From positions 2,604,001 to 2,668,000 of the forward strand of contig NZ_CP107869.1 in the NCBI RefSeq assembly GCF_036013645.1: a stretch of DNA of 64,000 nt, given 5' to 3'. Position numbers and translations under genes: made by a program. Shown here one piece after another: positions 1 to 64,000 of the stretch. A model generated the notes under the pieces. The model was not told the origin of the DNA. It saw only the letters and a list, made by a program, of their open reading frames with translations, and ran no database searches. Each line of letters opens with the position of its first letter. Position 1 is the first letter of the stretch. The DNA is from Streptomyces sp. NBC_00490. GTDB taxonomy: Bacteria > Actinomycetota > Actinomycetes > Streptomycetales > Streptomycetaceae.

Positions 1-1413
1 GCGTCGTTCGCGGCCGGGTTCTCCTTCATCTCCGTCCTGACGACGGTCTTCCAGTTCTTCGCCTTCGGGTACGCCTTCGGCGGCCCCGTCTTCTTCTGGG
101 CCTGGCCGGCGGTGCTGGTCGGGCAGTTGCTGGTGGCCGCCTGCTTCGCGGAGCTGGCGGCGCGCTATCCGATCTCGGGCGCGATCTACCAGTGGTCGTC
201 GCGGCTGTCGAACCTCACGTTCGGCTGGTTCGCCGGCTGGATCATGGTGATCGGGCAGATCGTGGTGGTCGCGGCGGCCGCGCTGGCCCTCCAGATGGTG
301 CTGCCGGCGATCTGGTCGGGCTTCCAGCTGATCGGCACCGACCCGGCGCCGACGTCGGCGGACGGCGCGGCCAACGCGGCGCTCCTGGGCGTCTTCCTTC
401 TCGCGCTGACGACGCTCGTGAACGTGCTCGACAACCGGGTCATGTCCGTGATCAACCGGGTCGGGGTGACGGCCGAGATCATCGGCGCGGTACTGATCGT
501 CGTCCTGCTGCTCACCCACTCCGAGCGCACACCCGGCATCACCTTCCACACCGCGGGCGCGGCCCAGTCCGGCCTGTTCGGGGCCCTGTTGGTGGGTTCG
601 TTCACGGCGGCGTACGTGATGATCGGCTTCGACAGCGCGGGCGAGATGAGCGAGGAGACCCGTGATCCACGGCGCACCGCCCCCCGCACGATCCTCACGG
701 CACTCGGCGCGGCCGGCCTCCTGGGGGGTCTGATCGTGCTGGGCGGCCTGCTGGCGGCGCCCAGCCTGACCGACGGCCGCCTGGCGGTCGACGGGCTGAG
801 CTACGTCCTCACGAGCAGCCTGGGCGACGGGGTCGGCAAGGCGCTGCTGGCGGACGTGGTGGTGGCGATCGCGGTGGCGACCCTCGCGATCCAGACGGCG
901 GCCTGCCGGATGCTGTTCTCCATGGCCCGAGACGGCCGGCTCCCCTTCGCGGCACGCCTGGCACGCGTCCACCCCCGCACCGGCATGCCCACCGCTCCCG
1001 CCCTGGTGGTCGGTCTCCTCGCCGCGGCGCTGCTGCTCCTCAACTTCGCCTCCCCGGAGGCGTTCCTGGCGATCGGCACGACCTGCATCGTGATGCTGTA
1101 CCTGGCGTACGCGATGGTCACCGGCCCCCTCCTGGTCGCCCGCCTCCGCGGCCGCTTCACCTCGGAGGGCACGGACGAGAGGGGCGGCAAGCTCTTCTCC
1201 CTGGGCCGCTGGGGAGTCCCGGTCAACGCCCTCGCCCTGCTCTACGGCCTGTTCATGACGATCAACCTGGCCTGGCCGAGGGCGGAGGTGTACGACCCGG
1301 CGGGCGGCCACTGGTACTTCCAGTGGTTCACGGTCCTGTTCCTGACAGCAACGCTGGTACTGGGCGCGGCCTGGCGGCTCCATTCCAGGCGCGGGGCCAC
1401 TGCAACCCCCTAG
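1..1413 (+). CDS. APC-family amino acid/amine permease (5' truncated)
   Basis: The frame is open from the first base of the window, so the true start lies to the left; 470 residues are visible. The protein is a string of about eleven hydrophobic segments with short polar loops, including the APC-like stretch FAELAARYPISGAIYQW and the helix-break region GFDSAGEMSEETRDPRR. It should be an inner-membrane secondary transporter for an amino acid, amine or related nitrogen compound. Some APC permeases are linked to urea-carboxylase systems, and such an operon lies 6.6 kb away, but the rar conservon separates them, so the substrate is open. The TAG stop falls inside a dispersed intergenic repeat. 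Confidence 0.8.
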   Translation, partial: ASFAAGFSFISVLTTVFQFFAFGYAFGGPVFFWAWPAVLVGQLLVAACFAELAARYPISGAIYQWSSRLSNLTFGWFAGWIMVIGQIVVVAAAALALQMVLPAIWSGFQLIGTDPAPTSADGAANAALLGVFLLALTTLVNVLDNRVMSVINRVGVTAEIIGAVLIVVLLLTHSERTPGITFHTAGAAQSGLFGALLVGSFTAAYVMIGFDSAGEMSEETRDPRRTAPRTILTALGAAGLLGGLIVLGGLLAAPSLTDGRLAVDGLSYVLTSSLGDGVGKALLADVVVAIAVATLAIQTAACRMLFSMARDGRLPFAARLARVHPRTGMPTAPALVVGLLAAALLLLNFASPEAFLAIGTTCIVMLYLAYAMVTGPLLVARLRGRFTSEGTDERGGKLFSLGRWGVPVNALALLYGLFMTINLAWPRAEVYDPAGGHWYFQWFTVLFLTATLVLGAAWRLHSRRGATATP

Positions 1414-1441
1414 GGGCGCGGGGAACTGCGCGACAAGCCAC
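1408..1441. repeat. Dispersed intergenic repeat, copy A
   Basis: Begins CCCTAGGGGCGCGGGG and ends GCGCGACAAGCCAC. A second copy at 14643-14700 has the same head and nearly the same tail but a longer middle. It includes the stop codon of the permease. Similar elements are, from memory, common at 3' ends of genes in Streptomyces genomes. Confidence 0.6.
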
Positions 1442-1523
1442 GACGGCGCAGCACCCGACCGACACCATACGGTGGCACCCCCTTAGTCGCCCCACCTGCT
1501 GACCGCCGGAGGCCCCCGTACCC

Positions 1524-2480
1524 TTGATCCCGATGAGACGCCGCACCGCTCCCCCGCCCTCCCCGCTGCCCCAGCGCGACGGGGTGGACCCGGTACGCGT
1601 GCGGCTGCCGGGGGAAGGCGACTGGGCCACCGTGCGGGAGCACCTGGTGGAGCGGCTCAGGGGGGCGGGCGCCGGAGTCGTCGAGGGGATGTTCGCCCGG
1701 GGGCTCGTCGTCGGGACGGACGGCACTCCCGTGGCACCCGATGCCGCGTACGTGCCCGGCATGTACGTGTGGTTCCACCGCGAGCTGCCGTACGAGGTGC
1801 CCGTGCCCTTCCCCCTGGAGCTGGTGCACCGCGACGAGCACATCGTCGTCGTCGACAAACCGCACTTCCTCGCCACCACCCCGCGCGGCAGCCATGTCAC
1901 CGAGACCGCGCTCGCGCGGCTGCGCCGGGAGCTCGGTGTCCCGGCGCTCGGGGCCGCGCACCGGCTCGACCGGCTCACCGCCGGACTGGTGCTGTTCACG
2001 GTGCGGCCCGAGGAGCGGGGCGCCTACCAGTCGCTGTTCCGGGACCGGCAGGTGCGCAAGGAGTACGAGGCCGTCGCGCCCTACGATGCCGCGCTCCCCC
2101 TGCCCCGGACCGTGCGGAGCCGGATCGTGAAGGAGCGCGGGGTGCTGGCCGCCTATGAGGTCGAGGGCGAGCCGAATGCCGTCAGCCACATAGAACTCGT
2201 CGACCGGCGTGCGGGGTTGGGCCGGTACCGGCTCACGCCCACCACCGGCCAGACACATCAGCTGCGCGTCCACATGAGCACGCTCGGCGTACCCATCCTC
2301 GGTGACCCGCTGTATCCCGAGGTCGCCGCCCCCGTGCCGGCCGGTGAGTTCCGGCATCCGCTCCAACTGCTGGCGCGGGCGCTGGACTTCACCGATCCGG
2401 TCACGGGGGTGGAACACCGGTTCCGGAGCACTCGGGTGCTGGAGGCCTGGGCGCACCTCGGTGACCGGGCCGGTCAGTAA
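1524..2480 (+). CDS. RluA-family pseudouridine synthase
   Basis: A 318-residue RNA pseudouridine synthase that isomerises uridine in rRNA or tRNA; the exact target cannot be read from sequence. The RluA motif II is clear: AAHRLDRLTAGLVLF, with the catalytic aspartate at about D149. It is followed by the family sequence YQSLFRDRQVRKEYEAV and, near the C-terminus, TGQTHQLRVHMSTLGVPILGDPLY. TTG at 1524 is preferred because GGAGG at 1508-1512 is 11 bases away; the ATG at 1533 is an alternative. The stop overlaps the convergent P450 stop by 7 bp. Confidence 0.9.
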   Translation: MIPMRRRTAPPPSPLPQRDGVDPVRVRLPGEGDWATVREHLVERLRGAGAGVVEGMFARGLVVGTDGTPVAPDAAYVPGMYVWFHRELPYEVPVPFPLELVHRDEHIVVVDKPHFLATTPRGSHVTETALARLRRELGVPALGAAHRLDRLTAGLVLFTVRPEERGAYQSLFRDRQVRKEYEAVAPYDAALPLPRTVRSRIVKERGVLAAYEVEGEPNAVSHIELVDRRAGLGRYRLTPTTGQTHQLRVHMSTLGVPILGDPLYPEVAAPVPAGEFRHPLQLLARALDFTDPVTGVEHRFRSTRVLEAWAHLGDRAGQ

Positions 2481-3955
2481 CCCCTCCACCACCGCAGGAG
2501 GCGGCGCCAGGCACCCATCGGACGGGCCGGTTCGGGCGTCGGCGCGGTCTGCGGCGGGGCAGCGGGCTGAGGCTGGGGCTGGGGTTCGACGGCCGCGGGT
2601 TGCGGCCGCTCCGTGCCGACCTGCCAGCCGGGCCGCTGCTGCGGAACCGGGGCGTGGCCCGGCTGCTGCATGATGTCCTGCTGCGGCTTGGGCGCGAACC
2701 GCACGGGCAGCTCCACGAGGTGGCGCGAGGAGATCGACTGCCGCCACTCCAGCTCGTCCTCGTCGCAGTCGAGCTGGACGTCCGGCAGCCGCATCAGCAG
2801 CGCGTCGACACCGGTGTCGGCGATGCCACGGGCGATGTCCTGACCGGGGCACTCGTGCGGGCCGCCGCCGAAGGCGAGGTGCGAGCGGTTGCCCCGCATG
2901 TTGGCGGCCAGGTCGGGCCGGACCCGCGGGTCGACGTTGCCCGGCGCGATGCCGAACAGCAGACCGTCGCCCTTGCGGATGCGCTGGCCGCCCAGCTCCG
3001 TGTCCTGCTTGGCGTAGTAGGCGAAGACCGTGCTGAACGGCGGCTCGTCCCACAGCGACTGCTCGACCGCCTGCGGCACCGTCATCTGACCGCCGTTGAG
3101 CTGGGCCCGGAAGCCCGGGTTGGTGAGCACGGCGCGCAGGACGTTGCCGATGAGGTTCACCGTTGCCTCGTAGGCCGCGAGGAGGACGAGCCACAGGTGG
3201 GTGGTGACCTCGTCGTCGGTGAGCTTCGCCGGGTGCAGCACGAGGTGGCTGGCGAAGTCGTCCTCGGGCTGCTCCCGGCGGCGGGCGGCGAGCCCCTGGA
3301 GGACGCCCATGACGTACGCCTGGCTGGTGTTGGCGGTCTCGGTGCCCTTGAGGAGGTCGCGGGTGGCCTGCACGAGCCGGTCGTTGTACTCCTCCGGCAT
3401 GCCGAAGATCTCGCACATGATGGCCATCGGCAGGTGCTCGGCGAACTGGCCGATGAGGTCGGCGTCGCCCTGCTCGCAGAACTCGTTGACCAGGCGCTGG
3501 GTGTAGCGGTTGATGTGCCGCCGGATCGCGCGGTAGTTGATGGTCGACATGGCGCCGGTGACGGCGCCGCGCAGCCGCAGGTGCTCGTCGCCCTCGGCGT
3601 AGGAGCAGATGGGCGCCCAGGCGATGTGCGGCATCATCGGGTGGTCGGGTTTGACCATGCCCTCGATCTGCGGCGTCCAGATGCGGCTGTCCCGGCAGAA
3701 GTGCGAGGGGGTGCCCACCATGTGGAGGTTCTCGGCGTGGCCGAGGACGATCCACATCGGCACGTCGTCGTGGAGCAGCACGGGCGCCACCGGGCCGTGT
3801 TCCTCGCGGAGTTGTTCGTAGAGGCCTTCGAGGTCCTCCGCCTCGGGGCCGTACAGCCGATGCAGCCCGCCGGGGCCACGGCCGTGGGCGGGGCAGCCCG
3901 GTGGCGGGCCGGCCGTGGGGTCGGCACCGGTCAGGGACTGAGGTTCAGGCGTCAC
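2474..3955 (-). CDS. rarE: Conservon cytochrome P450, RarE/CYP157-like
   Basis: A 493-residue P450, last gene of the conservon. The heme-binding loop is AFGGGPHECPG (Cys about 369) and the I-helix carries AAYEAT (about 261-265). At the ExxR position the protein reads EQSLW (about 298-302), so the K-helix arginine is missing; the CYP157 family of Streptomyces is known for this. Residues 421-493 form a Pro/Gln-rich tail ending in a basic, Trp-rich segment (GAWRRLLRWWRGY) that could lie on the membrane. In S. coelicolor rar mutants differentiate early, and the system is compared with eukaryotic G-protein signalling. The substrate is unknown. It starts 63 bp after the GTPase gene. Confidence 0.88.
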   Translation of the reverse strand: MTPEPQSLTGADPTAGPPPGCPAHGRGPGGLHRLYGPEAEDLEGLYEQLREEHGPVAPVLLHDDVPMWIVLGHAENLHMVGTPSHFCRDSRIWTPQIEGMVKPDHPMMPHIAWAPICSYAEGDEHLRLRGAVTGAMSTINYRAIRRHINRYTQRLVNEFCEQGDADLIGQFAEHLPMAIMCEIFGMPEEYNDRLVQATRDLLKGTETANTSQAYVMGVLQGLAARRREQPEDDFASHLVLHPAKLTDDEVTTHLWLVLLAAYEATVNLIGNVLRAVLTNPGFRAQLNGGQMTVPQAVEQSLWDEPPFSTVFAYYAKQDTELGGQRIRKGDGLLFGIAPGNVDPRVRPDLAANMRGNRSHLAFGGGPHECPGQDIARGIADTGVDALLMRLPDVQLDCDEDELEWRQSISSRHLVELPVRFAPKPQQDIMQQPGHAPVPQQRPGWQVGTERPQPAAVEPQPQPQPAAPPQTAPTPEPARPMGAWRRLLRWWRGY

Positions 3956-4018
3956 TGTGATCGCTCCGAAGGGGATCCGGTTGCTGGGGAGTTGAGGCCG
4001 GGTGAGCTCGCCGGCCGG

Positions 4019-4639
4019 TCAGGTGAGCCGGCCCGTCAGCGCGAGCGAGTGCAGGAAGCGCATCAGGGTCATCAGGGTGTCGCGGCTGGAGGCCCGGCGG
4101 CGTGCGTCGCACTCCACGATGGGGATGCCCTCGTCCAGGTCGAGCGCGCCGCGCAGGTCAGCCATGGGGTAACGGGGCCCGTCGGGGAAGGAGTTGACGG
4201 CGACGATGAAGGGCACGCCGCGCTCCTCGAGCCGTCCTATGACGTCGAAGCTGACCTCCAGACGGCGGGTGTCGACCAGCACCACCGCGCCGAGCGCGCC
4301 CTCGAACAGGCCGTTCCACAGGAACCAGAAACGTTGCTGGCCGGGGGTGCCGAAGAGATACAGGACGAGCTGGTCGGTGATGCTGATGCGCCCGAAGTCC
4401 ATGGCCACGGTGGTGGCGGTCTTGGTCTCGGAGCCGTAGTTGTCGTCGACCCCGATCCCGGCCTGGGTCATGGTCTCCTCGGTGGTCAGCGGCCTGATCT
4501 CGCTGACCGACCCGACCATCGTCGTCTTGCCGACTCCGAAGCCGCCCACGATCACGATCTTCACCGCGGCCTGGGCCGTGTGCGGCAGTTGATCCTCCGA
4601 GCGTGGCCCGGGGATGGTGTCAGAGCCTTTGAAGTCCAT
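4019..4639 (-). CDS. rarD: Conservon small GTPase (RarD-like)
   Basis: A 206-residue Ras/MglA-like GTP-binding protein. The P-loop is GGFGVGKTT (residues 32-40) and the switch II/Walker B equivalent is LFGTPGQQRFWFLW. The usual NKxD guanine-specificity motif is replaced by VNSF, as is common in this ATP/GTP-binding family of streptomycete conservons. It overlaps the DUF742 gene by 20 bp, indicating translational coupling. Expected role: the switch of a membrane-associated complex with the kinase-like RarA, roadblock protein RarB and DUF742 protein RarC. Confidence 0.93.
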   Translation of the reverse strand: MDFKGSDTIPGPRSEDQLPHTAQAAVKIVIVGGFGVGKTTMVGSVSEIRPLTTEETMTQAGIGVDDNYGSETKTATTVAMDFGRISITDQLVLYLFGTPGQQRFWFLWNGLFEGALGAVVLVDTRRLEVSFDVIGRLEERGVPFIVAVNSFPDGPRYPMADLRGALDLDEGIPIVECDARRRASSRDTLMTLMRFLHSLALTGRLT

Positions 4640-5027
4640 GCATCACCGCTTCGAGAAGGGAACGGTCGGGGAGCGCCTGACGGACGATCGGGGCGCGCGC
4701 CGTCACCAGTTCGGCCGTCAGCATCTCCGTGAGCACGACGGTCATCACACTGAACGGCAGGCTCAGATAGGCCGAGAGCTCGGCGACCGAGATCGGGGCC
4801 GCGCTGAGGCGGAGGATCGCCGTCTGCTCGGGGGTGGCGGAGGGCGGCGGGTCGGCGCGCGCCACGATTAACGCGACCAGGTCGAGGTCGGCTCGCTCCC
4901 CGTCCGGGCCCGCGACCACGTAGAGCCGTTCCGGGGGGCGCTTTCCGGTGCCTTCGCCCTCGGGCTTCGGGGGCGGTTCCTCCGGTGCCTGACTGGGGTA
5001 TCGCCGCCGGCGTTGCGGAGGAGTCAT
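4620..5027 (-). CDS. rarC: Conservon DUF742 protein (RarC-like)
   Basis: A 135-residue DUF742 protein. The N-terminal third is basic and proline-rich (TPPQRRRRYP), followed by the conserved YVVAGPD core and a winged-helix-like region ending RSLLEAVMHGLQRL. ATG at 5027 overlaps the roadblock gene stop by 4 bp (ATGA). In conservons this protein accompanies the GTPase and is thought to help place it on the sensor complex. No enzymatic motif is visible. Confidence 0.92.
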   Translation of the reverse strand: MTPPQRRRRYPSQAPEEPPPKPEGEGTGKRPPERLYVVAGPDGERADLDLVALIVARADPPPSATPEQTAILRLSAAPISVAELSAYLSLPFSVMTVVLTEMLTAELVTARAPIVRQALPDRSLLEAVMHGLQRL

Positions 5028-5431
5028 ACGGTCTGCCCGTTCCGCCGGGGCGGACTGGTGAGATGGGCGCCGATTCTGACGACCAGGTCACGCATGCGGT
5101 TGCTCATCAGGCCGGGTTCGGCGACCACGTCGGACAGCACCGCGAGATAGGCGTTGGCGCCCGCGGCCATCAGGTAGAAGTAGCCGCCGTTGATCTCGAT
5201 GATGACCATCTTCATCCGGCCGTCGCTGTCCGGGATCTCGTGGGCGACGGCGTGGGCGAGGCTCTGGAGCCCCGCACAGGCCGCGGCGACACGGTCGGCG
5301 GCGTCCGGGTCACCGCCGTAGCGCGCGATGCGCAGGCCGTCGGCGGAGAGCACCACGATCATCTCGATGCCTGGTACCCCGTCGGCGAGATCCTTGAGCA
5401 TCCAGTCGAAGTTGGCGCGCTGCTGGATCAC
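5024..5431 (-). CDS. rarB: Roadblock/LC7 domain protein (RarB-like)
   Basis: A 135-residue protein made almost entirely of one roadblock/LC7 (MglB-like) domain, with the typical opening FDWMLKDLADGVPGIEMIVVLSADGLRIA and the strand-helix stretch VIIEINGGYFYLMAAG. GTG at 5431 overlaps the kinase stop by 4 bp (GTGA). Roadblock proteins bind or regulate small GTPases, here presumably RarD. Length and position match the second gene of rar-type conservons. Confidence 0.92.
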   Translation of the reverse strand: MIQQRANFDWMLKDLADGVPGIEMIVVLSADGLRIARYGGDPDAADRVAAACAGLQSLAHAVAHEIPDSDGRMKMVIIEINGGYFYLMAAGANAYLAVLSDVVAEPGLMSNRMRDLVVRIGAHLTSPPRRNGQTV

Positions 5432-7011
5432 GTGTGGTCCCTCTCGTCGTCGGCCTCGGTCCGGGCCGGCTCGGTGGTCTGCTGGGTGGGTGCGCTCGGG
5501 TCGGGATCGCCCTTGAGTCCGTTCCAGAAGGCCTCGACCCACAGTCCGGGCTCGGGCTCGTTCTTCTCCGGCTCGGGGTCGGGCGCGGGCGTCGACCAGA
5601 TGGTCGGCCTGCCCTCCCGCTCGGCCTGCTCGATGGCCGCCTGCTCGGCGAACCGCTGGTGCAGCGGTGTCTTGACCCGGCTGCGGCGCTGCGGCAGCCC
5701 GCCGGCGGTCCACTCGGTGACCTCGGGGACGTCGTCCTCCATGGACACGCCGACGGGGATGCGCGGGCTGGTGGGGCGCCGTCGCTTCGGTGCGCGCTTG
5801 GGACCTTCGAGCGCACCTTCGGTCTTCGGCACGGCGCCGGCGCCGATGCCGTGGGCGAGTCCGGGGGCCGGATCGCTGGTCATCATCTCGCGCGGCACGA
5901 TCAGGACGGCGCGGACACCGCCGTACGCCGAGGAGCGCAGCGAGACCTGCATGTTGAACTGCGTGCACAGGCGGCCGACGACGGCCAGGCCCAGGCGCGG
6001 GGAATCACCCAGGTCCTGGAGGTCGACACCGGCCTTGGCCCGCTCCAGCATGGACTCGGCCTTGGCCCGGGCCTCCTCGCTGAAGCTGACTCCGGCGTCC
6101 TCGATCTCGACGGCGACGCCGGTCTGCACCTCGCTGGCGGTGACGTGCACCTTGGTCTGCGGCGGTGAGTAGCGGGTGGCGTTGTCCAGGAGCTCCGCGA
6201 CGGCGTGGATGACCGGCTCGACGGAGATGCCGCGGATGTTGACCTGGGCGATGGAGTCCAGCTTGATGCGGCGGTACTCCAGGATGCGGGACATGCCGCC
6301 GCGCAGCACGCTGTACAGCGGGACGGGGTCGGGCCACTGACGGCCGGGGCGGCCGCCGCCGAGGACGGAGATGGAGTCGGCGAGGCGGCCGATCAGGGCG
6401 GTGCCGTGGTCGATGCGCAGGAGGTCGTCGAAGACCTCGGGGTTGCGGCCGTGGTCCTCCTCCATCTCCCGGAGTTCGTTGTTCTGCTGGTGCACGATCG
6501 CCTGGACGCGGCGGGCGATGGAGACGAAGGAGCGCTGCGTGGAGTCGCGCAGGGCTTCCTCGCGGTCGATGATGTCGAGCACCGAGTGGATCAGGATGAG
6601 CTGCGACTCGGGGAGTTCGCGGTAGGAGGGGTCGATGTCGCCGAGTTGGCGAATCACCTCCCCGGGGGAATTTCCGGATCGCAACCGGTAGATGGCGGCG
6701 GGGGTGATCTCCTTCGCGAGGCGGAGCATCTCCTCCTCGTGCGCGCCGACCCGTCGTTCCAGATACGCGCTGTTACGGGCGTATTCGGCACGCAGCTCCC
6801 GCAGGGCCCGGCCGCGACGCACCACTTCGGAAGCCGCCGCGAGCACCAGGAGCGTGGCGACGGCGCCGCACCAGGCGACGGCCGTGCGGGCCGGCTCCTG
6901 GACCACGGCGGCTGCGGCTCCGGTGGCCGCGGCCATCAGTATCGCGGGGAACAACAGCACGCGCGCGTAGGGAAGTTCACGGCGTACGGGTGGGGATTGA
7001 ACACTCACCAT
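5428..7011 (-). CDS. rarA: Conservon sensor histidine-kinase-like ATPase (RarA-like)
   Basis: A 527-residue membrane protein with two N-terminal transmembrane helices (about 17-37 and 43-63), a helical region, a GHKL ATPase domain and a long disordered, charged C-terminus. The N-box is ELLDNATRYSPP. The later G-boxes are degenerate (EIEDAG, GLAVVGRL), and no classical H-box phospho-acceptor is obvious; the region RIDHGTALIGRLADS occupies that place. ATG at 7011 is chosen because it directly precedes the hydrophobic N-terminus; upstream in-frame codons run into AT-richer intergenic DNA. First gene of the five-gene rar operon. Confidence 0.92.
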   Translation of the reverse strand: MVSVQSPPVRRELPYARVLLFPAILMAAATGAAAAVVQEPARTAVAWCGAVATLLVLAAASEVVRRGRALRELRAEYARNSAYLERRVGAHEEEMLRLAKEITPAAIYRLRSGNSPGEVIRQLGDIDPSYRELPESQLILIHSVLDIIDREEALRDSTQRSFVSIARRVQAIVHQQNNELREMEEDHGRNPEVFDDLLRIDHGTALIGRLADSISVLGGGRPGRQWPDPVPLYSVLRGGMSRILEYRRIKLDSIAQVNIRGISVEPVIHAVAELLDNATRYSPPQTKVHVTASEVQTGVAVEIEDAGVSFSEEARAKAESMLERAKAGVDLQDLGDSPRLGLAVVGRLCTQFNMQVSLRSSAYGGVRAVLIVPREMMTSDPAPGLAHGIGAGAVPKTEGALEGPKRAPKRRRPTSPRIPVGVSMEDDVPEVTEWTAGGLPQRRSRVKTPLHQRFAEQAAIEQAEREGRPTIWSTPAPDPEPEKNEPEPGLWVEAFWNGLKGDPDPSAPTQQTTEPARTEADDERDHT

Positions 7012-7262
7012 GTAAGGCCCTCGAAAACGAATCGGCTTGGATGCGCATACATAGGGAACAAGCGCACGAATACATCTCAACTCGGTGCGCCGCGGGCGAG
7101 CTTAGTCCGACCGGATCATCGCTGTGTCATATTCAGCAAGCGCCTGAAACGGGACGCGAACAAGGAGTACCCTCGGCTCCATTTACACGCAGAGGCGCCG
7201 TTCGCACACGGTGCGTCACGGCGTACGGGCATACGAAAACCACTCACCGTGACGGGTGAAGG
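7012..7262. promoter_or_regulatory. Promoter region of the rar conservon
   Basis: About 250 bp between the divergently ending tetR gene and the start of rarA; noticeably less GC-rich than its surroundings (for example 7020-7090 and 7130-7160). It must hold the rar promoter on the minus strand. No convincing -35/-10 pair or operator could be assigned by eye. Confidence 0.4.
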
Positions 7263-7889
7263 TCAGGCGCCCGCGATCCTCAGCGCCGCGTCCGCGGTGG
7301 CTTCCGCAAACACCGCCACCGGACGGTCGGGGTCCGAGCGGTGGACGAGGATGACCCCCTCGATCAGCCCGAACAGCAGGTCCGTACGGAGATCGAGCTC
7401 GCTCTTGGCGAGCGCGCCACCGGCGCCGGTCGCGGCGAGCAACTGCCGGTAGGCGTCCTTGAGTTCGGCGCGCACGGCGTGGAAGCCGGCGAACCGCTCG
7501 GCGCGCACCTCGGGCAGCAGATAGAGGCCGCCCAGGTTGTAGGGGCCGCCGCACAGGAGCTCCACGTCCGCACGGCACAGCTCCCACAGCCGGTCCTCGG
7601 CCGCGGTCGCGTCGTCGGCGAGCAGCTCGCGGGCGTACCCGAGCGACGGGGTGACCGTGGACTCCAGGAGCCGGGCGAGCAGCTCCTCCTTGCCGGAGAC
7701 GTAGTGGTACATGGACGCCTGGCGCATGCCCGCGCGTTCGGCGACGGCCCGGGTGGTGGTGGCCGCGTAGCCGCGGGTGGTGAACAACTCGGCGGCCGCG
7801 GCGAGCAGTTCGTCACGCGGCTCGAGCCCGCTGTCCGGCCGCTGCGCGGCACGCGGTCTGCCGACCCGCCGTCCACCCGTCGTTCCCAT
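7263..7889 (-). CDS. TetR-family repressor of the carboxylase operon
   Basis: A 208-residue TetR regulator. The N-terminal helix-turn-helix is typical (TTRAVAERAGMRQASMYHYVSGKEELLARLLE, about residues 38-69), followed by a divergent ligand-binding domain. ATG at 7889 gives the usual short basic lead (MGTTGGRRVGRPR). It is divergent from the DUF1989/carboxylase operon, with a perfect 22-bp palindrome between them, so it most likely represses that operon and perhaps itself. The ligand would be a pathway compound such as guanidine, urea or allophanate; this is inference. Confidence 0.9.
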   Translation of the reverse strand: MGTTGGRRVGRPRAAQRPDSGLEPRDELLAAAAELFTTRGYAATTTRAVAERAGMRQASMYHYVSGKEELLARLLESTVTPSLGYARELLADDATAAEDRLWELCRADVELLCGGPYNLGGLYLLPEVRAERFAGFHAVRAELKDAYRQLLAATGAGGALAKSELDLRTDLLFGLIEGVILVHRSDPDRPVAVFAEATADAALRIAGA

Positions 7890-8009
7890 ACGCCGATCCT
7901 CGCACAGGGCACCATCCGGTGATCTTCGGCAGCGCACCGCGGGGACGGGTGAGGGCTCGGTAACCACCCCGCAACTCCCGGGCAACGCCCGCGACCCACC
8001 CCGCTCCTA

Positions 8010-8031
8010 ATTTCTGTCGCACGACAGAAAT
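8010..8031. promoter_or_regulatory. 22-bp palindromic operator, likely TetR site
   Basis: Perfect inverted repeat with 10-bp arms ATTTCTGTCG and CGACAGAAAT around a central CA. It ends 25 bp before the first operon start (8056) and lies 120 bp from the tetR start. Length, symmetry and position fit a TetR dimer or double-dimer site overlapping the promoter. Confidence 0.75.
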
Positions 8032-8055
8032 AGCACCGGAGCCGGAGGTCCCGCG

Positions 8056-8880
8056 ATGGCGACATCGACCACTTACGGAGCCCGCGATCACGCCCGCGCC
8101 CAGGAGGGCGCCCACGCCGAGGCCATGCCCGTCGTGCCGGCCGCAAACTGGCCGCAGCCGCCCCGTGAGGCGGGGCCCCTGGTCTGGGCCGAGACGGTCG
8201 CGGGCGGAAACTACACCCACCGCGTACTCGCCCGCGGCACCGAGCTGCGCCTGACCGACCTGCACGGCGACGCCTGCGCGCATCTGCTGCTGTACGCCGC
8301 GGACCGGCCCTGGGAGCGGCTGAACGTGGCCGACACGGTGAAGGTGCAGTGGAACGCCTATCTGGGTGAGGGCGTGCTGCTCCTGTCCGACCAGGGCCGG
8401 GTCCTCGCCTCGCTGGTGGCCGACACCTCCGGCCGCCACGACGCCCTGTGCGGCACCTCCACCCTGGCGCGGAACACCGAGCGGTACGGCGACGGCACCC
8501 CGCAGTCCGGCTCCCCCGCCGGACGGGAGCTGTTCAAGCTGGCGGCCGCCAAGAACGGACTCGCCCCGCGCGATCTGCCGCCGTCGCTCTCCTTCTTCCA
8601 GGGCGTGGAGGTCCGCGAGGACGGCGCCCTCGACTTCACCGGCTCGGCGGGCCCGGGCGCAAGCGTGACACTGCGGGCCGAGCAGGACGTCACCGTGCTC
8701 GTCGCCAACGCGGCGCACCCCGCCGACCCGCGCCCCGACTACGTCAGCACCCCGCTGGAGGTGCTCGCCTGGCGGGCCGCCGCCACCGAGCCCGGCGACC
8801 CCCTGTGGAACGCCACCCCCGAGGGCCGCCGCGCCTTCCTCAACACCGCCGAATTCCTTGCCGCGAGGGGGCTCGTATGA
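8056..8880 (+). CDS. DUF1989 urea carboxylase-associated protein, likely carboxyguanidine deiminase subunit
   Basis: A 274-residue DUF1989 protein (the longer of the two). It has the family core TDLHGDACAHLLLYAA, VQWNAYLGEGVLLLSDQGRVLASLVAD and the GRHD motif followed by CGTSTLARNTERYG. Paired DUF1989 proteins next to this type of carboxylase were recently shown to form the heteromeric carboxyguanidine deiminase (CgdAB), which turns carboxyguanidine into allophanate. RBS GGAGG sits just before ATG 8056. First gene of the operon; its stop overlaps the next start by 4 bp (ATGA). The guanidine role is inferred from family and context. Confidence 0.85.
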   Translation: MATSTTYGARDHARAQEGAHAEAMPVVPAANWPQPPREAGPLVWAETVAGGNYTHRVLARGTELRLTDLHGDACAHLLLYAADRPWERLNVADTVKVQWNAYLGEGVLLLSDQGRVLASLVADTSGRHDALCGTSTLARNTERYGDGTPQSGSPAGRELFKLAAAKNGLAPRDLPPSLSFFQGVEVREDGALDFTGSAGPGASVTLRAEQDVTVLVANAAHPADPRPDYVSTPLEVLAWRAAATEPGDPLWNATPEGRRAFLNTAEFLAARGLV

Positions 8881-9476
8881 CCACCACCGTCGTTCCCGCC
8901 CGTGCCGCCTGGTCCTCAGTCGTCTGCGCCGGACAGACCCTCACCGTCACCGATCTGCACGGCAACCAGGCCGTCGACTTCCTCGTCTACGACGCCCACG
9001 ACACCGCCGTCCGCTACAGCGCGCCCGACACCATCCACGCCCAGGGCAACGTCTTCCTCACCACGGGCACCGTGCTGATGTCGAACGAGCACACCCCGCT
9101 GATGACCGTGGTCGACGACGAGGTGGGCCGCCACGACACGGTCGGCGGCGCCTGCTCCAAGGAGTCCAACACGCTCCGGTACGGCCACCACACCTGGTCC
9201 CAGCACGCGTGCGTGGACAACTTCCTCGCGGAGGGCGCCCGTCATGGCCTGGGTAAGCGCGACCTGGTCTCCAACATCAACTGGTACATGAACGTGCCGG
9301 TCGACAAGGACGGCACCCTCGGCATCGTCGACGGCATCTCGGCACCCGGCCTGAAGCTGACCCTGCGCGCCGAGTGCGACGTCCTCGTCCTCGTCTCCAA
9401 CTGCCCGCAGATCAACAACCCCTGCAACGGCTTCGAGCCGACCGCGGTGGAGATGACGATCGGGGCCACCGGATGA
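8877..9476 (+). CDS. DUF1989 protein, second subunit of likely carboxyguanidine deiminase
   Basis: A 199-residue DUF1989 protein, paralogous to its upstream neighbour: VTDLHGNQAVDFLVYDA, QGNVFLTTGTVLMSNEHTPLMTVVDD, then GRHDTVGGACSKESNTLRYG. The cysteine in GGACSKESN is a plausible functional residue, since the position is conserved in the family as I know it. The sequence ends with the typical NCPQINNPCNGFEPTAVEM. Translationally coupled on both sides (ATGA overlaps at 8877 and 9473). Expected partner of the longer DUF1989 protein in a heteromer. Confidence 0.87.
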   Translation: MTTTVVPARAAWSSVVCAGQTLTVTDLHGNQAVDFLVYDAHDTAVRYSAPDTIHAQGNVFLTTGTVLMSNEHTPLMTVVDDEVGRHDTVGGACSKESNTLRYGHHTWSQHACVDNFLAEGARHGLGKRDLVSNINWYMNVPVDKDGTLGIVDGISAPGLKLTLRAECDVLVLVSNCPQINNPCNGFEPTAVEMTIGATG

Positions 9477-12400
9477 CCTTCGACACCCTCCTCGTCGCCA
9501 ACCGGGGCGAGATCGCCGTACGGATCATCCGCACCGCCCGCGAACTCGGTCTGCGCACGGTCGCCGTGTACTCCGACCCGGACCGCTCGGCACCCCATGT
9601 GCGGCTCGCGGACGAGGCCGTACGACTGGGTCCCGCGCCCGCCAAGGAGTCGTACCTGGACGCCGATCTGGTGCTGAGGGCGGCCAAGGACACGGGGGCG
9701 GGGGCCATCCACCCCGGATACGGCTTCCTGTCCGAGGACGCGGCCTTCGCACGGCGCTGCGAGGAGGCCGGGATCGTCTTCGTGGGCCCGACGCCGGAGC
9801 AGCTGGAGCTCTTCGGCGCCAAGCACACGGCACGCGCGGCGGCCGAGACGGCGGGGGTCCCGCTGGCGCCGGGCACGGGACTGCTGGCCTCGCTCACGGA
9901 CGCCCTCGCGCAGGCGGAGGCCATCGGCTATCCGGTCATGCTGAAGGCGACCGGCGGTGGCGGCGGTATCGGCATGTCGGCATGTCACTCCGGCGACGAA
10001 CTCGCGGACGCCTGGGAGCGCGTGCAGCGCGTCGCCGCCGCCTCCTTCTCCTCCGCGGGCGTCTTCCTGGAGCGCCTGGTCGAAGACGCCCGCCATGTCG
10101 AGGTGCAGGTCTTCGGCGACGGAGCGGGCCGGGTCGTCACCTTCGGCGACCGCGACTGCTCCCTCCAGCGCCGCAACCAGAAGGTGCTGGAGGAGGCACC
10201 GGCACCGGGACTGCCGGACCACGTGCGCCAGCAACTCGCCGGGGCGGCGCGCGACTTGTGCGCCTCGGTCGGCTACCGCTCCGCCGGAACCGTCGAGTTC
10301 GTCTACGACGCCGCCCGCGAGGAGGCGTACTTCCTGGAGGTCAACACCCGCCTCCAGGTGGAGCACCCGGTCACCGAGGAGATCTACGGCGTCGACCTGG
10401 TCGCCTGGATGCTGCGGCTGGCCCGCGGCGAGCGGGACGTCGTGCGCGAGCCGGACGCCCCCCGCGGCCACGCCGTCGAGGCCCGGATCTACGCCGAGGA
10501 CCCGTCCCGCGAACACCGGCCCAGCGCGGGCCTGCTGACACGGGTCGAGTTCCCGCCGGGCGTACGCGTCGACGGCTGGGTGGAGACCGGTACCGAGGTG
10601 ACGACGTCGTACGACCCGATGCTCGCGAAGGTGATCGCGTACGGCTCGGACCGGGCCCATGCGCTGCGCCGGCTCGACGAGGCGCTGGCCCGCACCCGCG
10701 TCGACGGCATCGAGACGAACCTGGGCCTGCTCAGGGCGGCGCTCGCGGACTCCCGCTTCACCGGGGCGACGCACTCGACGGCCACCCTCGCCGAGGTGCG
10801 CGACCGCACGCCCCGGATCGAGGTCGTCTCCGCCGGCACCCTCACCACCGTGCAGGACTGGCCGGGCCGCACCGGCTACTGGCAGGTCGGCGTGCCTCCG
10901 TGCGGCCCGATGGACGACCTGTCCTTCCGGCTCGGCAACCGGGCCCTGGGCAACCACGAGGGCGCGGCGGGACTCGAATGCACCCTCCAGGGACCGTCGC
11001 TGAAGTTCAGCCACGCCACCACCGTGTGTGTGACAGGCGCCCCCGCACCCGTGACCGTGGACGGCTCCGCCGTCGCCCAGTGGGAGCCGGTGACCGTGCC
11101 CGCGGGAGCCGTCCTGGACATCGGGGCGCCCCAGGAGCACGGTCTGCGGACCTATGTGCTGTTCGCCCGAGGGCTCGACGTACCCGCGTTCCTGGGCAGC
11201 GCGAGCACCTTCACCCTGGGCCGCTTCGGCGGCCACGGCGGGCGCGCCCTGCGCACCGGAGACGTCCTGCACGGCGGGGGCCTCGCCGAGGGCAGGCCGG
11301 TCGACGATCCGCCCCGGTTCACCCGGACCTGGCACATCGGCGCCGCCGAAGGCCCCCATGCGGCACCGGAGTTCTTCACCGAGGACGACATCCACGACTT
11401 CTACGCCGCCGACTGGAAGGTCCACTTCAACTCGGCCCGCACCGGAGTCCGCCTCATCGGTCCCAAGCCGCGCTGGGCCCGCACCGACGGCGGCGAGGCG
11501 GGCCTGCATCCGTCCAACATCCACGACACCCCCTACTCCGTCGGCGCCGTCGACTACACGGGCGACATGCCGGTGCTGCTCGGCCCGGACGGCCCCTCCC
11601 TCGGCGGTTTCGTGTGCCCGGCGACCGTGCTCAGCGGAGAGCGCTGGAAGCTGGGCCAGCTGCGGCCCGGCGACACCGTGCGGTTCGTTCCGGTGGACGC
11701 CGACGGAGCGCCCCGGCCCCCCATCGTCGACGGTGGTGTCCTCGCCCGCGACGGTGATGTCACCTACCGCCGCAGCGGCGACGACAACCTGCTCGTCGAG
11801 TTCGGCCCGATGCAGCTCGACCTGGCGCTGCGGATGCGCGTCCACGCGCTGATGGAGGCGGTCGCCGACGCCTGTCCGGACGGGATCACCGACCTCACCC
11901 CCGGTATCCGCTCCCTCCAGATCCGGACGGACCCACGGCGCCTCCCGCAACACGAACTCCTCGCCGCGGTACGGGAGATCACCGCGTCCCTCCCCCCGAG
12001 CGACGAACTCGTCGTGCCCTCCCGGACCGTCCACCTCCCCCTGTCCTGGGACGACCCGGCGACCCGCGAGGCCATCGCCCGCTACATGGCAGGCGTACGG
12101 GACGACGCGCCCTGGTGCCCGTGGAACATCGAGTTCATCCGCCGGGTCAACGGCCTGGACTCGGTCAACGACGTCTACGACACGGTCTTCGACGCGGAGT
12201 ACCTCGTCCTGGGCCTGGGCGACGTCTACCTGGGCGCGCCCGTGGCCACTCCCCTGGACCCACGGCACCGTCTGGTGACCACCAAGTACAACCCGGCCCG
12301 CACCTGGACCGCGGAGAACTCCGTCGGCATCGGCGGCGCCTACCTGTGCATCTACGGCATGGAGGGCCCCGGCGGCTACCAGTTCGTGGGCCGTACGACC

Positions 12401-12976
12401 CAGGTGTGGTCGGGCTGGCAGCAGCGCGGCGCGTTCGAACCGGGAGCGCCCTGGCTGCTCAGGTTCTTCGACCGGATCAAGTGGTATCCGGTCGACGCCG
12501 ACGAACTCCTGGAACTGCGGGCCGACATCACGTCCGGGCGGTTCGTACCACGCATCGAGGAGGGAACCTTCTCCCTCTCCGACTACCAGGCGTTCCTCGC
12601 CGAGAACGCCGAGTCCATAGCGGAGTTCAGGGTCCGCCAGCAGGCGGCCTTAGCGACCGAGCGGGACGCCTGGGAGGCGGCCGGCGAGTTCGCCCGGGCC
12701 GACGCGGTGAGCGCTCCGGCCCCTCCCGCGGCGTCCGTGGAGATCCCCGAGGGCGGCCGGATCGTCGAAGCGGAATTCACGGCTTCCGTGTGGCAGCTGA
12801 ACGTCGAGCCGGGCGACGAGGTCACCGTCGGCCAGCCGCTGCTCGCGCTGGAGGCGATGAAGATGGAGTCCAGGGTGCACGCGCCGATGGACGGCGTGGT
12901 GACGGAGATCCTGGCGAGGCCGGGCGACCAGGTGGAGGCGGGGACGGCGCTGGTCGTGCTCGCTCCCGTGAACTGA
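9473..12976 (+). CDS. Biotin-dependent urea/guanidine carboxylase
   Basis: A 1167-residue single-chain carboxylase. Biotin carboxylase domain at about 1-450 (LVANRGEIAVRIIRTARELG, ATP-grasp loop KATGGGGGIGM). Carboxyltransferase region at about 450-1050, built from KipA/KipI-like modules (VQDWPGRTGYWQVGVPPCGPMD; ENSVGIGGAYLCIYGMEGPGGYQ). C-terminal biotinyl domain with EAMKMES, biotinylated lysine K1130. Enzymes of this architecture carboxylate urea or guanidine with ATP and bicarbonate. The two upstream DUF1989 genes favour guanidine. Leu1060 is encoded by TTA (12650-12652), so full translation should need the bldA tRNA. Confidence 0.93.
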   Translation: MTFDTLLVANRGEIAVRIIRTARELGLRTVAVYSDPDRSAPHVRLADEAVRLGPAPAKESYLDADLVLRAAKDTGAGAIHPGYGFLSEDAAFARRCEEAGIVFVGPTPEQLELFGAKHTARAAAETAGVPLAPGTGLLASLTDALAQAEAIGYPVMLKATGGGGGIGMSACHSGDELADAWERVQRVAAASFSSAGVFLERLVEDARHVEVQVFGDGAGRVVTFGDRDCSLQRRNQKVLEEAPAPGLPDHVRQQLAGAARDLCASVGYRSAGTVEFVYDAAREEAYFLEVNTRLQVEHPVTEEIYGVDLVAWMLRLARGERDVVREPDAPRGHAVEARIYAEDPSREHRPSAGLLTRVEFPPGVRVDGWVETGTEVTTSYDPMLAKVIAYGSDRAHALRRLDEALARTRVDGIETNLGLLRAALADSRFTGATHSTATLAEVRDRTPRIEVVSAGTLTTVQDWPGRTGYWQVGVPPCGPMDDLSFRLGNRALGNHEGAAGLECTLQGPSLKFSHATTVCVTGAPAPVTVDGSAVAQWEPVTVPAGAVLDIGAPQEHGLRTYVLFARGLDVPAFLGSASTFTLGRFGGHGGRALRTGDVLHGGGLAEGRPVDDPPRFTRTWHIGAAEGPHAAPEFFTEDDIHDFYAADWKVHFNSARTGVRLIGPKPRWARTDGGEAGLHPSNIHDTPYSVGAVDYTGDMPVLLGPDGPSLGGFVCPATVLSGERWKLGQLRPGDTVRFVPVDADGAPRPPIVDGGVLARDGDVTYRRSGDDNLLVEFGPMQLDLALRMRVHALMEAVADACPDGITDLTPGIRSLQIRTDPRRLPQHELLAAVREITASLPPSDELVVPSRTVHLPLSWDDPATREAIARYMAGVRDDAPWCPWNIEFIRRVNGLDSVNDVYDTVFDAEYLVLGLGDVYLGAPVATPLDPRHRLVTTKYNPARTWTAENSVGIGGAYLCIYGMEGPGGYQFVGRTTQVWSGWQQRGAFEPGAPWLLRFFDRIKWYPVDADELLELRADITSGRFVPRIEEGTFSLSDYQAFLAENAESIAEFRVRQQAALATERDAWEAAGEFARADAVSAPAPPAASVEIPEGGRIVEAEFTASVWQLNVEPGDEVTVGQPLLALEAMKMESRVHAPMDGVVTEILARPGDQVEAGTALVVLAPVN

Positions 12977-12987
12977 AAGAGGAACCC

Positions 12988-14640
12988 ATGCTGTCCAGAG
13001 TCCGAGCCGCCTACGCACGCATCGAGGCGGTGGACCGCCCCGAGATCTGGATCGACCTGCGCCCACAGGACGAGGTCGAGGCGGAGGCACACGCCCTGGC
13101 CGCACGCGTGGCCGCCGGTGAGCACCTCCCGCTGGCCGGTCGTCTCCTCGCCGCCAAGGGCAACATCGACGTCGCGGGGCTGCCCACGACCGCGGGCTGT
13201 CCGGCGTACGCCTACCACCCCGAGGCCGACGCACCGGCGGTGGCCCGGCTGAGGGCGGCGGGCGCGATCGTCCTGGGCACCACGAACCTGGACCAGTTCG
13301 CGACCGGCCTGGTCGGCACCCGCTCCCCGCACGGCGCGGTACGCAACGCCCACGACCCGGCCCGCATCAGCGGCGGTTCCAGCTCCGGCTCGGCCGTCGC
13401 GGTGGCCCTCGGCATCGTCGACCTGGCCCTCGGCACCGACACCGCGGGCTCGGGCCGGGTGCCGGCCGCCTTCAACGGCATCGTCGGCCTCAAGCCCACC
13501 CGGGGCCTGGTCCCGACGGACGGCGTCGTCCCGGCCTGTGCCTCCCTCGACTGCGTGACGGTCTTCGCCCGCACCCTCCCGGAAGCCGAACAGGCACTGT
13601 CGTTCATGACCTCACCGCCGGCCCGCGACCTCCCCCCGCTCCCCCAGCGACAGCCGGGACCGTGGCGCGTCGCGGTCCCGCCGCGCGACCAGCTCGGCGA
13701 GCTGGACGAGGGCTGGGCGGAGGCCTACGAGGCAGCGGTGGAGCAGCTCATCGCGGCCGGCGCGTCGATCCGCCCCCTCGATCTCGCCCCCTTCACCGAG
13801 GCCGCCGCGATGCTCTACGAGGGCGCCTTCGTCGCCGAGCGCTACACCGCGGTGGGGAGCTTTGTCGACAAGCTGACCTCGGAGGGCGGCGCCGGCCTGG
13901 ACCCCACCGTCGCCGGCATCATCACCCGCGCCCGCGACATCCCGGCCCACCAGCTCTACGCCGACCAGGACCGGCTCGCGGCCCTGAGAGCCCGGGCCGA
14001 GGCCGAACTCGCCGACGCGGACGCCCTGTTGCTGCCGACCACGCCGGGCCACCCCACCCTCGCCGAGGTCGCCGCCGACCCTCTGGGCGCCAACGCCCGC
14101 CTCGGCCGCTTCACCAACTCCACCAACCTCTTCGACCTGGCGGCGGTGGCCGTCCCGGCGGGCGAGGTGACCGGCCTGCCCTTCGGCGTGATGCTGATCG
14201 GCCCGGCGTTCACGGACGAGCGACTGACACGGATCGCCGCGCTGCTCCAGCCCGAGACACGCCTGGCGGTGGTGGGCGCCCACCTCTCGGGCCAGCCGCT
14301 GAACCCCCAACTCCTGGCCCTGGGCGCCCGCCTGGACCGCACGACCACGACGGCCCCCGTCTACCGCCTGCACGCCCTGCGCACGACCCCACCGAAGCCG
14401 GGCCTGGAGCATGTCGGCGAGGGCGGGGCCGCGGTCGAGGCAGAGGTGTGGCGCCTGCCGGCAGCGGGCCTGGGCCGCCTGCTGGCCGCACTCCCCCGCC
14501 CGATGACCCTGGGCAGCGTGCAACTGGCAGACGGATCCACCGTCCCCGGCTTCCTGTGCGAACCCAGCGCCTTGGAGGCAGCCGAGGACATCACCCGGTA
14601 CGGAGGCTGGCGATCATATGTGAACGCCGAGAAGGCATAA
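12988..14640 (+). CDS. atzF: Allophanate hydrolase
   Basis: A 550-residue amidase-signature enzyme hydrolysing allophanate to CO2 and ammonia. The catalytic triad is visible: Lys57 (LLAAKGNID), cis-Ser131 in GGSSSGSA and nucleophile Ser155 in DTAGSGRVPAAFNGI. The region after about 440 (VYRLHALRTTPPKPGLEHVG to the end) is the extra allophanate-hydrolase C-terminal domain that acts on N-carboxycarbamate. Starts 11 bp after the carboxylase stop, with AGAGGA as ribosome-binding site. It completes the operon whether the input is urea or guanidine. Confidence 0.94.
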   Translation: MLSRVRAAYARIEAVDRPEIWIDLRPQDEVEAEAHALAARVAAGEHLPLAGRLLAAKGNIDVAGLPTTAGCPAYAYHPEADAPAVARLRAAGAIVLGTTNLDQFATGLVGTRSPHGAVRNAHDPARISGGSSSGSAVAVALGIVDLALGTDTAGSGRVPAAFNGIVGLKPTRGLVPTDGVVPACASLDCVTVFARTLPEAEQALSFMTSPPARDLPPLPQRQPGPWRVAVPPRDQLGELDEGWAEAYEAAVEQLIAAGASIRPLDLAPFTEAAAMLYEGAFVAERYTAVGSFVDKLTSEGGAGLDPTVAGIITRARDIPAHQLYADQDRLAALRARAEAELADADALLLPTTPGHPTLAEVAADPLGANARLGRFTNSTNLFDLAAVAVPAGEVTGLPFGVMLIGPAFTDERLTRIAALLQPETRLAVVGAHLSGQPLNPQLLALGARLDRTTTTAPVYRLHALRTTPPKPGLEHVGEGGAAVEAEVWRLPAAGLGRLLAALPRPMTLGSVQLADGSTVPGFLCEPSALEAAEDITRYGGWRSYVNAEKA

Positions 14641-14642
14641 CT

Positions 14643-14700
14643 CCCTAGGGGCGCGGGGCTGTATCGATATGCGGCTCCGCCGCGGAGCGCGACCAGCCAC
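14643..14700. repeat. Dispersed intergenic repeat, copy B
   Basis: Same head as copy A (CCCTAGGGGCGCGGGG) and tail (GCGCGACCAGCCAC). The interior differs: it holds TGTATCGATATGCGG and a small hairpin GCGGCTCCGCCGC. It lies two bases after the allophanate hydrolase stop and before the convergent helicase end. The 14641-14728 gap holds nothing else. Confidence 0.6.
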
Positions 14701-14728
14701 AGTCACCCCGCACCCGCCGACGCACCCG

Positions 14729-17545
14729 TCACCCCACCGACGAGTAGGCGACAACCCCCCGCAGCAACTCATCAACCGCCTTGCGCGCGTTCTTCGCGAC
14801 CGTGGACCCCTGCCCACCGGAAACCGGCGCCGCGGCCGAGATCTGCCCCAGCACATCGATCACCTGCTTGCACCACCGCACGAAGTCCCCCGCCGGCATC
14901 TCCGCCTCACGCAGCACCTCGTCGAGCCCCTTCCCGGAAGCCCACATGTACGCGGCCCAGGCGAACCCGAGATCGGGCTCCCGCTGTCCCACGCCCTCGG
15001 TCTGCCTGATCCGGAAGTCCTCCTCCAGCGCGTCGAGCCGCCCCCAGATCCGCACCATCTCCCCGAGCGCGGCCTTCGCCTTGCCCGTCGGCAGCTTGGG
15101 CGTCATCGCATCGTCACCGACCCGCGCCTCGTACACCAACGCGGAGACGCACGCCGCGAGTTCAGCAGGGGACAGCCCCTCCCACACCCCGGCCCGCAGA
15201 CACTCACTGGCCAGCAGGTCGAGCTCGCCGTAGAGCCGCGCCAGCCGCTTCCCGTGCTCGGTGACCTCGTCGCCCCGCAGATAGTCCAGCTCGGTCAGCA
15301 GCGCCACGATCCGGTCGAAGGTCCGCGCGATGGTGTTGGTACGGCCCTCGATACGCCGCTCCAGCTGCGAGGTGTCCCGCAGCAGCCGGTGGTAGCGCTC
15401 GGCCCAGCGCGCGTGGTCCTCACGGTCGTCGCACCCGTGGCACGCATGGGCCCGAATCGCCGTCCGCAACCGGGCGATCTCCCGGTCGTCCGCGGCCTGC
15501 GCCCGCTTCTTGCGCGCCCGCTCCGGCGGAATGTGCCCCGCCTTGGTGCGCAGTGCGGAGGCGAGGTCCCGACGCGACTGCGGGGAGCGCGCGTTGAAGG
15601 ACTTCGGGATCCGCATCCGCTCCAACGCCTCGACGGGAACCGGGAAGTCCATCGAGGCGAGCCGCTTGACCTGCCGCTCGGCGGTCAGCACCAGCGGGCG
15701 CGGCCCGTCGTGGTGCTCGAACCCGCGGTGCCCGTTGGACCGCCCGGCGGGCAGTCCCGGGTCCAGTACCAGCGCCAGCCCGGCGTACTTGCCCGCCGGC
15801 ACATGGATGACGTCACCCGGCTTGAGCTTCTCCAGCGCGACGGCCGCCTCGGCCCGCCGCTCGTTGGCGCCCTGCCGGGCCAGCTCGGTCTCGCGGTCCT
15901 TCAGCTCGCGCCGCAGTCGCGCGTACTCCTCGAAGTCGCCGAGGTGGCAGGTCATGGACTCCTTGTAGCCCTCGAGCCCCTCCTCGTTGCGCTGCACCTG
16001 CCGCGAGATCCCCACGACCGACTTGTCGGCCTGGAACTGCGCGAAGGACGTCTCGAGGAGCTCACGCGAGCGGTGCCGGCCGAACTGCTCGACGAGGTTG
16101 ACCGCCATGTTGTACGACGGCTTGAAGCTGGACCGCAGCGGATACGTCCGCGTGCCCGCGAGCCCCGCCAGATGCTCGGGGCTGCTGCCGCGCTGCCACA
16201 GCACGACGGCATGACCCTCGACGTCGATACCACGCCGACCGGCACGCCCGGTCAACTGCGTGTACTCGCCCGGTGTGATGTCCGCGTGCTGCTCGCCGTT
16301 CCACTTGACGAGCTTCTCCAACACCACCGACCGCGCGGGCATGTTGATGCCCAGCGCGAGCGTCTCGGTGGCGAACACGGCCTTCACCAGGCCCCGGACG
16401 AACAGTTCCTCGACGACCTCCTTGAAGGTCGGCAGCATGCCCGCGTGGTGGGCCGCGATGCCGCGCTCCAGGCCCTCCAGCCACTCGTAGTAGCCCAGGA
16501 CGTGCAGATCCTCGGTCGGAATGGCGGCGGTGCGCTCCTCGACGAGAGCACGCACCCTGCCCCGCGCCTCGTCGTCGTTGAGCCGCAGACCGGCGTACAG
16601 ACACTGCTGCACGGCGGCCTCACAGGCGGCCCGGCTGAAGATGAAGGTGATCGCCGGCAGCAGCCCTTCGGAGTCGAGCCGCTCGATGACCTCGGGCCGC
16701 CCCGGGGTCCACACCCGCGAGCGCTGTCTGCGCTCCCGCTCCCGGTCGGCCTCGCGCATCGCACGGCCGCGTCTGCGGTCCTGGTAGGAGGGGCGCTGCG
16801 CCTCCATCCGGGCCAGCCGCGTGAGGTCGGGGTTGACGGCCTTCTTCTGGCCCTCGCCCTCCTCGAACAGGTCGTACATCCGCCGCCCGGCGAGCACGTG
16901 CTGGAACAGCGGCACGGGCCGGTGCTCGGAGACGATCACCTCGGTGTCGCCCCGGACGGTGTCCAGCCAGTCGCCGAACTCCTCGGCGTTGGACACGGTC
17001 GCCGACAGGGAGACCAGGGTGACCGACTCCGGGAGGTGGATGATCACCTCCTCCCAGACGGCACCGCGGAAGCGGTCGGAGAGGTAGTGCACCTCGTCCA
17101 TGACCACGTACCCGAGCCCGAGCAGGGTCTGCGAACCCGCGTACAGCATGTTGCGCAGCACCTCGGTGGTCATCACGACCACCGGGGCATCGGAGTTGAC
17201 GCTGTTGTCGCCGGTGAGCAGACCGACCTTGTCGGCGCCGTAACGACGCGACAGGTCGGCGTACTTCTGGTTCGACAGCGCCTTGATGGGTGTCGTGTAG
17301 AAGCACTTCTTGCCTTGCTGCAGGGCGAGGTGGACGGCGAACTCGCCCACGATCGTCTTGCCCGAACCGGTGGGGGCGGCCACCAGCACGCCCTTCCCCG
17401 TCTCGAGCGCCTGACAGGCCTCGATCTGGAAGGGGTCGAGGCCGAAGTCGTACATCTCGCGGAAGTCAGCGAGCGCGGTGGCCTGCTCCGCAGCGCGCAC
17501 GCGCGCGGCCGCGTACCGCTCGGCCGGTGAGAGGTCCTCTGTCAT
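14729..17545 (-). CDS. helY: DEAD/DEAH-box SKI2-like helicase (HelY)
   Basis: A 938-residue superfamily 2 RNA/DNA helicase of the Ski2/Mtr4 type. Motif I APTGSGKT, motif II DEVH, motif III SAT, and motif VI in QLTGRAGRRGID; the C-terminal third is a long helical domain. ATG at 17545 starts MTEDLSPAERYAAARVRAAEQ; upstream in-frame codons look non-coding. In mycobacteria HelY lies next to tatC-tatA-pafC-pafB, the same order as here, so it belongs to the conserved proteasome neighbourhood, though no functional link is established. Confidence 0.93.
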   Translation of the reverse strand: MTEDLSPAERYAAARVRAAEQATALADFREMYDFGLDPFQIEACQALETGKGVLVAAPTGSGKTIVGEFAVHLALQQGKKCFYTTPIKALSNQKYADLSRRYGADKVGLLTGDNSVNSDAPVVVMTTEVLRNMLYAGSQTLLGLGYVVMDEVHYLSDRFRGAVWEEVIIHLPESVTLVSLSATVSNAEEFGDWLDTVRGDTEVIVSEHRPVPLFQHVLAGRRMYDLFEEGEGQKKAVNPDLTRLARMEAQRPSYQDRRRGRAMREADRERERRQRSRVWTPGRPEVIERLDSEGLLPAITFIFSRAACEAAVQQCLYAGLRLNDDEARGRVRALVEERTAAIPTEDLHVLGYYEWLEGLERGIAAHHAGMLPTFKEVVEELFVRGLVKAVFATETLALGINMPARSVVLEKLVKWNGEQHADITPGEYTQLTGRAGRRGIDVEGHAVVLWQRGSSPEHLAGLAGTRTYPLRSSFKPSYNMAVNLVEQFGRHRSRELLETSFAQFQADKSVVGISRQVQRNEEGLEGYKESMTCHLGDFEEYARLRRELKDRETELARQGANERRAEAAVALEKLKPGDVIHVPAGKYAGLALVLDPGLPAGRSNGHRGFEHHDGPRPLVLTAERQVKRLASMDFPVPVEALERMRIPKSFNARSPQSRRDLASALRTKAGHIPPERARKKRAQAADDREIARLRTAIRAHACHGCDDREDHARWAERYHRLLRDTSQLERRIEGRTNTIARTFDRIVALLTELDYLRGDEVTEHGKRLARLYGELDLLASECLRAGVWEGLSPAELAACVSALVYEARVGDDAMTPKLPTGKAKAALGEMVRIWGRLDALEEDFRIRQTEGVGQREPDLGFAWAAYMWASGKGLDEVLREAEMPAGDFVRWCKQVIDVLGQISAAAPVSGGQGSTVAKNARKAVDELLRGVVAYSSVG

Positions 17546-17630
17546 CGTGCTTTCGAGCGTACCGGGCCCCACTGACAACAGGACGATCATTATCCGGATC
17601 CCGTCTTGTCAAACCCCGGGTCCGTGCACT

Positions 17631-18521
17631 TCACAGCCCCGCGACGCGCACCGCCCCCGGCACGCAACGCGCGGTCAGCGGCAGCGCCCCGAGCGGCTCC
17701 CCGTCGGCGTACCCCGTGATCCCCGCGGCGCTGATCTCGGCCTTCGCGGCCCGGTGCACGGTGACCTTGGCATGGTCGACATGCGTGCCCCGGTACACGC
17801 TCGGGAACACCTTGAGCAGCGTGGCCCGGCCGCAGTCCCCGACCACGGTGATGTCGAACAGTGCGTCGGTGAGGTCGGCGCCGGGACAGATCCGCATGCC
17901 CCCGCCGTACGACGATCCGTTGCCGACCGCGACGAGGGTCGCCTCGATCTCCCGGACCTCGCCGTCGTCCAGCCTGATCCGGTAGGGGAAGGGCTTGAAG
18001 GCGGCCAGTTCGGCGATCATCGCCAGGTCGTACTTGACGCGGCCCGTCGGCCATCGCATGCGGTTGCCGCGGTCGTTGACCCGGGAGTCGAAGCCGGAGG
18101 CCAGGACGGTGCCGAACCAGCGGCCCGCGGCCTGCCCCAGGTCGATGTCCCGCAGGTCGCCGCCCTTGAGCGCCTCGGCGATTCGTCGGCCCGCGGCGGC
18201 CGGGTCCCGCACGGGAAGGCCCAGGGCGCGGGCGAAGTCGTTGCCGGTGCCGACGGCGACCAGGCCGAGCGGGGTGCGGGTGCCGGCGACGGCCTGGAGG
18301 GCCAGGTGGGCCATGCCGTCGCCGCCGACGGCGACCAGGGCGCCGGTGCCGTCCGCGACGGCGGCACGCGCGCGTGTGAGGGCGTCCTCGGCGTTCTCCC
18401 CGAGGACCGTACGCACGGAGAATCCGGCCGCCCGCAAAGCGGAAGCGGCCGGCTGCGCCGCGTGGGCGCCCCGGCCGCGGCCCGCGGTGGGGTTGACGAA
18501 GAGGGTGATCTCGCTGGTCAC
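17631..18521 (-). CDS. Diacylglycerol/lipid kinase family protein
   Basis: About 296 residues of the DAGK catalytic family (YegS/BmrU-like), phosphorylating a lipid hydroxyl with ATP. The N-terminal NPTAGRGRG and the GGDG motif (about 66-69) are present, but the usual GGDGTxxE reads GGDGMAHLAL, so the conserved Thr and Glu after the motif are changed. GNDFARALGLP follows as expected. GTG at 18521 gives the family start TSEITLFVNPTAG; an in-frame GTG at 18545 would add eight residues. It lies between tatC and helY on the same strand. Confidence 0.85.
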   Translation of the reverse strand: MTSEITLFVNPTAGRGRGAHAAQPAASALRAAGFSVRTVLGENAEDALTRARAAVADGTGALVAVGGDGMAHLALQAVAGTRTPLGLVAVGTGNDFARALGLPVRDPAAAGRRIAEALKGGDLRDIDLGQAAGRWFGTVLASGFDSRVNDRGNRMRWPTGRVKYDLAMIAELAAFKPFPYRIRLDDGEVREIEATLVAVGNGSSYGGGMRICPGADLTDALFDITVVGDCGRATLLKVFPSVYRGTHVDHAKVTVHRAAKAEISAAGITGYADGEPLGALPLTARCVPGAVRVAGL

Positions 18522-18552
18522 GTCCCTGACCCTACGAGCGGCCACCCGATCT

Positions 18553-19518
18553 TCAGGTCACGTCGTCATAACCGTTGACCCGCTCCGGTGCCGACGCCTG
18601 CTCGGGCAGTGCCCGGCTGGCGGAGACCGTCTCGATCTCACCGATGTCCTCGGGGGTGAGGTCCAGATCGGAGGCCTCGTCGTCGGCGGGGCCCTCGGCA
18701 TCGCGGCGGCGCCGACGCTTGTCGTTGACCAGGGAGAACAGCGTCGCGCCGAAGTACAGCACCCAGATGGGGCCGGCCAGCGCCAGCATGCTCAGCGGGT
18801 CGGTGCTCGGGGTCGCGACGGCGGCGAACACGGTGATACCCATGATCATCCCGCGCCACCAGCCGAGCATCCGCTTGCCGGTGATCATCCCGGTGAGGTT
18901 CAGGAAGATCAGCAGCAGGGGCAGCTCGAAGGAGAGACCGAAGACGATCACCATGCGCGTGACGAGCTGGAGCAGATCGTCCAGCGGGAGCTGGTTGTCG
19001 ATGCTGCCGCTCGGCGTGAAGTCGATCAGCACCTTCGCGGTGGTGGGGAGCACCGAGTACGCGAAGTAGGCGCCGAGAAAGAACAGCGGGGCACCGGTGA
19101 AGACGAAGGCGTAGGCGTACTTCTTCTCGTGCCGGTGCAGACCCGGGGCGACGAACGCCCAGAGCTGGTACAGCCAGATCGGCGAGGCGACCACGATGCC
19201 GGCCATCAACGAGACCTGGAGAGCCAGGTTGAAGGGCGCGAGCAGACCGTTGATGGTGATCCGGGCGCACTTCTCAGCCGTCTGGTCGGCGGCGGACGAC
19301 CTGGCGAGTTCCGCGAAGCTCTGCTCGCAACCGATCGAGTCGAGGATCGGCTTCGTCAGGAAGTTGATGATGTCGTTGTAGAAGAAGGCGGCGACGACCG
19401 TCACGACGACGATGGCCAGCAGTGCCTTCGCGAGCCGGTTGCGGAGCTCACGAAGGTGATCCGCAAGGGGCATCCGCCCCTCGGGATCCTTCTCCTCATT
19501 GCGGGCAGACTTCAGCAA
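18553..19518 (-). CDS. tatC: Sec-independent translocase subunit TatC
   Basis: A 321-residue polytopic membrane protein with six transmembrane helices and the N-terminal signature MPLADHLRELRNRL. The stretch PIWLYQLWAFVAPGLHRHEKKYAY is the conserved loop/helix 3 region of TatC. The cytosolic C-terminus is long and acidic, as in other actinobacteria. TatC binds twin-arginine signal peptides and with TatA forms the Tat pore, heavily used by Streptomyces. TTG at 19518 gives the most complete N-terminus; it follows tatA by 47 bp in the same operon. Confidence 0.95.
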   Translation of the reverse strand: MLKSARNEEKDPEGRMPLADHLRELRNRLAKALLAIVVVTVVAAFFYNDIINFLTKPILDSIGCEQSFAELARSSAADQTAEKCARITINGLLAPFNLALQVSLMAGIVVASPIWLYQLWAFVAPGLHRHEKKYAYAFVFTGAPLFFLGAYFAYSVLPTTAKVLIDFTPSGSIDNQLPLDDLLQLVTRMVIVFGLSFELPLLLIFLNLTGMITGKRMLGWWRGMIMGITVFAAVATPSTDPLSMLALAGPIWVLYFGATLFSLVNDKRRRRRDAEGPADDEASDLDLTPEDIGEIETVSASRALPEQASAPERVNGYDDVT

Positions 19519-19565
19519 CCCACGTTCCCATCTCGTGCAGCGGGCCGGAGGTCACCGGCCCTGCG

Positions 19566-19856
19566 TCAGCGCTTGGTCGTGTCCGTCGGCTCGGTGACCG
19601 GGCGGGAGCTGGTCACATCGCCGGGGGCGGCCTGGATGGTGCGCTGGGACGGGGACTGCTGGTCGTCCTGGGGCGGGGCGGACGCGGCGGTCGTGTTGTC
19701 CTGGCCCTCGGACTTCATCGCCTTCGCCTCGCTCTTGAGGATGCGAGCGGACTTGCCGAGCGAGCGCGCCATGTCGGGAAGCTTCTTCGCGCCGAACAGC
19801 AGGATGATGACGACGAGGATGAGAATGATCTCGGGGGCGCCGAGCCTTCCGAACAT
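19566..19856 (-). CDS. tatA: Sec-independent translocase subunit TatA
   Basis: A 96-residue TatA/E protein: short N-terminal transmembrane helix ([21 protein letters not shown]), hinge [16 protein letters not shown], amphipathic helix, then a disordered Ser/Thr/Gln-rich tail. It polymerises to form the Tat translocation pore with TatC. Starts at ATG 19856 with AAGG upstream. A perfect 20-bp palindrome lies 45 bp upstream of the start. Confidence 0.96.
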
Positions 19857-19900
19857 AAGTCTTTACCTTCTCACCGAGGCGGCTGGGGTGGGGTGCTGTG

Positions 19901-19920
19901 CTGTCCGACCGGTCGGACAG
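19901..19920. promoter_or_regulatory. 20-bp perfect palindrome upstream of tatA
   Basis: CTGTCCGACCGGTCGGACAG is a perfect inverted repeat centred about 54 bp upstream of the tatA start. It has no loop, which suits a protein-binding site better than an RNA terminator. A partial copy (GTGTCCGA) follows at 19921-19928, and CGATCG occurs twice just beyond. The 19857-20122 gap holds nothing else recognised and must contain the tatA promoter. Confidence 0.5.
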
Positions 19921-20122
19921 GTGTCCGAACGATCGTGTTGTCAGCGATCGTAACGCTCAGGGGTGAACGTGAGGCAATCCCCGTGCGTACTCCCGGTCCG
20001 CGAGCCGGGCCTCGTTCTCCGGTCCGCGACCAGCAGCGTACCTGCCCGGCCCCCCGGGATGACAGGGCGAAGTGACCCAAAACGCTTCCGGCGCAGGACT
20101 CACATCCCGTGCACAGCGGGAC

Positions 20123-20317
20123 TCACAGCGTGTCCACGGAGCGGGCGGTGCTCACCGCGGCCCGCTCCAGATCCTCCGCGGCCCTGCCGATGCGCTGCGC
20201 GGACTCCGCGACCTGCCGTCCCAGCCGCTGCGCCTCGAGGAACACCCGCACGGCGAGCACGCCGAGCACCACGAGACCCAGGAAACCCACAGCGATCGCG
20301 AACATCGGCCAGAACAT
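20123..20317 (-). CDS. Small single-pass membrane protein
   Basis: 64 residues: one N-terminal transmembrane helix (FWPMFAIAVGFLGLVVLGVLAVRVF) followed by a charged amphipathic helix (LEAQRLGRQVAESAQRIGRAAEDLERAA). No known domain was recognised; the architecture recalls short DUF948-like envelope proteins. It starts 10 bp after the zinc-ribbon gene, so it is probably the last gene of the pafBC transcription unit. Coding potential is supported by codon bias and operon spacing. Confidence 0.7.
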   Translation of the reverse strand: MFWPMFAIAVGFLGLVVLGVLAVRVFLEAQRLGRQVAESAQRIGRAAEDLERAAVSTARSVDTL

Positions 20318-20327
20318 GGTGCCGAGC

Positions 20328-20621
20328 CTAGAGGGTGGAGTGGAGCCGCAGGGTGCTGACCCCGCCCCCGGTCAGCAGCTCGACGATCCGCTCCCCCGCG
20401 GGCTTGCGGACGGAGGCGGCGCAGTCGGGGCAGGTGAAGGAGTAGAACGTGGTCCTGCTGGTGGCACCGACGACCAGCCGCAGGGCCCCGGCGGCGAGCT
20501 CGAACCGGCCGCGGCAGTCCGGGCAGCCCGCCCGGAACACCGTCGGGGACACGCTCCGCATTCCCGAGAACGCGGACGCCACCGACATCCCCTGCACACC
20601 AGACATCGCCGACTCGCTCAA
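20328..20621 (-). CDS. Small zinc-ribbon protein
   Basis: 97 residues with two CPDC knuckles (AGCPDCRGRFEL and FTCPDCAASVRK) about 30 residues apart, forming one four-cysteine zinc ribbon. TTG at 20621 overlaps the pafC stop (TTGA), with GGAG in the end of pafC as ribosome-binding site; ATG at 20606 is an alternative. Function unknown. Translational coupling to pafC suggests it works with, or is co-expressed with, the PafBC regulator. Confidence 0.72.
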   Translation of the reverse strand: MSESAMSGVQGMSVASAFSGMRSVSPTVFRAGCPDCRGRFELAAGALRLVVGATSRTTFYSFTCPDCAASVRKPAGERIVELLTGGGVSTLRLHSTL

Positions 20622-21646
20622 AGCTCCTGCTCCTGCCTGTCGTCGTTCGTGTGAGTTGGGTGTGAACCCGGCGTCTCGACCCCGTCGTACGCCGCCAGCG
20701 CCTCGCGGGCCGCCTGCCGGGCGCTGTCGGCGAGCTCGGGCGGCGAGACGATACGGCCGTCGCGGCCGAGCCGCAGCGCCAGGCGCCGCAGGGACGTCGG
20801 ATCGGGGGTGCGCAGGGTGATACGCAGTCCGCCGTCGGGGAGCTCATCCGCACTGTCGTGCGGGTAGTACTCGGCGACCCAGCGCCCGCCCGGGCTCACC
20901 TCGACCACGACCTCCGGGTCCTCGGCGGCCGGCTGCACCAGCGCCTCCGAGAGGTCCCGCAGTTCTATCTCGGGCGGCGCGGACGGCTCGTCGAGGATCT
21001 TGATCTCGGCGACCCGGTCGAGCCGGAAGGTGCGGCGCGCCTCGGAGCGGCGGCACCACGCCTCGACGTAGGTGTGACCGACGCTGACCAGGCGGATCGG
21101 GTCGATCTCGCGCTCGGTGACCTCGTCGCGGGCGGGCGAGTAGTAGCGGATCCACAGCCGGCGCCGCTCGGAGATCGCGCGGTCGACGTCGGCGAAGACC
21201 CCGCCCTCGGACTCGAAGGTCACCGACAGCCGGGAGCTGGCCCCCGCCTGCTCCCCCGCCGCGGTCTCCACCTTCGCCGTGGCCCGCAGCAGCGCCTGCC
21301 GGTCGCCCTCGCGCAGACCGGGCAGGGTCGAGACGGCCCGCGCGGCGACGAGCAGCGCGGTGGCCTCGTCGGCGGCGAGCCGCAGCGGCTCGGCGACGTC
21401 GTCGGGGTTGTGCCACCAGATGCGCTCGCCGTCGGTGTCGATGTCGAGGAGGTCGCCGCCGCGGAAGCTGGTGCCGCACATGGGCAGCACATCGAGGTCG
21501 GAGACGAGCTCGTCCTCGGTGATCCCGAAGGCCCGGGCGACGTCCTCGACACGGGCGCCGGGCCGCTCCTTCAGATACGTCACCAGGGAGAGCATCCGCC
21601 GGGTCTGGTCGATGGCGTTGACGGGCCTGACCGGTTTGCCTGCCAC
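20618..21646 (-). CDS. pafC: WYL-domain transcription factor PafC
   Basis: A 342-residue WYL regulator: N-terminal winged helix (QTRRMLSLVTYLKERPGARVEDVARAFGITEDELVSDL), WYL domain with YVEAWCRRSEARRTFRLDRVAEI, and WCX C-terminal domain. PafB and PafC act together as the activator of the mycobacterial LexA-independent DNA-damage response; WYL domains sense a nucleic-acid ligand. It follows pafB by 18 bp in the same order as in other actinobacteria. Confidence 0.94.
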   Translation of the reverse strand: MAGKPVRPVNAIDQTRRMLSLVTYLKERPGARVEDVARAFGITEDELVSDLDVLPMCGTSFRGGDLLDIDTDGERIWWHNPDDVAEPLRLAADEATALLVAARAVSTLPGLREGDRQALLRATAKVETAAGEQAGASSRLSVTFESEGGVFADVDRAISERRRLWIRYYSPARDEVTEREIDPIRLVSVGHTYVEAWCRRSEARRTFRLDRVAEIKILDEPSAPPEIELRDLSEALVQPAAEDPEVVVEVSPGGRWVAEYYPHDSADELPDGGLRITLRTPDPTSLRRLALRLGRDGRIVSPPELADSARQAAREALAAYDGVETPGSHPTHTNDDRQEQEL

Positions 21647-21664
21647 TGTGTTGCTCGCTCCCCC

Positions 21665-22618
21665 TCAGCCCTTGGCCACGGCACGCAGCCGGTCCACCAC
21701 ATCGGCCCGCAGTTCGGCGGGTTCCAGGACGACCACGTCCGGCCCGAACTCCACCAGCCAGGCGTCCAGCCCATGGCCGTACGGAATCTCCAACTCATCC
21801 CACCCGTCGCCCAGTTCCCGCACCGCGGTGGCCTTCGCCCGCAGCGGGTAGCCGGAGCCCGTGCGCAGCCGGATCAGCGCGCTGCGGTCGGCGCTCTCCC
21901 CCGCCCAGCTCGCGACGGTCTCACGGACGGTCACCACGTCGGGCACCTCGGCGGTGAAACGGGCACCGCGCGAACGGACCTTGCCGGTGATCCGGGACAG
22001 CCTGAAGACCCGCTCGGCGCCCCGGTCGCGGTCCCAGCCCGCCAGATACCAGTGGCCGCGCCAGCACTCCAGCGCCCACGGCTCGACATGCCGGGTCTCG
22101 GGGTGCGCGGCGGTGGCCTTGCGGTACTCGAAGACGACCGGACGGCGGTCGCGGCAGGCCAGCATCAGCGGCTCGAACGCGGCCTCGTGCACGGGGATCC
22201 GCGGCTCGAGGGCGCCATGCGCCTCGTAGGGGTCGAAGTCCTCCGGCAGCCCGGCCGCCCGCAGCTTCTGCAGGGCGCCGCTGGCCGCGCCCGCGAGCCG
22301 CGCCTGCTGCCACACCTTGGCGGCGAGACCGAGGGCGGCGGCCTCCTCGGCGTCGAGGGTGACGGGCGGCAGCCGGTTGCTGTCACGGCGCGCGAGGTAG
22401 CCGACGTCGCCGTCGAGGTTCTCCACGGTCTCGATGACCAGCCCGAGTTCGCGCAGATCGTCCTTGTCGCGCTCGAACATCCGGTTGAAGCTGTCGTCCG
22501 AATTCGCTTCCAGGTAGGCCTCGATGGACTGGCGCAGCTCACGCTTGCTCAGCGGCCTGCGCGTCCCCAGCAGACACAGCGCCAGGTTCATCAGCCGCTC
22601 GGCCTTGGCAATGGCCAT
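21665..22618 (-). CDS. pafB: WYL-domain transcription factor PafB
   Basis: A 317-residue WYL regulator: winged helix (AERLMNLALCLLGTRRPLSKRELRQSIEAY), WYL domain (VFEYRKATAAHPETRHVEPWALECWRGHWYLAGWDRDRGAERVFRLSRI) and C-terminal WCX domain. ATG at 22618 begins the family N-terminus MAIAKAERLMNLAL; upstream in-frame sequence is intergenic. Expected to dimerise with PafC and activate DNA-repair promoters. The 22619-22747 gap carries its promoter and the downstream FKBP terminator. Confidence 0.94.
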   Translation of the reverse strand: MAIAKAERLMNLALCLLGTRRPLSKRELRQSIEAYLEANSDDSFNRMFERDKDDLRELGLVIETVENLDGDVGYLARRDSNRLPPVTLDAEEAAALGLAAKVWQQARLAGAASGALQKLRAAGLPEDFDPYEAHGALEPRIPVHEAAFEPLMLACRDRRPVVFEYRKATAAHPETRHVEPWALECWRGHWYLAGWDRDRGAERVFRLSRITGKVRSRGARFTAEVPDVVTVRETVASWAGESADRSALIRLRTGSGYPLRAKATAVRELGDGWDELEIPYGHGLDAWLVEFGPDVVVLEPAELRADVVDRLRAVAKG

Positions 22619-22691
22619 CGACGCCCTTCGCCTCCCTATGGTGCTTACGGACGATGACCGTACCGCCCCGCGGTGGCGTGGCAAAAGCCGA

Positions 22692-22719
22692 GGGCCCATG
22701 CCCGGACAGGCATGGACCC
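22692..22719 (-). terminator. Hairpin after cytosolic FKBP gene
   Basis: Stem CCATGCC/GGCATGG with three further outer GC pairs around a six-base loop; on the minus strand it is followed by CTTTTGCC. It lies 29-56 bp beyond the FKBP stop codon. Confidence 0.65.
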
Positions 22720-22747
22720 CAGGTGATCGACAGTGATCGTACGACGA

Positions 22748-23119
22748 TCAGACGCCGACCAGGTCGACGACGAAGATCAGCGTCTCGCCGGGCTTGATGG
22801 CCGGGGTCGGGCTCTGGTTGCCGTAGGCGAGGTGCGCGGGGATGGTCAGCTGACGACGGCCGCCGACCTTCATGCCCTGCACGCCGAGGTCCCAGCCCTT
22901 GATGACACGGCCGCCACCCAGCGGGAAGCGGAACGGCTGACCACGGTTCCAGCTGGCGTCGAACTCCTCGCCGGTGCTGAAGGCAACGCCCACGTAGTGG
23001 ACGGTGACGGTCTGGCCCGCCTGCGCCTCGGCGCCGTCGCCCTCCCAGATGTCCTTGATCTCGAGGTCCGCCGGGGGCTCGCCACCGGGGAAGTCGATCT
23101 CGGGCTTCTCGATGCTCAC
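22748..23119 (-). CDS. FKBP-type peptidyl-prolyl isomerase (cytosolic)
   Basis: A 123-residue single-domain FKBP catalysing proline cis-trans isomerisation. Typical motifs: VTVHYVGV, FDASWNRGQPFRFPLGGGRVIKGWDLGVQGMKVGGRRQLTIPAHLAYG and ETLIFVVDLVGV. GTG at 23119 has AGGAG eight bases upstream. No signal peptide, so cytosolic. It lies 60 bp after a larger FKBP lipoprotein gene on the same strand. Confidence 0.94.
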   Translation of the reverse strand: MSIEKPEIDFPGGEPPADLEIKDIWEGDGAEAQAGQTVTVHYVGVAFSTGEEFDASWNRGQPFRFPLGGGRVIKGWDLGVQGMKVGGRRQLTIPAHLAYGNQSPTPAIKPGETLIFVVDLVGV

Positions 23120-23179
23120 GTCTCTAGCTCCTGCTTGTCTGCGGAAAGGCAACGCACACAGTCTTACACCCCGAAGCGG

Positions 23180-24184
23180 TCAGAGCTTCGCCAGGATGTC
23201 GACCGTGAAGACGAGCGTCGAGTCCTTCTCGATGCCGCTGCCGCTCGGCGGATTGTCGCCGTATCCCAGGGCCGGCGGGATGACGATGAGGACGCGGCTG
23301 CCGACCTTCTTGCCGGTCAGACCCTGCTTCCAGCCCTTGACGACCCCGTCGAGGGAGAACGACGTCAGGGTCTTCCTGGCATACGTCGAGTCGAACTCCT
23401 TGCCGGAGTCCCACAGCACGCCCTTGTACTGCACCAGCAGGCCGCTGTCGGCGGCGACCTTCTCGCCGTCACCCTCGATGATGTAGCTCGACACGAGCTT
23501 GCCCGGCGCGTCCTTCTTGGGGACCTCGATGGAGGGCGCCTTGCCGTCGGTGTTCGTCCCCACCTTGGGCAGATCCACGTCGTCCTGCGCCACGTTCGAG
23601 CCCTTGGCGGAGCTCGTGACCGGGTACACGCCCTTCATGTCCACCACGAACACCAGCGTGTCGGTGCCCTTGATGCCACCCTCCGCGTAACCCGCCTTGC
23701 CATAACCCCAGGTGGGCGGGACGGCGAACTCGACGCGGCTGCCGACCTTCTTGCCCGTGAGGGCGTACCGCCAGCCGTCGATGACACTGGCCGGGGCCAG
23801 CTGGATGGCGAGCGCGGAACCCCGGTCGAAGGAGTTGTCGAAGACCTTGGCCGTGTCCCAGATCTGGCCGAGGTAGTTCGCCACGAGGAAGTCGCCCTCC
23901 GCGGCCGTGCGGCCGTTGCCCGCGATGACCGTCTTCACCGCGAGCTGGCTCGACGGGTCACCGCTGCCCTTGGCGACGGTGGGCTTCTCACCGAACTTCG
24001 CGCCCGCGGTGATCGCCGGCAGCGGACCGTCCACGATCTTCGGCGCCGGCGCACCGGACGAGGCCGAGGCGGAGGGCGACGCGCTGTCGCCGCTCTCCGC
24101 GGAACTCGCCCCGTCGTCCTCGTTGCACGCGGCGAGCGTGGCCATTCCTGCGGGTACGGCAATCAGTAGTGAGCGTCGGCGCAC
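23180..24184 (-). CDS. Exported lipoprotein with two FKBP domains
   Basis: A 334-residue protein with signal peptide and lipobox LAAC (RRRSLLIAVPAGMATLAACNEDDG), a Ser/Ala-rich linker, then two FKBP-type isomerase domains (about 110-215 and 235-334). Each has the YGKAGY.../LGYGDNPPSGSGIE type loop and a terminal LVFVVD or LVFTVD strand. It should fold exported proteins at the outer face of the membrane. GTG at 24184 gives the signal peptide directly. Conservation of active-site aromatics is weaker than in the cytosolic FKBP. Confidence 0.9.
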   Translation of the reverse strand: MRRRSLLIAVPAGMATLAACNEDDGASSAESGDSASPSASASSGAPAPKIVDGPLPAITAGAKFGEKPTVAKGSGDPSSQLAVKTVIAGNGRTAAEGDFLVANYLGQIWDTAKVFDNSFDRGSALAIQLAPASVIDGWRYALTGKKVGSRVEFAVPPTWGYGKAGYAEGGIKGTDTLVFVVDMKGVYPVTSSAKGSNVAQDDVDLPKVGTNTDGKAPSIEVPKKDAPGKLVSSYIIEGDGEKVAADSGLLVQYKGVLWDSGKEFDSTYARKTLTSFSLDGVVKGWKQGLTGKKVGSRVLIVIPPALGYGDNPPSGSGIEKDSTLVFTVDILAKL

Positions 24185-24247
24185 GGTAAGAGCCTCGTAA
24201 TCGGTCGATCTTGTGGATGGCGTGCGCGCAACTCTACGGCGTGAGAA

Positions 24248-24276
24248 GGGCGCCGTACGGATAACGTACGGCGCCC
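24248..24276 (-). terminator. First hairpin downstream of pafA
   Basis: Perfect 12-bp stem GGGCGCCGTACG/CGTACGGCGCCC with loop GATAA, 37-65 bp beyond the pafA stop. One of two tandem hairpins here. Confidence 0.75.
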
Positions 24277-24281
24277 GTGTG

Positions 24282-24307
24282 GCGTTCCGGAAGGCGATCC
24301 GGAACGC
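24282..24307 (-). terminator. Second hairpin downstream of pafA
   Basis: Perfect 10-bp stem GCGTTCCGGA/TCCGGAACGC with a six-base loop, ending six bases from the pafA stop. It could protect the pafA 3' end or act with the next hairpin. Confidence 0.65.
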
Positions 24308-24312
24308 ATTGC

Positions 24313-25674
24313 TCACATACCGGCGATCAGCTTCTCGACCCGGTCGTCGACGGAACGGAACGGGTCCTTGCACAACACCGTGCGCTGGGCCTGGTCGTTG
24401 AGCTTGAGATGGACCCAGTCGACGGTGAAGTCCCGGCGCTGTTCCTGAGCCCGGCGGATGAAGTCACCGCGAAGCCGGGCCCGAGTGGTCTGCGGGGGCA
24501 CGGACTTGCCCTCGAAGATCTTCAAGTCGTTGCAGATCCGGGCCGCTTGGCCCTTCCTCTCCAGCAGGTAGTAGAGACCACGACGACGGTGAATGTCGTG
24601 ATACGCGAGGTCTATCTGCGCGACCCGCGGGTGGGACATGGTCATGTTGTGCTTGGCCCGGTACCGCTCGATCAGCTTGTACTTCATGACCCAGTCGATC
24701 TCGGTGCCGATCCGGTCGAGGTCCTCGGCCTCGATCGAGTCGAGCACCCGGCCCCACAGCTCCAGGACCTGCTCGACCGTTCCGGTACGGATACCGCGGC
24801 GCTCCACGAAGTCCACGGCCTTCTCGTAGTACTCGCGCTGCACCTCCAGCGCGGAGGCCTCCCGGCCACTGGCCAGACGCACCTTGCGCCGACCGGTGAT
24901 GTCGTGGCTGACCTCGCGGATCGCCCGGATCGGGTTCTCCAGCGTCAGGTCGCGCATCACGGTGCCCGCCTCGATCATGCGCAGCACCAGGTCGGTCGCG
25001 CCGACCTTGAGGAGCATGGTCGTCTCGGACATGTTCGAGTCGCCCACGATCACATGCAGGCGGCGGTAGCGCTCGGCGTCGGCGTGCGGTTCGTCGCGCG
25101 TGTTGATGATCGGCCGGGAACGCGTCGTCGCCGAGGAGACGCCCTCCCAGATGTGCTCGGCCCGCTGGCTGACGCAGTACACGGCGCCCCGCGGGGTCTG
25201 CAGAACCTTGCCCGCGCCACAGAGCAGCTGGCGGGTGACAAGGAAGGGAATGAGGATGTCCGCGAGCCGGGAGAACTCCCCGTGGCGGGCGACGAGATAG
25301 TTCTCGTGGCACCCGTAGGAGTTGCCCGCCGAGTCGGTGTTGTTCTTGAAGAGGTAGACGTCGCCCGCGATTCCTTCCTCGTGCAGGCGTCGTTCGGCGT
25401 CCACCAGGAGTCCTTCGAGAATGCGCTCGCCTGCTTTGTCGTGCGTGACCAGTTCCGTCACGTTGTCACATTCGGGAGTCGCATATTCCGGATGTGACCC
25501 GACATCGAGATAGAGGCGGGCACCGTTTCGCAGAAAGACATTGCTGCTGCGGCCCCATGACACGACACGGCGGAAGAGGTACCGCGCCACCTCGTCGGGA
25601 GACAGACGTCGCTGTCCCCTGAACGTACACGTGACGCCGTACTCGTTCTCCAGCCCGAAAATGCGGCGGTCCAT
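24313..25674 (-). CDS. pafA: Pup-protein ligase PafA
   Basis: A 453-residue carboxylate-amine ligase of the glutamine-synthetase-like Dop/PafA family. It uses ATP to phosphorylate the C-terminal glutamate of Pup and joins it to substrate lysines. The N-terminal [13 protein letters not shown] holds metal/nucleotide ligands. [17 protein letters not shown] contains the catalytic Asp57; [18 protein letters not shown] and [26 protein letters not shown] are family motifs. It lacks the extra Dop loop, separating it from the dop gene at 31-32 kb. The MFS gene ends 9 bp upstream of it. Confidence 0.97.
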
Positions 25675-25683
25675 GACTGAACA

Positions 25684-26943
25684 TTACGCCCGATCCCCTG
25701 TGCTGAAACGGGGTTCGACGGCACGGTTTGGATCATTTTCCGATGAAGCCGCAACCACCCCCCGCCCACCGGGAGCTGCGAGGACCGGCCCGGTCGCCAG
25801 CAGAACCAGCAGGGAGACACCCCCCGCCACACCCGGTACGGCGAAACCCCACACGGCCCCTCCGGCCTCTACGACCGGCCCCGCGACCCCCGTTCCCACC
25901 GAGGCACCCACCGTGAACGTCGTCACCAGCCACGAGAAAGCCTCCGTGACCGTGCCCCGCGGCGCATGATGGTCGACCAGCACGAAAGCACACGCGATGG
26001 CGGGCGCGAGGAACACCCCCGCGACCACCGTCAGCAGCACCATGGCGACCGCGCCGGGCATCAGCAGCAGCGGCAGATAACACACCGCCAGCAGCGCCAC
26101 CAGCACCCGCAGTCGACGCGCCGGCTCACCCGTCCACTGCCGCGCGCCGTACACGGTGCCGCCGATGAGCGCGCCCAGACCGATCGCCCCCATCAGCCAG
26201 CCGTACACCACGTCACCACCGTGGTCGTCGGCGTACGGCACCGAGGCGACCGTGATGGACCCCAGTGCGATACCGACGAACAGGAACGCGCCCAGCAGCG
26301 CCAGCAGTCCGGGAGAGCGCAGCGCACCGAGCCAGTGCGCCTCACGCGGCGCCGAACGCCACGCGCGCGAGGGCCGCGACACGACCACGGAGAGCGCGCC
26401 GAGCACCCCGATGACGTTCAGGACCAGCAGCGCGGCCCGGGCCGACCACAGCGACGTGCACACCGTCACCAGCAACGGCCCGAGGGTGAACATGACTTCC
26501 TGCGCCACGGCGTCCATCGCGTACGCCGTGTGCACCTGGCCCTCCTTGCGCAGCACACTCGGCCACAGCGCCCGCAGACCGCCCTCCAGCGGCGGCGTGA
26601 AGAGCCCGGCGAGGGCCACGGCGGCACAGGCGGCCGCGAGCGCGTCCGGGCCGGTGAAGGCGAAGACCGCCATCGCCAGGGCGGAGGCGACCGCCGCGGG
26701 CAACTGGACGCGAGGCTGGCCGTACAGGTCCACCAGCCGGCCCAGCACCGGCTGACCGACGGCGTTGGCGACACCGTAGACCGCCGCGAGCGCTCCGGCG
26801 AGGCTGTACGAGCCGCCCTCCGCGCGCACGAACAGCACGATCGCGATGGCCGCGGTGGCGTTCGGCAGCCGGCCCACCAGGGTGCCGACCAGCAACCGCG
26901 TGGCATGCCTCGCCCTGAGGATCTCCAGGTATCCCGCGGCCAT
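25684..26943 (-). CDS. MFS transporter upstream of pafA
   Basis: A 419-residue major facilitator with about twelve hydrophobic segments. The first loop region reads GRLPNATAAIAIVLFVRAEGGSYSLAG, and GQPVLGRLVDLYGQPRV resembles the MFS loop 2-3 signature. Starts at ATG 26943 and ends 9 bp before pafA, so the two are probably co-transcribed. An MFS gene at this place is conserved near pafA in Streptomyces, but its substrate is unknown. The divergent LacI regulator may control it. Confidence 0.88.
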   Translation of the reverse strand: MAAGYLEILRARHATRLLVGTLVGRLPNATAAIAIVLFVRAEGGSYSLAGALAAVYGVANAVGQPVLGRLVDLYGQPRVQLPAAVASALAMAVFAFTGPDALAAACAAVALAGLFTPPLEGGLRALWPSVLRKEGQVHTAYAMDAVAQEVMFTLGPLLVTVCTSLWSARAALLVLNVIGVLGALSVVVSRPSRAWRSAPREAHWLGALRSPGLLALLGAFLFVGIALGSITVASVPYADDHGGDVVYGWLMGAIGLGALIGGTVYGARQWTGEPARRLRVLVALLAVCYLPLLLMPGAVAMVLLTVVAGVFLAPAIACAFVLVDHHAPRGTVTEAFSWLVTTFTVGASVGTGVAGPVVEAGGAVWGFAVPGVAGGVSLLVLLATGPVLAAPGGRGVVAASSENDPNRAVEPRFSTGDRA

Positions 26944-26991
26944 GTCCCGCCCTTCCCGTGCCGTGACGTGCGCCGGTGACGCATGAGGTTT

Positions 26992-27018
26992 TACGTATAA
27001 CGTCCTCCGTCATACGTA
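26992..27018. promoter_or_regulatory. Paired TACGTA sites between MFS and LacI genes
   Basis: Two copies of TACGTA (26992-26997 and 27013-27018) lie 21 bp apart, and the flanked arms TACGTAT/ATACGTA form an inverted repeat. They sit in a 119-bp divergent intergenic stretch. LacI-family dimers bind palindromes, so two copies on one helix face would suit cooperative binding. Confidence 0.5.
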
Positions 27019-27062
27019 CCATGTGCGCTGTTGACGAGTCCAGACGAAGGAGCAGGCAGCCG

Positions 27063-28079
27063 GTGGCACAAGGCAGCGCACGCCCCACCAGCCGCGACGT
27101 CGCCCAAGCCGCCGACGTCTCCCAGGCCACCGTCTCCCTGGTACTCGGCGACAAATGGCGAGGCCGCGTCTCCCAAACCACCGCCGAACGGGTACGCCGA
27201 GCCGCCCACGAACTCGGCTACCGCCCCAACCTCGCCGCCCGCAACCTCCGCCTCGGCCGCACCCGCACCGTCCTGCTCGTCGTACCCGCCCTGACCACGG
27301 AATTCTTCGCCGGCGTCTACACCGGCGCCGCACGCATCGCCGCCGCACACGGCTTCGGCGTCCTCCTGTACCCCTCCCCCGAAGGCGTCGGCCCCGCCAG
27401 AAACCCCTTCGCCTCCGCCCAGGCCGCCCTGGACGGCGTCCTCGCCTCCTCCATGGCCGCAGACGCCCTCACCGCCATCCGCGGCGACCAACTCCCCCTC
27501 GTCATGCTCGACAGCGACCCCCACGGCAGCCTGGGCGCCGCGACCGTGAACCTCGACATCGCCGACGGCACCCGCCAGGTCGCCGACCACCTCCTGAACC
27601 AGGGACACCGCCGCTTCCTGCACCTGGCCGCCGACATCCCCTCCTGGACCTTCGAGGTACGCGCACGCGAACTCGCCGCACGCCTCGCAAAAGTGCCGGG
27701 CACCTCGCTCCGCACAGCACACACCCCCATGTCCATCGAAGGCGCCCTCACCGCCACCGAGACAGCACTCCACACACCCGGCCCCCACCCCACCGCCGTG
27801 GTCTGCGACGACGACAAACTCGCGGCCGGCGCCTACAAAGCCCTGCGCCGACGAGGCCTGCGCATCCCCGACGACGTCTCCGTCACCGGCGTCGATGACA
27901 TCGCCCTCGCCGCCGCCCTCGACCCGGAACTGACCACCGTACGACTCGACGCCGAACTCTTCGGCGAACACGGCATGCGCGCCCTCCTGGCAGTCCTGGA
28001 AGGCCGGACACCCGACGCCGGCGACATCCCCGTCGAGTTGGTCGTACGAGGCTCCACGGCACCCCCCACCGCCCCCTGA
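27063..28079 (+). CDS. LacI-family transcriptional regulator
   Basis: About 338 residues: N-terminal LacI helix-turn-helix and hinge (SRDVAQAADVSQATVSLVLGDKWRGRVSQTTAERVRRAAHELGYRPNLAARNL) followed by a periplasmic-binding-like domain that ends VTGVDDIALAAALDPELTTVRLDAELFG. GTG at 27063 follows AAGGAG at 27045-27050; an in-frame ATG at 27021 would add 14 residues. Divergent from the MFS-pafA pair, so it likely regulates that promoter and itself. The effector, probably a sugar or nucleoside, is unknown. Confidence 0.9.
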   Translation: MAQGSARPTSRDVAQAADVSQATVSLVLGDKWRGRVSQTTAERVRRAAHELGYRPNLAARNLRLGRTRTVLLVVPALTTEFFAGVYTGAARIAAAHGFGVLLYPSPEGVGPARNPFASAQAALDGVLASSMAADALTAIRGDQLPLVMLDSDPHGSLGAATVNLDIADGTRQVADHLLNQGHRRFLHLAADIPSWTFEVRARELAARLAKVPGTSLRTAHTPMSIEGALTATETALHTPGPHPTAVVCDDDKLAAGAYKALRRRGLRIPDDVSVTGVDDIALAAALDPELTTVRLDAELFGEHGMRALLAVLEGRTPDAGDIPVELVVRGSTAPPTAP

Positions 28080-28085
28080 ACGCCC

Positions 28086-28117
28086 TGTGCCCCGGCCGAG
28101 TCATCGGCCGGGGCACA
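28086..28117. terminator. Bidirectional terminator between lacI-type gene and prcA
   Basis: Perfect 14-bp stem TGTGCCCCGGCCGA/TCGGCCGGGGCACA with loop GTCA, between the convergent ends of the LacI gene (28079) and prcA (28143). Confidence 0.88.
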
Positions 28118-28142
28118 CAAAGGGACGCAACGAGACGCCGGA

Positions 28143-28880
28143 CTACTCCTCCTCGGAGCTCTCCGCCTCCGTGGCCGCGCCACCCGCCTCCAGAAGCCGG
28201 TCGAGCTGACGGCCCACAATGCGCTTGAACTTACGCTGCTGCGGACGCGTACGGTCCAGCACCGCCACCTCCAGACGCTCGGCGGGAATCTCCCGCTCCG
28301 TGCCGTTGGTGTCCCGGGACAAAGCCTGCACGGCCAGCTTCAGAGCCTCGGCGAGACTCATGCCGTCCTGATGACGCTGATCGAGGTACCCACTGATCTG
28401 CTCGGCATTGCCACCCACCGCGACCGAGCCATGCTCGTCCACGATCGAACCGTCATGCGGCAGCCGATAGATCTGATCACCCTCGGGCGTCTCCCCCACC
28501 TCGGCCACGACCAGCTCCACCTCGTACGGCTTCTCGGCCGCACTGGAGAAGATCGTGCCCAACGTCTGGGCATAGACATTCGCGAGACCACGAGCAGTCA
28601 CGTCATCACGGTCATAGGTATAGCCACGCAGATCCGCGTAGCGCACACCACCGATCCGCAGATTCTCGTACTCGTTGTACTTACCAGCCGCCGCGAAACC
28701 GATCCGGTCATAGATCTCGCTGAACTTGTGCAGCGCACGGGACGGGTTCTCACCGACGAAGACAATGCCGTCGGCATACTGCAGCACGACCAGGCTGCGA
28801 CCGCGAGCGATGCCCTTACGGGCGTACTCCGCCCGGTCGGCCATCGCCTGCTGGGGTGAGACATAGAACGGCGTCGACAC
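28143..28880 (-). CDS. prcA: Proteasome alpha subunit PrcA
   Basis: A 245-residue 20S proteasome alpha subunit: [44 protein letters not shown], with the long N-terminal helix that gates the pore and no N-terminal catalytic Thr. The acidic, disordered C-terminus ends ESSEEE. Seven copies form each outer ring; the ARC/Mpa C-terminus docks on them. GTG at 28880 lies 61 bp after prcB, in the usual prcB-prcA order. Confidence 0.97.
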
Positions 28881-28941
28881 CGGTTATCCGTCCCTTTCTG
28901 TCGAAGTCACTGCGATCACCTTGCAAGCACCTGATCCGCCG

Positions 28942-29787
28942 CTACAGCAGCGCGGCCCGCGGACCGTCAGGCTGCTCCAGACGCCGCTCCAGGATCGAAC
29001 GGGCGATCTCGGAGGACTCCTCGTCCGTCAGCCGGCGGAAACCGTCCTCGGTGATCACGGTGACGATCGGATAGATCCGGCGCGCGACATCGGGACCACC
29101 GGTCGCCGAATCGTCGTCAGCCGCGTCGTACAAGGCCTGCACCACCAGCATCGTGGCCTCGGCCTCGGACAGACCGTCATGGAAGAACTTCTTCATCGCA
29201 CCCCGGGCGAAGACCGAGCCCGAACCGGTGGCAGCGAAGTTGTGCTCCTCGGAACGACCACCCGTGACGTCGTAGGAGAAAATACGACCCCTGCCACGGT
29301 CCACGTCATACCCCGCGAACAGCGGCACCACGGCCAGACCCTGCATCGCCATACCGAGGTTGGAACGGATCATGGTCGACAGCCGGTTCGCCTTGCCCTC
29401 CAGCGAGAGCTGCGCCCCCTCGACCTTCTCGAAGTGCTCCAGCTCCAGCTGGAACAGCTTCACCATCTCCACGGCCAGACCAGCGGTGCCGGCGATACCG
29501 ACGGCCGAGTACTCGTCCGCCGGGAACACCTTCTCGATGTCCCGCTGCGCGATGACATTGCCCATCGTCGCCCGCCGGTCACCGGCCAGCACGACCCCGC
29601 CGGGGAAGGTCACGCCGACGATCGTGGTGCCGTGCGGCGCCTCGATCACGCCCTGGGTCGGCGGCAGTTGGCGGTTGCCCGGCAGCATCTCCGGCTGATG
29701 CGCGGACAGGAAGTCCATGAAGGAGGCGGACCCAGGCGTCAGGAAGGCAGCTGGTAGACGCCCGGTGCTACGAGTGTTGGCTTCCAC
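28942..29787 (-). CDS. prcB: Proteasome beta subunit PrcB
   Basis: A 281-residue beta precursor. The propeptide of 53 residues ends EAPHG, leaving Thr54 ([21 protein letters not shown]) as the N-terminal nucleophile after autocleavage; the lysine of the catalytic set is in [15 protein letters not shown] at 29787 begins [15 protein letters not shown], the known streptomycete N-terminus, with AAGGA six bases upstream inside the HNH gene. The first 49 bp overlap the HNH coding region in another frame. Confidence 0.97.
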
Positions 29788-30344
29788 GCGATTCCTTCCA
29801 CATACGTTGCAGCCCGCCTTATGACGTCGGGCCGATCCTTGAACTGCCCCAGCGCCGCGTTGCAGCTGAAGCACAGTACGCCTCGGACCCTACCCGTCTC
29901 ATGGCAGTGATCCACATGTTCGGCGGGAGCAGCAAGACATATGCAGCAGATACCTTGTTGCTCCGCGATCAACAAGTCCAACTGATGCGGAGCAAGTCCG
30001 TACTTGCGCCTGAAGTAGCTGATCCGGTTGCGCTCCGCCCGACACTCTCGGCAGTAACTCGCCCAGCCGTCCGATGAGGTCTTGTTCCGCTCCCACTCGG
30101 AGTGCGGCTTCACCCCTTCGCACTGCGGGCACCGCTTGTGCCCTGAAGGGACGAGAACCTTCTCCCGGACCTTCTTCCCCTTGGCCTCCTGGCGCCGCCG
30201 ATAGTGCGCGGCGCCGTACTGCGCCACGCACTCCCGGCAGTGCACCTGGAGGCCGTCCCGCCGATTCCTGTCCCGCGCGAACGCAGCAAGCGACAGATTG
30301 CGCTGGCACTTCCTGCACTGCTTCGAGTTCGGCTCGTCAACCAC
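29739..30344 (-). CDS. Endonuclease VII-like HNH protein within the proteasome operon
   Basis: A 201-residue Cys-rich protein: two N-terminal zinc modules (CRKC...CREC; CPQC...[10 protein letters not shown]) followed by a recombination endonuclease VII/HNH domain ([36 protein letters not shown]). The DHCH and CFSC elements would bind metal and cut DNA. It sits between pup and prcB and overlaps the prcB start by 49 bp. Hand-counted GC over 29881-30060 is about 58%, well below the surroundings, hinting at later acquisition. Streptomyces genomes usually keep such a gene here, as I recall, but no role in proteolysis is known. Confidence 0.88.
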
Positions 30345-30393
30345 CCTGACCCCCCGCCACCTTCAGATCGAAGGCAAAGTGGCCAGACGACCG

Positions 30394-30612
30394 TTACTCT
30401 CCACCTTTTTGCACGAAGGACCTCACGAAATCCTCTGCGTTCTCCTCGAGTACGTCATCGATTTCGTCCAGAACCGAGTCGACGTCGTCGCTCAGCTTTT
30501 CCTGGCGCTCCTTGAGGTCGTCGGTGGCTGCCGCCTCCGGCGCCGCCTCCTCGACTTCCTCGGTGGAGCGTGTGGCCTTCTGCTGGCCGCCGCCGGTGTC
30601 CTTGGTTGACAT
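30394..30612 (-). CDS. pup: Prokaryotic ubiquitin-like protein Pup
   Basis: A 72-residue intrinsically disordered modifier: STKDTGGGQQKATRSTEE, central helix-forming region DLKERQEKLSDDVDSVLDEIDDVLEENAEDFV, and C-terminus FVQKGGE. The last residue is glutamate, encoded by GAG before TAA, so Pup can be ligated by PafA without prior deamidation. The central region binds the ARC/Mpa coiled coil. ATG at 30612 is chosen; an in-frame GTG at 30642 would add ten residues. It lies 49 bp upstream of the HNH gene. Confidence 0.97.
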   Translation of the reverse strand: MSTKDTGGGQQKATRSTEEVEEAAPEAAATDDLKERQEKLSDDVDSVLDEIDDVLEENAEDFVRSFVQKGGE

Positions 30613-30681
30613 AACCCTCACCCCGCTCGTTTCGCCCGACATGGTCGCCAGGTCGGCTATCCGCCGATCGGTGATGATCAG

Positions 30682-30687
30682 ACCCTA
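30682..30687 (-). promoter_or_regulatory. Candidate -10 box for pup
   Basis: On the minus strand TAGGGT, preceded by GCTTG, fits the HrdB -10 consensus TAGRRT and would start the mRNA about 60 bases before pup. No good -35 is visible. The pup-dop gap (30613-30800) holds nothing else recognised. Confidence 0.35.
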
Positions 30688-30800
30688 CAAGCCCGGTCTG
30701 ACATCGGCCCCGCAGTTTCCTCAACGTACGGGGGCCATCTCGATGATTCCCGGACGTCGGGATTTCCACCCTGTCCGGAGGTCTCGTTCCGGGTACCCGC

Positions 30801-32312
30801 TCAGCCGCCGGACAGGACCCTGACCAGGTCTTCCGCGGTGCGACAGCGGTCCAGGAGCTCCTTGACGTGATTACGCGTTCCGCGAAGCGGTTCCAGGGTT
30901 GGAACGCGCTGCAGAGAGTCCCGCCCCGGCAGGTCGAAGATCACCGAGTCCCAGGAGGCCGCGGCGACGTCGTCGGCGTACTGCTCGAGGCAGCGGCCCC
31001 GGAAGTACGCGCGGGTGTCCTCCGGCGGCTTCGTACGGGCCCGCTCGACGTCGGACTCGTCCAGGAGGCGCTTGATCCTGCCGCGGGCGGCGAGACGGTT
31101 GTAGAGGCCCTTCTCGGCCCGTACGTCGGCGTACTGGAGGTCGAGGAGGTGGAGCTTGGCGGCGTCCCAGTCGAGGTCGTCGCGGCGCCGGTAGCCCTCC
31201 ATGAGCTCGCGCTTGGCGACCCAGTCCAGTTCGCCCGCGAGGCTCATGGGGTCGTTCTCGAGCCGGTTGAGAGTGTCCTCCCAGCGGGCCAGGACGTCCT
31301 TGGTCTGTTCGTCGGCGTCCGCGCCGAAGCGCTCCTCCACGTACTTGCGGGACAGCTCGAAGTACTCCATCTGCAGTTGGACCGCGGTGAGTGTGCGGCC
31401 GCTGCGGAGGGTGACCAGGCGCTGGAGTGTCGGGTCGTGGGAGACCTGGTGGAGGGTGCGTACGGGCTGGTCCACGGCCAGGTCGACGGCGATGAAGCCG
31501 TCCTCGATCATGGACAGGACCAGGGCGGTCGTACCGAGCTTGAGGTAGGTGGAGATCTCCGAGAGGTTCGCGTCGCCGATGATCACGTGGAGGCGGCGGT
31601 ACTTCTCGGCGTCCGCGTGCGGCTCGTCGCGGGTGTTGATGATGGGGCGCTTGAGGGTGGTCTCGAGGCCGACCTCGACCTCGAAGTAGTCGGCGCGCTG
31701 GCTGATCTGGAAGCCGTGTTCGTGGCCGTCCTGGCCGATGCCGACGCGGCCGGCTCCGGCGAAGACCTGGCGGGAGACGAAGAAGGGCGTGAGGTGGCGC
31801 ACGATGTCCGAGAAGGGGGTTTCCCGCTTCATCAGGTAGTTCTCGTGTGTGCCGTAGGAGGCGCCCTTGTTGTCGGTGTTGTTCTTGTAGAGGTGGATCG
31901 GCTGGGCGCCGGGGAGCTGGGCCGCGCGTTCGGCGGCTTCGGCCATGATGCGTTCGCCGGCTTTGTCCCAGAGGACTGCGTCGCGTGGGTTGGTGACCTC
32001 GGGGGCGCTGTACTCGGGGTGTGCGTGGTCGACGTACAGGCGTGCGCCGTTGGTGAGGATGACGTTGGCGAGGCCGATGTCCTCGTCGGTGAGCTGGCTG
32101 GAGTCGGCGGTTTCGCGGGCGAGGTCGAAGCCCCGCGCGTCCCGCAGCGGGTTCTCCTCCTCGAAGTCCCAGCGGGCCCGTCGGGCCCGGTGCATCGCCG
32201 CCGCGTAGGCGTTGACGATCTGGGACGAGGTGAGCATGGCATTGGCGTTGGGGTGGCCGGGGACGGAGATCCCGTACTCCGTCTCGATGCCCATTACTCG
32301 CCGTACAGTCAT
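30801..32312 (-). CDS. dop: Depupylase/deamidase Dop
   Basis: A 503-residue paralogue of PafA. It carries the Dop-specific loop ([23 protein letters not shown], about 48-70) and catalytic Asp95 in [35 protein letters not shown] and [26 protein letters not shown] are shared with PafA. It removes Pup from substrates, and in GGQ species deamidates Pup; since Pup here already ends in Glu, depupylation should be its main job. It lies directly downstream of the ARC ATPase gene. Confidence 0.97.
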
Positions 32313-32514
32313 GCGGCCCTCCTTGCCCGGCGGCGCCCTCGGTCGGGGGCGGCGCTCAAGTACCGCTGGCGCTCCGGTGCGTGTGCGGTGCCCGTCCCCG
32401 CACTGCGCGACTCGGCGGTACCGAAGAGCCTAGAACGGCTTTGCGCTGGTGGGGAGATCATTTGCGTCATTGCCTTGCACGCCTCTTGTTCCGGTTAGTT
32501 GCCTGAAAAACAGT

Positions 32515-32549
32515 CGGCTGCGGGTACCCGGTGAGGGCACCCGCAGCCG
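32515..32549 (-). terminator. Intrinsic terminator of the ARC ATPase gene
   Basis: 11-bp stem CGGCTGCGGGT/ACCCGCAGCCG, on the minus strand followed by ACTGTTTTTC, nine bases beyond the ARC stop. It separates arc from dop, so dop likely has its own promoter within 32313-32514. Confidence 0.85.
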
Positions 32550-32557
32550 CCCTGCTT

Positions 32558-34324
32558 TTACAGGTACTGACCGGTGTTGGCCACCGTGTCGATGGAGCGT
32601 CCGGTGTCGGCACCCTGCTTTCCGGTGATGAGGGTACGGATGTAGACGATCCGTTCGCCCTTCTTTCCGGAGATCCGGGCCCAGTCGTCCGGGTTGGTGG
32701 TGTTGGGCAGGTCCTCGTTCTCCTTGAACTCGTCCACGCAGGCCTGGAGGAGGTGGGAGACGCGAAGGCCCTTGGCGTTGTGGTCGAGGAAGTCCTTGAT
32801 CGCCATTTTCTTGGCGCGGCCCACGATGTTCTCGATCATGGCGCCGGAGTTGAAGTCCTTGAAGTAGAGGACTTCCTTGTCGCCGTTGGCGTAGGTGACT
32901 TCCAGGAAGCGGTTTTCCTCGGATTCGGCGTACATGTGTTCCACGGCGGTCTGGATCATGCTCTGGACCGTGGTGGTCCGGTTGCCGCCGTGCTCGCCGA
33001 CGTCGTCGGAGTGCAGCGGGAGGCGTTCGGTCAGGTACTTGCCGAAGATGTCCTTGGCGGCCTCGGCGTCGGGACGCTCGATCTTGATCTTCACGTCCAG
33101 GCGGCCGGGGCGCAGGATGGCGGGGTCGATCATGTCCTCGCGGTTGGAGGCGCCGATCACGACCACGTTCTGCAGGCCTTCCACGCCGTCGATCTCGGCG
33201 AGCAGCTGGGGGACGATGGTGTTCTCCACGTCCGAGCTGACACCGGAGCCGCGGGTGCGGAAGAGGGATTCCATCTCGTCGAAGAAGACGATGACGGGGG
33301 TGCCCTCGGAGGCCTTCTCACGTGCGCGCTGGAAGACGAGGCGGATTTGCCGCTCGGTCTCGCCGACGTACTTGTTGAGGAGTTCGGGGCCCTTGATGTT
33401 GAGGAAGAAGCTCTTGCCGGTGGCTTGGCCGGTGACTTCGGCGACCTTCTTGGCCAGCGAGTTGGCGACGGCTTTGGCGATGAGTGTCTTGCCGCATCCG
33501 GGGGGCCCGTAGAGCAGCACGCCCTTGGGCGGCCGCAGTTCGTGCTCCTTGAACAGGTCGGGGTAGAGGTACGGGAGCTCGACCGCGTCGCGGATGGCCT
33601 CGATCTGGCCGCCGAGACCGCCGATCTGCTCGTAGCCGATGTCGGGGACCTCTTCGAGGACGAGTTCCTCGACCTCGCTCTTGGGAACGACTTCGTAGAC
33701 GTATCCGGATCGGGGTTCGAGGAGCAGGGCGTCGCCGGGGCGGATGACTACGTCCAGGAGTGGCTCGGCGAGCCGGACCACCCTTTCCTCGTCGGTGTGT
33801 CCCTGCACGAGTGCGCGTTCGCCGTCCTCGAGGATTTCCTTGAGGGTGACGATGTCGCCGACGCTCTCGAACTCCATGGCCTCGACCACGTTGAGTGCTT
33901 CGTTGAGCATCAGTTCCTGGCCGCGCCGGAGTTCTTCGAGTTCGACGCTGGGGCTGACGTTCACGCGGAGTTTGCGTCCTCCGGTGAAGATGTCGGCGGT
34001 GCCGTCCTCGTTGGCCTGCAGGAAGACTCCGAAGCCGGCCGGGGGCTGTGCGAGCCGGTCGACTTCTTCCTTGAGGGCCACGATCTGGTCGCGGGCCTCG
34101 CGGAGCGTGTTGGCGAGTCGTTCGTTCTGGGCGGACACGCCGGCCAGATTGGTCTGCAGTTCGACGATCCGCTCTTCGAGAATTCTCGTGTGCCGCGGAG
34201 AGTCGGCGAGCTTGCGTCGCAGGACGGCGATCTCCTGCTCAAGGTAGGCAATCTGCCCGGCCGGGTCGTCGGACCCTCGTCCCGGGCGGATGCCGCGGTT
34301 CATGTCGTCGTCGTGGGCTGCCAC
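32558..34324 (-). CDS. arc: Proteasomal AAA+ ATPase ARC/Mpa
   Basis: A 588-residue hexameric unfoldase. N-terminal coiled coil ([36 protein letters not shown]...) that captures Pup, tandem OB folds, then an AAA+ domain with Walker A GPPGCGKT, Walker B FFDEME and arginine-finger region [17 protein letters not shown]. The extreme C-terminus NTGQYL is the proteasome-docking tail. GTG at 34324 begins AAHDDD and follows GGAGGAGG. It delivers pupylated proteins to PrcAB. Confidence 0.97.
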
Positions 34325-34758
34325 GGTCCTCACCTCCTCCAAGGGGAGCTGGACGCTTCCAGACCCTACCTGGGTGGGTGTCGATTGAAACCCCTAGATC
34401 ACTATGAGTGTCAAGGTGTGTCGTCGGTCACCCTGCGCCATCCCTCTACGCCGTGTGGATACCCAGTGAACGTGCTTCAGAAGCGGACTGTTCCAAGGTC
34501 GGAGTGCTCGAAATCTTCCACGGTGGGCTGGAGTTGCCCACAGCGTCGCCGGTCGGGGGCCCGTGGAACTGGGGCTCGGGCGTCCGCGGCGGGCTCCAGC
34601 GGGGCTGCGGTCCGGCTCGATCGCGTCTTGAGTTCGTTGACGGAGCGTGTACGGACGGGCGGGGCGTGTCACGGTCCGGGGCGCCTTTGGCGGGGCCGTC
34701 GGGCGCGGGTGGCCGGGGGTAGGGTCGTGGGTGTTCAGCACCCGATGGGGCAGGAGAC
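34325..34758. other. Divergent intergenic region, arc/ferredoxin
   Basis: 434 bp without a credible gene. The minus strand has TAGGGT at 34363-34368, a plausible HrdB-type -10 box for arc; the plus strand has TAGGGT at 34720-34725, 33 bp before the ferredoxin start. Small ORFs of about 104 codons on both strands lack family resemblance and good ribosome-binding sites. Confidence 0.4.
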
Positions 34759-35064
34759 ATGAGCGTGCAGCAGGAAGCTGTGGCCGACGGTGAGGCTCTC
34801 GAGGTCTGGATCGATCAGGATCTCTGTACCGGCGACGGCATCTGTGCGCAGTACGCGCCCGAGGTGTTCGAGCTGGACATCGATGGTCTGGCCTATGTGA
34901 AGGGCGCGGGCGACGAGCTGCTGCAAGCAAAGGGCGCGACGACGCCGGTGCCGCTGCCGTTGCTGACCGACGTGGTGGACTCGGCCAAGGAGTGTCCCGG
35001 CGAGTGCATTCATGTGCGCCGGGTGTCGGATCTGGTCGAGGTGTACGGGCCCGAGGCGGACTGA
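34759..35064 (+). CDS. 3Fe-4S type ferredoxin
   Basis: A 101-residue acidic ferredoxin. Cluster ligands are in DLCTGDGICAQYAPE and AKECPGECIHV: Cys-x5-Cys plus a distal Cys-Pro, the pattern of 3Fe-4S ferredoxins that feed P450s. ATG at 34759 follows CAGGAG. It stands alone, 31 kb from the rar P450, so its partner is unknown; an electron donor role to some P450 or oxygenase is the family expectation. Confidence 0.9.
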   Translation: MSVQQEAVADGEALEVWIDQDLCTGDGICAQYAPEVFELDIDGLAYVKGAGDELLQAKGATTPVPLPLLTDVVDSAKECPGECIHVRRVSDLVEVYGPEAD

Positions 35065-35088
35065 GTCGTCGGGTGCCCCTCGTGCGTA

Positions 35089-35667
35089 TCAGACGCTGTG
35101 GGCGCCTGCGGGTGTGGAGCGGAGGAAGGTGCCGTTCTTCCACTGCCACTTGGCGCTCGTGGTGACGTCGGGGCAGCAACTGGGTACGGAGTCCGAGGAG
35201 TAGCCGACCATGTCGGCGGTGACCGTCGCGTCGGAGACCGTGAGGGTGTTGACGGTGACGCGGTCCTTGGGGTTCACGAGGGTCGCCACGACGCGGGGGG
35301 TTGTGGCGTCGGCGGCCTGGGTGAGGACGTAGACGCCGTCGGGTGGGGTGCCCATGGGGGCGTCGCAGTGGACGACTGCCACGGTTTCGGGCCTGCCGTC
35401 GCCGTCGAGGTCGCCGGTGGCTTTCTTCATCACGAGTGCCTTGACCGGGCCGCATTCGATCGGGAAGTCGATGTGGGCGGGGTCGGGGGCGGTGACGGTG
35501 GCGGGGGCGCTGTGTGACTGGGGGCCGGCGGCCTGGGCGGCGGTGGCCGGATTCGGTTGGAGTACCGAGGAGAGGGCTATGACGCCGGCGACTGCTGTGG
35601 CGGTGGCGACCCAGTGGATGGGGCGGGTGTGGGTGTGAGCGAGTTCCGGGACCGCGGATTGCTGCAC
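35089..35667 (-). CDS. Exported hypothetical protein
   Basis: About 192 residues with an N-terminal hydrophobic segment (HWVATATAVAGVIALSSVLQ) that is a signal peptide or anchor, then PNPATAAQAAG, a likely signal-peptidase region. The mature part has DLDGDGRPETVAVVHCD, similar to FG-GAP/VCBS calcium-binding repeats, and a C-terminal SVPSCCPDVTTSAKWQWKNGTF that could form disulfides. GTG at 35667 is preferred because GGGAG lies nine bases upstream. No known function. Confidence 0.72.
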   Translation of the reverse strand: MQQSAVPELAHTHTRPIHWVATATAVAGVIALSSVLQPNPATAAQAAGPQSHSAPATVTAPDPAHIDFPIECGPVKALVMKKATGDLDGDGRPETVAVVHCDAPMGTPPDGVYVLTQAADATTPRVVATLVNPKDRVTVNTLTVSDATVTADMVGYSSDSVPSCCPDVTTSAKWQWKNGTFLRSTPAGAHSV

Positions 35668-35803
35668 TGAGGGTGACTCCCGAGAGGGCTGGTGCCGGTG
35701 GGGGTGGCCAGCATGCTGCCACAAGGCTCGGCGTGGCGGAACGGCGGGGTCGGTGCTTGTCGGCTCGCGGCCTTGCGTTTTCTGGTGCGGTGTCAAGGAA
35801 AAA

Positions 35804-35851
35804 GCGCCGTGGCCGAGTTCCGGACGGCTGTCGGGAACTCGGCCACGGCGC
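35804..35851 (-). terminator. Strong terminator after trmI
   Basis: Perfect 18-bp stem (35804-35821 with 35834-35851) followed on the minus strand by TTTTTCC, 30 bp beyond the trmI stop. A textbook intrinsic terminator. Confidence 0.92.
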
Positions 35852-35880
35852 GGTTGCGTTGTGTGGGGCTGGGGGCCGCC

Positions 35881-36783
35881 TCAGCGGCCGGAGCCGCCGT
35901 CGGCGTTCGGACCGGTGTAGTCCTCGCCGTAGGCGCCCTTTGCGGGGCGGCGGCGGCGCATGGGCGGCTCGACGCCGTCGGCGAGGCGGCGGGCGGTGAG
36001 GAGGAAGCCGGTGTGGCCGATCATCCGGTGGTCCGGGCGGACGGCCAGGCCTTCGACATGCCAGTTGCGGATCATCGTCTCCCAGGAGGTCGGCTCGTTG
36101 AAGCAGCCGATCTCGCGGATGGATTCGACGGTCCGGGCAAGCTGCGTGGTGGTCGCCACGTAGCAGCACAGGATGCCGCCGGGGACGAGTGCCTTGGAGA
36201 CGGCCTCGAGGCATTCCCAGGGGGCGAGCATGTCGAGGATGACGCGGTCGACGTCGGTGTCGGACAGGTTGTCCTGGAGGTCGCCGACGGTGAGCTGCCA
36301 GGCGGGGTGCGGGCCGCCGAAGTAGCGCTCGACGTTCTGTTGGGCGATCTCGGCGAAGTCCTCGCGGCGCTCGTAGCTGTGCAGCATGCCCTGGTCGCCG
36401 ATGGCGCGCAGCAGGAAGCTGCTGAGCGAGCCGGAGCCGACGCCGGCTTCGACGACGCGTGCGCCGGGGAAGATGTCGGCGAAGGCGAGGATCTGCCCCG
36501 CGTCCTTCGGGTAGACGACGGCTGCCCCGCGGGGCATGGACAGGACGTAGTCGGGGAGCAGGGGGCGCAGCGCGAGGTAGGCGACGTTCCCGGTGGTGCG
36601 GACAACGCTGCCCTCGGGAGCACCGATCAGTTCGTCGTGGGGGAAGGAACCCTTGTGGGTGTGGAAGTTCTTCCCGGCCTCGAGCGTGAACGTGTAGTGG
36701 CGGCCCTTGGGGTCGGTCAGCTGAACCTGGTCCCCGACCTTGAAGGGCCCGCGCCTGCGGGCGGCACCGGTCGGTTCGGACAT
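35881..36783 (-). CDS. trmI: tRNA (adenine-N1-)-methyltransferase TrmI
   Basis: A 300-residue SAM-dependent enzyme making m1A58 in the T-loop of tRNA. Small N-terminal beta domain (FKVGDQVQLTDPKGRHYTFTLEAGKNFHTHKG), then the Rossmann methyltransferase with motif I VVEAGVGSGSLSSFLLRA and the active-site region VILDMLAPWECLEAVSKAL. In mycobacteria trmI also lies close to the proteasome locus, consistent with this position 1.6 kb from arc. ATG at 36783. Confidence 0.94.
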   Translation of the reverse strand: MSEPTGAARRRGPFKVGDQVQLTDPKGRHYTFTLEAGKNFHTHKGSFPHDELIGAPEGSVVRTTGNVAYLALRPLLPDYVLSMPRGAAVVYPKDAGQILAFADIFPGARVVEAGVGSGSLSSFLLRAIGDQGMLHSYERREDFAEIAQQNVERYFGGPHPAWQLTVGDLQDNLSDTDVDRVILDMLAPWECLEAVSKALVPGGILCCYVATTTQLARTVESIREIGCFNEPTSWETMIRNWHVEGLAVRPDHRMIGHTGFLLTARRLADGVEPPMRRRRPAKGAYGEDYTGPNADGGSGR

Positions 36784-36829
36784 GTGAACAGACTACCGGG
36801 GTTTGTGGGGGGCGCCGACCACGGGGAGT

Positions 36830-38437
36830 TCAGCTGGGGCGGGCCATGGCCTTGACGAAGGCGCGCTCGACGTCGGCGGCGGACAGGACGCCGTAGATCT
36901 CTCCGGTCTCCTCGACCACCAGGTATTCGGTGGCGGGGGTGGCGCGCAGGGTGTCCAGGAGGTCTTCGCCGGCGAGTTCGACGGAGACGCGCATGCCGTC
37001 GGTGAGGTCTTGGGCGAGGCCGCTGACGGCGACCCAGGGGCGGCGGTGTTCGGGGACGCCGACGATGGCGGCCTCGCGGACGAGGGAGAGGGGTTCGCCG
37101 TCGGCGTCGACGACGACGAGGGCGCGGGCGCCGGCTTCGTTGGCGCGGCGCAGGGCTTCCGAGAGGGGGGTATTGGTCTCGACGGGGACGGCGCGGCGGG
37201 TGAGGTTGCGGGCGCGCAGTTCGGGGAGGTGTTCGCGCAGGCGGGCCATGCGGAGGCTGTTGCCGGCGCCGGTCCAGATGATCGCGGCGAGGATGGCGGC
37301 GAGCAGGGCGTCCATCACGGTGTCCATGCCGACGTTGTCCTCGGCGTTGGAGCCGAGTGCCCCGGACTGGGTGAGCAGGGGGAGGCCGATGAGGACGCAG
37401 ACGGCGAGGGCGCGGCCGACCCAGGCGGCGGCGATGGTGCCGCTCATGGGTTTGCCGGTGATCTTCCAGACGACCGCGCGGAGCATGCGGCCGCCGTCGA
37501 GGGGCAGGCCGGGCAGGAGGTTGAAGCCGGCCACGATGAGGTTGGAGATCATCAGGCCGGCCAGCAGGACGCCGGGGACGGTGCCGGGTTCCACGGGCTG
37601 CATGGCGAGGTAGAAGAGGCCGGCGAGGACGAGGGAGAGGAGGGGGCCGACGAAGGCCAGGACGAATTCCCGGCCCGGGGTCTCGGCTTCTTTCTCGATC
37701 TCGGAGACGCCGCCGAAGAACTGGAGCTGGATGCGGCGTACGGGCAGTTTGAAGCGGAGGGCGGCGACGGTGTGGGCGAGTTCGTGCACGAGCACGGAGG
37801 CGTAGAAGGCGACCGCGAAGAAGAGTGATACGAGGTAGCGGGCGGCTCCGAGTTCGGGCAGGACGCGGTCCAGTTGGCCGCCGAAGACCCAGGTGATGAG
37901 GGCGGCGACGAGGAACCAGCTGGGTGCGACGTACACGGGTACGCCGAAGGGGCGTCCCATGAGGAGTCCGCCGCCGGGGTCCTTCTGGCGGCGGGGCGGG
38001 CGGCCCTTGGCGGTGCCGGAGTGGGCGAGGGTGCGGTCGGGGTGGGTGTGGGGGGCGTCGGCGGGAGGGGCGTGGGGGTCCTCGGGGGCTCTTTCCGTGC
38101 CGTCTCCGTCGGCGGCGGGGTGCTCCGGGGTGTGCTGCGGCGGGGTGGCGTCGGTGGAGGGCCGTTCCGCCTCGTCGGGCGTGGTGTCCTCGCGTGAGGC
38201 GGGAGCCTTTGCGGAGGGTGTCGTCGCGGCGGTCTCCGCGGTCTCGCTGTCGTGCTTCGGCGTGTCCGCGGTGTCTTCCTCGGAGCGGACGGCGGCAGCG
38301 GCGGCCTTGGTGCCCTGCTCGGGGGCGTCCGCGTCGGGGTGTTCGGGGTCGGCAGTGGGGGCCGCAGGGCCTGCGTGGTGGTGGGCCGGCTCGTCGTTGC
38401 CGGACCGCGGGTGCCCGCTCCCGCCGCTCTCGTCCAC
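36830..38437 (-). CDS. Site-2 protease-type M50 metalloprotease with CBS pair
   Basis: A 535-residue intramembrane zinc protease. Residues 1 to about 160 are a disordered, acidic Pro/Glu/Thr/Ala-rich region. After it come the transmembrane core with HELAH (zinc ligands and catalytic Glu) and the second zinc motif LPLDGGRM, then two CBS domains at about 390-520 (PLSEALRRANEAGARALVVVDADGEPLS; ATEYLVVEETGEIYGVLSAADVERAF). CBS-type S2P enzymes cut membrane proteins under nucleotide or energy control. GTG at 38437 follows GAGGGG. The substrate is unknown. Confidence 0.92.
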   Translation of the reverse strand: MDESGGSGHPRSGNDEPAHHHAGPAAPTADPEHPDADAPEQGTKAAAAAVRSEEDTADTPKHDSETAETAATTPSAKAPASREDTTPDEAERPSTDATPPQHTPEHPAADGDGTERAPEDPHAPPADAPHTHPDRTLAHSGTAKGRPPRRQKDPGGGLLMGRPFGVPVYVAPSWFLVAALITWVFGGQLDRVLPELGAARYLVSLFFAVAFYASVLVHELAHTVAALRFKLPVRRIQLQFFGGVSEIEKEAETPGREFVLAFVGPLLSLVLAGLFYLAMQPVEPGTVPGVLLAGLMISNLIVAGFNLLPGLPLDGGRMLRAVVWKITGKPMSGTIAAAWVGRALAVCVLIGLPLLTQSGALGSNAEDNVGMDTVMDALLAAILAAIIWTGAGNSLRMARLREHLPELRARNLTRRAVPVETNTPLSEALRRANEAGARALVVVDADGEPLSLVREAAIVGVPEHRRPWVAVSGLAQDLTDGMRVSVELAGEDLLDTLRATPATEYLVVEETGEIYGVLSAADVERAFVKAMARPS

Positions 38438-38611
38438 GGTTTCCCCTCGTTCGAAGCGTCTTCCGCGCCTGCCGGCGGAAGGGTCTCGGGTCGATGGTAT
38501 GCGGCGGTCGTCACGCGTTCCGCCTCGGCACCCCCTCTGTTTTCTCTGTTGTCGCGGGCGTCTCGGGCGCGACTGGGTCACTGTCAGTGGTGGGCCGTAA
38601 GGTCTGGGGTC

Positions 38612-39595
<984 letters not shown>

Positions 39596-39610
39596 GCGAA
39601 GGAGACTTAC

Positions 39611-40282
39611 GTGGCCATCCGCGTCCTACTGGTCGACGACCAGCCGCTGCTGCGCACCGGCTTCCGGATGATCCTGGAGGCCGAGCAGGACATCGCTGTG
39701 GTCGGCGAGGCCGGTGACGGGCTCCAGGCGCTCGACCAGGTGCGGGCCTTGCAGCCCGATGTGGTCCTGATGGACATCCGCATGCCGCGGATGGACGGTG
39801 TGGAGGCGACCCGGCAGATCACCGGACCCGGGCGGGACGGCCCGGCGAAGGTGTTGGTGCTGACCACTTTCGATCTCGACGAGTACGTGGTGGAGGCGCT
39901 CCGGGCGGGGGCCAGCGGCTTTCTGCTCAAGGACGCCCCGGCCAACGAGCTGGTGCAGGCGATCCGGGTGGTCGCCGCCGGTGAGGCGATGCTCGCGCCG
40001 AGCATCACGCGCCGGCTGCTCGACAAGTACGCCACGCATCTGCCCTCGGGCGACGACCCCGTCCCGGACACCTTGCACACGCTCACCGACCGTGAGGTCG
40101 AGGTGCTGAAGCTGGTGGCGCGTGGGCTGTCCAATGCCGAGATCGCCGCGGACCTGTTCGTGAGCGAGACCACGGTGAAGACGCATGTGGGTCACGTCCT
40201 CACCAAGCTGGGGCTGCGCGACCGGGTGCAGGCGGCGGTGTACGCGTACGAGAGCGGTCTGGTGCGCCCCGGCGCGCAGTAG
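39611..40282 (+). CDS. NarL/FixJ-family response regulator (orphan)
   Basis: A 223-residue regulator: receiver domain (VLLVDDQPLLRTGFRMIL) with phospho-acceptor Asp55 in VVLMDIRMPRMDG, conserved Thr and Lys (VLTTFDLDEYV, FLLKDAP), and LuxR-type helix-turn-helix LTDREVEVLKLVARGLSNAEIAADLFVSETTVKTHVGHVLTKLGLRDR. GTG at 39611 has AAGGAG upstream. No histidine kinase lies nearby, so the partner is elsewhere. Confidence 0.94.
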   Translation: MAIRVLLVDDQPLLRTGFRMILEAEQDIAVVGEAGDGLQALDQVRALQPDVVLMDIRMPRMDGVEATRQITGPGRDGPAKVLVLTTFDLDEYVVEALRAGASGFLLKDAPANELVQAIRVVAAGEAMLAPSITRRLLDKYATHLPSGDDPVPDTLHTLTDREVEVLKLVARGLSNAEIAADLFVSETTVKTHVGHVLTKLGLRDRVQAAVYAYESGLVRPGAQ

Positions 40283-40303
40283 GAGCACGTCGTAGAACGG
40301 CTG

Positions 40304-40333
40304 AGGGCGCCTCTTGGCGAGAAGAGGCGCCCT
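40304..40333. terminator. Terminator between response regulator and binding-protein gene
   Basis: Perfect 12-bp stem AGGGCGCCTCTT/AAGAGGCGCCCT with a six-base loop, between convergent stops at 40282 and 40357. Confidence 0.85.
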
Positions 40334-40356
40334 TCGTCGTGTCCGGAGGTCCGGTG

Positions 40357-41931
40357 TCAGCCCTTGCTGATCTCCCAGAAGCGGAAGACCGTCGAGGCGT
40401 CGAGGCAGTACTCCAGGCCGTAGACGTTGTCGCGGACGACCGCGTACTGCTTGGCCTGCCAGAGCGGGAGGACCGGGAGCTCCTCGGCGACCAGGTCCTG
40501 GAGGCGGCCGTAGTCGTTGTCGGTCGCGGCGCGGTCGCTCTGGGCGGCTGTGCGCGGGATGAGGGCGCCGGTGATCGTTTTGTTGTCGTAGTTGTTGGCC
40601 AGCACGTTGCCCTTGCCGAAGAAGGGGGCCGTGAAGTTGTCGGGGTCCGGGTAGTCGGGCACCCAGCCCTTGACGTAGACGCCGTACTTGCCGTCGGCGA
40701 TGTCCTTCTCGTACTGCTCGAAGTCGACGGACTTGACGTCGGCGTCGAACAGGCCGCTCTTGTTGAGCTGTCCGGCGATCGCCTTGAGTTCCTGGTCGGT
40801 GGCCGGGCCGTAGCGGGTGGGGGTGGACCAGAGGGTCAGTTTGACCTTGCCGGTGATGCCGTCGGCGTTCAGGGCCGCGGCGGCCTTGGTCTTGGACGGG
40901 TTGGCGCCGTAGGTGTCGAAGAAGGCCGTGTTGTGGCCCGCGATACCGGCCGGGATGATCGAGTACAGCGAGGTGGCGGTGCCCTGGTAGACCTCGGTCA
41001 TGAGGGCGTCGCGGTCGAGCAGGTAGGCGATCGCCTTGCGGACGCCGAGCTGTCCGGCGACCGGGTCGTTCATGTTGAAGACCAGGTGCTGGACCTCGGC
41101 GCTGGTGCCGTCGACGAGTTCGACGCCCGCGTCGGTTCCGGCGGCCTCGATGTCGGCGATGTCGCTCGCGCTGAGGCCTCGGTAGGCGATGTCGATCTTG
41201 TTGTCGATCAGGGCCTGCTTGAGCTCGTCCTGTTTGCCGTGGAAGAACTTCAGGGTGACGCCGGAGTTCTGCACGTCGGCGGTGCCCTTGTAGTTCTCGT
41301 TGACGGAGAAGACGGCCTCGTCGTCGCCGAAGGAGTCCAGCTTGTAGGGGCCGGAGCCGACCGCCTCGCCGTCCTTGCGCAGTCCGTCGGCGTCGTACTG
41401 CTGGTGGTCGACGATGGAACCGGCACCGGAGGCGATCTTGCTCGGAAAGGTGGCGTCGGGCGTGTTCAGCTTGAAGACGACCGTCTTCTCGTCCGGCGTC
41501 TCGACCTTTTCGAGCATGGGGAACATGATCGCGGGACCGGCGTCGTCGTTGATCTTCAGCAGGCGGTCGAAGGAGAACTTCACGTCCTCCGAGGTGAGGG
41601 AGTCACCGTTGCTGAACTGCAGGCCGTCCTTGAGCGTGCATGTGTAGACCGTGGTCCCGGTGTCGCTGAACTCGCAGCTCTCCGCGGCCTCGGGCTCGGG
41701 CTCCGTGCCGCCCTTGGGGAAGCTCAGCAGCGACTGGAAGACGTTGTTGAACAACAGCCAGGATCCGGGGTCGTAGCCGGAGGCGGGGTCGGTGGCCAGG
41801 ACGTCGTCCGACATCCCCATCACCACGCTGGAGCCGTCGCTCCCCGAGCCCCCGTTCTCCGTACCGCAGCCGGTCAGCAGGCCGGAGGCCAGCCCCGCCA
41901 GCATCGGCAGGACCGGCCACTGGTTACGCAT
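40357..41931 (-). CDS. Peptide/nickel-type ABC substrate-binding lipoprotein (SBP_bac_5), copy 2
   Basis: A 524-residue lipoprotein of the DppA/OppA family: signal peptide with lipobox LLTGC, then SBP_bac_5 features such as FSNGDSLTSEDVKFSFDRLL, VVFKLNTPDATFPSKIAS and KGWVPDYPDPDNFTAPFFG. It should capture an oligopeptide or similar solute outside the membrane. ATG at 41931 is chosen; a GTG two codons upstream is possible. It is clearly paralogous to the next gene. No permease or ATPase gene accompanies it. Confidence 0.92.
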   Translation of the reverse strand: MRNQWPVLPMLAGLASGLLTGCGTENGGSGSDGSSVVMGMSDDVLATDPASGYDPGSWLLFNNVFQSLLSFPKGGTEPEPEAAESCEFSDTGTTVYTCTLKDGLQFSNGDSLTSEDVKFSFDRLLKINDDAGPAIMFPMLEKVETPDEKTVVFKLNTPDATFPSKIASGAGSIVDHQQYDADGLRKDGEAVGSGPYKLDSFGDDEAVFSVNENYKGTADVQNSGVTLKFFHGKQDELKQALIDNKIDIAYRGLSASDIADIEAAGTDAGVELVDGTSAEVQHLVFNMNDPVAGQLGVRKAIAYLLDRDALMTEVYQGTATSLYSIIPAGIAGHNTAFFDTYGANPSKTKAAAALNADGITGKVKLTLWSTPTRYGPATDQELKAIAGQLNKSGLFDADVKSVDFEQYEKDIADGKYGVYVKGWVPDYPDPDNFTAPFFGKGNVLANNYDNKTITGALIPRTAAQSDRAATDNDYGRLQDLVAEELPVLPLWQAKQYAVVRDNVYGLEYCLDASTVFRFWEISKG

Positions 41932-41967
41932 GTTCACTTGCGGATGCCTTGTCGTCGGTTGGCGAAT

Positions 41968-41993
41968 CCCGGGGCCGTCGTCCACGGCCCGGG
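41968..41993 (-). terminator. Hairpin between tandem binding-protein genes
   Basis: CCCGGGCCGT/ACGGCCCCGGG stem with one bulged G and a five-base loop, 11 bp after the upstream gene's stop. No U-tract follows; it may reduce rather than end read-through. Confidence 0.5.
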
Positions 41994-42004
41994 CAGGGGT
42001 CGGA

Positions 42005-43609
42005 TCAGCCGCTCACGCCACGGCTGAGCTCCCACAGCTGAAGGGTCGAGGAGGAGTTGAGGACATAGGCGGTGCCGGTGACGTCGTCGCGGGCGGCGAC
42101 GTACTGCTTGCCCTGCCACAGCGGCAGCACGGGGACGTCGTCGGCGACGATGTCCTGGATGTCCGTCAGGCTGCTGGTGGCGGACAGCCGGTCGGCCTCG
42201 CGACGGGACTCCGGGATCAGGGTGTTGCGGATCTCGCTGTTGGCGTACGGCGAGCCGAGGAAGTTGTCCTTGTCGAGGAACGGCGCGATGTAGTTGTCGG
42301 CGTCCGGGAAGTCGGGGAACCAGCCCATCCCGTAGACGTCGTACTTGCCCTTCTGCTCGGCGGGGCGGAAGGTCGCCCAGGGCGCGCCCTTGATGCTGAC
42401 GTCGAACAGGCCGCTGTCGTTGAGCTGCTTCTGCAGCTGCTCGAACTCGTTCTTGGTGGCGGCGCCGTAGTGGTCCGTCGTGTAGTGCAGGGTCAGCTTG
42501 ACCGGGGTGGTGATGCTCGCCCTTGTCAGCAGCGCCTGGGCCTTGGCCTTGCTCGGGTCGCCGTACTTGTTGAAGAACGAGTTGGAGTGGCCGGTGATGC
42601 TCGCCGGGACCAGCGAGTACAGCGGCTCGGCCTCGGAGCCGTAGACCTTGGAGACGAGTTCGCTGCGGTTGACGATCTGGGCCATCGCCTGGCGCACGGC
42701 CTTGGTCTTGACGGTCGCGGCGTTGGTGTTGAAGGCCAGGTAGCGGATCTCCAGGCCGGGCATCTCGACGAGGTCGACGTCGTCGTCCGAGGAGAGGGAG
42801 AGCTTCTCGATCTGTTCCGGCGACATGGTGCGGGACATGACGTCGATGTCACCGTCGTTCAGGGCGGTGCCCATGGCGTCGGCGTCCTCGAAGGAGCGCA
42901 GCTCGACCTTGTCGTTGTTCACCTTCAGCGTCCCCGTGTAGTGGGGGTTCTTGGTGAACACGGCGTCGACGAGTTCGTCGTTCTTGACGTCGGCCGACAT
43001 GGTGTACGGGCCGGAGCCGTCGACGTCGAAGCCGTCGCGCAGCTTGCCGCGCTGGTAGTCGTCAGGGTTGACGATGCCGGCGACGGGGGTCGACAGCTTG
43101 TACGGGAACGTGGCGTCGGCCGTCTTGAGGTGGAAGATCACCTCGCGGTCGCCCTTGGTCTCGACGGTGTCGATGGTGGACAGCAGGGCGAAGACACCGC
43201 TGTCGGCCTTGAGGGAACGGGCGCGGTCGATGGAGTACTTGACGTCCTCGGCCGTGATGGCGTCGCCGTTCGCGAACTGCAGGTCCTTGCGCAGGGTGCA
43301 GGCGTAGCGCTCGTTGCCGGTGTCGGTGAAGCGGCAGCTCTCGGCGGCCTCGGGCACGGGTTCGCCCTCGCCGCGCGGCTGGATCATCAGGGTCTGCACG
43401 GTCTGGCGCAGGATGTTCCAGGTGCCGACGTCGTAGGCGTACGCCGGGTCGAGGGGCGCGGGGGCTTCCTGCGAGGCGGTGAACCGGTCCGTGGTGCCGA
43501 CGACGATTCCGTCCCCGCCGCCACTGCCGCCGTCGGACCCGCCGCACGCGGCGAGTACCGGCGCGAGCAGACCGATGACGGCCGGCAGCACCAAAGTCTT
43601 GCGGTTCAT
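42005..43609 (-). CDS. Peptide/nickel-type ABC substrate-binding lipoprotein (SBP_bac_5), copy 1
   Basis: A 534-residue lipoprotein: signal peptide and lipobox LAAC (VIGLLAPVLAACGGSDG), Gly-rich linker, then the SBP_bac_5 fold (DPAYAYDVGTWNILRQTVQTLM; FANGDAITAEDVKYSIDRARSL; GMGWFPDFPDADNYIAPFLD). It shares the stretch PEAAESCxFxDTG and many other blocks with the downstream paralogue, so the pair arose by duplication. ATG at 43609 follows GGAG. Neither gene has transporter partners nearby; they probably feed a transporter encoded elsewhere. Confidence 0.92.
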   Translation of the reverse strand: MNRKTLVLPAVIGLLAPVLAACGGSDGGSGGGDGIVVGTTDRFTASQEAPAPLDPAYAYDVGTWNILRQTVQTLMIQPRGEGEPVPEAAESCRFTDTGNERYACTLRKDLQFANGDAITAEDVKYSIDRARSLKADSGVFALLSTIDTVETKGDREVIFHLKTADATFPYKLSTPVAGIVNPDDYQRGKLRDGFDVDGSGPYTMSADVKNDELVDAVFTKNPHYTGTLKVNNDKVELRSFEDADAMGTALNDGDIDVMSRTMSPEQIEKLSLSSDDDVDLVEMPGLEIRYLAFNTNAATVKTKAVRQAMAQIVNRSELVSKVYGSEAEPLYSLVPASITGHSNSFFNKYGDPSKAKAQALLTRASITTPVKLTLHYTTDHYGAATKNEFEQLQKQLNDSGLFDVSIKGAPWATFRPAEQKGKYDVYGMGWFPDFPDADNYIAPFLDKDNFLGSPYANSEIRNTLIPESRREADRLSATSSLTDIQDIVADDVPVLPLWQGKQYVAARDDVTGTAYVLNSSSTLQLWELSRGVSG

Positions 43610-44031
43610 GCTCGAGTTTCTCCAGAGCTGTTGAGTCCGTGTACCCGGCATGCATGGGTGGTGCGGCGGATCACGGGGGTTTCGTCGATGTTCTCGCGAC
43701 GAGATTAGTCCGCGCCCGCACGAGGGTTGGCGGCCACCGGAGTTGAGCTGCCATCACGCAGCGAAACCGGGCGTGGACGCATTGAAAACCCGACAGGGGA
43801 AGGATTCGTGCACGGTCCCATCAATCGGGACACAAGGGCACGCGCAAGCCGCCCGAACCGGGCGTCGATGCACACACCTCATCGAGTGTCGATCCCCCGT
43901 CGCGTGGGGAACGTCACATCATCAACGGTTTGTTCCCGTACCGGAATTCGGCCATCCATCGAGCCGCGAATTCCTTTGCGTGCGGGCCTGGGAAATGCGG
44001 CCTCTATCGGTGCCGCACGCTGGGTGAACGC
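43610..44031. other. Intergenic region upstream of binding-protein pair
   Basis: 422 bp with no credible gene. It must hold the promoter of the two lipoprotein genes. A weak -10-like TAATCT lies on the minus strand at 43702-43707, and an imperfect inverted repeat around two GAATTC sites lies near 43940-43975. The stretch is less GC-rich than its neighbours. Confidence 0.35.
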
Positions 44032-44733
44032 TCAGCGCATTTCCGTCATCAGACCGCGCAGAAATGCCAGGTCCACCTCCTCGAGGGAGGTGACGACGGT
44101 GCGCCGGGCGGCCGGGGCGATGGGGGCGACCGAGGGCACGGCCACGACATGGCAGCCCGCGGCCTCGGCCGCCGCGATACCGGTAGCGGTGTCCTCCACG
44201 ACCGCGCATCTGGCCGGATCGGCGCCGAGACCGGCGGCGGCGAAGAGGTACGGGTCGGGGTGCGGCTTGGTCCGGGCCACCTCGTCCCCCGCCACCGTGA
44301 GGGCGAAGTTCTGCGGGCCGAGCGTGGTGAGCACCCGGTCGATGATGCGCCGGTGCGAGGCGGAGACCAGGGCCGTGGGGATCTCGTACTCGGCGAGCTC
44401 GGCCAGCAGCCGGGCGGCGCCCGGCATCAGCGGCAGGTGGCGGCCGATGCGGTCCTCGAACCCCTGGTTGAGCAGCACGGACAGCTCGGCGAGGGTGATG
44501 TCGGCGCCGGTGGCCTCGATCAGGAACCCCGCGCTGCGGGTCATGGGGCCGCCGACCACGACATGGCGCCATGAGTCGTCGAGGGTGTGGCCGAGGCCGG
44601 CGAAGACTTCGACCTCGACGTCCCACCAGAACCCCTCGGTGTCCACGAGGGTGCCGTCCATGTCGAGGAGCACCGCCTGCAGGGCTGAGCCTTCGGCCGT
44701 ACGGGTTACTGGCGCGGGGACCGTGCTGGTCAT
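44032..44733 (-). CDS. HAD-superfamily hydrolase (beta-phosphoglucomutase/phosphatase-like)
   Basis: A 233-residue HAD enzyme: motif I LLDMDGTLVDT (nucleophile Asp24, acid/base Asp26), helical cap, motif II VSAS, motif III Lys in RTKPHPDPYLFA and motif IV VVEDTATGI. These features match the subfamily of beta-phosphoglucomutase and sugar-phosphate phosphatases; the substrate cannot be told. ATG at 44733 follows AAGGAGG. It lies 150 bp downstream of metH on the same strand, with hairpins between. Confidence 0.88.
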   Translation of the reverse strand: MTSTVPAPVTRTAEGSALQAVLLDMDGTLVDTEGFWWDVEVEVFAGLGHTLDDSWRHVVVGGPMTRSAGFLIEATGADITLAELSVLLNQGFEDRIGRHLPLMPGAARLLAELAEYEIPTALVSASHRRIIDRVLTTLGPQNFALTVAGDEVARTKPHPDPYLFAAAGLGADPARCAVVEDTATGIAAAEAAGCHVVAVPSVAPIAPAARRTVVTSLEEVDLAFLRGLMTEMR

Positions 44734-44760
44734 CCTGGCGCACCTCCTTGAGGGACGATC

Positions 44761-44789
44761 AGGCCGGCTCCCACGAAGGGAGCCGGCCT
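44761..44789 (-). terminator. Hairpin between metH and the HAD gene
   Basis: Perfect 12-bp stem AGGCCGGCTCCC/GGGAGCCGGCCT with a five-base loop, 95 bp beyond the metH stop and 28 bp before the HAD start. No T-run follows; it may be a backup terminator. Confidence 0.6.
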
Positions 44790-44839
44790 GCGGTGGACCG
44801 ACCAGTGTACGTCGCGGTACGACGACATGCCTTGTTTAA

Positions 44840-44863
44840 CCGGTGTGCCCAGGGGCACACCGG
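44840..44863 (-). terminator. Terminator of metH
   Basis: 11-bp stem CCGGTGTGCCC/GGGCACACCGG, 20 bp after the metH stop, followed on the minus strand by TTAAAC. Confidence 0.75.
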
Positions 44864-44883
44864 AGTCACGGTCGAGGGGTGCC

Positions 44884-47800
44884 TCAGCGTGCGTTGAAGT
44901 ACTTCGCCTCGGGGTGGTGGATCACGATCGCGTCCGTGGACTGCTCGGGGTGCAGCTGGAACTCCTCGGACAGCTGGACGCCGATGCGCTCCGGCTGGAG
45001 CAGGTCGGCGATCTTCGCGCGGTCCTCCAGGTTCGGGCAGGCGCCGTAGCCGAGGGAGAAGCGGGCGCCCCGGTACTTCAGGGCGAACATGTCCTCGATC
45101 TCGCCCGGGTCCTCACCGGCGAAGCCCAGTTCCGAACGCACGCGCGCGTGCCAGTACTCGGCGAGCGCCTCCGCCAACTGCACGGACAGGCCGTGCAGTT
45201 CGAGGTAGTCGCGGTAGGCGTTGGCCTCGAACAGCTTCGCCGTCTCCTCGCCGATCCGGGAGCCGACGGTGACGACCTGGAGGCCGACGACGTCCGTCTC
45301 CCCCGACTCCTCCGGGCGGAAGTAGTCCGCGAGGCACAGTCGGCGGCCGCGGCGCTGGCGCGGGAAGGTGAAGCGGGTGCGCTCGTTGCCCTGGTCGTCG
45401 AGGATGATCAGGTCGTCGTCCTTGGACACGCACGGGAAGTAGCCGTAGACGACGGCCGCTTCGAGCAGGTTCTCCGTCTGGAGCTTGTCCAGCAGTCCCC
45501 GCAGCCGGGGCCGGCCCTCGGTCTCGACGAGCTCCTCGTACGTCGGTCCGTCGCCCGCGCGGGCCTGCTTGAGGCCCCACTGGCCCTTGAAGAGGGCGCC
45601 CTCGTCGAGCCAGGTCGCGTACTCCTTGAGCTGGATGCCCTTGATGACGCGGGTGTCCCAGAACGGCGGGGCGGGCACGGGGTTGTCGACGGCGACGTCG
45701 GAACGGACGTGGCCCTCCTCGGGGCGCTCCTCGACCTCGACGGCAGCGGTCGCACGTACCCTGCGCTGCTTCAGCTCGGGGAGCTTCGCCCCGGGCACGC
45801 CGCGCTTGACGCCGATCAGGGCGTCCATGAGGCGCAGGCCCTCGAAGGCGTCGCGGGCGTAGCGGACCTCGCCCTCGTAGATCTCGTGCAGGTCCTGCTC
45901 GACATACGCACGCGTCAGGGCCGCGCCACCGAGGATCACCGGGAAGTCGGCCGCCAGCCCGCGCTGGTTGAGCTCCTCCAGGTTCTCCTTCATGATCACC
46001 GTGGACTTGACCAGGAGCCCCGACATGCCGATGACGTCGGCGCGGTGCTCCGCGGCGGCTTCCAGGATGGCGGAGACCGGCTGCTTGATGCCCAGGTTGA
46101 CGACGGTGTAGCCGTTGTTGGACAGGATGATGTCGACGAGGTTCTTGCCGATGTCGTGGACATCGCCGCGGACCGTGGCCAGCACGATCGTGCCCTTGCC
46201 CTCGTCGTCCGTCTTCTCCATGTGCGGTTCCAGATGGGCGACGGCGGTCTTCATCACCTCGGCGGACTGAAGGACGAACGGCAGCTGCATCTGGCCGGAG
46301 CCGAACAGCTCGCCGACGACCTTCATGCCGTCCAGGAGAATCTCGTTGACGATGTCCAGGGCCGGACGGGACTGGAGTGCCTCGTCGAGGTCGGCCTCCA
46401 GGCCGTTCTTCTCGCCGTCGATGATGCGGCGCTTGAGGCGCTCCTCCAGCGGCAGGGCGGCCAGTTCCTCGGCCTTGCCCGCCTTCAGCGACTTCGCGGT
46501 GGCGCCCTCGAACAGGGCCATCAGCTTCTGCAGCGGGTCATAACCCTCGGCGCGCCGGTCGTAGATCAGGTCGAGGGCGGTCTGCACCTCTTCCTCGCTG
46601 AACCGGGCGATCGGCAGGATCTTGGAGGCGTGCACGATCGCCGAGTCCAGACCGGCCTTCGTGCACTCGTCCAGGAACACCGAGTTGAGCAGGATCCGGG
46701 CGGCCGGGTTGAGGCCGAAGGAGATGTTCGACAGACCCAGCGTGGTCTGCACATCCGGGTGGCGGCGCTTGAGCTCGCGGATCGCCTCGATGGTGGCGAT
46801 GCCGTCCTTGCGGGACTCCTCCTGACCGGTACAGATGGTGAAGGTCAGGGTGTCGATGAGGATGTCCGACTCGTGGATGCCCCAGTTCCCGGTCAGGTCC
46901 TCGATGAGCCGTTCGGCGATGGCGACCTTGTGCTCCGGGGTGCGGGCCTGGCCCTCCTCGTCGATGGTCAGCGCGATCAGCGCGGCACCGTGCTCCTGGG
47001 CGAGCTTGGTGACCTTGGCGAAGCGGGACTCGGGGCCGTCGCCGTCCTCGTAGTTGACGGAGTTGATGACCGCACGCCCGCCGAGCTTCTCCAGCCCGGC
47101 CCGGATGACCGGGACTTCAGTGGAGTCCAGCACGATCGGCAGGGTGGAGGCGGTGGCGAACCGGCCGGCCAGCTCCTCCATGTCGGCGACACCGTCACGG
47201 CCGACGTAGTCCACGCACAGGTCGAGCATGTGCGCGCCCTCGCGGATCTGGTCCCGGGCCATCTCCACGCAGTCGTCCCAGCGGCCCTCCAGCATGGCCT
47301 CACGGAACTTCTTCGACCCGTTCGCGTTCGTCCGCTCACCGATCGCCAGGTACGACGTGTCCTGGCGGAACGGCACCGTCTGGTACAGGGAGGCGGCGCC
47401 CGGCTCGGGGCGCGGGTCGCGCTCGGTGGGTGCGAGGTCGCGTACCCGCTCGACGACCTGGCGCAGGTGCTCGGGGGTGGTGCCGCAGCAGCCGCCGATG
47501 AGGGACAGGCCGTACTCGCGGACGAAGTTCTCCTGCGCGTCGGCCAGTTCGGGCGCGGTCAGGGGGTAGTGGGCGCCGTCCTTCGTGAGGACCGGGAGGC
47601 CGGCGTTGGGCATGCAGGACAGCTGGATGCGGGAGTGGCGGGCGAGATAGCGCAGGTGCTCGCTCATCTCGGCGGGCCCGGTCGCGCAGTTCAGGCCGAT
47701 CATGTCGATGCCGAGCGGTTCCAGCGCGGTCAGCGCGGCGCCGATCTCCGAACCCAGCAGCATCGTGCCGGTCGTCTCCACCGTGACCGAGACGATCAGG

Positions 47801-48399
47801 GGGACGTCGTATCCGGCCGCCTCCATGGCCCGGCGGGCGGCGATGACGGAGGCCTTGGTCTGGAGGAGGTCCTGGGTGGTCTCCACCAGGAGCGCGTCGG
47901 CGCCGCCGGCGAGCAGGCCCTCGGCGTTCTGCTGGTACGCGTCTCGGATGGCGCCGAAGGTGGTGTGGCCGAGCGTGGGCAGCTTGGTGCCGGGACCGAT
48001 CGAGCCGAGGACCCAGCGCTGGCGGCCGTCCCGGGCGGCGTACTCGTCGGCCGTCTCGCGGGCGATGCGGGCACCGGCCTCGGAGAGTTCGTGGATGCGC
48101 TCGGGGATGTCGTACTCGCCGAGGGCGCTCAGGTTGGCGCCGAAGGTGTTGGTCTCGACGCAGTCGACGCCCGCGTCGAAGTACTCGGCGTGCACCGAGC
48201 GCACGATGTCGGGCCGGGTCACGTTGAGGATCTCGTTGCAGCCCTCGAGCTGCTGGAAGTCCTCCATCGTGGGGTCCTGGGCCTGGAGCATGGTGCCCAT
48301 CGCCCCGTCGGCGACCACCACACGGGTGGCGAGTGCCTCGCGGAGGGCGGACGCGCGGGTCCGGCTGTCGGCGGAAGGGGTCGGTGGCAACGAGGCCAT
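44884..48399 (-). CDS. metH: Cobalamin-dependent methionine synthase MetH
   Basis: A 1171-residue four-module enzyme transferring a methyl group from methyltetrahydrofolate to homocysteine. Homocysteine module at 1 to about 315 with zinc ligands Cys238 (GLNCATGP) and Cys304-Cys305 (GGCCGTTPE). Folate-binding module at about 335-620. Cobalamin module with the cap and DVHDIGKN, the cobalt ligand being His748. C-terminal SAM activation module (LADYFRPEESGETDVVG; GARFSLGYGACPNLEDR). E. coli MetH has 1227 residues. ATG at 48399 follows GGGAG; the leader contains a long hairpin. Confidence 0.97.
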   Translation of the reverse strand: MASLPPTPSADSRTRASALREALATRVVVADGAMGTMLQAQDPTMEDFQQLEGCNEILNVTRPDIVRSVHAEYFDAGVDCVETNTFGANLSALGEYDIPERIHELSEAGARIARETADEYAARDGRQRWVLGSIGPGTKLPTLGHTTFGAIRDAYQQNAEGLLAGGADALLVETTQDLLQTKASVIAARRAMEAAGYDVPLIVSVTVETTGTMLLGSEIGAALTALEPLGIDMIGLNCATGPAEMSEHLRYLARHSRIQLSCMPNAGLPVLTKDGAHYPLTAPELADAQENFVREYGLSLIGGCCGTTPEHLRQVVERVRDLAPTERDPRPEPGAASLYQTVPFRQDTSYLAIGERTNANGSKKFREAMLEGRWDDCVEMARDQIREGAHMLDLCVDYVGRDGVADMEELAGRFATASTLPIVLDSTEVPVIRAGLEKLGGRAVINSVNYEDGDGPESRFAKVTKLAQEHGAALIALTIDEEGQARTPEHKVAIAERLIEDLTGNWGIHESDILIDTLTFTICTGQEESRKDGIATIEAIRELKRRHPDVQTTLGLSNISFGLNPAARILLNSVFLDECTKAGLDSAIVHASKILPIARFSEEEVQTALDLIYDRRAEGYDPLQKLMALFEGATAKSLKAGKAEELAALPLEERLKRRIIDGEKNGLEADLDEALQSRPALDIVNEILLDGMKVVGELFGSGQMQLPFVLQSAEVMKTAVAHLEPHMEKTDDEGKGTIVLATVRGDVHDIGKNLVDIILSNNGYTVVNLGIKQPVSAILEAAAEHRADVIGMSGLLVKSTVIMKENLEELNQRGLAADFPVILGGAALTRAYVEQDLHEIYEGEVRYARDAFEGLRLMDALIGVKRGVPGAKLPELKQRRVRATAAVEVEERPEEGHVRSDVAVDNPVPAPPFWDTRVIKGIQLKEYATWLDEGALFKGQWGLKQARAGDGPTYEELVETEGRPRLRGLLDKLQTENLLEAAVVYGYFPCVSKDDDLIILDDQGNERTRFTFPRQRRGRRLCLADYFRPEESGETDVVGLQVVTVGSRIGEETAKLFEANAYRDYLELHGLSVQLAEALAEYWHARVRSELGFAGEDPGEIEDMFALKYRGARFSLGYGACPNLEDRAKIADLLQPERIGVQLSEEFQLHPEQSTDAIVIHHPEAKYFNAR

Positions 48400-48410
48400 G
48401 AAAGGGCTCC

Positions 48411-48477
48411 CTGTGGGTGCGACGGCTGTCGGCTTTGCGTCCTGCTGCGGGGCTTCCCACAGCGGACGCACGCCGTC
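48411..48477 (-). promoter_or_regulatory. Structured metH mRNA leader
   Basis: Nested stems: GACGGC/GCCGTC (48421-48426 with 48472-48477), TGCGTCC/GGACGCA (48436-48442 with 48464-48470), GCTG/CAGC and GGG/CCC inside. The inner CCCACAG (48456-48462) can instead pair with CTGTGGG (48411-48417), which touches the metH ribosome-binding site at 48407-48411. The two folds exclude each other. Confidence 0.45.
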
Positions 48478-48635
48478 AGGGTAGCCGGGACCCGACCCGG
48501 ACGGTCGGAGCGTCCACGGGACGGACGAGGATGACGGGCAGATCGTTCGCGGGATACGAGTGACGCGCGCGTGCAGCAGGAGTGACTTAAAGGTGTCGTA
48601 CGACCATTGGCGGTTGGTCGGCATGGACTAGTAGT

Positions 48636-48652
48636 GTTCGACATTGCCGAAC
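48636..48652. promoter_or_regulatory. GylR operator upstream of gylR
   Basis: GTTCGACATTGCCGAAC, an imperfect palindrome with GTTCG/CGAAC arms, 53 bp upstream of the gylR start. A near-identical site in reverse orientation precedes glpF, which points to autoregulation by GylR. Confidence 0.65.
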
Positions 48653-48704
48653 GGCGGCAGCGACGTCGCGGGTCGACGGCGAAGGGGACGGAGGCAGTAC
48701 GGCG

Positions 48705-49469
48705 ATGGCACGGAACATCCAGTCGCTCGAACGGGCGGCCGCGATGCTGCGCCTGCTCGCGGGCGGCGAGCGGCGGCTCGGCCTCTCGGACATCGCCTCG
48801 GCCCTGGGCCTCGCCAAGGGCACCGCGCACGGCATCCTGCGCACTCTGCAGCTGGAGGGGTTCGTCGAGCAGGACGACGCGTCCGGGCGGTACCAGCTGG
48901 GTGCCGAGCTGCTGCGCCTGGGCACCACCTATCTCGACGTGCACGAGCTGCGGGCGCGTGCCCTGGTGTGGACCGACGATCTGGCCCGGTCCAGCGGCGA
49001 GAGCGTCTATCTGGGCGTCCTGCACCAGCAGGGCGTGCTGATCGTGCACCACGTCTTCCGGCCCGACGACAGCCGGCAGGTGCTGGAGATCGGGGCCATG
49101 CAGCCGCTGCACTCCACGGCGCTGGGCAAGGTGCTGTCGGCGTACGACCCGGTGGCGCACAGTGAGGTCATCGAGGCGGACCGCAAGGCGTTCACCGATC
49201 GCACGGTGTCCGAGCTGGACGCCTTCGAGAACGTCCTCGACATCACCCGCGCGCGTGGCTACTCCGTGGACGTGGAGGAGACCTGGGAGGGCGTGGCCGG
49301 TGTGGCCGCCCCCATCCACGACCGGCGGCGGATGCCGGTGGGCGCGGTCGGCATCACGGGGGCCGTGGAACGGCTGTGCAGGGACGGCGAGTTGCGTCCC
49401 GAGCTGATCGCGGCGGTACGGGACTGTGCCCGCGCGGTGTCGCGGGACCTGGGTGCCGGGCGCTTCTAG
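48705..49469 (+). CDS. gylR: IclR-family glycerol repressor GylR
   Basis: A 254-residue IclR regulator: winged helix (SLERAAAMLRLLAGGERRLGLSDIASALGLAKGTAHGILRTLQLEGFVEQ) and an effector domain with VYLGVLHQQGVLIVHHV and PLHSTALGKVLSAY. In S. coelicolor GylR represses the glycerol operon and its own gene, released by glycerol-3-phosphate. ATG at 48705 has GGAGG upstream. It directly precedes glpF-glpK-glpD, the glycerol operon. Confidence 0.96.
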   Translation: MARNIQSLERAAAMLRLLAGGERRLGLSDIASALGLAKGTAHGILRTLQLEGFVEQDDASGRYQLGAELLRLGTTYLDVHELRARALVWTDDLARSSGESVYLGVLHQQGVLIVHHVFRPDDSRQVLEIGAMQPLHSTALGKVLSAYDPVAHSEVIEADRKAFTDRTVSELDAFENVLDITRARGYSVDVEETWEGVAGVAAPIHDRRRMPVGAVGITGAVERLCRDGELRPELIAAVRDCARAVSRDLGAGRF

Positions 49470-49483
49470 AAGTCGGTAAGAGC

Positions 49484-49510
49484 ACCGGGACGCCCTGACG
49501 GCGTTCCGGT
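49484..49510 (+). terminator. Hairpin after gylR
   Basis: 11-bp stem ACCGGGACGCC/GGCGTTCCGGT (one G-T pair) with loop CTGAC, 15 bp beyond the gylR stop. Confidence 0.7.
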
Positions 49511-49659
49511 TCTGGTCGTACCCTGAAGCGGACATATCGGACGGGGCCCCATAGCAGCCCCCTGTGAAGATCGACAGCTCACAGCATCAATAACGATCGT
49601 GCTTTCGATAACAGAACCCTTGACGCACATGTAACGCCGGAGCGAGACTCCCGTCCATC

Positions 49660-49676
49660 GGTCGGCATTGTCGAAC
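49660..49676. promoter_or_regulatory. GylR operator upstream of glpF
   Basis: GGTCGGCATTGTCGAAC; its reverse complement GTTCGACAATGCCGACC matches the gylR-side site at 15 of 17 positions. It overlaps the expected -35 region of the promoter whose -10 is at 49696, so binding would block transcription. Confidence 0.65.
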
Positions 49677-49695
49677 ACCTACCGGCAATACGCGC

Positions 49696-49701
49696 TAGAG
49701 T
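49696..49701 (+). promoter_or_regulatory. Candidate -10 box of the glp operon
   Basis: TAGAGT in GCTAGAGTGTGAC fits the HrdB -10 consensus TAGRRT. It lies 20 bp beyond the GylR operator and about 100 bp before the glpF start. Confidence 0.5.
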
Positions 49702-49803
49702 GTGACAACGCCAAGGGCCGGCACAGCTCTCATCCGAGAGCAGCTCGAACCTCCGGAGGGACCCGGGGTTCGGTCCCCTGGACGAAGGACAAAGGAGTCG
49801 CGG

Positions 49804-50604
49804 GTGTCCAGCTCCGACATCTTCATCGGCGAGACCATAGGTACCGCCATACTCATCCTGCTCGGCGGCGGCGTCTGTGCCGCCGTCACGCTGAAGGCCT
49901 CCAAGGCCCGCAACGCGGGCTGGCTCGCCATCACCTTCGGGTGGGGTTTCGCCGTACTGACGGCCGTCTACACCTCCGCGCCGCTCTCCGGCGCGCACCT
50001 GAACCCGGCCGTCACCCTGGCGCTCGCGCTCAAGGACAACGGCATCCCGTGGAGCCAGGTTCCGACCTACTGGGGCGGACAGCTCCTCGGCGCCATGATC
50101 GGCGCAGCCCTGGTCTGGGTCGCCTACTACGGCCAGTTCCACGCGCACCTCACCGACAAGGAGATCGTCGGCGGTCCGGGCGCGCAGGCCACCAAGACCA
50201 AGGCGGTCGAAGCCCAGGAACAGGGCGCGGGCCCGGTCCTCGGCATCTTCTCCACCGGTCCGGAGATCCGGAACGTGGTGCAGAACCTGGCCACGGAGAT
50301 CATCGGCACCATCGTGCTGGTGCTCGCCGTCCTCACGCAGGGCCTCAACGACGGCGGCAACGGCCTGGGCACCCTGGGCGCTCTGATCACCTCGCTGGTC
50401 GTCGTCTCGATCGGTCTGTCTCTCGGTGGCCCGACCGGCTACGCCATCAACCCGGCCCGTGACCTCGGTCCGCGTATCGTGCACGCCCTCCTGCCGCTGC
50501 CCAACAAGGGCGGCTCGGACTGGAGCTACGCGTGGATCCCGGTGGCCGGTCCGCTGATCGGCGGCGCGATCGCTGCGGGTATCTACAACGTCGCTTTTGC
50601 TTAG
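49804..50604 (+). CDS. glpF: Glycerol uptake facilitator GlpF
   Basis: A 266-residue aquaglyceroporin of the MIP family. Both pore half-helix motifs are present: AHLNPAVT and AINPARD, the second keeping the Asp of glycerol channels. Six transmembrane helices, with a longer extracellular/loop insert ([23 protein letters not shown]) in the middle. GTG at 49804 follows AAGGAG. First gene of the glpFKD operon. Confidence 0.96.
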
Positions 50605-50679
50605 AAAAACCTCGCAGCACAAGCCTCGCAGCACGCGGTACCCACAGCTTTCCGACCTAGGACCTCCCAGGAGCACACC

Positions 50680-52221
50680 GTGACCGACGCGCACACCGCC
50701 GGCCCCTTCATCGCCGCCATCGACCAGGGCACCACCTCCAGCCGCTGCATCGTCTTCGACCGCGACGGACGTATCGTCTCCGTCGACCAGAAGGAGCACG
50801 AGCAGATCTTCCCGAAGCCGGGCTGGGTCGAGCACAACGCCAACGAGATCTGGACCAACGTCGAGGAGGTCGTCGCCGGGGCCATCCAGAAGGCCGGCAT
50901 CACCCGCGACGACATCAAGGCCATCGGCATCACCAACCAGCGTGAGACCACGCTGCTGTGGGACAAGAACACCGGTGAGCCCGTCCACAACGCCATCGTC
51001 TGGCAGGACACCCGCACCGACGCGCTCTGCAAGGAGCTCGGCCGCAACGTCGGCCAGGACCGCTTCCGCCGCGAGACGGGCCTGCCCCTCGCCTCGTACT
51101 TCGCCGGCCCGAAGGCCCGCTGGCTCCTCGACAACGTCGAGGGTCTGCGCGAGCGCGCCGAGAACGGCGACATCCTCTTCGGCACCATGGACAGCTGGGT
51201 CATCTGGAACCTGACCGGCGGCGTGAACGGCGGCCGCCACGTCACCGACGTCACCAACGCCTCCCGCACCATGCTGATGAACCTCCACAGCATGGAGTGG
51301 GACGAGAAGATCGCCGAGTCCATCGGCGTGCCGCTGGCGATGCTGCCCGAGATCCGCTCCTCCGCCGAGGTGTACGGCGAGGTCACCGGCGGCAAGCTCG
51401 GCGACATCCTCGGTGGCATCCCCGTGGCGTCCGCGCTCGGTGACCAGCAGGCGGCCCTGTTCGGCCAGACCTGTTTCGCCGAGGGCGAGGCCAAGTCGAC
51501 GTACGGCACCGGCACCTTCCTGCTGATGAACACCGGCGAGAAGCCGGTCAACTCGTACAACGGCCTGCTCACCACGGTCGGCTACCGGATCGGCGACCAG
51601 AAGGCGGTCTACGCCCTCGAGGGCTCGATCGCCGTCACCGGTTCGCTGGTGCAGTGGATGCGCGACCAGATGGGCCTGATCTCCACCGCCGCCGAGATCG
51701 AGACGCTCGCGCTCTCGGTCGAGGACAACGGCGGCGCCTACTTCGTGCCGGCCTTCTCCGGTCTGTTCGCCCCGTACTGGCGCTCCGACGCCCGCGGCGT
51801 GATCGCCGGCCTGACCCGGTACGTCACCAAGGCGCACCTCGCGCGCGCCGTCCTGGAGGCCACGGCCTGGCAGACCCGTGAGATCACCGACGCCATGACG
51901 AAGGACTCCGGTGTCGAGCTCGCGGCCGTCAAGGTCGACGGCGGTATGACCTCCAACAACCTGCTGATGCAGACCCTCGCCGACTTCGTGGACGCCCCCG
52001 TGGTCCGCCCGATGGTCGCCGAGACGACCTGCCTCGGTGCCGCCTACGCCGCCGGTCTCGCCGTCGGCTTCTGGACCAGCACCGACGACCTGCGCGCCAA
52101 CTGGCGCCGAGCCGCCGAGTGGACCCCCAACATGGCCGCGGAGAAGCGCGACCGTGAGTACAAGAGCTGGCTCAAGGCCGTCGAGCGGACGATGGGCTGG
52201 CTTGAGGACGAAGAGAGCTGA
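50680..52221 (+). CDS. glpK: Glycerol kinase GlpK
   Basis: A 513-residue FGGY-family kinase phosphorylating glycerol to glycerol-3-phosphate, the GylR inducer. N-terminal [16 protein letters not shown], substrate-site [18 protein letters not shown] and WQDTRTD, and the C-terminal FGGY region [22 protein letters not shown] at 50680 has CAGGAG upstream. 75 bp after glpF and 51 bp before glpD. Confidence 0.97.
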
Positions 52222-52272
52222 CGAGAGCCACTCGTAGGCTCAGCACGCTCTGATGAGGAGTAAGAACCCGAA

Positions 52273-53889
52273 ATGACCAGTCAGACCACCCTGCAGTCCG
52301 TGCCTGCCCTCGGTACGCGCCCGGCCTCCGGCTCCAACCCGAGCCGCGCCGAGACCCGGGAGCAGCTCTCCAAGGCGTCGTACGACCTTCTCGTGATCGG
52401 CGGCGGCATCCTGGGCATCTCCACTGCCTGGCACGCCGCGCAGTCCGGCCTGCGGGTGGCCCTGGTCGACGCCGGCGACTTCGCCGGCGCCACCTCTTCC
52501 GCCTCCTCCAAGCTTCTCCACGGCGGTCTGCGCTATCTGCAGACCGGCGCGGTGAAGCTGGTGGCGGAGAACCACTTCGAGCGCCGTGCGGTCTCCCGCC
52601 AGGTGGCCCCCCACCTGGCGAACCCGCTCACGTTCTACCTCCCCGTGTACAAGGGCGGGCCGCACGGCGCCGCGAAGCTCGGGGCGGGCGTCTTCGCCTA
52701 CTCCGCGCTCTCCGCGTTCGGTGACGGCGTCGGCCACCTCCTCTCGCCGGCCAAGGCGGCGCAGGACGTGCCGGAGCTGCGCACCGACAACCTCAAGGCC
52801 GTCGCCGTGTACGGCGACGACCAGATGAACGACGCGCGCATGGCGCTGATGACGGTCCGCGCGGCCGTCGAGTCGGGCGCGGTGGTCCTGAACCACGCCG
52901 AGGTGACCGGTCTGCGGTTCACCAAGGGCCGGGTCACGGGCGCCGAGCTGCGCGACCGTCAGTCGGGCGACGAGTTCGGCGTCAGCGCCCGTCTCGTCCT
53001 CAACGCGACCGGCCCGTGGGTGGACCACCTGCGCAAGCTGGAGGACCCGAACGCGGCCCCCTCGATCCGTCTGTCCAAGGGCGCGCACCTGGTCCTGAAG
53101 CGGACGGCGCCGTGGAAGGCCGCGCTGGCCACCCCGATCGACAAGTACCGCATCACCTTCGCCCTCCCCTGGGAGGACATGCTGCTGCTCGGCACCACGG
53201 ACGAGGAGTTCGAGGGCGACCCGGCGGACGTCTCGGTCACCGAGAAGGACACGGCCCAGATACTCGACGAGGCCGCGTTCTCCATCCGGGACCAGCAGCT
53301 CGACCGTGACCTCATCACGTACGCCTTCGCGGGTCTGCGGGTGCTGCCGGGTGGCCCCGGCGACACCGCGAAGGCCAAGCGGGAGACGGTGGTGACCGAG
53401 GGCAAGGGCGGCATGCTGTCCGTCGCGGGCGGCAAGTGGACGACGTTCCGGCACATCGGCCGTACGGTCATGAAGCAGCTGGAGTCGCTGCCGGGCGCTC
53501 CGCTGGGTGACGACTACGAGCCGATCTCCTCGCTGCCGAAGAAGCTGCCGCTGCCGGGTGTCGCCAACCCGCGCGCGGTCGCGCACCGGCTGCTGGTCGA
53601 CAACCCGGCGCCGGGTCCGCGGATGGCGGCGGACACGGCGAAGCACCTGGCCACCCACTACGGCTCGCTGGCCTTCGACATCGCCCGGCTGGCGAACGAG
53701 AACCCGGAGCTGGGTGAGCGTGTGCACCCGGACGCCCCGGAGATCTGGGCGCAGGTCGTGTACGCGCGGGACAACGAGTGGGCCGAGACGCAGGACGATG
53801 TGCTGCGTCGGCGTACGACGCTGACGATCCGGGGACTTGCCACGGACGACGTCCGCGCCAAAGTCCAGGACCTGCTCGACAAGAAGTAG
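52273..53889 (+). CDS. glpD: Glycerol-3-phosphate dehydrogenase GlpD
   Basis: A 538-residue FAD-dependent membrane-associated dehydrogenase oxidising glycerol-3-phosphate to dihydroxyacetone phosphate and passing electrons to menaquinone. FAD-binding Rossmann motif YDLLVIGGGILGISTAWHAAQSGLRVALVDAGDFAGATSSASSKLLHGGLRYL near the N-terminus, and the C-terminal helical domain. ATG at 52273 follows GAGGAG. Last gene of the glycerol operon. Confidence 0.97.
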   Translation: MTSQTTLQSVPALGTRPASGSNPSRAETREQLSKASYDLLVIGGGILGISTAWHAAQSGLRVALVDAGDFAGATSSASSKLLHGGLRYLQTGAVKLVAENHFERRAVSRQVAPHLANPLTFYLPVYKGGPHGAAKLGAGVFAYSALSAFGDGVGHLLSPAKAAQDVPELRTDNLKAVAVYGDDQMNDARMALMTVRAAVESGAVVLNHAEVTGLRFTKGRVTGAELRDRQSGDEFGVSARLVLNATGPWVDHLRKLEDPNAAPSIRLSKGAHLVLKRTAPWKAALATPIDKYRITFALPWEDMLLLGTTDEEFEGDPADVSVTEKDTAQILDEAAFSIRDQQLDRDLITYAFAGLRVLPGGPGDTAKAKRETVVTEGKGGMLSVAGGKWTTFRHIGRTVMKQLESLPGAPLGDDYEPISSLPKKLPLPGVANPRAVAHRLLVDNPAPGPRMAADTAKHLATHYGSLAFDIARLANENPELGERVHPDAPEIWAQVVYARDNEWAETQDDVLRRRTTLTIRGLATDDVRAKVQDLLDKK

Positions 53890-53961
53890 ACCTCGGGCCG
53901 GCCCCTCCCTGACCTGGCCGGCACCAGGAAACGGCCCCTCTCCCCTATGGGGGCCTGAACG

Positions 53962-54001
53962 CGAAAGGGGCGGCTCCGCGCCGACGGAGCCGCCCCTTTC
54001 G
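53962..54001 (+). terminator. Terminator of the glp operon
   Basis: Perfect 17-bp stem (53962-53978 with 53985-54001) and a six-base loop, 72 bp after the glpD stop and 39 bp before the next gene. Confidence 0.9.
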
Positions 54002-54040
54002 TGTGCCCGCGTTGTCAGTGCCGGGTGTTCTCATGGACGT

Positions 54041-54610
54041 ATGAACGTGGAACAGGCCGCACCTGAGGATCTCGACGCGCTCCACAAGGCGTTCGGCGTG
54101 GACGACGACGGCGCGTCGGCGCTCGGGTGGGAGGCGGTGCACGCCTTCGAGGCGGAGCACGGAATCGTGCTGCCGGAGCCGTACCGGACGTTCGTGGCGG
54201 AGATATCGGACGGGTCGTTCCAGGGACCGCCGGAGTACGGGCTGGTGGGGCTGGCCGAGCTGCCGTCCGACTGGGGCCGCGACGGTGCGGAGCGGAGCCT
54301 GGCCGAGCCGTTCCCGCTGACGGAGCCGTGGCTCTGGGAGGAGGACGAGGGGCCCTACGAGGACCCCGAGGCCGTCACCGACCAGGTCTTCGACCACGGT
54401 TCGATCGTGCTCGGGACGGACGGGTGCGCGATGAACTGGCACCTCGTCGTCACCGGCCCGCACCGAGGGCACATCTGGCACGTCACGGATGTCGGCGCCA
54501 TGCCCTTCGGCGCGGAGTTCGGCTTCACGACCTCCGCACCCGGGTTCGCCGGCTGGGTGGGGCACTGGGCTGCCGGCAAGGAGTGGTTCGACGCCGAGTC
54601 AGCCGAGTGA
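54041..54610 (+). CDS. SMI1/KNR4 (SUKH) family protein
   Basis: A 189-residue acidic protein with the SUKH signature around WEAVHAFEAEHGIVLPEPYRTFVAEISDGSFQGPPEYGLVGLAEL. SUKH proteins include immunity proteins of contact-dependent and polymorphic toxin systems, but many bacterial members are stand-alone. No toxin gene is adjacent. ATG at 54041 is the first methionine with a plausible context. Its 3' end overlaps the convergent mtnK stop by 12 bp. Function unassigned. Confidence 0.85.
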   Translation: MNVEQAAPEDLDALHKAFGVDDDGASALGWEAVHAFEAEHGIVLPEPYRTFVAEISDGSFQGPPEYGLVGLAELPSDWGRDGAERSLAEPFPLTEPWLWEEDEGPYEDPEAVTDQVFDHGSIVLGTDGCAMNWHLVVTGPHRGHIWHVTDVGAMPFGAEFGFTTSAPGFAGWVGHWAAGKEWFDAESAE

Positions 54611-55771
54611 GGCCACCACGTCGCGCACGGCCTGCGGTGACGTCAGCTCCTCGCGCCGCACGACGAGTTCGCGGCCCAGCAGCAGTGCCCGGCGGGACGC
54701 CGGTACCGGGTCCGCGAGAGTCGTCAGGTCGGTCAGGTGGGCGAAACCGATGATGCGGCGGATGATCTCCGTGCCGGCGTAGCCCACGGACTCGGTCCAC
54801 ACCCTGCGCAGGAAGCGGTCCAGGTACGCGTCGTCGAAGAAGGTGTCGACGCGGGTCGGCCACAAGCGGCGGAACTCCGTCTCGAACGCCTCCCAGGACA
54901 GGCGGAGTTGGTCGGGGTGGTCCGACAGCGTGCCCAGTGCTCGCGCCCGTTCCTCCGAGACCAGCGCGTTGGCCCAGTACAGGCCGAGGTCGTAGCCGAT
55001 CGGGCCGACGAAGGAGAACTCGGGGTCGAAGACCCGTATGACGGGGGCGCCTTCGCGTTCGCCGACCATGATGCTGCCGGTGTGCAGGTCGCCGTGGAGC
55101 AGGGCCTGGGCGCTGGTCATGAAGGTGTGGCGGAGGTCGGCGACCTCCGTGCGCAGCCGCGTGTCGGCGCGGAACTCCCGCGCCAGGTCGTCCAGGCCCT
55201 CGTGCCAGTGGTTGTGCTCGTGCTCGATGTACGGCTCCGACAGGACCACGTCCTCCGTGATCTTGCAGAGCTCGGGGCTGACCGAGGCGGCGATCAGCGC
55301 CTTGCGGTCGGCCGACGCCATGCCGAAGTCACTGGTCGCGAAGGAGAACTGGGCGACGAACTCGCCGGTCCTGGCCGAGGTGTGCGGGCCGTAGGGCGCG
55401 CCCTGGTTCAGCAGGGTCCGCAGCACCTCCAGGTCCGACATGTCCTCCATGACGAGGGCGTAGTTCTCGGGGTCGTAGCCGTGGATCGCCGGGATCTTGT
55501 CCGGGGCGACGCGGGCGACCTGCTCGTACGCCCGCGCCTCGGCGTCGGCGCGGTCCGGGTTCATCGGCCAGGAAGGGCCGGCGACGCGGACCCAGGGCAG
55601 GGCCTGCTTGAGGGCGAGGCTGCGGGTGCCGTCGGCGTTCGACGCCAGGAACACCCGGTTCATGTTGCCGTCCGAGACCTCGCGGACCTGCGGATCGGCC
55701 GTCTCGTCCCAGTGGCCCCGCTCGCGCAGGTACGCGGGGATGTCGTCGGTCTCCAGGATGCGGTAGCCCAT
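54599..55771 (-). CDS. mtnK: 5-methylthioribose kinase
   Basis: A 390-residue choline-kinase-like phosphotransferase forming methylthioribose-1-phosphate. Nucleotide region REVSDGNMNRVFLA and ALKQALPWVR, catalytic loop LLHGDLHTGSIMV, metal ligand RVFDPEFSFVGPIGYDLGL. It lies 15 bp after an RbsC-like permease gene and is the last gene of an ABC transporter operon. Methionine salvage then continues through MtnA, MtnB, MtnC and MtnD encoded to the right. Confidence 0.95.
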   Translation of the reverse strand: MGYRILETDDIPAYLRERGHWDETADPQVREVSDGNMNRVFLASNADGTRSLALKQALPWVRVAGPSWPMNPDRADAEARAYEQVARVAPDKIPAIHGYDPENYALVMEDMSDLEVLRTLLNQGAPYGPHTSARTGEFVAQFSFATSDFGMASADRKALIAASVSPELCKITEDVVLSEPYIEHEHNHWHEGLDDLAREFRADTRLRTEVADLRHTFMTSAQALLHGDLHTGSIMVGEREGAPVIRVFDPEFSFVGPIGYDLGLYWANALVSEERARALGTLSDHPDQLRLSWEAFETEFRRLWPTRVDTFFDDAYLDRFLRRVWTESVGYAGTEIIRRIIGFAHLTDLTTLADPVPASRRALLLGRELVVRREELTSPQAVRDVVASLG

Positions 55772-55786
55772 GGTCGGTGAACTCCC

Positions 55787-56833
55787 CTATGCGGTGCGGC
55801 GCTTGGACAGGGTGAAGCTGAAGACGAGGGCGAGGATGAGGACCGCGCCCTCGACGACGTCCTGCGTGTAGTACGGCAGGCCCTTGATGGTCAGACCGGT
55901 CGTGATGATGCCGATCAGGACGGCGCCGAGGGCGGTGCCCCAGACGTTCGGGCGGCCGCGGCCGAGGACCGAGGTGCCGACCAGCGCGACCGCCACCGCC
56001 TCCAGCAACTGGGAGGTTCCGGCGCTGACATCGCCCTGGCCGATGCGGGACGCCAGGATCAGGCCGCCGATCGAGGCGAGGACGCCGGAGATGACGTAGG
56101 CGAGGGAGCGGTACGCGCCGACGCGGATGCCGGCCAGCCGGGAGGCCTCGGGGTTGGCGCCGATGGCGTACAGGACGCGGCCCCAGCGGGTGCGGGCGAG
56201 GAAGACCCAGGCGGCGATCGTCAGGCCGCCGAAGACGAGGACCGAGATGGGGATGCCGAGGACCGTGCCCCGGTCGATCTTCAGGAAGCCCGCGGTGAAC
56301 TTGCCGGGCGCCGTGGAGCCGTCGTCCAGGGTCATGCCGGGGGTGATGGACTGGCCGTCGACCAGGATGAGCTTGGTGCCCTGGATGACGAACATCGTGC
56401 CGAGTGTGGCCAGCATGTCGGGGATCTTCAGCACCACGATGAGGAGCGCGTTCAGCAGCCCTGCCACCGCGCCCGCCGCGATCACCGCGATGATCGCGAC
56501 CGTGCCGACCTGGTTGTGGACGACCATCGTCTGCGCGGCGACGGAGACGCCCAGGCCGGCGACCGCGCCGACGGACATGTCCATTCCGCCGACGGCCATG
56601 GTGAGGGTGACGCCGAGGCCGAGGATGGCGGCGACGGAGACGTACCGCAGGGTGTCGAGGAGGGTGGCCGACTCGCGGAAGGAGCCCTCGCTCAGCGCGA
56701 AGTACAGGAAGAGCGCGACCGTCACGAAGATGAAGCCGTACTTGATGACGGCGTTCTGGACGCGTACGGCGGTGGTGGCGGCGGGCGGGAGCGCCGCCTT
56801 CACCGGGACCTCGGTGCTCTGCTGGGTGGTCAT
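55787..56833 (-). CDS. ABC sugar-type permease (RbsC-like), probable methylthioribose uptake
   Basis: A 348-residue carbohydrate-uptake permease of the RbsC/YjfF type with 8-10 transmembrane helices. Typical stretches are VGGMDMSVGAVAGLGVSVAA, ANPEASRLAGIRVGAYRSLAYVISGVLASIGGLILASRIGQGD and GTSVLGRGRPNVWGTALGAVLIGII. Homodimeric permease with the dual ATPase upstream. The gene order (binding protein, ATPase, permease, mtnK) suggests the substrate is methylthioribose; this is inference. Confidence 0.9.
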   Translation of the reverse strand: MTTQQSTEVPVKAALPPAATTAVRVQNAVIKYGFIFVTVALFLYFALSEGSFRESATLLDTLRYVSVAAILGLGVTLTMAVGGMDMSVGAVAGLGVSVAAQTMVVHNQVGTVAIIAVIAAGAVAGLLNALLIVVLKIPDMLATLGTMFVIQGTKLILVDGQSITPGMTLDDGSTAPGKFTAGFLKIDRGTVLGIPISVLVFGGLTIAAWVFLARTRWGRVLYAIGANPEASRLAGIRVGAYRSLAYVISGVLASIGGLILASRIGQGDVSAGTSQLLEAVAVALVGTSVLGRGRPNVWGTALGAVLIGIITTGLTIKGLPYYTQDVVEGAVLILALVFSFTLSKRRTA

Positions 56834-56873
56834 GAGGGGGACTGCTTCCTTCGGCGGCCGGTGTCAGCCGGGG

Positions 56874-58403
56874 CTAGACGGACACGGCGATGGTCTGGAT
56901 CACGCGGTCGCGTTCCGCGGCTTCGCCGTACGCGTCGAGGTGGATCTCACCGGACGCGAGGACGACGACCCGGTCGGCGATCTCGAGGATCTCGTCGACG
57001 TCGGCGGACAGGACGAGGACGGCGGCTCCCTCGGCGGCGAGGGAGCGGGCCCGGCGGCCGATGTCGCGCCGGGCACCGATGTCCACGCCTCGGAACGGCT
57101 CGTCCAGGATGAGGACACGGGGTGGGTGGGCCAGCCAGCGGCCGACGACGACCTTCTGCTGGTTGCCGCCGGACAGTTCCTCGACGGTGCTGTGCTCGTC
57201 GCGGGCGACGACGCCGAGGGCCTCGATGGTGGCGCGGCCGAGGGCGTCCTCCTTCCCGCGCTGGACGAGCCCTCCTCTGGACAGGGACTTCAGGAACGGC
57301 AGCGAGATGTTCTGGGCCAGCGACCAGCCGGGCACGAGGGCGTCGGCGTGCCGGTCCTCGGGGACCAGGTGGATGCCGGCCCGGATCGCGTCGGCGGGCC
57401 GCCGGGGTGCGAAGTCCTTGCCGTCGAGCTGGACGGAGCCGGACGTGAACGGCTCGGCGCCGAACAGGCCGCGGGCCAGCTCGGTCTTGCCCGCGCCCAG
57501 CAGGCCCACGACACCGGTGACTTCGCCGGCGCGGATGTCCAGGTCGAGGGGGGCGCGGCCCGCGAAGAGCCGTACGCCCCGAAGGGACAGCACGGCGGCG
57601 CCGGACGTCCCCTCGCGGACCGGGCGGGCCGTGGTCGTCTCCTGGGCCTGGGCGAGCATCGCCCGCAGGGCCGCGTCCCAGTCGAAGGGCTTGGTCTGGT
57701 CCTCGGTGAGACGTCCGTCCCGCAGGACGACCAGACGGTCGGCCAGCGCGTCGATCTCGCCGAGCCGGTGGGAGACGTAGAGCACCGCGATGCCGTCGTC
57801 GCGCATCTTCTCGACCAGCGCGAACAGGCGCTCCGCCTCGGCGGCGGACAGGGCGGAGGTCGGCTCGTCGAGGATGAGCAGGCGCGGGCGGGTGGCCAGG
57901 GCGCGGGCGAGGATGAGCAACTGGCGGTCGGAGATGCCGAGTTCGGTGACGTCGCGCTTGAGCAGGCTGTCGCTCCAGTCCAGGCCGAGGCCGGCCTGGA
58001 TCTCGCGGGCGCGGGCGAGCAGCCTGCCCCCGTTCAGGAACGGGTTGCCCCGGCTCTGCGCCAGCTCCTCGAAGACCAGGTTCTCGGCGACCGTGAGGCC
58101 GGGCACGATGCCCTCGCTGATGCGCTGGTGGACGGTCTGGATGCCCAGCTGGCGTGCGGCCAGCGGCGACTGGAGAGCCGCGGGTTCACCCGCGACCCGC
58201 ACCTCGCCGCCGTGGTCGGTGTGCACGCCGGACAGGATCTTGATCAGGGTGGACTTGCCGGCGCCGTTCGCACCGAGCAGCGCGACCACGCTGCCCGGTG
58301 CGATGTCCAGGGAGACGGAGGCGAGGACGGTCTTGCCTCCGAAGGCCATGCTGACGTCGGTGAGGCCGACCGCGGGCGTCTCGGTCGTCTCAGTGGGCGA
58401 CAT
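56874..58403 (-). CDS. Dual-domain ABC sugar-type ATPase (RbsA-like), probable methylthioribose uptake
   Basis: A 509-residue fused ATPase. First domain with Walker A GANGAGKST and Walker B LLILDEPTSAL, but its signature is degenerate (ELGISDRQLLI). Second domain has a variant Walker A (GLLGAGKTE) and a good signature LSGGNQQK with VLILDEPFRGVD. This asymmetry is usual for RbsA-type enzymes. ATG at 58403 overlaps the binding-protein stop by 14 bp. It powers import by the permease encoded 40 bp downstream. Confidence 0.92.
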   Translation of the reverse strand: MSPTETTETPAVGLTDVSMAFGGKTVLASVSLDIAPGSVVALLGANGAGKSTLIKILSGVHTDHGGEVRVAGEPAALQSPLAARQLGIQTVHQRISEGIVPGLTVAENLVFEELAQSRGNPFLNGGRLLARAREIQAGLGLDWSDSLLKRDVTELGISDRQLLILARALATRPRLLILDEPTSALSAAEAERLFALVEKMRDDGIAVLYVSHRLGEIDALADRLVVLRDGRLTEDQTKPFDWDAALRAMLAQAQETTTARPVREGTSGAAVLSLRGVRLFAGRAPLDLDIRAGEVTGVVGLLGAGKTELARGLFGAEPFTSGSVQLDGKDFAPRRPADAIRAGIHLVPEDRHADALVPGWSLAQNISLPFLKSLSRGGLVQRGKEDALGRATIEALGVVARDEHSTVEELSGGNQQKVVVGRWLAHPPRVLILDEPFRGVDIGARRDIGRRARSLAAEGAAVLVLSADVDEILEIADRVVVLASGEIHLDAYGEAAERDRVIQTIAVSV

Positions 58404-59487
58404 TCGAGATCCAGTCCGCGGTCGAGACCTGGGACAGGTTCAGCGCGGGCAGCGCCGTGCGGAGCTGGTCCATGTTCTCGATCTTGTTCTTGTTCAGGAA
58501 GTCCTGGGTGATGGCGACGGCCGGGAACTCGACGGAGGTCTTGTTCAGCTGTCCGGCCAGCTCCAGTGCGGTCGTCCGGACGACGGCGGCGCCCACCGCG
58601 GACGGGTCGGTGCCGGCGGTGGCGACCCACGGGCTGTCGGCGGCGGTCATCTGCTGGATGTCGGCGTTGGAGACGTCCGCGCCGAAGACCTTCACCTTGT
58701 CCTGGAGCTTCTTGTTCTGGACGGCGAGGACGGTGCCCTTGGCCAGCTCGTCGTAGGGGGCGAAGACGCCCGCCACGTCGGCGTGCTGGGTGAGCGCGGC
58801 GGAGACCAGGGGAACGTTGTCGGTGGCCGTGGAATCGGTCACCTTGCCGACCTTGAACTCCTGCTTCCAGCCCTGCGCGGCGAGTTCCTTGGTCCAGACG
58901 GTGTTCCGCTTGTCGAGGGCCGCGTAGCCGGCGACGTTGACGTAGCCGACCTTGGCGTCCTTGCCGACCTCCTTGGCCATCACGTCGAGGACGGCCTGGG
59001 CCATGCTCGCGTCGTCCTGCTTGGTAGAGACGACACCCTTCGTGGCCGTCTCGACGTCGTAGACGACGACCTTGATGCCCTTCTTCACGGCCTTGTCGAT
59101 CTCCGGCTGGATGGTCGCCGGGAAGCCGTGGTCGATGATGATCGCCTTGGCGCCCGAGTTGATCGCCGAGGAGAGGTCGGTGGCCTGCTTGGCGTTGTCG
59201 GCCTGCGCGTCGTACACGGTCAGGTCGATGCCGAGGGCCTTGGCCTGGGCCTTGGCTCCGTTGCCCCACTGCTCGAAGTAGTCGCCGGCGCCGCTCTGCC
59301 GGACCAGGGCGACCTTGACCGCGCCGTCGCTGAAGGGGGCGGGCTTCTTGCCGGTGGCGGCCGACGCGGCGGCGGCGGTGCTGCCGGTGTTCTTCGAGGC
59401 GTCCGTGGACTGCGAGCAGCCGGCGAGCAGGAGCGCGGAGACGGAGGCCAACGAGAGCGCGGCAAGGGGGAGGCGGACACGGGGCAT
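58390..59487 (-). CDS. Sugar-type ABC substrate-binding lipoprotein, probable methylthioribose receptor
   Basis: A 365-residue lipoprotein (lipobox LLAGC) with a periplasmic-binding fold of the ribose-binding type: VALVRQSGAGDYFEQWGNGAKAQAKALGIDLTVYDAQADNAKQATDLSSAINSGAKAIIIDHG. First gene of the transporter-mtnK operon. It is preceded, 141 bases upstream, by a 23-codon leader ORF ending in Cys-Arg. The ribosome-binding site is the GGAG at 59494-59497. The ligand is inferred from mtnK. Confidence 0.9.
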   Translation of the reverse strand: MPRVRLPLAALSLASVSALLLAGCSQSTDASKNTGSTAAAASAATGKKPAPFSDGAVKVALVRQSGAGDYFEQWGNGAKAQAKALGIDLTVYDAQADNAKQATDLSSAINSGAKAIIIDHGFPATIQPEIDKAVKKGIKVVVYDVETATKGVVSTKQDDASMAQAVLDVMAKEVGKDAKVGYVNVAGYAALDKRNTVWTKELAAQGWKQEFKVGKVTDSTATDNVPLVSAALTQHADVAGVFAPYDELAKGTVLAVQNKKLQDKVKVFGADVSNADIQQMTAADSPWVATAGTDPSAVGAAVVRTTALELAGQLNKTSVEFPAVAITQDFLNKNKIENMDQLRTALPALNLSQVSTADWISNVAH

Positions 59488-59544
59488 GAGGGGCTCCAGG
59501 TGCAGGGTGGTGCGAAGGGGGGTGAAGCGGGAGGGGAACGCGCG

Positions 59545-59624
59545 ACCCGGAGCGAGGGAAAGGAATGCGCCACCTCAAGCAGGGGCGGCGGCCCACGGCG
59601 ACAAGGGCGTACGGGGCTCCGGGT
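59545..59624 (-). promoter_or_regulatory. Long-range stem between leader peptide and binding-protein gene
   Basis: In the mRNA ACCCGGAGC (59616-59624), just past the leader stop, can pair with GCUCCGGGU (59545-59553) over 9 bp. The GCUCC of the second arm is also complementary to the GGAGC that forms the binding-protein ribosome-binding site (59493-59497). This is the layout of an antisequestor/sequestor switch. Confidence 0.4.
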
Positions 59625-59628
59625 GGGG

Positions 59629-59700
59629 TCAGCGACAGCTGGCCGTGGCCGTCCGGAGCAGATCCACGTGCAGCCGCCGCACGAGCAGCAGCGTCTTCAT
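59629..59700 (-). CDS. Cysteine-type leader peptide (23 aa) before transporter-mtnK operon
   Basis: ATG at 59700, 23 codons, ending RRLHVDLLRTATASCR. The core HVDLLR followed by a Cys-Arg end matches the short actinobacterial leader peptides found upstream of sulfur and cysteine genes, where ribosome stalling at Cys codons controls downstream expression. Codon Cys22 is TGT at 59637-59635. A similar Cys-Arg ending is present in two other short ORFs of this window. Too short for standard gene callers, but its position and sequence are strong. Confidence 0.75.
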   Translation of the reverse strand: MKTLLLVRRLHVDLLRTATASCR

Positions 59701-59851
59701 GCACAGATCATGGGAACGATTCCGGCCATTCGTCAAAGCACTGAACACGCTTTCTCACTGCTTGAGACAACAACTTCGTCACACCGGGTCGACCTGCCGT
59801 GTCGAGTTACCATCGCCGAACCGGCACCCCACCCGGACCAGTGAGGCCCTG
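59701..59851. promoter_or_regulatory. Divergent promoter region of the two methionine-salvage operons
   Basis: 151 bp between the two leader ORFs, noticeably AT-richer (59730-59780). It contains an imperfect inverted repeat TCAAAGCACTGA (59733-59744) and TCACTGCTTGA (59755-59765), which could bind a regulator shared by both operons. A TACCAT at 59808-59813 is a weak -10 candidate for the plus strand. Confidence 0.45.
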
Positions 59852-59929
59852 ATGACGACACCACACGCGACAGCGCTGCGCATGCCCCGCATGCCCCGCC
59901 GCTGTCCCGGCGCCGCGTGTCGCGGCTGA
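59852..59929 (+). CDS. Cysteine-type leader peptide (25 aa) before mtnDCB
   Basis: ATG at 59852 with GAGG a few bases upstream; 25 codons ending PRRCPGAACRG, with Cys18 and Cys23. The stop lies 93 bp before mtnD. The end R-C-x-G-x-x-C-R is shared with the third leader ORF at 63196. Between leader and mtnD, GTCCGG (59967-59972) and CCGGAC (59988-59993) can pair. A shorter start at ATG 59882 is possible. Confidence 0.55.
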   Translation: MTTPHATALRMPRMPRRCPGAACRG

Positions 59930-60022
59930 CCGGTTGTCCGTCGCCGCCCCTCTTCCTGCCCCGCCCGTCCGGTGCTTGTCTCGGTATCCGGACATCCCTT
60001 TCAGACGCCTGGAGTTGTTCCC

Positions 60023-60622
60023 ATGACCCTGCTGACGACCTGGTCCGAGTCCGGCCCCGAGACGCTGGTCCGCCGTACCTCGGACCCCGCCGAGATCGCC
60101 GAGGCCCTCAAGCCGCTCGGTGTGCGCTACGAGCAGTGGCCCGTGCGTGAGGACGTCCCGTTCGACGCCGACAGCGACACGGTGTTCGCCGCGTACGGCC
60201 CGGAGATCGACAAGCTGAACGCCGAGGAGGGCTTCACCACCGTCGACGTCCTCGGTCTGCACCCCAGCGACGACCCGGAGTTCCCGGCGAAGGCCGCGGC
60301 CGCGCGCGCGAAGTTCCTCCAGGAGCACACGCACGACGACGATGACGAGGTCCGCTTCTTCGTCTCCGGCTCCGGGATCTTCTATCTGCACGTGAACGGC
60401 GAGGTCCACGCGGTCTTCTGCGAGAAGGGCGACCTGCTGGGCGTGCCGCGCGGCACCACCCACTGGTTCGACATGGGCACCAGCCCGTCGTTCACCGCGA
60501 TCCGCTTCTTCCACGAGGAGGACGGCTGGATCGGCAACTTCACCGGCTCGACGATCGCCTCCCGTTTCCCGGACTACGACACGATCGCGGCGGGTTACGC
60601 GGCCGGCAAGGGCGCGGCGTGA
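60023..60622 (+). CDS. mtnD: Acireductone dioxygenase
   Basis: A 199-residue cupin cleaving acireductone to ketomethylthiobutyrate and formate (Fe form). Metal ligands lie in [13 protein letters not shown] (His102, His104, Glu109) and TTHWFDMG (His147). The spacing His104 to Glu109 is one residue longer than the HxHxxxE I expect for the family. ATG at 60023 has GGAG eight bases upstream. First structural gene of mtnDCB; its stop overlaps mtnC by 4 bp. Confidence 0.95.
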
Positions 60623-61353
60623 CGCAGCGGGGCCTGACGTACGACGTGGACGCCGTGGTGCTCGACATCGAGGGGACCACGAGCGCCACGGGCTTCGTCG
60701 TCGACGTGCTGTACCCGTACTCACGCGCGCGCTTCGGCGCGCTGCTGACCGAGCGGGCCGACGATCCGGACGTGGCGCGGGCCGTCGCGCAGGTGCGCGA
60801 GGAGCTGGGCGATCCGCGGGCCGACGCGGCCGCGGTCGAGAAGGCCCTGAACACCTGGCTCGACGAGGACCGCAAGGCCACGCCGCTGAAGACGCTCCAG
60901 GGGATCATCTGGTCCGAGGGCTTCGCGCGCGGCGACCTCGTCTCGCACTTCTACGACGATGTCGTACCGCGGCTGCGTGTCTGGCACGCGGCGGGGACGA
61001 GGCTGTACGTCTACTCGTCCGGGTCCGTGGCCGCCCAGCGGGCGTGGTTCACGAACAGCCCGGAGGGCGACCTCACCTCGCTCGTCTCCGGTCTGCACGA
61101 CACCGAGAACGCGGGACCCAAGCAGGAGCCGGAGTCGTACCGCCGTATCGCGGAGTCGGCCGGTGTCGAGCCCTCGCGGCTCCTCTTCCTCTCCGACCGC
61201 CCCGGCGAGCTGGACGCGGCCCGCACGGCCGGCTGGCACGCGGTGGGCATCCGGCGGCCCGGGGAGCCGTACTACGAGCAGGGCGTCGGCGACCACGCCG
61301 AGGCGGGGGCGTTCGACGAGATCACCATCAGCACCACCGGGAGCACCGTATGA
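60619..61353 (+). CDS. mtnC: Enolase-phosphatase MtnC
   Basis: A 244-residue HAD enzyme that enolises and dephosphorylates diketomethylthiopentyl-1-phosphate to acireductone. Motif [12 protein letters not shown] (Asp16, Glu18), motif [12 protein letters not shown], Lys in GPKQEPESY and [13 protein letters not shown]. The DIEGTT motif distinguishes MtnC from ordinary HAD phosphatases. GTG at 60619 overlaps the mtnD stop; its own stop overlaps mtnB by 4 bp. Confidence 0.95.
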
Positions 61354-61958
61354 CCGCCGAGATCACCGAACTGGACCTGGAGGAGGCGGGGGCGGTTCTC
61401 GCCGCCGAGTCCGCGCGCTTCGCGGGCTTCGGCTGGATGCGGGGCACCTCCGGCAACCTGTCCGTCGTGCTCACCCGGGAGCCGCTGCGGCTCGCGGTCA
61501 CCGCGAGCGGGCACGACAAGGGTGAACTGACCCCCGCGGACGTGGTGTTGGTGGACGGCCGGGGCGCCGCGGTGCGGGGCGGCAAGCCGTCCGCGGAGGC
61601 CGAGCTGCACGCGCGGGTCGCCGCGCTGACGGGGGCCGGGGCCGTGGTGCACGTCCACACGGTCGCCTCCGTGGCGATGGGCCGGCGGGAGCCGGGCGGG
61701 ATCGTCTTCAAGGACGTGGAGATGCTCAAGGGCGTCGGCCAGCCGGCGCACGACGTCGAGGTGACGCTGCCGGTGATCGCCAACAGCCAGGACATGAAGG
61801 TGCTCGGGGACCGTCTGGAGGCGGCTCGCGACCCGCGGATGCCGGCCGTGGTGGTCGCGGGGCACGGCCTGTACGTGTGGGGCGCCGATCCCCGTCAGGC
61901 GCGCCACCACACCGAAGTGGTCGAGTGGCTGCTGGAGTTGGAGCTGTCGCAGCGCTGA
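61350..61958 (+). CDS. mtnB: Methylthioribulose-1-phosphate dehydratase MtnB
   Basis: A 202-residue zinc enzyme of the class II aldolase fold. FGWMRGTSGNLSVV at the N-terminus, TASGHDKGELTPADVVLVD, catalytic Glu in PSAEAELH, zinc ligands in VVHVHTVASV and a third His in VVAGHGLYVWG. It dehydrates the product of MtnA. Start ATG 61350 is coupled to mtnC. Last gene of the operon. Confidence 0.95.
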   Translation: MTAEITELDLEEAGAVLAAESARFAGFGWMRGTSGNLSVVLTREPLRLAVTASGHDKGELTPADVVLVDGRGAAVRGGKPSAEAELHARVAALTGAGAVVHVHTVASVAMGRREPGGIVFKDVEMLKGVGQPAHDVEVTLPVIANSQDMKVLGDRLEAARDPRMPAVVVAGHGLYVWGADPRQARHHTEVVEWLLELELSQR

Positions 61959-61971
61959 GCGGCGCCGGGAA

Positions 61972-62003
61972 GAAGGGGACCTCCGGGCTCGGGGGTCCCC
62001 TTC
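61972..62003. terminator. Terminator between mtnB and mtnA
   Basis: 13-bp stem GAAGGGGACCTCC/GGGGGTCCCCTTC (one G-T pair) with loop GGGCTC, between convergent stops. Confidence 0.85.
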
Positions 62004-62018
62004 CCCGTGCCGCGGGTT

Positions 62019-63050
62019 CTACTGCAGGTGGTCGCCGGGCAGTTGGCCGGACGCCACCTCCAGCACGCCCCGCTCCGTCACCAGTCCCGTCACCAGCCGC
62101 CCCGGCGTCACGTCGAAGGCGGGGTTGTGGCCGCGCGACTCGGCGGGCGCCGTCCGCACCCCGCCCCACTCCAACACCTCGGCCTCGCCGCGCAGTTCGA
62201 TGTGGATGTCGTCGCCGGTCTTGGTCGACAGGTCCACGGTCGTCGTCGGCGCCGCCACCAGGAACGGGATCCCGGCGTCCGCGCACGCGAGCGCCACGCC
62301 CACCGTGCCGACCTTGTTCGCGGTGTCGCCGTTGGCGGCGATGCGGTCCGCGCCGACGATCGCGGCGTCGACCTGGCCGCGCAGGATGGTGCCGGCAGCG
62401 GCGCCGTCCGCCTGGACGTAGTGCGGTATGCCCTCCTGGACCAGCTCCCAGGCGGTGAGGCGGGATCCCTGGAGCAGGGGGCGCGTCTCGTCGGCGTAGA
62501 CCACCTCGAGGCGTCCGCGCGCGTGGAGTTCGCGGATGACGCCGAGTGCCGTGCCCCATCCGGCCGTCGCCAGGGCGCCCGTGTTGCAGTGGGTCAGGAC
62601 GCGCAACGGCCGCTCCACGCCCACCCTTTCGAGCAGCCAGTCGGCACCGTGGGCGCCCATCGCCCGGTTCGCCTCGACGTCCTCGCGCTGGACGGCGACG
62701 GCCTCCTCCAGCACGGCGTCGAGGCCCTCGTCGAAGCGGGTCATCACGCGGTCCACGCACACCATCAGGTTGACGGCGGTCGGCCGGGCCTCCCGGACGC
62801 GTGCGACGGCGGCCCGCACCTCGTCCACCGACCAGCCCTCGCGCTCGCCCTGCACCAGCGCGAGCGCGACGCCGTACCCGCCGGCCGCACCGATCGCGGG
62901 CGCGCCGCGCACCACGAGCCGCTGGATCGCGTCGACCAGGGTGTCCACATCGCGGACAATCCTCGTCTCGTTGCGGTGCGGGAGCAGTGTCTGGTCGATG
63001 AGGGCGAGGGCGTCTCCGGTCCAGTCGACGGCACGCAATTCCTGGGGCAT
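62019..63050 (-). CDS. mtnA: Methylthioribose-1-phosphate isomerase MtnA
   Basis: A 343-residue eIF2B-alpha-like aldose-ketose isomerase that converts methylthioribose-1-phosphate to methylthioribulose-1-phosphate. Catalytic Cys in VLTHCNTGALATAGWGTALG and Asp in IVGADRIAANGDTANKVGT. ATG at 63050 has AGGAG upstream. Transcribed on its own toward mtnB. Upstream in-frame sequence (to 63785) is the shadow of the lipoprotein gene. No Cys leader ORF was seen before this gene. Confidence 0.95.
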   Translation of the reverse strand: MPQELRAVDWTGDALALIDQTLLPHRNETRIVRDVDTLVDAIQRLVVRGAPAIGAAGGYGVALALVQGEREGWSVDEVRAAVARVREARPTAVNLMVCVDRVMTRFDEGLDAVLEEAVAVQREDVEANRAMGAHGADWLLERVGVERPLRVLTHCNTGALATAGWGTALGVIRELHARGRLEVVYADETRPLLQGSRLTAWELVQEGIPHYVQADGAAAGTILRGQVDAAIVGADRIAANGDTANKVGTVGVALACADAGIPFLVAAPTTTVDLSTKTGDDIHIELRGEAEVLEWGGVRTAPAESRGHNPAFDVTPGRLVTGLVTERGVLEVASGQLPGDHLQ

Positions 63051-63195
63051 TTCGGGACACTCCTGCTGTTCCGGTGGTGTCCGGCCACGGTACATGACCT
63101 GGTAGAACCACAGTTCGAGACAGTCGGGCAGGTGTCCGGAAACGGATGCTACTGTCCGCCAATCAGTCCGCAGACCGAGACGAAGGAGGAAGCCC
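63051..63195. promoter_or_regulatory. mtnA / leader-lipoprotein divergent promoter region
   Basis: 145 bp that must hold promoters in both directions. TACTGT at 63150-63155 is a possible plus-strand -10 box. No clear operator was found. Confidence 0.3.
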
Positions 63196-63261
63196 GTGCT
63201 GCTGACCAAGCGCCGTTTCCTCGACTTCGGCCGGTGTGCCGGTGACGGCTGTCGACGCTGA
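63196..63261 (+). CDS. Cysteine-type leader peptide (21 aa) before BMP lipoprotein
   Basis: GTG at 63196 with a very strong ribosome-binding site (AAGGAGGA, six bases upstream). 21 codons: TKRRFLDFGRCAGDGCRR at the end, with Cys14 and Cys19. RR-x-x-D-F-G-R resembles the RR-x-HVDLLR block of the leader at 59700, and R-C-x-G-x-x-C-R matches the leader at 59852. It ends 80 bp before the lipoprotein gene. Confidence 0.7.
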   Translation: MLLTKRRFLDFGRCAGDGCRR

Positions 63262-63341
63262 CCCGTCCCCGTTCCAGCGTCCCCTCTCACCTCATCGCCG
63301 CTCCCGCCGAGCGTGCCTCGCCGTACCCGGAAGGTCTCCCG

Positions 63342-64000
63342 ATGTCCCGTAGACACCACCGTTCCCTCCAACTCGCCGCCGCCACCGCCCTCATGGTCAC
63401 CGCGGCCACCGCCTGCAACGCCGCCGCGAAGAGCGACGCCTCCGACAGTGCGAGCGGCGGCAGCGGCAAGACCTTCACCCTCGTCACGCCCGACGCGGTC
63501 GGTCAGAACGAGTTCCTGAAGCTCGCCGTCAGCGGCGTCAAGGCCGCGGCGAAGCAGCACGACGGCTCGCAGAAGGTCTACGAGTCCACGGACACCGCCT
63601 CCCAGCAGCAGAACGTCCAGGCCGCGGTGGACGCCAAGCCGGACGTCGTCGTACTGGTCGGCTTCGAGTTCGCCGACCTCGTCGCGCAGCAGGCTCAGAA
63701 GAACCCGAAGCAGCAGTTCCTGATCATCGACGCCTGCACCGCCAAGACCTTCGAGAACGTCAGCTGCGCGGTCTTCCGCGAGCACGAGGGCGTGTACCTC
63801 GCGGGCGTCGAGGCCGGTCTGCTCAGCGAGTCGGGCAAGGTCGGCGCGGTCGACGTCCTCGACACCCCCCAGTTCCGCCGCTACAGCGACCCGTTCGCGG
63901 CCGGCGCCAAGAAGGTCGCCGCCAAGACCGAGACGGGGACGCGCTTCGTCGGCGGCCAGTCCCCCTTCGACGACTCGGCGCGTGCCAAGGAGCAGGCGAA
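63342..64000 (+). CDS. BMP-family ABC substrate-binding lipoprotein (3' truncated)
   Basis: Open to the right edge of the window; 219 codons visible. N-terminal signal peptide with a lipobox-like ATAC (AAATALMVTAATACNAA), then a BMP/PnrA-type fold: FTLVTPDAVGQNEFLKLAVSGVKAAAKQ, QAAVDAKPDVVVLVGFEFADLVAQQAQKNPKQQFLIIDAC and EHEGVYLAGVEAGLLSESGKVGAVD. BMP proteins bind nucleosides, so this may take up methylthioadenosine or another purine compound; context next to mtnA supports this but does not prove it. Confidence 0.85.
   Translation, partial: MSRRHHRSLQLAAATALMVTAATACNAAAKSDASDSASGGSGKTFTLVTPDAVGQNEFLKLAVSGVKAAAKQHDGSQKVYESTDTASQQQNVQAAVDAKPDVVVLVGFEFADLVAQQAQKNPKQQFLIIDACTAKTFENVSCAVFREHEGVYLAGVEAGLLSESGKVGAVDVLDTPQFRRYSDPFAAGAKKVAAKTETGTRFVGGQSPFDDSARAKEQA

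Follow-up and report, generated by a model that had tools for sequence, protein, structure and literature searches.

The methionine-salvage locus analyzed here carries 3 short cysteine-containing open reading frames (ORFs), L1, L2, and L3, each ahead of a different unit. We consider it probable that L1 is a translational attenuator and that the leaders are sulfur-status ORFs governing the uptake and recycling of methylthio compounds. Cysteine-responsive leader ORFs are already known in mycobacteria, and the class of L1 has been named by NCBIfam. The use of leaders across a methionine-salvage locus, the anatomy of the L1 switch, the bias toward UGU, and 2 unmodelled leader types are new here. 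The window is the whole 64,000-nucleotide stretch, and it was compared with 80 relatives, giving 81 loci whose sequences are kin to one another. The features of the window are as follows.

54599–55771, minus strand: mtnK, S-methyl-5-thioribose kinase (TIGR01767, 411 bits, cut-off 275)
55787–56833, minus strand: ABC transporter permease (BPD_transp_2)
56874–58403, minus strand: ABC transporter ATPase
58390–59487, minus strand: substrate-binding lipoprotein (Peripla_BP_4) of a sugar-type ABC transporter; its gene is the first one after L1
59493–59499, minus strand: segment D (CUGGAGC), in which the transporter lipoprotein gene has its Shine-Dalgarno site
59547–59553, minus strand: segment C (GCUCCGG), in the L1 RNA downstream of B
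59616–59622, minus strand: segment B (CCGGAGC), directly 3' of the L1 stop
59629–59700, minus strand: leader ORF L1 of 23 codons, with its only Cys encoded by UGU at codon 22, peptide MKTLLLVRRLHVDLLRTATASCR
59653–59659, minus strand: segment A (GCUCCGG), within the L1 ORF
59707–59736, minus strand: promoter-like TTGACG-18-CATGAT, with 6 nt between its end and the L1 ATG, conserved across the L1 alignment
59852–59929, plus strand: leader ORF L2 of 25 codons, with UGU for Cys at codons 18 and 23, peptide MTTPHATALRMPRMPRRCPGAACRG
60023–60622, plus strand: mtnD (ARD family), with an ARD domain
60619–61353, plus strand: mtnC, acireductone synthase (TIGR01691)
61350–61958, plus strand: mtnB, methylthioribulose 1-phosphate dehydratase (TIGR03328)
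62019–63050, minus strand: mtnA, S-methyl-5-thioribose-1-phosphate isomerase (TIGR00512, 425 bits)
63183–63190, plus strand: Shine-Dalgarno-like site AAGGAGGA of L3, seen in the window and conserved in the L3 alignment
63196–63261, plus strand: leader ORF L3 of 21 codons, with UGU for Cys at codons 14 and 19, peptide MLLTKRRFLDFGRCAGDGCRR
63342–64000, plus strand: Bmp/PnrA-like lipoprotein gene, continuing beyond the window end (the complete gene was seen in locus L139)

The positions, lengths, and peptide ends (RTATASCR, RCPGAACRG, and RCAGDGCRR) given for the 3 ORFs in the earlier note are correct, and so is the Shine-Dalgarno-like site ahead of L3. Gene identities bear out its statement that each leader precedes a different unit. 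L1 is followed by the genes for the Peripla_BP_4 lipoprotein, the ABC ATPase, the permease, and MtnK, L2 by those for MtnD, MtnC, and MtnB, and L3 by that for the Bmp/PnrA-like lipoprotein of a BMP importer. Among the listed ORFs of at least 20 codons, no Cys-ending ORF lies directly upstream of mtnA on its own strand.

L1 was found in all 54 loci in which the first gene of the ABC-mtnK operon was identified. L3 was recognized by pattern in 45 of the 53 loci with the Bmp gene (48 counting variants) and L2 in 42 of 81, and all 3 leaders are present in 29 of 81 loci. L1 by this recurrence, and L3 by its recurrence together with its pN/pS (below), clearly occur beyond chance. The invariant residue near the C-terminus of all 3 peptides is Cys, always a few codons from the stop, and UGU encodes the final Cys in 137 of 141 leaders, compared with 177 of 1302 Cys codons (14%) in 625 predicted genes of 80 loci. 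L1 has one Cys only, encoded by UGU at codon 22, in 54 of 54 sequences. The last Cys codon of L2 is UGU in 41 of 42 sequences, which contain 2 to 5 Cys residues with at most 2 adjacent in the peptides inspected, and L3 contains 2 (31/45) or 3 (14/45).

The promoter-like site of L1 was the only one found in positions 59450–60060, and translation of L1 may start leaderless. The L1 RNA contains 4 complementary segments, A to D, and the cores of B and C are exact in 39 of 52 sequences, with segment C sitting within an otherwise poorly conserved stretch of the alignment. Among the 13 sequences lacking exact cores, 3 (L080, L085, and L087) have an alternative long C:D match, and in the remainder this match is weak or missing. 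No covariation above the permuted level was seen in the flanks of the B and C cores (the observed values were reached in 1327 and 537 of 5000 permutations), so the pairing rests on conserved rather than compensating cores.

Folding predicts that the transporter gene's Shine-Dalgarno site is open with a ribosome at the Cys codon and closed with a ribosome at the stop, and this behavior was lost in shuffled controls. Two of the 54 loci (L030 and L051) were removed since their transporter gene lacks a usable start, leaving 52 sequences. The cost of opening the site was 1.66 kcal/mol higher at the stop than at Cys22 in this set, which includes 6 sequences with a misplaced Shine-Dalgarno site due to a misjudged gene start, and the same difference was -0.02 (sd 0.16) in 20 shuffled sets. 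Without these 6, whose last 20 bases hold no GGAG, 46 sequences remained for the codon scan, thinning, and footprint-edge tests. The difference was 1.71 kcal/mol after thinning to 23 dissimilar sequences and stayed positive for ribosome footprint edges from P+12 to P+18, peaking at P+15. It did not exceed 1 kcal/mol in 20 of the 46 sequences and fell below -1 in 2. The gap between the ribosome-free and stalled states was smaller (1.03 versus 0.48 in shuffled sets, sd 0.18, maximum 0.90), and the L1 RNA as a whole has no exceptional stability (z -0.62). The minimum-energy folds of the window RNA contain A:B and C:D without a ribosome, B:C at the stall, and C:D at the stop.

These folds suggest how L1 could work. 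While charged tRNA-Cys is plentiful, the ribosome would get past Cys22 to the stop, cover the start of B, and depart; A:B and C:D would then pair, masking the transporter gene's Shine-Dalgarno site (OFF). Once charged tRNA-Cys runs low, the ribosome would halt with UGU22 in the A site and B just past its leading edge. The stalled ribosome would keep B from A, B:C would pair, and D would be exposed, allowing translation of the transporter-mtnK operon (ON). The signal at L1 would be cysteine, and the control would be exerted on translation, not transcription.

We take L3, and L2 in the loci that retain it, to be leaders of this general class, and both have Shine-Dalgarno-like sites upstream in the alignments; scans of 59450–60060 and 63040–63400 found no promoter-like site for either. 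The Shine-Dalgarno switch was tiny for L2 (0.21 kcal/mol, above 8 shuffled sets with a maximum of 0.07, and exceeding 1 in 3 of 42 sequences), and for L3 it was within the shuffled range (-0.08 kcal/mol; the alignment and test used the 37 of 45 loci with a full-length start of the next gene). A pairing around the L3 stop (GACGCTG/CAGCGTC in the window) was rejected, as most of the 37 relatives do not retain it. Twelve other leaders of the same genome gave no clear effect (0.52 versus 0.16, sd 0.37); a thirteenth, L003, was excluded for its short gap. The earlier proposal of attenuators that stall at Cys codons fits the predicted RNA architecture of L1; L2 and L3 showed no comparable switch.

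L2 and L3, and possibly L1 too, might instead act through Rho-dependent or other transcription termination between leader and gene, relieved by stalling. We regard this as unlikely overall, although we rate it highest among the alternatives. Consensus scans of 59450–60060 and 63040–63400 found no intrinsic terminator-like site between leader and gene, as a classical transcription attenuator would have, and neither L2 nor L3 has a Shine-Dalgarno switch comparable to that of L1. In raw base composition, the leader-to-gene stretches are rich in C (47%–50%) and poor in G (22%–24%). Rho has been suggested for mycobacterial cys leaders (PMC1262725). The Shine-Dalgarno switch of L1, on the other hand, requires no terminator. 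A further type of control is known from Bacillus, in which SAM riboswitches control such genes. Rfam gave no match up to E 1 in 52000–64000, neither a SAM riboswitch nor another element, and none at gathering scores in loci L029, L035, and L052.

Conservation differs among the leaders. L3 shows codon-level constraint by its pN/pS of 0.40, against 1.05 (sd 0.41) for permuted columns. The values for L2, 0.79 (24 sequences) and 0.71 (8 sequences), lie within those of permuted columns (0.94, sd 0.24, and 1.03, sd 0.63). L2 is missing from 39 of 81 loci, all with mtnD, and 15 of these keep the divergent transporter operon. L2 has been lost repeatedly, with 14 changes between presence and absence on the mtnD tree. 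The expectation that relatives keep frame and Cys codons holds for L1, nearly holds for L3, and in part fails for L2, and that of codon-level constraint is borne out by L3.

With this record and without an NCBIfam match, L2 might be a drifting ORF beside the mtnD promoter rather than a functional leader, a reading that we consider unlikely. Against it, 42 loci keep the start, the stop, and a C-x(3-4)-C end, bearing in mind that the collecting pattern favors such ORFs; UGU encodes the last Cys in nearly all of them, and lengths differ by whole codons. Moreover, the end motif is absent altogether from 35 of the 39 loci without L2, and the other 4 (L070, L074, L086, and L092) hold a fragment. A frame shift does not explain the absence in the loci examined for it, as 33 of 34 loci listed have no frame with the L2 end; in the 34th, L067, L2 lies further upstream and is included in the 42. 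The other 6 of the 39 loci include L088, with an L2-like ORF that would require a GTG start. The idea that L2 senses methionine was set aside because its short forms lack an internal Met yet keep Cys.

Another reading is nascent-chain arrest, in which a conserved RRLYVDLLR-type peptide would itself respond to some cue inside the ribosome tunnel, with no role for Cys starvation as the signal. In its favor, the L1 peptide is almost fixed well upstream of Cys, and leaders elsewhere in this genome share the RR...DL core. In the codon scan (46 sequences), moreover, opening the site cost less with the ribosome at codons 11 to 22, and the cost climbed at codon 23 and at the stop, so that a stall anywhere in codons 11–22 would open the site and the fold does not single out Cys. 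Against it, the DNA of L1 is fixed at third codon positions as well, so that RNA pairing can account for part of the conservation, and the near-terminal Cys with its strongly preferred UGU is invariant in all 3 leaders. We hold this reading to be improbable, more so than either alternative above. At both peptide and DNA level L1 is near-invariant, its 54 pattern-matched sequences encoding 8 different peptides. Its pN/pS of 0.28 equals the lowest of 60 permutations, and constraint on the peptide and on the RNA are therefore not separable.

Only L1 matches the NCBIfam family NF042934 (cis_reg_atten, "putative leader peptide"), a name that comes from annotation, not from test. It scored 29.1 bits as a protein (cut-off 27; profile positions 1–19 of 19) and 26.9, slightly under the cut-off, as a bare match in the genome search, in which 10 other places of the same genome exceeded the cut-off. 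L2 has no NCBIfam match, and L3 is outside NF042934 and resembles NF042933 (leader_Ms5788A) at 16.8 bits (E 0.0041), far under the 45-bit cut-off for membership.

In mycobacteria, polycysteine leaderless short ORFs described by Canestrari et al. in 2020 reportedly act through a stalled ribosome that frees the ribosome-binding site of the next gene. The likenesses are a short Cys ORF ahead of sulfur operons and, as proposed here, several operons linked to one amino acid; L1 would also share a putative leaderless start and a ribosome-binding site that folding predicts the stall to free. The mycobacterial ORFs have runs of Cys codons near their end, whereas no such run was found in L1, L2, or L3: L1 has a single Cys, and those of L2 and L3 are mostly separated. 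The targets here, methylthioribose-type and nucleoside-type transport and methionine salvage, also differ. In Trp-type and erm-type attenuation, a ribosome on a leader ORF gates alternating RNA segments, and erm-type systems conceal a Shine-Dalgarno site. L1 as proposed differs from these in sensing charged tRNA-Cys, with neither terminator nor antibiotic involved. Short, often leaderless leader ORFs precede amino-acid genes in S. lividans TK24, including MetL before metNIQ, whose peptide has a Cys-rich end; the 8 leaders named in the accessible text are of Leu, Trp, Ala, Ile, Met, and Thr types, and none is called Cys-dependent there, unlike the leaders proposed here (PMC8079986).

The suggestion that the 3 leaders represent a regulon-wide use finds support in conserved leaders of the actinobacterial sulfur class that keep their Cys, and is weakened by their unequal distribution and by mtnA, which has no such leader among the listed ORFs. 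We tentatively propose, as a possibility somewhat short of even, that separate leaders, each with its own RNA logic, let low charged tRNA-Cys open methylthioribose-type uptake, methylthioadenosine-type nucleoside uptake, and methionine recycling together, and that selection fixed UGU, in L1 as the last codon that exposes the next gene. L1 would offer a compact model with one Cys codon, four 7-base segments, and one Shine-Dalgarno site, and the UGU bias may serve as a simple signature for spotting unannotated cysteine leaders. If the proposal is true, cysteine starvation in Streptomyces would directly trigger the scavenging of methylthio compounds via ribosome-gated RNA switches.

The three short ORFs agreed in position, length, and peptide end exactly with the earlier note, and the observation stands: L1 (59629-59700, minus strand; 23 codons with a single Cys codon, Cys22), L2 (59852-59929, plus strand; 25 codons), and L3 (63196-63261, plus strand; 21 codons). 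Domain and NCBIfam profile matches placed them, as claimed, next to the ABC transporter-mtnK operon, mtnDCB, and the Bmp/PnrA-like lipoprotein gene, respectively. By profile match, MtnK, MtnA, MtnB, and MtnC exceeded the NCBIfam equivalog cut-offs; domain matches revealed an ARD domain in MtnD and showed that one of the two transport units is an ABC importer of the sugar type and the other an importer of the Bmp/PnrA type. Past the window, the adjoining stretch L139 encodes, downstream of the Bmp gene, an ATPase, two permeases, a PNP_UDP_1 phosphorylase, an amidohydrolase, and a regulator of the GntR type. Since the phosphorylase and the amidohydrolase do not reach specific equivalog cut-offs, we infer methylthioadenosine handling from context. 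The comparison set comprised 81 loci, the window and the best 80 of a longer list of MtnD matches (by label 77 Streptomyces, two 'Actinobacteria bacterium', and one Wenjunlia). MtnD was present in 43 of 199 sampled genomes of the genus, the window's own counted, and the locus is therefore accessory within the genus.

The first gene of the ABC transporter was located in 54 of the 81 loci, all of which carry L1 (53 found by pattern, plus L058, with Phe replacing Leu). L030 also has L1, on a contig that stops short of the transporter gene. The 54 pattern-matched sequences encode 8 distinct peptides, with 28 of the sequences giving MKTLLLVRRLYVDLLRSTTASCR. Mean entropy at third codon positions was 0.15 bits, against 0.71 in the upstream and 1.40 in the downstream flank, indicating that the RNA is held as well as the peptide. 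Strong L1 matches (E < 1e-12) occurred once per genome, in 9/101 and 9/197 sampled genomes (the window's genome in both samples). The L1 RNA contains a set of complementary segments:

59659-59653, minus strand: segment A, GCUCCGG
59622-59616, minus strand: segment B, CCGGAGC
59553-59547, minus strand: segment C, GCUCCGG
59499-59493, minus strand: segment D, CUGGAGC, with the Shine-Dalgarno site

In the switch model, stalling at Cys22 would allow B:C pairing and leave the Shine-Dalgarno site open, whereas a ribosome at the stop codon would permit C:D pairing, hiding the site. The B and C cores are exact in 39 of 52 usable sequences. In L080, L085, and L087, which lack exact cores, the altered Shine-Dalgarno region TGGAGTCC pairs with a matching altered segment (GGATTCCA or GGATTCCG). 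These paired changes, probably a single event, are suggestive of pairing; covariation of the B/C core flanks was looked for in the L1 sequences and not found.

Folding only the RNA 3' of the ribosome, we computed the energy required to open the Shine-Dalgarno site. The mean cost (n=52) was 6.41 kcal/mol with the ribosome at the stop codon, 4.75 at Cys22, and 5.78 ribosome-free. The stop-minus-Cys difference was 1.66 kcal/mol (20 dinucleotide-shuffled sets: -0.02, sd 0.16). It exceeded 1 kcal/mol in 28/52 sequences, which are related and so not independent; 23 dissimilar sequences gave 1.71 kcal/mol, with 13 above 1. It was positive for all footprint edges from P+12 to P+18 (0.68 to 1.72), peaking at P+15. 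In a codon scan of 46 sequences, the cost stayed low for ribosome positions from codon 11 through codon 22, then rose at codon 23 and the stop, making Cys22 the last opening codon. The predicted minimum-energy fold of the window's own L1 RNA switches in line with the model. Counting against the switch are the lack of covariation in the core flanks, the ordinary overall stability of the L1 RNA (z -0.62), the less distinct opening cost of the ribosome-free state, and the relatedness of the sequences. We regard L1 as a strong candidate for a translational attenuator, with its anatomy resolved.

UGU is the final Cys codon of 54/54 L1, 41/42 L2, and 42/45 L3 sequences, compared with 78/148 earlier Cys codons of these leaders, 177/1302 (13.6%) in predicted genes of 80 loci, and 25/123 in genes of the window plus L139. 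Among 15 leader-like ORFs of the same genome (L001-L015, a set that takes in L1 and three weak family matches), 14 contain at least one UGU and 11 have it as the last Cys codon. Selection may act on either the codon or the bases. By eye, others of these ORFs besides L1 precede cysteine synthase-, cysteine dioxygenase-, sulfite/nitrite reductase-, rhodanese-, TauD-, and MetY-like genes. The top switch score among 12 other leaders of this genome belonged to L004 (3.44 kcal/mol), before a ROK-type gene.

L3 is a well-conserved leader. The Bmp gene was located in 53/81 loci, of which 45 matched the L3 pattern; L029, L046, and L100 carry variants (RRHIDLCR style in L100), and L040 and L068 have no L3 despite the Bmp gene. 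In L089, L096, and L104, the expected place of L3 is taken by another kind of short Cys-rich ORF, whose end resembles CPAVS...CRCRRC. L3 pN/pS was 0.40, against 1.05 (sd 0.41) for permuted columns (minimum of 60 permutations, 0.45). Strong matches (E < 1e-8) occurred once per genome in 11/101 sampled genomes, all <5 kb from mtnD, and in 12/197 of a second sample. The Shine-Dalgarno switch test gave no signal for L3 (-0.08 kcal/mol; shuffled 0.03, sd 0.22).

L2 is a recurring yet dispensable, fast-changing element that has been repeatedly lost. Its pattern matched in 42/81 loci, 39 among the 54 retaining the divergent transporter gene. Read base by base, seven loci (L032, L040, L052, L053, L055, L070, and L074) have no L2 or only a fragment and keep the promoter-like TACCAT or equivalent and the mtnD start region. 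Presence and absence required 14 changes on the mtnD tree (shuffled mean 27), 4 of them forced by well-supported branches, which make up only 14/78 inner branches. For L2, pN/pS was 0.79 in the 24 sequences 75 nt long (permuted 0.94, sd 0.24) and 0.71 in the 8 that are 60 nt long (permuted 1.03, sd 0.63). The L2 switch value, 0.21 kcal/mol, lies above its shuffles (-0.09, sd 0.13, maximum 0.07; 8 sets) yet is one eighth of that of L1, exceeding 1 kcal/mol in 3/42 sequences. Upstream of mtnD, an inverted repeat GTCCGG-N15-CCGGAC (59967-59993) also occurs in L053 and, imperfectly, in L032, both without L2; it may be a leader-independent operator or hairpin. In several relatives, the stretch that separates the two diverging leader transcripts, L1 and L2 (59751-59785), resembles TCTCA-N-TGAGACAACGACTACGTCACA, possibly an operator common to both. 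The earlier reading of the three ORFs as one set is partly right.

The leader-to-gene stretches of L1, L2, and L3, judged on their own composition, are high in C and low in G, which would suit Rho. Our literature search, covering titles and abstract starts with subscription papers mostly outside it, found no leaders of this kind at methionine-salvage genes and no paper joining methionine salvage, Streptomyces, and leader peptides, which does not establish absence in print. A 2005 study (PMC1262725) predicted terminator-free Cys leader ORFs upstream of mycobacterial cys operons, a Cys-ending ORF of M. smegmatis was reported in 2015 as ribosome-occupied (PMC4633059), and M. smegmatis cysteine genes are described as under translation attenuation (PMC13236596, citing Canestrari 2020). 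The available text of PMC8079986 describes eight S. lividans leader peptides, naming none as Cys-dependent, and terms MetL, the leader before metNIQ, methionine-dependent. As given there, MetL ends GARCMCRRMCAF, with three Cys. From this excerpt, S. lividans MetL may itself be a cysteine leader.
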